11,237 nt of DNA from Acidaminobacter sp. (GTDB taxonomy: Bacteria; Bacillota_A; Clostridia; Peptostreptococcales; Acidaminobacteraceae): positions 1-11,237 of the forward strand of contig WXFH01000134.1 of NCBI GenBank assembly GCA_009881125.1, read 5' to 3'. This document shows, in pieces, positions 1 through 11,237 of the stretch (position 1 is the stretch's first letter; each line of letters opens with the position of its first letter). Both the position numbers and the translations under genes were made by a program. Below the pieces are notes generated by a model, which saw only the letters and a program-made list of their open reading frames with translations, was not told where the DNA came from and did no database searches.

Positions 1-62
1 GCTCTGAAGTGTTGGCAGCGAGTGTTAATTTGAGGTGGTGAAATCATCATTGTATAATTGCC

Positions 63-109
63 AAATAAAAAACAACCGACCGCAATCAAATTTGTGTTGC
101 GGCCGATTG
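63..109 (-). terminator. Rho-independent terminator of the minus-strand membrane protein gene
   Basis: Plus-strand arms 73-85 and 97-109 are complementary over 13 bp with an 11-nt loop (86-96). Read on the minus strand, the only imperfect pairs are G-U wobbles, and the stem is followed by a U-rich tract (plus-strand A-run about 63-72). It lies about 75 nt beyond the stop codon of the minus-strand gene, as expected for its terminator. On the plus strand the stem has A-C mismatches and only a weak T-run, so any plus-strand activity would be poorer. Confidence 0.8.
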
Positions 110-185
110 AATATTTTGATTGACTGCTTGGATTTGTTGCAGTTTAAATTAACACGCTAAAACCCCAAATAATTACAGCGACAAC

Positions 186-743
186 TTAATGCTCTTCCTG
201 TACTTTGGTTACCTTTGATCCGCTTTTTTCAACAGCGATACGAATTGCTATGGTGAACCACCCGGCGGCAAATCCAATTGACGCATAGAGGAGCTCGCCA
301 ACAGCTACCATGAGATAACCTTCGGCTGCGACGGCAGGTATGCCCATCAGACCGAAAAACATACCCGTTCCAAGAAAGATAGCCGCTACATTGTTAAAAT
401 ACGGGACTTTCTCAAAAAGAAGCATAATAATGACCAATACAAACACGGCCAGCGGAATTGCAACTGTAGCGACATCCAAACCATTTGTCGCAAAGACACC
501 AACCAACAAAAACATAAGGATTGCTGCGGATATACCGACAATAATGCCTAAAATACCGCTAAAAGCGCCTTTTAGGTTAGCACCTAAAAGAAAATAGGCT
601 GCCCAACTGATGAATGTAATAAAAGTTAAACTTGCTTCTGTGGTAATAATCCCAAATCCTTGCAGTAGGTTGGTGGACAAGTCGACAAATCCGGCAAGTG
701 CAGCAATACAGATGGCGTAAATAAATAATTTTTCAGTTTTCAT
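186..743 (-). CDS. Small integral membrane protein, DUF1097-like
   Basis: The 185-residue product is very hydrophobic, with five or six likely membrane segments (roughly residues 7-27, 36-57, 60-85, 90-110, 116-136 and 143-168) and a short charged C-terminus. The segment with WAAYFLLGANLKG (about residues 47-59) followed by a Gly-rich helix, and a later LGTGMFFG stretch, resemble the uncharacterised DUF1097 family (YcdZ type). That call is from memory of the family pattern, not from a search. The start is supported by GAGGAGG (plus coordinates 750-756 on the complement) with 6-nt spacing. It is transcribed divergently from the molybdenum hydroxylase genes and ends before a strong terminator, so it is probably monocistronic. 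Its function is unknown; a transport or membrane role linked to the neighbouring catabolic genes is possible but unproven. Confidence 0.75.
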   Translation of the reverse strand: MKTEKLFIYAICIAALAGFVDLSTNLLQGFGIITTEASLTFITFISWAAYFLLGANLKGAFSGILGIIVGISAAILMFLLVGVFATNGLDVATVAIPLAVFVLVIIMLLFEKVPYFNNVAAIFLGTGMFFGLMGIPAVAAEGYLMVAVGELLYASIGFAAGWFTIAIRIAVEKSGSKVTKVQEEH

Positions 744-818
744 ACTTTTCCTCCTCGTTTTTTAATCACTTTTAATTCACCACAAGTACACGTCAGGCCT
801 CCTTTTCATTGAATTAGC

Positions 819-845
819 AAAAAACTTTCAAGTTGAAAGTTTTTT
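819..845. promoter_or_regulatory. Perfect inverted repeat, possible operator for the minus-strand gene
   Basis: Two 13-nt arms (819-831 and 833-845) are exact reverse complements around a single central G; the core reads ACTTTCAAGTTGAAAGT. It lies about 76 bp upstream of the start codon of the membrane protein gene. With no gene ending nearby and few G-C pairs, a protein-binding site is more likely than a terminator. A related CACTTT-TG-AAAGTG repeat lies at 931-944. The binding protein is unknown. Confidence 0.45.
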
Positions 846-930
846 TGAAAATTGAAGTCAATTGTAAAGGATTGAGCTAATACATGGATTGCTTAGTGAT
901 TGATTGACAATGAAGGTGAGAATAATCTAG

Positions 931-944
931 CACTTTTGAAAGTG
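931..944. repeat. Small inverted repeat related to the 819-845 palindrome
   Basis: CACTTT and AAAGTG are exact reverse complements separated by TG. The half-site ACTTT/AAAGT is shared with the core of the 819-845 palindrome about 105 bp away. It could be a second, weaker site for the same DNA-binding protein, but such a short AT-rich repeat can also arise by chance. Confidence 0.25.
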
Positions 945-957
945 TTATATAAAATAG

Positions 958-969
958 ATGATCGATTAT
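958..969. promoter_or_regulatory. Upstream copy of the ATAATCGATTAT operator motif
   Basis: The sequence ATGATCGATTAT matches the self-complementary motif at 11 of 12 positions. It lies about 190 bp upstream of the block 1 promoter. It could be an auxiliary site for looping or could serve the divergent gene. It is less certain than the sites at 1150 and 1192 because of its distance. Confidence 0.4.
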
Positions 970-1146
970 GTATTGTTTTTCTAGACATTACTACAGTGAT
1001 GCAAGGATGTCAAGATTGCCTTGCAAAAAATGATTCAGTGCGATTGTTTTTCTTATTCATTGCATTGAAATAGGCATTAGTAAGTTGTAATTCGAATACA
1101 CCTCATCAGAATATTATCTATTATCAGAAAAATCTATAAGAGATTA

Positions 1147-1176
1147 TTGACAATCGATTATAGATGATGATACAAT
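1147..1176 (+). promoter_or_regulatory. Sigma-A-type promoter of the molybdenum hydroxylase operon
   Basis: A consensus -35 box TTGACA (1147-1152) and a -10 box TACAAT (1171-1176) are separated by 18 bp. Transcription would start near 1183, giving an untranslated leader of about 115 nt before the ATG at 1299. An operator-like palindrome sits within the spacer, touching the -35 box, and a second lies just downstream of the expected start site. This arrangement is typical of a repressed promoter. Confidence 0.7.
1150..1161. promoter_or_regulatory. Operator-like site inside the block 1 promoter
   Basis: ACAATCGATTAT matches the palindrome ATAATCGATTAT at 11 of 12 positions and overlaps the end of the -35 box and the first half of the spacer. 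A protein bound here would block RNA polymerase. Its centre is 42 bp, about four helical turns, from the centre of the perfect copy at 1192-1203, so bound proteins would face the same side of the DNA. Confidence 0.6.
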
Positions 1177-1191
1177 CTCGACATAATAAAG

Positions 1192-1203
1192 ATAATCGAT
1201 TAT
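1192..1203. promoter_or_regulatory. Perfect ATAATCGATTAT operator-like site downstream of the transcription start
   Basis: This is a perfect 12-bp self-complementary sequence placed roughly +10 to +20 relative to the predicted start of block 1 transcription. The same motif recurs before block 2 (6086-6110). Position and phasing with the 1150-1161 site favour a repressor that acts by looping or road-block. Confidence 0.6.
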
Positions 1204-1298
1204 ATGTAATAAGCAGACTGTTAATTTTCTTATATTCGAGGAGGGACAGTAAAGGATTTCAGCAAAACGGTTAAAACATATAATAAGGAGGATTCAAC

Positions 1299-3671
1299 AT
1301 GACTGATGTTCAAGAGAACGGTTACATTGGCAAAAGCGTGCAGAGAGTCGATGCTTATGACAAAGCAACGGGTAAGGCAAGATTTATTGAAGACTACCAG
1401 AGTCAATTTAAAGATCTTCTTCATGTAAAAATTTTACGCAGTCCTCATCCTCACGCAAAAATCGTCAATATTGATTCCAGCATTGCTGAAAAATTACCCG
1501 GCGTCGCTACTGTTGTAAAAGGGACAGATCCGGATCTTCCTTGGGAGTATATACCATATGCCAACAATTATTACGGTAATCCAGCTAAGGATGAAGTCAT
1601 TTGGGCTGGCCAAGCAGTTGTCGCCGTTGCGGCTTCAAGCATTGAGATTGCAGAACAAGCGCTGGAGTTAATAAAAGTCGAATACGAAGTTTTACCTTAT
1701 GTCATTGACCAAGAAGCAGCCGTTGGTCCTGACGCGATTCCGGTTGTGGATCCAAAACTTGGATTATCTGCAGGCTACCAGGGTCCCCATCCTGATGGTC
1801 CCAATGTCCTTGGCAGCTATAAACTGAAAAAGGGCGACTTGGATGCTGCATTCGCAGAAGCAGACGTCATCGTTGAACAGAAGTATTCAAATGACAAAAA
1901 ATCTACTGCTGCAGTCGAGTGCAATGGTGTCATAGTAGAATACAAGAGCGATGGTATTACCGTTTACACGAACTGCTGTGGTATTCACGGTGTTGTTAAA
2001 GAGAAACTTGTTAACATGTTTCCAAATTTATCAGGATCGCAGCTTCGAGTCGTTCAGCCATTCCAGGGCGGAAGCTTTGGAAATCGCTTATTTCCATTGA
2101 TTGAGCCTCTTGCTGTTGTGATTGCCCTCAGAACAAAACGGAATGTTTCTCACATATTGACCCGTAAGGAAATGTTCACATCTTCTCCTTCAAACTGGCC
2201 ATGCGTGACCACCCTAAAGCTGGGCGCGAAGAAGGATGGCACAATCATAGCTGAAGAGTTCAAGATCACTGAAAACACGGGTGCATCCATCAACAACTAT
2301 TATGATGGGAGACTGTCTGGTTCTGGTCTGGTTTGTGTTTATGATGTCCCTAATGTCTTTGGTGATGGGTATGCTGTCAGTACGAATACCGTTCCTTGCG
2401 CACCTTATCGCGGACTGGGATGTCCAGAATCTGAATGGGCTATGGAGAACCTGTTGGATGTTCTTGCGGAAAAGCTGGGCATGAGCCCTGTGGAACTGCG
2501 CTTGAAGAACTTCATCAAGCGAGGCCATGAAAACGCTTATGGCGAAAAATTAACGAGCACAAGCGTTGCAGCATGCTTAACAGCGGTTGCAGATGCGATT
2601 AAACTTGACGAGCCATGTGAGCAAGAGCCTGGACCTTGGCGGAAAGGCAAAGGAATCGCGGTTGGTGGAAAGCAAAATACACCACTCGGTCGTGCTGAAG
2701 CGGATGTACTGGTTCATAGCGACGGCAGTATTGAGCTCCTGGTGAGTGTCGACGAGCAGGGGATGGGTGCTCAGACTACGTTGATGCAGATGGTTGCAAC
2801 CGAATTTGAGATCCCTTATGAGAGTGTCAAGGTGACTAGAGCTGATACTGCCGTTACACCTTTTGACAACTTTGCTGCCTCCAGTCGTACAACATACACA
2901 ACAGGTAATGCTGTTCGTATTGCCTGTCAGGATGCGATTCGCCAATTAAAAGAAGCCGCTGGCCGCAAATTGGGCGTGGCAGCTATGCAAGTGACGATCA
3001 AACAAGGTAAAGCCTTCATCTTGGGATCTAATGTTGAAGAAATTGCAGTGGCAGATCTATTCGAGCCTTTCTCCTTCTTTACAGATCAAAACTGGGGATT
3101 ACAAAAAGGAACACCTGTCAGAGGCAGGGGTGTTTTCTGCCCGGCACCGGCTGTGCCTTGGTTTGGACCTGGCCATGAGGATGGCCGTACGCCGCGGATG
3201 TGGAACTGGTATCAATTCAGTGCCTGTGCGGTTGAAATCGCTGTCAACGTTGAGACTGGACAAATCAAACTGCTTAAGATCGCAAGTGCTGCTGACACCG
3301 GCAATCCTATCAATCCTAAATTAGTTGAAGGGCAAATCGAAGGCGGCGTTATCATGGCACTGGGCTTCTCGGTCATGGATGGTCACGTTTATCAAGATGG
3401 CGTTATGGCGAATCCTGGATACAATGATTATCGAGTTCCGACCGTGTTGGAAACGCCACTCCAAAGCAACATTATTCCTATCATCTCACCTGATGCACTT
3501 CCGGATGGTCCTTACGGTGCAAAGGGCATGGCCGAGTCCATTACAATACCAGTTGGTCCTGCCATCGCATCAGCCGTTTATCAGGCTGCTGGCGTAAGGC
3601 CAACTGTCATGCCAATGACCGCTGAAAGGATTCTCGAGTTGATCAATGCAAAGGAGGCAAAAAATGATTAA
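1299..3671 (+). CDS. Molybdenum hydroxylase (xanthine dehydrogenase family), Mo-cofactor catalytic subunit
   Basis: The 790-residue protein is the large subunit of a three-subunit molybdenum hydroxylase, which would hydroxylate an N-heterocycle or oxidise an aldehyde using water as oxygen donor. The N-terminal hammerhead domain spans about residues 15-130 and the two cofactor-binding domains about 160-400 and 450-770. Visible motifs are GGSFGN (257-262, cofactor contact), PYRGLG (369-374), and GAKGMAESITIP with E746 at the position of the catalytic base Glu. E207 aligns with the second active-site Glu of xanthine oxidase. The CO dehydrogenase signature AYRCSFR is absent, so it is not a CoxL. 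The residue matching xanthine oxidase Phe914 is Leu373, so xanthine is not an assured substrate. The length is normal for the family. AAGGAGG at 1285-1291 with 7-nt spacing supports the start. The gene overlaps the FeS subunit gene by 8 nt. The exact substrate is unknown. Confidence 0.93.
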   Translation: MTDVQENGYIGKSVQRVDAYDKATGKARFIEDYQSQFKDLLHVKILRSPHPHAKIVNIDSSIAEKLPGVATVVKGTDPDLPWEYIPYANNYYGNPAKDEVIWAGQAVVAVAASSIEIAEQALELIKVEYEVLPYVIDQEAAVGPDAIPVVDPKLGLSAGYQGPHPDGPNVLGSYKLKKGDLDAAFAEADVIVEQKYSNDKKSTAAVECNGVIVEYKSDGITVYTNCCGIHGVVKEKLVNMFPNLSGSQLRVVQPFQGGSFGNRLFPLIEPLAVVIALRTKRNVSHILTRKEMFTSSPSNWPCVTTLKLGAKKDGTIIAEEFKITENTGASINNYYDGRLSGSGLVCVYDVPNVFGDGYAVSTNTVPCAPYRGLGCPESEWAMENLLDVLAEKLGMSPVELRLKNFIKRGHENAYGEKLTSTSVAACLTAVADAIKLDEPCEQEPGPWRKGKGIAVGGKQNTPLGRAEADVLVHSDGSIELLVSVDEQGMGAQTTLMQMVATEFEIPYESVKVTRADTAVTPFDNFAASSRTTYTTGNAVRIACQDAIRQLKEAAGRKLGVAAMQVTIKQGKAFILGSNVEEIAVADLFEPFSFFTDQNWGLQKGTPVRGRGVFCPAPAVPWFGPGHEDGRTPRMWNWYQFSACAVEIAVNVETGQIKLLKIASAADTGNPINPKLVEGQIEGGVIMALGFSVMDGHVYQDGVMANPGYNDYRVPTVLETPLQSNIIPIISPDALPDGPYGAKGMAESITIPVGPAIASAVYQAAGVRPTVMPMTAERILELINAKEAKND
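3651..3657 (+). promoter_or_regulatory. Ribosome binding site deciding the FeS subunit start
   Basis: AAGGAGG lies 6 nt before the ATG at 3664. An in-frame ATG at 3646 precedes this site and has no ribosome binding site of its own, so 3664 is preferred. The site lies inside the end of the upstream gene, indicating translational coupling. Confidence 0.8.
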
Positions 3672-4152
3672 TCCATCTGCTGGAGCAATAAATATCGATT
3701 TTCATGTCAATGGAAAGTCTTACTCAATGCAAGTTGAACCTTTTAAAACTATATTGGAAGTTCTGAGAGATGATCTTGGTTTAACTGGTGCTAAAAAAGG
3801 TTGTGATGATGGCAACTGTGGCGCCTGCACTGTAATTATGGATGGAAAAGCAGTTAAAGCCTGTTCCCTTCTTATTGGTCAGGCACGCGGCAAAAAAATC
3901 ACTACCATTGAAGGCTTAGAAGATGAAAATGGATTGCATCCATTGCAAAAAGCATTTATCGATCGATTTGCCATTCAATGCGGGTTCTGTACTCCTGGGA
4001 TGATCATGACGGCAAAAGCCATTTTGGACGCAAATCCCAATGCCACAGAAGAAGACATTCGAGAAGGGATGCACGGTAATATCTGCCGATGCACAGGTTA
4101 TGTAAAGATTGTCGAAGCTGTGGAAGCAGCAAGGGATCAAATGAACCGATAA
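3664..4152 (+). CDS. Molybdenum hydroxylase [2Fe-2S] subunit
   Basis: The 162-residue small subunit would carry electrons from the molybdenum centre to FAD. The N-terminal plant-ferredoxin-like domain has the first cluster ligands C47, C52, C55 and C67 (GCDDGNCGAC, then a Cys 12 residues further on). The helical C-terminal domain has the second cluster ligands C106 and C109 (QCGFCTPG) and C141 and C143 (NICRCTGY). All eight cysteines of the family are present and the length is typical. The start at 3664 is chosen over an in-frame ATG at 3646 because of the AAGGAGG at 3651-3657. The start overlaps the stop of the Mo-subunit gene by 8 nt, so the two are co-transcribed and probably translationally coupled. 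The FAD subunit gene follows after 35 nt. Confidence 0.95.
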   Translation: MINPSAGAINIDFHVNGKSYSMQVEPFKTILEVLRDDLGLTGAKKGCDDGNCGACTVIMDGKAVKACSLLIGQARGKKITTIEGLEDENGLHPLQKAFIDRFAIQCGFCTPGMIMTAKAILDANPNATEEDIREGMHGNICRCTGYVKIVEAVEAARDQMNR

Positions 4153-4187
4153 GATGGTCCACTATTTGAGCCAAGGAGGTATGCAGA

Positions 4188-5051
4188 ATGAAATTTGATT
4201 GGTATTATGAACCGACTTCCGTGAATGAATGTGTCGAAATTTTGAAAGAATATGGTTCAGAGGCAAAATTATTGGCAGGCGGTACAGATCTTGTAGTTAG
4301 ATTGAGAAGTCGGGCGCAGAAAGTTAAAGCATTGGTGAGTTTAAATGCAATGCCTGAGTTGTCACGGATCCAAAAAACAGAAGACGGCCTTCATATTGGT
4401 GCCATGACGAAGCTTATGGACATCACAAAATCAGAAATGTTCACTGGTTCATGGATGGTTGTCAAGAAAAGTGCTGGCAATGTATCCAGTATGCAAGTAA
4501 GAAATGTCGCGACCATCGGCGGAAATACCTGCAATGCTTCTCCAAGTGCTGATACAGTGCCGGGGATGATCGCTTCTGACGCTATAGTAAGGATAGCGGG
4601 AACTGAAGGTGAAAGAGCTTTGCCGCTGGAACAATTTTTTACTGGGCCAGGGAAAACGGCTCTTAAGAAGGATGAGATGGTGGTTGGATTTAAACTGCCG
4701 GATCTTGGACCTGGTAATGGGGCCGCTTATAAAAAATACGCCATTCGTGGAGACTCAGATATTGCCATTGTTGGCGTAGCGGCGCGTCTCAAATTGAGCC
4801 AGGATGGCATTATTGAGGATGCCAGAGTGGTACTTGGCGCAGTGGCTCCGACACCAATCAGGGTGCCATCTGCTGAGCAAATGCTCATTGGTCAAGTATT
4901 GACAGACGAATTGGCGGCTAAAGCGGCACAAGCTGCTTCCGATTTCTGCACACCAATTACGGATGCAAGAGCGACTAAGGAATACCGAAAAGAAATGGTC
5001 AGAGTTTGGACACAATACGTTCTTAAAGAGGCTCATAGTAACGCTCAATAA
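4188..5051 (+). CDS. Molybdenum hydroxylase FAD-binding subunit
   Basis: The 287-residue medium subunit would bind FAD and pass electrons to NAD or another acceptor. Two FAD-binding motifs of the vanillyl-alcohol-oxidase-type fold are visible: AGGTDL at residues 30-35 and ATIGGNTCNASPSADTVP at 108-125. The C-terminal part (about 180-285) fits the CO-dehydrogenase flavoprotein C-terminal domain, including a GAVAPTPIR segment. Length is normal. AAGGAGG at 4173-4179 with 8-nt spacing supports the start; an ATG at 4181 is out of frame and too close to the ribosome binding site. The Mo - FeS - FAD gene order differs from the E. coli xdhABC order (Mo, FAD, FeS). No iron-sulfur motif is present, so this is a separate flavoprotein rather than a fusion. 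Confidence 0.94.
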   Translation: MKFDWYYEPTSVNECVEILKEYGSEAKLLAGGTDLVVRLRSRAQKVKALVSLNAMPELSRIQKTEDGLHIGAMTKLMDITKSEMFTGSWMVVKKSAGNVSSMQVRNVATIGGNTCNASPSADTVPGMIASDAIVRIAGTEGERALPLEQFFTGPGKTALKKDEMVVGFKLPDLGPGNGAAYKKYAIRGDSDIAIVGVAARLKLSQDGIIEDARVVLGAVAPTPIRVPSAEQMLIGQVLTDELAAKAAQAASDFCTPITDARATKEYRKEMVRVWTQYVLKEAHSNAQ

Positions 5052-5064
5052 TTTTCAAAAACCA

Positions 5065-5106
5065 ATTCGTAACCGGCGAAATCCAATGTGATCGTCGGTT
5101 ACGAAT
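5065..5106 (+). repeat. Long intercistronic hairpin between the hydroxylase operon and the hydrolase gene
   Basis: Arms 5065-5079 and 5092-5106 pair over 15 bp with one G-U wobble and a 12-nt loop. No T-tract follows on the plus strand, so this is not a standard intrinsic terminator for the upstream genes. It starts 13 nt after the FAD subunit stop and ends about 40 nt before the hydrolase start. It could protect the upstream mRNA, be a processing site, lower downstream expression, or be an operator. Confidence 0.65.
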
Positions 5107-5145
5107 ATATTCAAACAGAAACCATAAAGAAATGAGGAATAGATC

Positions 5146-6006
5146 ATGGAACGGATAACGCCCAACGTCTTTACAGAAACCAAAATCCGGGGGTGCAATC
5201 CTGGTATTGTGTTTACCAGTGAGGGCGCTGTTTTTATCGATTCAGCGCAAATTCTCACCTATCTTTTGGATACCATTGAGTTTGCTCGAAGCAGGGGAGA
5301 TATTAAATACTTGATTAACACAGAACCACATATTGATCATATCTTTGGAAATCACTGGTTCGCAGGTGTATGTCCTGTCATAGCTCATGAGAAAATAAAT
5401 AAAGATTTTTTCCTGGTCCCTGGCACTATGGATGGCTATGATTACAGCGTTGATGTGCTGACGCGCCAAGATCCAAAGGGATTGGAGCATATGCCATCCC
5501 GCGAAAAATATATTGTGAATAGACCACAGATTACATTCAGTGAGAATATGACCTTAAAAGTGGGCGAACATACTTTCATGCTATACCATACGCCAGGGCA
5601 TTCGGATTCTCAAATTGCGGTTTATGTTCCAGAAGAGCGTGTTGTGTTTGTAGGGGATACTGTTTTTTCCGACTGTCAGCTTTGGCTGCATAGCGCCAAT
5701 ATTGAGGAACTTCTGAAGTCTCTTGAATTCATTCATACTTTAGATGTAGATTATGTCATACCAGGACACGGGCCTGTCGTAACCAAATCCTATTTAGAAG
5801 AACAGATTGCTTTTATTCAAGAATGGATCAAAGCAGTGGATCAAGGGATAAAAAAAGGCTGGTCAAAAGAAGAATGTATAAAAGAAATTAGCTTTGCAGA
5901 CCGTTTTCCAGTAGATATTGGCCAGGACGAGATGATGGATTATATTCAGCGCACCAATGTTGTGAAATGCTTCGATTATCTCGAGGCGCAACGTATTCAC
6001 CCTTAG
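5146..6006 (+). CDS. Metallo-beta-lactamase-fold hydrolase with a variant metal motif
   Basis: The 286-residue protein has the MBL fold pattern: strand ending in FIDS (30-33), metal motif ExHxDH at E60, H62, D64 and H65 (NTEPHIDHIFGN), a third-position His in TPGHS (H152), the bridging Asp in GDT (D171), and the final His in IPGHGP (H208). The first His of the usual HxHxDH is Glu here. The family includes thioesterases, lactonases and other hydrolases, so the substrate cannot be named. There is no signal peptide, so it is cytoplasmic. The start is supported by GAGGA at 5134-5138 with 7-nt spacing. It lies between the molybdenum hydroxylase genes and the dehydrogenase block, suggesting that it hydrolyses an intermediate of the same pathway. 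It may be read through from the upstream operon past a hairpin; no clear promoter of its own was found. Confidence 0.85.
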   Translation: MERITPNVFTETKIRGCNPGIVFTSEGAVFIDSAQILTYLLDTIEFARSRGDIKYLINTEPHIDHIFGNHWFAGVCPVIAHEKINKDFFLVPGTMDGYDYSVDVLTRQDPKGLEHMPSREKYIVNRPQITFSENMTLKVGEHTFMLYHTPGHSDSQIAVYVPEERVVFVGDTVFSDCQLWLHSANIEELLKSLEFIHTLDVDYVIPGHGPVVTKSYLEEQIAFIQEWIKAVDQGIKKGWSKEECIKEISFADRFPVDIGQDEMMDYIQRTNVVKCFDYLEAQRIHP

Positions 6007-6049
6007 TGTCGGGAACTGTTTATCAAGAGTGATTAACGATCCAAATTTA

Positions 6050-6078
6050 TTGATATATTAAAAGTGAAGGCATATTTT
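6050..6078 (+). promoter_or_regulatory. Probable promoter of the dehydrogenase / TPP-complex operon
   Basis: TTGATA (6050-6055) and TATTTT (6073-6078) are separated by 17 bp, a fair sigma-A-type match. Transcription would start near 6085, at the left edge of the large palindrome, which would therefore act as an operator over the start site. The -10 box is weak, so the assignment is tentative. Confidence 0.5.
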
Positions 6079-6085
6079 GGCTTTT

Positions 6086-6110
6086 AAAATAATCGATTAT
6101 CGATTATTTT
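6086..6110. promoter_or_regulatory. 25-bp perfect palindrome: double operator of block 2
   Basis: Two 12-nt arms (6086-6097 and 6099-6110) are exact reverse complements around a central T. It contains one perfect ATAATCGATTAT (6089-6100) and an overlapping 11/12 copy (6096-6107), with centres 7 bp apart. It lies immediately after the predicted block 2 promoter and ends 6 nt before the ribosome binding site, so a bound protein would repress. The same motif occurs at the block 1 promoter. Confidence 0.65.
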
Positions 6111-6116
6111 CAGAAA

Positions 6117-6121
6117 AGGAG
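6117..6121 (+). promoter_or_regulatory. Ribosome binding site deciding the dehydrogenase start
   Basis: AGGAG at 6117-6121 (within AAAAGGAG) is 8 nt from the ATG at 6130 but only 2 nt from an in-frame GTG at 6124. The ATG is therefore the better start. Confidence 0.75.
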
Positions 6122-6129
6122 AAGTGTAT

Positions 6130-7074
6130 ATGAAATTTAAACCAACCGAGCATATCACCATCATAGGTACGGGCATGATAGGGGCTAGTCTGGCTGCACT
6201 TTTCACCGGGAATGGATTTCAAACGACCATGCTCGCAATTGATGAGAAAACAGCATCTGATGGCAAGGCAAGGTATGACGACAGCTTTCGTGATCTCATC
6301 AATAAAAAACTCGTGACGGAAAAGCAATATGAAGCAAGTTCAAAACTGCTCAATTTTTCGCTGGATTATGCAGATGTTGCTGAAACTGATTTTATTTTTG
6401 AATGTGTTGTTGAGCGTATTGAAATTAAACATGAAGTCTATAAGAAGATCGAACAGCACTGCAAACGATTTAAAGCCATTGCTTCTTCAACCTCCGCCAT
6501 CTCTGCAGACGACTTGGCTGCAGGACTGCAGGACAAAGAGAAACTGTTGGTGGCTCATCCCTGGAATCCACCACATCTTGTCCCGTGCGTTGAACTAGTA
6601 AAAAGTCAGTATACCAGTGATGAAGCAGCATCTTATCTCTATGAGATTCTTGAATCTGTTGGACGGAAAGTGGTCATGATGAAAAAAGGGGCACCGGGAT
6701 TCATTGGGAATCGACTTCAACACGCACTTTACCGAGAAGCGGTGCATATGGTGGAACAAGGAATCGCGACACCTGAGGATATTGATAAAACTTTAAAATA
6801 CAGTTTTGTTCCGAGATATACTTCAATCGGCATCTTTGAGCATTTTGACTATGCCGGATTGGATATGATCGTCAGTATCGATGACTACCTGTTCCCGGAT
6901 CTAAGCAACGCTGACCGGACTCAGGATTATATCCGGTCACGTTATGAAGCGGGAAATCTTGGTCAGAAAACAGGACTAGGTGTCTATGACTGGTCAAATG
7001 TTGATATGGAAGATTTTCGTGAGCGAGCAGCGAAACCTTATTATAGTTTTTTTAATTGGAATTTACCTGAATAG
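6130..7074 (+). CDS. NAD-dependent dehydrogenase of the 3-hydroxyacyl-CoA dehydrogenase superfamily
   Basis: The 314-residue protein has a Rossmann domain beginning IIGTGMIG (G13, G15, G18), which suggests NAD binding, and a C-terminal helical dimerisation domain containing GFIGNRLQHALYREA. The catalytic pair appears as H143 and E155 in AHPWNPPHLVPCVELV, with the 12-residue spacing seen in human HADH. The HPxNPP form and the single-domain length resemble the lambda-crystallin / L-gulonate 3-dehydrogenase and L-carnitine dehydrogenase branch more than classic fatty-acid HADH, so a non-CoA hydroxy acid is a plausible substrate; this is inference from motif memory. The ATG at 6130 is chosen over GTG 6124 on ribosome-binding-site spacing. 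It is the first gene of block 2, follows a large palindromic operator, and is 32 nt from E1 alpha, implying that its product feeds the TPP complex. Confidence 0.85.
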   Translation: MKFKPTEHITIIGTGMIGASLAALFTGNGFQTTMLAIDEKTASDGKARYDDSFRDLINKKLVTEKQYEASSKLLNFSLDYADVAETDFIFECVVERIEIKHEVYKKIEQHCKRFKAIASSTSAISADDLAAGLQDKEKLLVAHPWNPPHLVPCVELVKSQYTSDEAASYLYEILESVGRKVVMMKKGAPGFIGNRLQHALYREAVHMVEQGIATPEDIDKTLKYSFVPRYTSIGIFEHFDYAGLDMIVSIDDYLFPDLSNADRTQDYIRSRYEAGNLGQKTGLGVYDWSNVDMEDFRERAAKPYYSFFNWNLPE

Positions 7075-7106
7075 TCATGAAGTGAAGTAAAAAGGAGTGA
7101 GGGTCA

Positions 7107-8087
7107 GTGATTTCTAAAGAAAAAAAACGCTGGATTTATCAAACGATGAATCAGATTAGATGGTTTGAACTCAAGGCGCAGAGCTTGTTTGAGCAAAACA
7201 AACTGCGTGGCTCTGTACATCTGTATGCAGGTGAGGAAGCAGTTGCAGCAGGGGTTTGTGCGCTGCTTCGAGATGAAGATTATATTACGAGTACTCATCG
7301 AGGACATGGTCATTGCATTGCGAAGGGCGCCAGACTTGATTTCGCAATGGCGGAGTTGATGGGGAAGGCAACAGGTTATTGTAAAGGCAGAAGCGGATCC
7401 ATGCATATCGCTGATTTTACTAAAGGAAACCTGGGAGCAAACGCGATTGTCGGTGGTGGAATTCCAATTGCGACGGGCGCTGCTTTGGCAGCAAAGCTTA
7501 AAGGCACTGACCAGGTTGCAGTGTCGTTTTTCGGCGACGGCGCATCCAATGAAGGGACTTTCCATGAAAGTTTAAATATGGCGGCCGTTTGGAAGCTTCC
7601 GATTGTTTTTGTCTGTGAGAACAATGGATTTGGAATCTCAGTCCCAGTGTCTCAATCAACCTCAGTTGAGAATATCAGTGTGCGCAGTGTTGGATACAAT
7701 ATGCCTGGTATTACTGTTGATGGCAATGACGTCTATGCGGTTTATGAAGCCGCTGAGGCTGCGATTTCACGTGCAAAAGCCGGAGATGGACCAACCCTTA
7801 TTGAGTGTAAAACCTATCGTCATTTGGGTCATTGGACTGGAGATCCACAAGTTTACCGTTCGAAGAGTGAAGTGGATGATTGGAAAGAAAACAAAGATCC
7901 CATTAAAAAATTCCGTGAGAAATTGATTGAAGAAGGTACATTCACCGCTGACGAGCTGGATGCCATTGAACATGCGGCCATTAAAGAAGCAGATGAGGCA
8001 GCGGAGTTTGCCATCCAGAGTCCTGAGCCAGATCCGGCGCATGTCATGGACGACGTATTTTATGTGGACAAGGAGGTTGTTCAATGA
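7107..8087 (+). CDS. acoA: TPP-dependent dehydrogenase E1 alpha subunit, acetoin dehydrogenase type
   Basis: The 326-residue protein is the alpha subunit of a heterotetrameric E1 that uses thiamine diphosphate to cleave a 2-oxo acid or acetoin-like ketone. The TPP/Mg motif runs from GDGASNEG (143-150) to ENN (171-173). STHRGHGH (62-69) matches the conserved active-site loop. The loop YRHLGHWTGDPQVYR has the GHxxGDxxxYR form that I associate with AcoA and lacks the SxSDP phosphorylation loop of pyruvate dehydrogenases. The GTG start at 7107 has a GGAG ribosome binding site about 9 nt upstream and gives the normal family length and N-terminus. It overlaps E1 beta by 4 nt (ATGA). Acetoin dehydrogenase is the best family label, but the true substrate could differ given the neighbours. 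Confidence 0.9.
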   Translation: MISKEKKRWIYQTMNQIRWFELKAQSLFEQNKLRGSVHLYAGEEAVAAGVCALLRDEDYITSTHRGHGHCIAKGARLDFAMAELMGKATGYCKGRSGSMHIADFTKGNLGANAIVGGGIPIATGAALAAKLKGTDQVAVSFFGDGASNEGTFHESLNMAAVWKLPIVFVCENNGFGISVPVSQSTSVENISVRSVGYNMPGITVDGNDVYAVYEAAEAAISRAKAGDGPTLIECKTYRHLGHWTGDPQVYRSKSEVDDWKENKDPIKKFREKLIEEGTFTADELDAIEHAAIKEADEAAEFAIQSPEPDPAHVMDDVFYVDKEVVQ

Positions 8088-9067
8088 GTATGAAGACGTA
8101 TTCAATGGCGATTCGCGACGTCATTGCTGAAGAAATGCGCCGCGATGAGCGCGTGTTTATCATGGGAGAGGACATCGAAATCCTGGGCGGTGTTTTTGGC
8201 TGTACCAAAGATTTATATAAAGAGTTTGGCGTTGACCGCGTTCGAAATACCCCTATTTCGGAGGCCGGAATGATTGGAGCCGGCGTTGGCGCGGCTTCAG
8301 CAGGAATGCGGCCGATCGTGGAACTCATGTATATGGATTTTACGCTCGTAGCAGCAGACCAAATTATTAATCAGGCTGCCAAAACGCGGTATGTCTTTGG
8401 CGGAAAAGCTGAAATACCTCTGGTCATCCGAGGTCAACAGGGCATTGGGCGCGGCAATGCGGCGACACACAGCCAAAGCCTGGAGACACTTTTTATGCAC
8501 ATTCCCGGATTGAAAATAGCATGCCCGTCAACTGGCGCAGACGCGGCCGGGCTGCTCAGAACGGCAATACGAGACAACAATCCAGTATTGTTTTTTGAAC
8601 ATAAAGCCCTCTATCCTGTGAAGTTCGAAGTACCAGATGATCCAGATTTCATGATTCCATTCGGTAAAGCAGATATAAAGCGCCAAGGAAAAGATGTCAC
8701 TATTGTGGCTTCATTGCTTTATGTGAGTCGTGCCCTGGAAGCGGCAGAAGAGCTGAAGAAAATGAACATAGACGCTGAGGTAATTGATCCGAGAACTTTG
8801 GTGCCGCTGGATATGGAAACGATTATAGAATCCGTGAAGAAAACAGGCCGGCTTGTGGTCGCTCATGAAGCCCATAAAACTGCTGGATGGGGCGCTGAAG
8901 TGGCATCACAGGTTACAGAGAACGCGTTTAAATATCTGGATGCACCACCCTTTAGACTAGGCGCGAAAGCCTGCCCGCTGCCTTTTAACTTAGAACTGGA
9001 AAGTGCTGTCGTACCAAGTGTGAATGATATAGTCAACGCAGCGAAAGCTGTTTGCTACCAAAGATAA
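8084..9067 (+). CDS. acoB: TPP-dependent dehydrogenase E1 beta subunit, acetoin dehydrogenase type
   Basis: The 327-residue beta subunit pairs with E1 alpha to form the active site. Visible features are GED (28-30), PISEAG with the TPP-activating E60, DFTLVAADQIINQAAK (85-100), and THSQS with the catalytic-loop H129. The C-terminal transketolase domain begins about residue 200 and contains VIDPRTLVPLD. Full length for the family, with no missing motif. The start ATG at 8084 is set by AAGGAGG at 8070-8076 with 7-nt spacing; a second in-frame ATG two codons later is less well spaced. The ATGA overlap with E1 alpha suggests coupled synthesis of the two subunits in equal amounts. E2 follows after 12 nt. 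Confidence 0.93.
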   Translation: MSMKTYSMAIRDVIAEEMRRDERVFIMGEDIEILGGVFGCTKDLYKEFGVDRVRNTPISEAGMIGAGVGAASAGMRPIVELMYMDFTLVAADQIINQAAKTRYVFGGKAEIPLVIRGQQGIGRGNAATHSQSLETLFMHIPGLKIACPSTGADAAGLLRTAIRDNNPVLFFEHKALYPVKFEVPDDPDFMIPFGKADIKRQGKDVTIVASLLYVSRALEAAEELKKMNIDAEVIDPRTLVPLDMETIIESVKKTGRLVVAHEAHKTAGWGAEVASQVTENAFKYLDAPPFRLGAKACPLPFNLELESAVVPSVNDIVNAAKAVCYQR

Positions 9068-9079
9068 GGAAGGTAAATT

Positions 9080-10414
9080 ATGGCTCAAGTAATTATTATG
9101 CCAAAACAAGGTCTGCAAATGACAGAGGGTACAATCACAGAATGGTTGTTCAATGAAGGGGATCTGGTTCAAGAGGGAGAGTCTCTCTTTGAGATGGAAA
9201 CCGACAAGCTGTCAATTACAATAGACGCCACGACCAGCGGTACTTTGCTCAAAATCATTCATGACAAAGGTGAGGTCGTTCCAATTACTCAACCGATTGC
9301 GGTAATTGGCGAACCGGGTGAGGATATTTCAGAAATCCTACAAACACTGAACGTGATAATAAGCCCAACAGCATCCGGTGCAGAACCTTCAGCTGCTGTG
9401 ATTCAAAAGCCGCTCGAAAGCCTTGAAAAAAATGACGTAGTTTCACCATCTCATGGGCAGTATGCTTCACCTCGAGCAAAAATGACTGCTGAAAACATGC
9501 AAATCGATTATCACACTATCTCAGGTTCGGGTCCTGAAGGGATGGTTATTGAACGGGATGTATTGGCTTATTCGCAGATAGACTTACCTAAAGCTTCACC
9601 ACTGGCGCAAAAGGTTGCTGCTTTAAATAATATGGATCTGAATCAAATAACAGGTACCGGACTTCGCGACAAAATCATGTCTCAGGATGTGTTGGCCGCG
9701 ATTGCCGCTAAAGTCGAAGCTCGAAATTCGAAGACCTCAAGAGGAGAAAAACTGATAGCCCTGACCGGTATGCGCAAGGTTGTCGCTTCACGTATGAAAG
9801 AAAGCCTTCAGGAAATGGCGCAAGCCAATCATCGCATAACGGTGGATATGACTGAGGCGGTTAAATTGCATGAACAACTTAAAAAAGCGGATGTAAAAGT
9901 CAGCTATAACGATATTGTCCTCAGATGCGCCGCAAAGGCTTTGACAGAATTTCCAATGATGAATACGTCATGGTCAGATGACGGTATTTTAATAAAAGAG
10001 TATGTGAATTTGGGTGTGGCTGTATCCGTTGGAGATGGATTGATCGTTCCTGTCATTCGAGACGCGGATCTCATGTCGTTGCCAGAACTCGCATCCTGTT
10101 CAGTGGAATTGGCAAAGAAAGCAAAAGATAATACGCTGCAACTGGATGAATACACGGGTGGAACCTTCACGGTTTCAAATTTGGGAATGTTTGACATTGA
10201 TGGTTTCACCGCAGTCATCAATCCTCCTGAAGCAGGTATTCTGGCAGTAGGTAAATTGGCTAAACAGCCAGTGGTGATTGGTGATGAGATTGTTATACGC
10301 AGCATGATGCAGCTCAGCTTGACTTATGACCATAGGATCATCGATGGCGCGCCAGCCGCAGAGTTTCTAAGAAGGATCAAGACACTTCTTGAAAATCCTG
10401 GACTTTTGATTTAA
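9080..10414 (+). CDS. acoC: Dihydrolipoamide acyltransferase (E2) with two tandem subunit-binding domains
   Basis: The 444-residue E2 core carries the acyl group from E1 to CoA on a lipoyl arm. An N-terminal lipoyl domain (about 1-78) has K43 in ETDKLSI as the lipoylation site. Two peripheral subunit-binding-like domains follow: about 129-164 (ASPRAKMTAEN ... ISGSGPEGMVIERDVL) and 172-208 (ASPLAQKVAAL ... ITGTGLRDKIMSQDVL). The catalytic domain covers about 225-444 with HRIIDGA near the end (H418, D422), the CoA-acyltransferase active site. The start is supported by AGGAAGG at 9067-9073, 6 nt upstream. It is 12 nt from E1 beta and 13 nt from the E3 gene. The motifs indicate an active acyltransferase; the acyl specificity (acetyl or larger) is not readable. 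Confidence 0.93.
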   Translation: MAQVIIMPKQGLQMTEGTITEWLFNEGDLVQEGESLFEMETDKLSITIDATTSGTLLKIIHDKGEVVPITQPIAVIGEPGEDISEILQTLNVIISPTASGAEPSAAVIQKPLESLEKNDVVSPSHGQYASPRAKMTAENMQIDYHTISGSGPEGMVIERDVLAYSQIDLPKASPLAQKVAALNNMDLNQITGTGLRDKIMSQDVLAAIAAKVEARNSKTSRGEKLIALTGMRKVVASRMKESLQEMAQANHRITVDMTEAVKLHEQLKKADVKVSYNDIVLRCAAKALTEFPMMNTSWSDDGILIKEYVNLGVAVSVGDGLIVPVIRDADLMSLPELASCSVELAKKAKDNTLQLDEYTGGTFTVSNLGMFDIDGFTAVINPPEAGILAVGKLAKQPVVIGDEIVIRSMMQLSLTYDHRIIDGAPAAEFLRRIKTLLENPGLLI

Positions 10415-10427
10415 TGGGAGGAAAACC

Positions 10428-11237
10428 ATGAAGTATGATGTTGCAATACTTGGGGGCGGTCCTGGAGGGTATGAATCCGCAATTAGATGTGCTCAATTAG
10501 GACTAAAAACTGCATTAATTGAAGCCCGGGATCTTGGAGGAACCTGTTTAAATCGCGGGTGCATTCCTACAAAAGCTTTGCTTCACAGCGCAGAAATTTA
10601 TGAAAATGCCAAAGAGGCTGAAAACTTTGGTGTTTCTACAGGTACAGTGACCTACGACTATGGCGTGATGGCAGCACGAAAAGACACAATCGTAACGAGT
10701 ATACGCAAGAGCATTGGGATCATGCAAAAAAAACACGGTGTAGAAGTCATTAATGGGTTTGGAAGACTCAAGGATTCCCAAACCATTGAGGTAGGCGAAC
10801 AGCTTGTCAAAGCAGACAAAATTATTCTTGCGATGGGTTCTGTTCCCTCTCGGCCGCCTATTCCCGGTTTGGATGGGGAAAATATTTTGACCAGTGATGA
10901 GGTTCTCGCCTTGAAAGATTGCCCGGAAAGCATGATCATCATTGGCGGCGGTGTGATCGGAATCGAATTTGCGACCCTTTATGCGACACTAGGCAAAAAA
11001 GTAACCGTGTTGGAAATGATGCCATCCATTCTTCCCGGTGTAGACCGTGATATGGTCGAGTTGATTTCAATGGTTTTGGAGACCAAAGGTGTTGAGGTCA
11101 TCACCGGTGCTAAAGTCCTCTCCATTGAGGGCGGCAAAAACGCGAAGGTGAACTACAGCTTAAATGAAATTGAACAATCCGTCGTTGGGGGATGCTGTTT
11201 GGTCAGTGTTGGAAGAAGTCCAATGACGAGTCAAATT
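10428..11237 (+). CDS. lpdA: Dihydrolipoamide dehydrogenase (E3), partial, runs off the right edge
   Basis: The first 270 codons are open to the end of the window; full-length E3 is about 450-470 residues. Visible are the FAD motif ILGGGPGG (7-14), the redox-active disulfide GGTCLNRGCIPTK (C40, C45), and the NAD motif IIGGGVIGIE (171-180), then an LEMMPSILPGVD segment. The flavoprotein would reoxidise dihydrolipoyl-E2 with NAD. There is no lipoyl domain fused to its N-terminus. The start ATG at 10428 follows GGGAGG (10416-10421) by 6 nt and lies 13 nt after E2, so it is the fifth gene of block 2. The C-terminal interface domain with the active-site His-Glu pair is outside the window. Either acoL or lpd would be a fair name. 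Confidence 0.93.
   Translation, partial: MKYDVAILGGGPGGYESAIRCAQLGLKTALIEARDLGGTCLNRGCIPTKALLHSAEIYENAKEAENFGVSTGTVTYDYGVMAARKDTIVTSIRKSIGIMQKKHGVEVINGFGRLKDSQTIEVGEQLVKADKIILAMGSVPSRPPIPGLDGENILTSDEVLALKDCPESMIIIGGGVIGIEFATLYATLGKKVTVLEMMPSILPGVDRDMVELISMVLETKGVEVITGAKVLSIEGGKNAKVNYSLNEIEQSVVGGCCLVSVGRSPMTSQI

Follow-up and report, generated by a model that had tools for sequence, protein, structure and literature searches.

The palindrome ATAATCGATTAT, a 12-mer recurring at the promoters of a catabolic gene cluster, is very probably, on sequence grounds, the docking site of a GntR-type repressor. We hold with good confidence that its copies are operators of one local FadR/FCD-type GntR repressor, which would act at three promoters and be released by a ligand. 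The gntR gene sits beside the same genes in relatives, suggesting that the catabolic enzymes form one jointly switched regulon. By computation we located the sites and placed them relative to promoters; in relatives we found them retained ahead of orthologous genes and ahead of gntR itself, which adjoins the cluster there.

Palindrome copies and target units in the window

The window (the whole 11,237-nt stretch of DNA analysed) had previously been read from its sequence alone, and the five copies of the palindrome reported in that sequence-only reading were all recovered at the same positions. The stretch at 6086-6110 is indeed a 25-base inverted repeat, with two 12-base arms flanking one centre base, and it holds two overlapping 12-mers offset by 7 bp. 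The shorter 10-position sequence TAATCGATTA was used in some of the comparisons. The genes and sites are listed below in order of position, with scores from a weight matrix trained outside the window.

186..743, minus strand: target 1, DUF1097 family protein (Pfam PF06496)
958..969, minus strand: putative operator copy before the divergent DUF1097 gene, 11/12 (1 mismatch; 22.2 bits)
1113..1124, plus strand: possible weak operator copy, 2 mismatches (8.8 bits)
1136..1147, plus strand: possible weak operator copy, 2 mismatches (12.4 bits)
1150..1161, plus strand: putative operator copy over the -35 hexamer and spacer of the hydroxylase promoter, 11/12 (1 mismatch; 23.9 bits)
1192..1203, plus strand: putative operator copy near the expected transcription start of the hydroxylase operon, 12/12 (33.0 bits, the best in the window)
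1299..3671, plus strand: target 2, molybdenum-hydroxylase large subunit (Pfam PF01315, PF02738, PF20256)
3664..4152, plus strand: target 2, [2Fe-2S] subunit (Pfam PF00111, PF01799)
4188..5051, plus strand: target 2, FAD subunit (Pfam PF00941, PF03450)
5146..6006, plus strand: target 2, metallo-beta-lactamase-fold (MBL) hydrolase (Pfam PF00753)
6086..6110, plus strand: putative double operator, 6089-6100 (0 mismatches) and 6096-6107 (1 mismatch) (25.1 and 17.4 bits)
6130..7074, plus strand: target 3, 3-hydroxyacyl-CoA dehydrogenase (HCDH) family protein (Pfam PF02737, PF00725)
7107..8087, plus strand: target 3, E1 alpha of the TPP complex (Pfam PF00676)
8084..9067, plus strand: target 3, E1 beta (Pfam PF02779, PF02780)
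9080..10414, plus strand: target 3, E2 acyltransferase (Pfam PF00364, PF02817, PF00198)
10428..11237, plus strand: target 3, dihydrolipoamide-dehydrogenase-like protein (E3), truncated where the window ends (Pfam PF07992)

The recurrence far exceeded that of shuffled sequence. Against five copies with at most one mismatch to ATAATCGATTAT, 500 dinucleotide shuffles of the window averaged 0.042 and never exceeded 2; at up to two mismatches the nine copies compared with a mean of 0.74 and a maximum of 4. When the two intergenic regions alone (678 bp) were shuffled 2000 times, the mean was 0.0145 and the maximum 1, against the same five copies. Allowing any 12-base palindrome with at most one mismatch, more than three copies were never found in 200 shuffles. 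The matrix, symmetrised and 26 bases long, was trained on 17 of 23 outside sites from other genomes and on none from the window; four of the 17 have one or two mismatches, several are mutually orthologous, and all had been collected by motif likeness. It ranked the five window sites first, at 33.0, 25.1, 23.9, 22.2 and 17.4 bits. Next came four intergenic registers that were weaker or overlapped, and the top score within a gene was 0.6 bits. The shuffles and this matrix bear out the view of the sequence-only reading that the repeated palindrome is unlikely to be due to chance. Its statement that the motif occurs only between genes holds at up to one mismatch and fails at two, where four more copies appear, two of them close to the hydroxylase promoter (1113 and 1136) and two within genes (5932 and 9500).

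The two functional blocks described in that reading were retained with a refinement: the first gene of the second unit encodes the 3-hydroxyacyl-CoA dehydrogenase, and the TPP-complex genes follow it. From this gene through E3 it spans 6130-11237, and by Pfam its E1-E2-E3 genes encode a 2-oxoacid-dehydrogenase-like complex. Among the window proteins, E1 beta alone reaches an NCBIfam curated cut-off, that of a subfamily model; the best NCBIfam match of E3, TIGR01350, is below cut-off, as expected of a cut protein. The divergent DUF1097 gene is probably a third unit of the regulon. A tblastn search with its window protein gave no match at E 1e-5 in the Acetobacterium loci.

Conservation of the sites and the candidate regulator in relatives

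A hydroxylase scan of genome contigs yielded seven loci (L001-L007), namely A. bakii (L002), A. wieringae (L003), a Firmicutes MAG (L004), an A. woodii MAG (L005) and three Planctomycetota MAGs (L001, L006 and L007), L001 and L006 belonging to the Planctomycetaceae. Family and order searches added two genomes, G015 and G440. L007 (genome G007) starts inside the hydroxylase gene and carries no upstream sequence, and was left out of the count. The upstream region is readable in the remaining eight relatives, which comprise five Acetobacterium-group genomes, two MAGs of the Planctomycetaceae and the distant G440. The presence of the site before orthologous genes in relatives was the test proposed in the sequence-only reading, and a perfect (12/12) palindrome was found before the hydroxylase gene in all eight. 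The hydroxylase large subunit is 70-77% identical to that of the window in the related loci and 50% identical in G440. Wider searches for the hydroxylase gave hits in 1 of 391 sampled genomes of the class and 3 of 392 sampled from the phylum of the Planctomycetaceae MAGs, with no genome beyond those known.

Gene order differs among these loci. Loci L002-L005 of the Acetobacterium group carry their hydroxylase, MBL, dehydrogenase and E1-E2-E3 genes in one run, so that the two blocks of the window are joined there. The three Planctomycetota loci contain the hydroxylase, MBL and dehydrogenase genes, and no E1-E3 match was found in the stretches examined. L001 and L006 carry the cluster at 56-58% G+C with a hydroxylase about 72% identical to that of the window, making these clusters, from sequence comparison, candidates for transfer between phyla.

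G440 provides the strongest test of the shared regulon, having another gene order and sites before all four units. On its contig C195 the order is dehydrogenase, gntR, E1 alpha and E1 beta, and on C247 E1 beta, E2, E3, hydroxylase, [2Fe-2S], FAD and MBL; the complementary E1 beta fragments suggest that the two contigs meet within this gene. The site precedes the dehydrogenase gene with one mismatch, gntR with two, E1 alpha with none, and the hydroxylase gene as three copies (0, 0 and 1 mismatch) 28 and 29 bp apart. Exact copies of TAATCGATTA number 14 in G440 versus 8 of the reversed control; four of the 14 precede E1 alpha and the hydroxylase gene, and nine of the other ten lie in ORFs. A search for paired operators, defined as TAATCGATTA twice 12-42 bp apart, picked out a single genome of the 391 sampled, G440, and there only the hydroxylase promoter. 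The sites at 1150 and 1192 of the window are 42 bp apart, as the sequence-only reading had it, and the helical phasing it drew from this spacing is not conserved. The spacing of the G440 triple site gives no support to phasing, as a conserved trait, being a sign of cooperativity.

The same reading had one unseen regulator controlling both blocks. This claim is supported, the candidate being a GntR/FCD protein of 218-252 aa encoded beside the operon in relatives. Its gene adjoins the site or the cluster in seven of the eight readable relatives, and in G440 it lies on the contig that seems to join the cluster. No gntR was found within the 11.2 kb window, and we infer that the regulator gene lies in the window's own genome, outside the window. 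In the Acetobacterium group the gene stands upstream in the same orientation, whereas in the Planctomycetaceae it is divergent. In G440 the dehydrogenase and E1 alpha genes flank it, and the protein there is 51-54% identical to that of A. wieringae. Three of the eight regulators were scanned, and all three scored above cut-off for an N-terminal GntR winged helix (PF00392) and a C-terminal FCD domain (PF07729); the others were aligned. The recognition-helix stretch LGVSQSPVREAIR is common to 15 aligned homologues, save for one Ala in place of Ser, and three FCD-domain histidines, His141, His184 and His206, which we take to be candidate metal-site residues, are invariant in all 15.

Sites also occur before gntR itself. 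The operator there is exact in both Planctomycetaceae MAGs and has two mismatches in G440. The matrix places a weak site (10.9-18.2 bits, scored without a control) 86-88 bp before gntR in all five Acetobacterium-group loci, which fits the expectation for autoregulation.

Five of 40 family genomes have the hydroxylase (E ≤1e-100), and these same five have close gntR orthologues (82% identity or more); of the other 35, 23 hold only paralogues of at most 34% identity and 12 gave no match at E ≤1e-20. This co-occurrence is supportive and not independent proof because the genes are linked, and descent as a single cluster could account for part of both the adjacency and the co-occurrence. A search for gntR at E ≤1e-35 gave 1 of 391 sampled class genomes, none beyond those known, and a protein-database search with the A. 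wieringae GntR returned 99 proteins at E ≤1e-40. In the family of the Planctomycetaceae MAGs, gntR is present in 2 of 16 genomes. G007, a Planctomycetota MAG with the hydroxylase, gave no gntR at E ≤1e-40 and no exact 12-mer; as the contig breaks off within the hydroxylase gene, the rest of the locus may simply not have been assembled.

Whether the motif is scattered through genomes, a further test proposed in the sequence-only reading, was examined in relatives. Exact 12-mers are few and locus-bound; one-mismatch copies are more numerous elsewhere. The exact 12-mer occurs 2-5 times in six of seven genomes searched (3.7-4.3 Mb), at least once at the locus in each, G007 being the seventh. The counts in the five regulator-bearing family genomes are 2, 3, 5, 3 and 3, with 10 of these 16 copies at the locus, and the 35 family genomes lacking the regulator contain nine in total. 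Both Planctomycetaceae MAGs with gntR have two exact copies each, all at the locus, whereas about 0.06-0.08 per 4.2 Mb is predicted from the composition of these loci. At one mismatch or fewer, four Acetobacterium-group genomes contain at least 39, 19, 31 and 37 copies (reversed control at least 10, 7, 4 and 9), and the two Planctomycetaceae MAGs at least 6 and 8 (reversed control at least 1, and 0). Given this excess over the reversed control, further sites may lie elsewhere and the regulon may be wider. Among the six exact copies outside the locus in the five regulator-bearing genomes, four fall within ORFs of 80 codons or more (one of them measured from stop to stop), and two (L009 and L078) fall outside; for the nine copies in regulator-less genomes, the numbers are three and six. 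As copies away from the locus are often outside ORFs too, intergenic placement alone is weak evidence, and location at the locus is the strong part.

Several features near the cluster were recorded in passing. An operator precedes a chemoreceptor-like gene by the cluster in three Acetobacterium-group genomes, at L004:3868 (1 mismatch), L005:5459 (0) and L061:9193 (1), with Pfam MCPsignal confirmed for the L004 protein; this suggests that taxis belongs to the regulon. At L003:20373-22370 the gene run extends to a glyceraldehyde-3-phosphate-dehydrogenase-like gene (by Pfam) and then a phosphoglycerate kinase-like ORF (by eye). A second molybdenum-hydroxylase-like set (by eye) lies between DUF1097 and gntR at L002:5110-8675 and L003:5138-8754.

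Operator placement, proposed mechanism and alternatives

Promoter-like sequences were found by each of the three putative target units in the window.

985..1013, minus strand: promoter-like TTGACA-17-TAATGT towards DUF1097 (score reached by 1.1% of shuffles)
1147..1176, plus strand: promoter-like TTGACA-18-TACAAT with a TG before the -10, hydroxylase operon (11/12 matches)
6050..6078, plus strand: promoter-like TTGATA-17-TATTTT before the 3-hydroxyacyl-CoA dehydrogenase gene (score reached by 3.7% of shuffles)

An operator starts 15 bp after the -10 hexamer at the DUF1097 and hydroxylase promoters and 10 bp after it at the dehydrogenase promoter. From the -10 positions, transcription is predicted to start near 978 (minus strand), 1183 and 6085, respectively. 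The sequence-only reading had placed the 958 site correctly and missed its weak promoter-like sequence, which reads the opposite way, to the DUF1097 gene; the -10 of this sequence is weak, and a stricter promoter scan does not include it. That scan found three promoter-like sites in 700-1310, fewer than the shuffle mean of 4.3, and two in 5980-6150 versus a shuffle mean of 0.6. A hairpin at 819-845 (-9.8 kcal/mol, z -3.2), with a 3' arm ending in a T run on the minus strand, sits between the 958 operator and the DUF1097 gene; it is a possible attenuator or terminator, and was not among the results of a terminator scan.

Fourteen sites were considered, chosen from 28 so as to limit near-duplicates. 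A sigma-70-like promoter lies directly upstream of the operator in 12 of them, each matched by 0-3.7% of shuffles, and the mean best promoter score over the 14 sites was 6.71 versus 5.37 in shuffles (sd 0.14, maximum 5.82). The two exceptions, with no promoter directly upstream, are the G440 gntR and G440 HCDH sites, the latter overlapping the -35 as does the window site at 1150. In 23 of the 28 sites tabulated, a promoter match ranking first or, in two of the 23, only second ends 4-22 bp upstream. Most sites overlap or follow promoter-like sequences, which is the placement expected of a repressor.

We propose that a ligand-free GntR dimer would bind those copies of ATAATCGATTAT that coincide with the start site or lie slightly beyond it, and those that cover the -35 and spacer. 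Once bound, it would block RNA polymerase at the DUF1097, molybdenum-hydroxylase/MBL and hydroxyacyl-CoA dehydrogenase/E1-E2-E3 promoters, until a small organic acid, probably a pathway intermediate, occupied the FCD domain and released it. Binding itself, repression rather than activation, and the inducer are what we infer from the observed arrangement, and the regulator may, as the sequence-only reading also supposed, respond to the common substrate of both blocks. Weighing against the model are the findings in G007, the one-mismatch copies elsewhere, the two G440 sites that no promoter directly precedes, the counts from the stricter promoter scan, the departure from the GT...AC core, the missing DUF1097 match in the Acetobacterium loci and the hairpin by the 958 site.

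GntR-family proteins can be dual regulators, and the same protein might activate transcription from the same palindromes, with or without repressing as well. The window site at 1150 and the G440 HCDH site, which overlap the -35 region and not the start, would suit such a role. We nevertheless consider it unlikely, since the -35 hexamers of the hydroxylase promoters read TTGACA or TTGACT, so that an activator should not be needed, and since the 4-22 bp between promoter match and site in 23 of 28 cases is a repressor position. The palindromes might instead bind another, possibly global, regulator, with the neighbouring gntR as a bystander. The departure of the operator from the common FadR-type consensus and the many one-mismatch copies elsewhere are in line with this. 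It is made very unlikely by the locus-bound distribution of the exact 12-mer (10 of 16 in regulator-bearing family genomes against nine in all 35 others, and both exact copies at the locus in each Planctomycetaceae MAG with gntR), and by the way in which gntR accompanies the palindromes in three different gene arrangements and is itself preceded by sites.

A role of the repeats in RNA, as a leader hairpin or attenuator, is extremely improbable, and so is their being AT-rich palindromes that arose by chance. As RNA, the repeat at 6086-6110 can fold (-9.2 kcal/mol, z -3.8), but no Rfam match was found in the window at gathering thresholds, and one site, lying over a -35 hexamer, is upstream of the expected transcript, which argues against a role in RNA. 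Chance is made unlikely by the shuffles, the outside-trained matrix and conservation in two phyla.

Comparison with known regulators

The analysis provides a concrete candidate regulator-operator pair and a target list for an uncharacterised catabolic cluster of acetogens. As the releasing ligand should be a pathway intermediate, the substrate becomes testable. The regulator, the operators and the core enzymes (hydroxylase, MBL and HCDH) co-occur in acetogenic Clostridia and in G+C-rich Planctomycetaceae, where the A/T-rich operator is intact. More tentatively, and rather less likely than not, a distinct FCD-type GntR branch with the ATAATCGATTAT operator may travel with the catabolic module across phyla, a sugar-acid-like intermediate being the inducer of an undescribed oxidative route.

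The closest solved sequence relatives of the regulator are 7xp0, McbR (PDB 4p9f) and the GntR-family structures 3sxy and 3fms, all only distantly similar (best profile score 88.5 bits); 3sxy is TM0439 (PMC4494728). According to a survey of GntR regulators, which includes one FadR-type clostridial regulator, the usual operator core of FadR-type members is NyGTNxACNy, with BioR (TTATMKATAA) and NanR as exceptions, and weaker half-boxes occur 7-12 nt from the main site (PMC4494728). Our candidate resembles the FadR/FCD repressors described there in its GntR HTH and FCD domains above curated cut-offs, its short A/T-rich palindromic operator, a gene adjoining the target operon, sites at its own gene, and extra boxes near the main site, the copy at 6096 with its 7-bp offset being similar to the weaker half-boxes (PMC4494728). 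Unlike theirs, ATAATCGATTAT lacks the NyGTNxACNy core (PMC4494728): the GT...AC core is absent, and ATCGAT stands at the centre in all 28 tabulated sites.

The operator is closest in look to that of BioR, also a FadR-subfamily protein with a short palindrome without a GT...AC core, although by inspection TAATCGATTA differs from TTATMKATAA at 2 of 10 positions (PMC4494728), and it is another exception to the common consensus. The targets also differ, being catabolic genes here and not biotin genes; a scan of 10 window proteins turned up no biotin-synthesis or transport family, and we take the PF00364 match (Biotin_lipoyl) of E2 to be its lipoyl domain. NanR is likewise a GntR-type repressor of a catabolic locus with an operator off the common consensus, but it binds GGTATA direct repeats, whereas the repeats here are inverted and sometimes several in a row (PMC8012715). 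Literature searches for ATAATCGATTAT gave matches only in papers unrelated by title, and those for TAATCGATTA with GntR gave no paper; nothing on the operator was found in the papers searched, and searches on the pathway mostly came back empty. A putative operator outside the common consensus is added to a very large family, which is useful for regulon annotation in the thinly covered Clostridia. Set beside these known systems, the conserved operators proposed for a local GntR/FCD regulator, very probably a repressor, are of a familiar sort, and what is new about them lies in the details.
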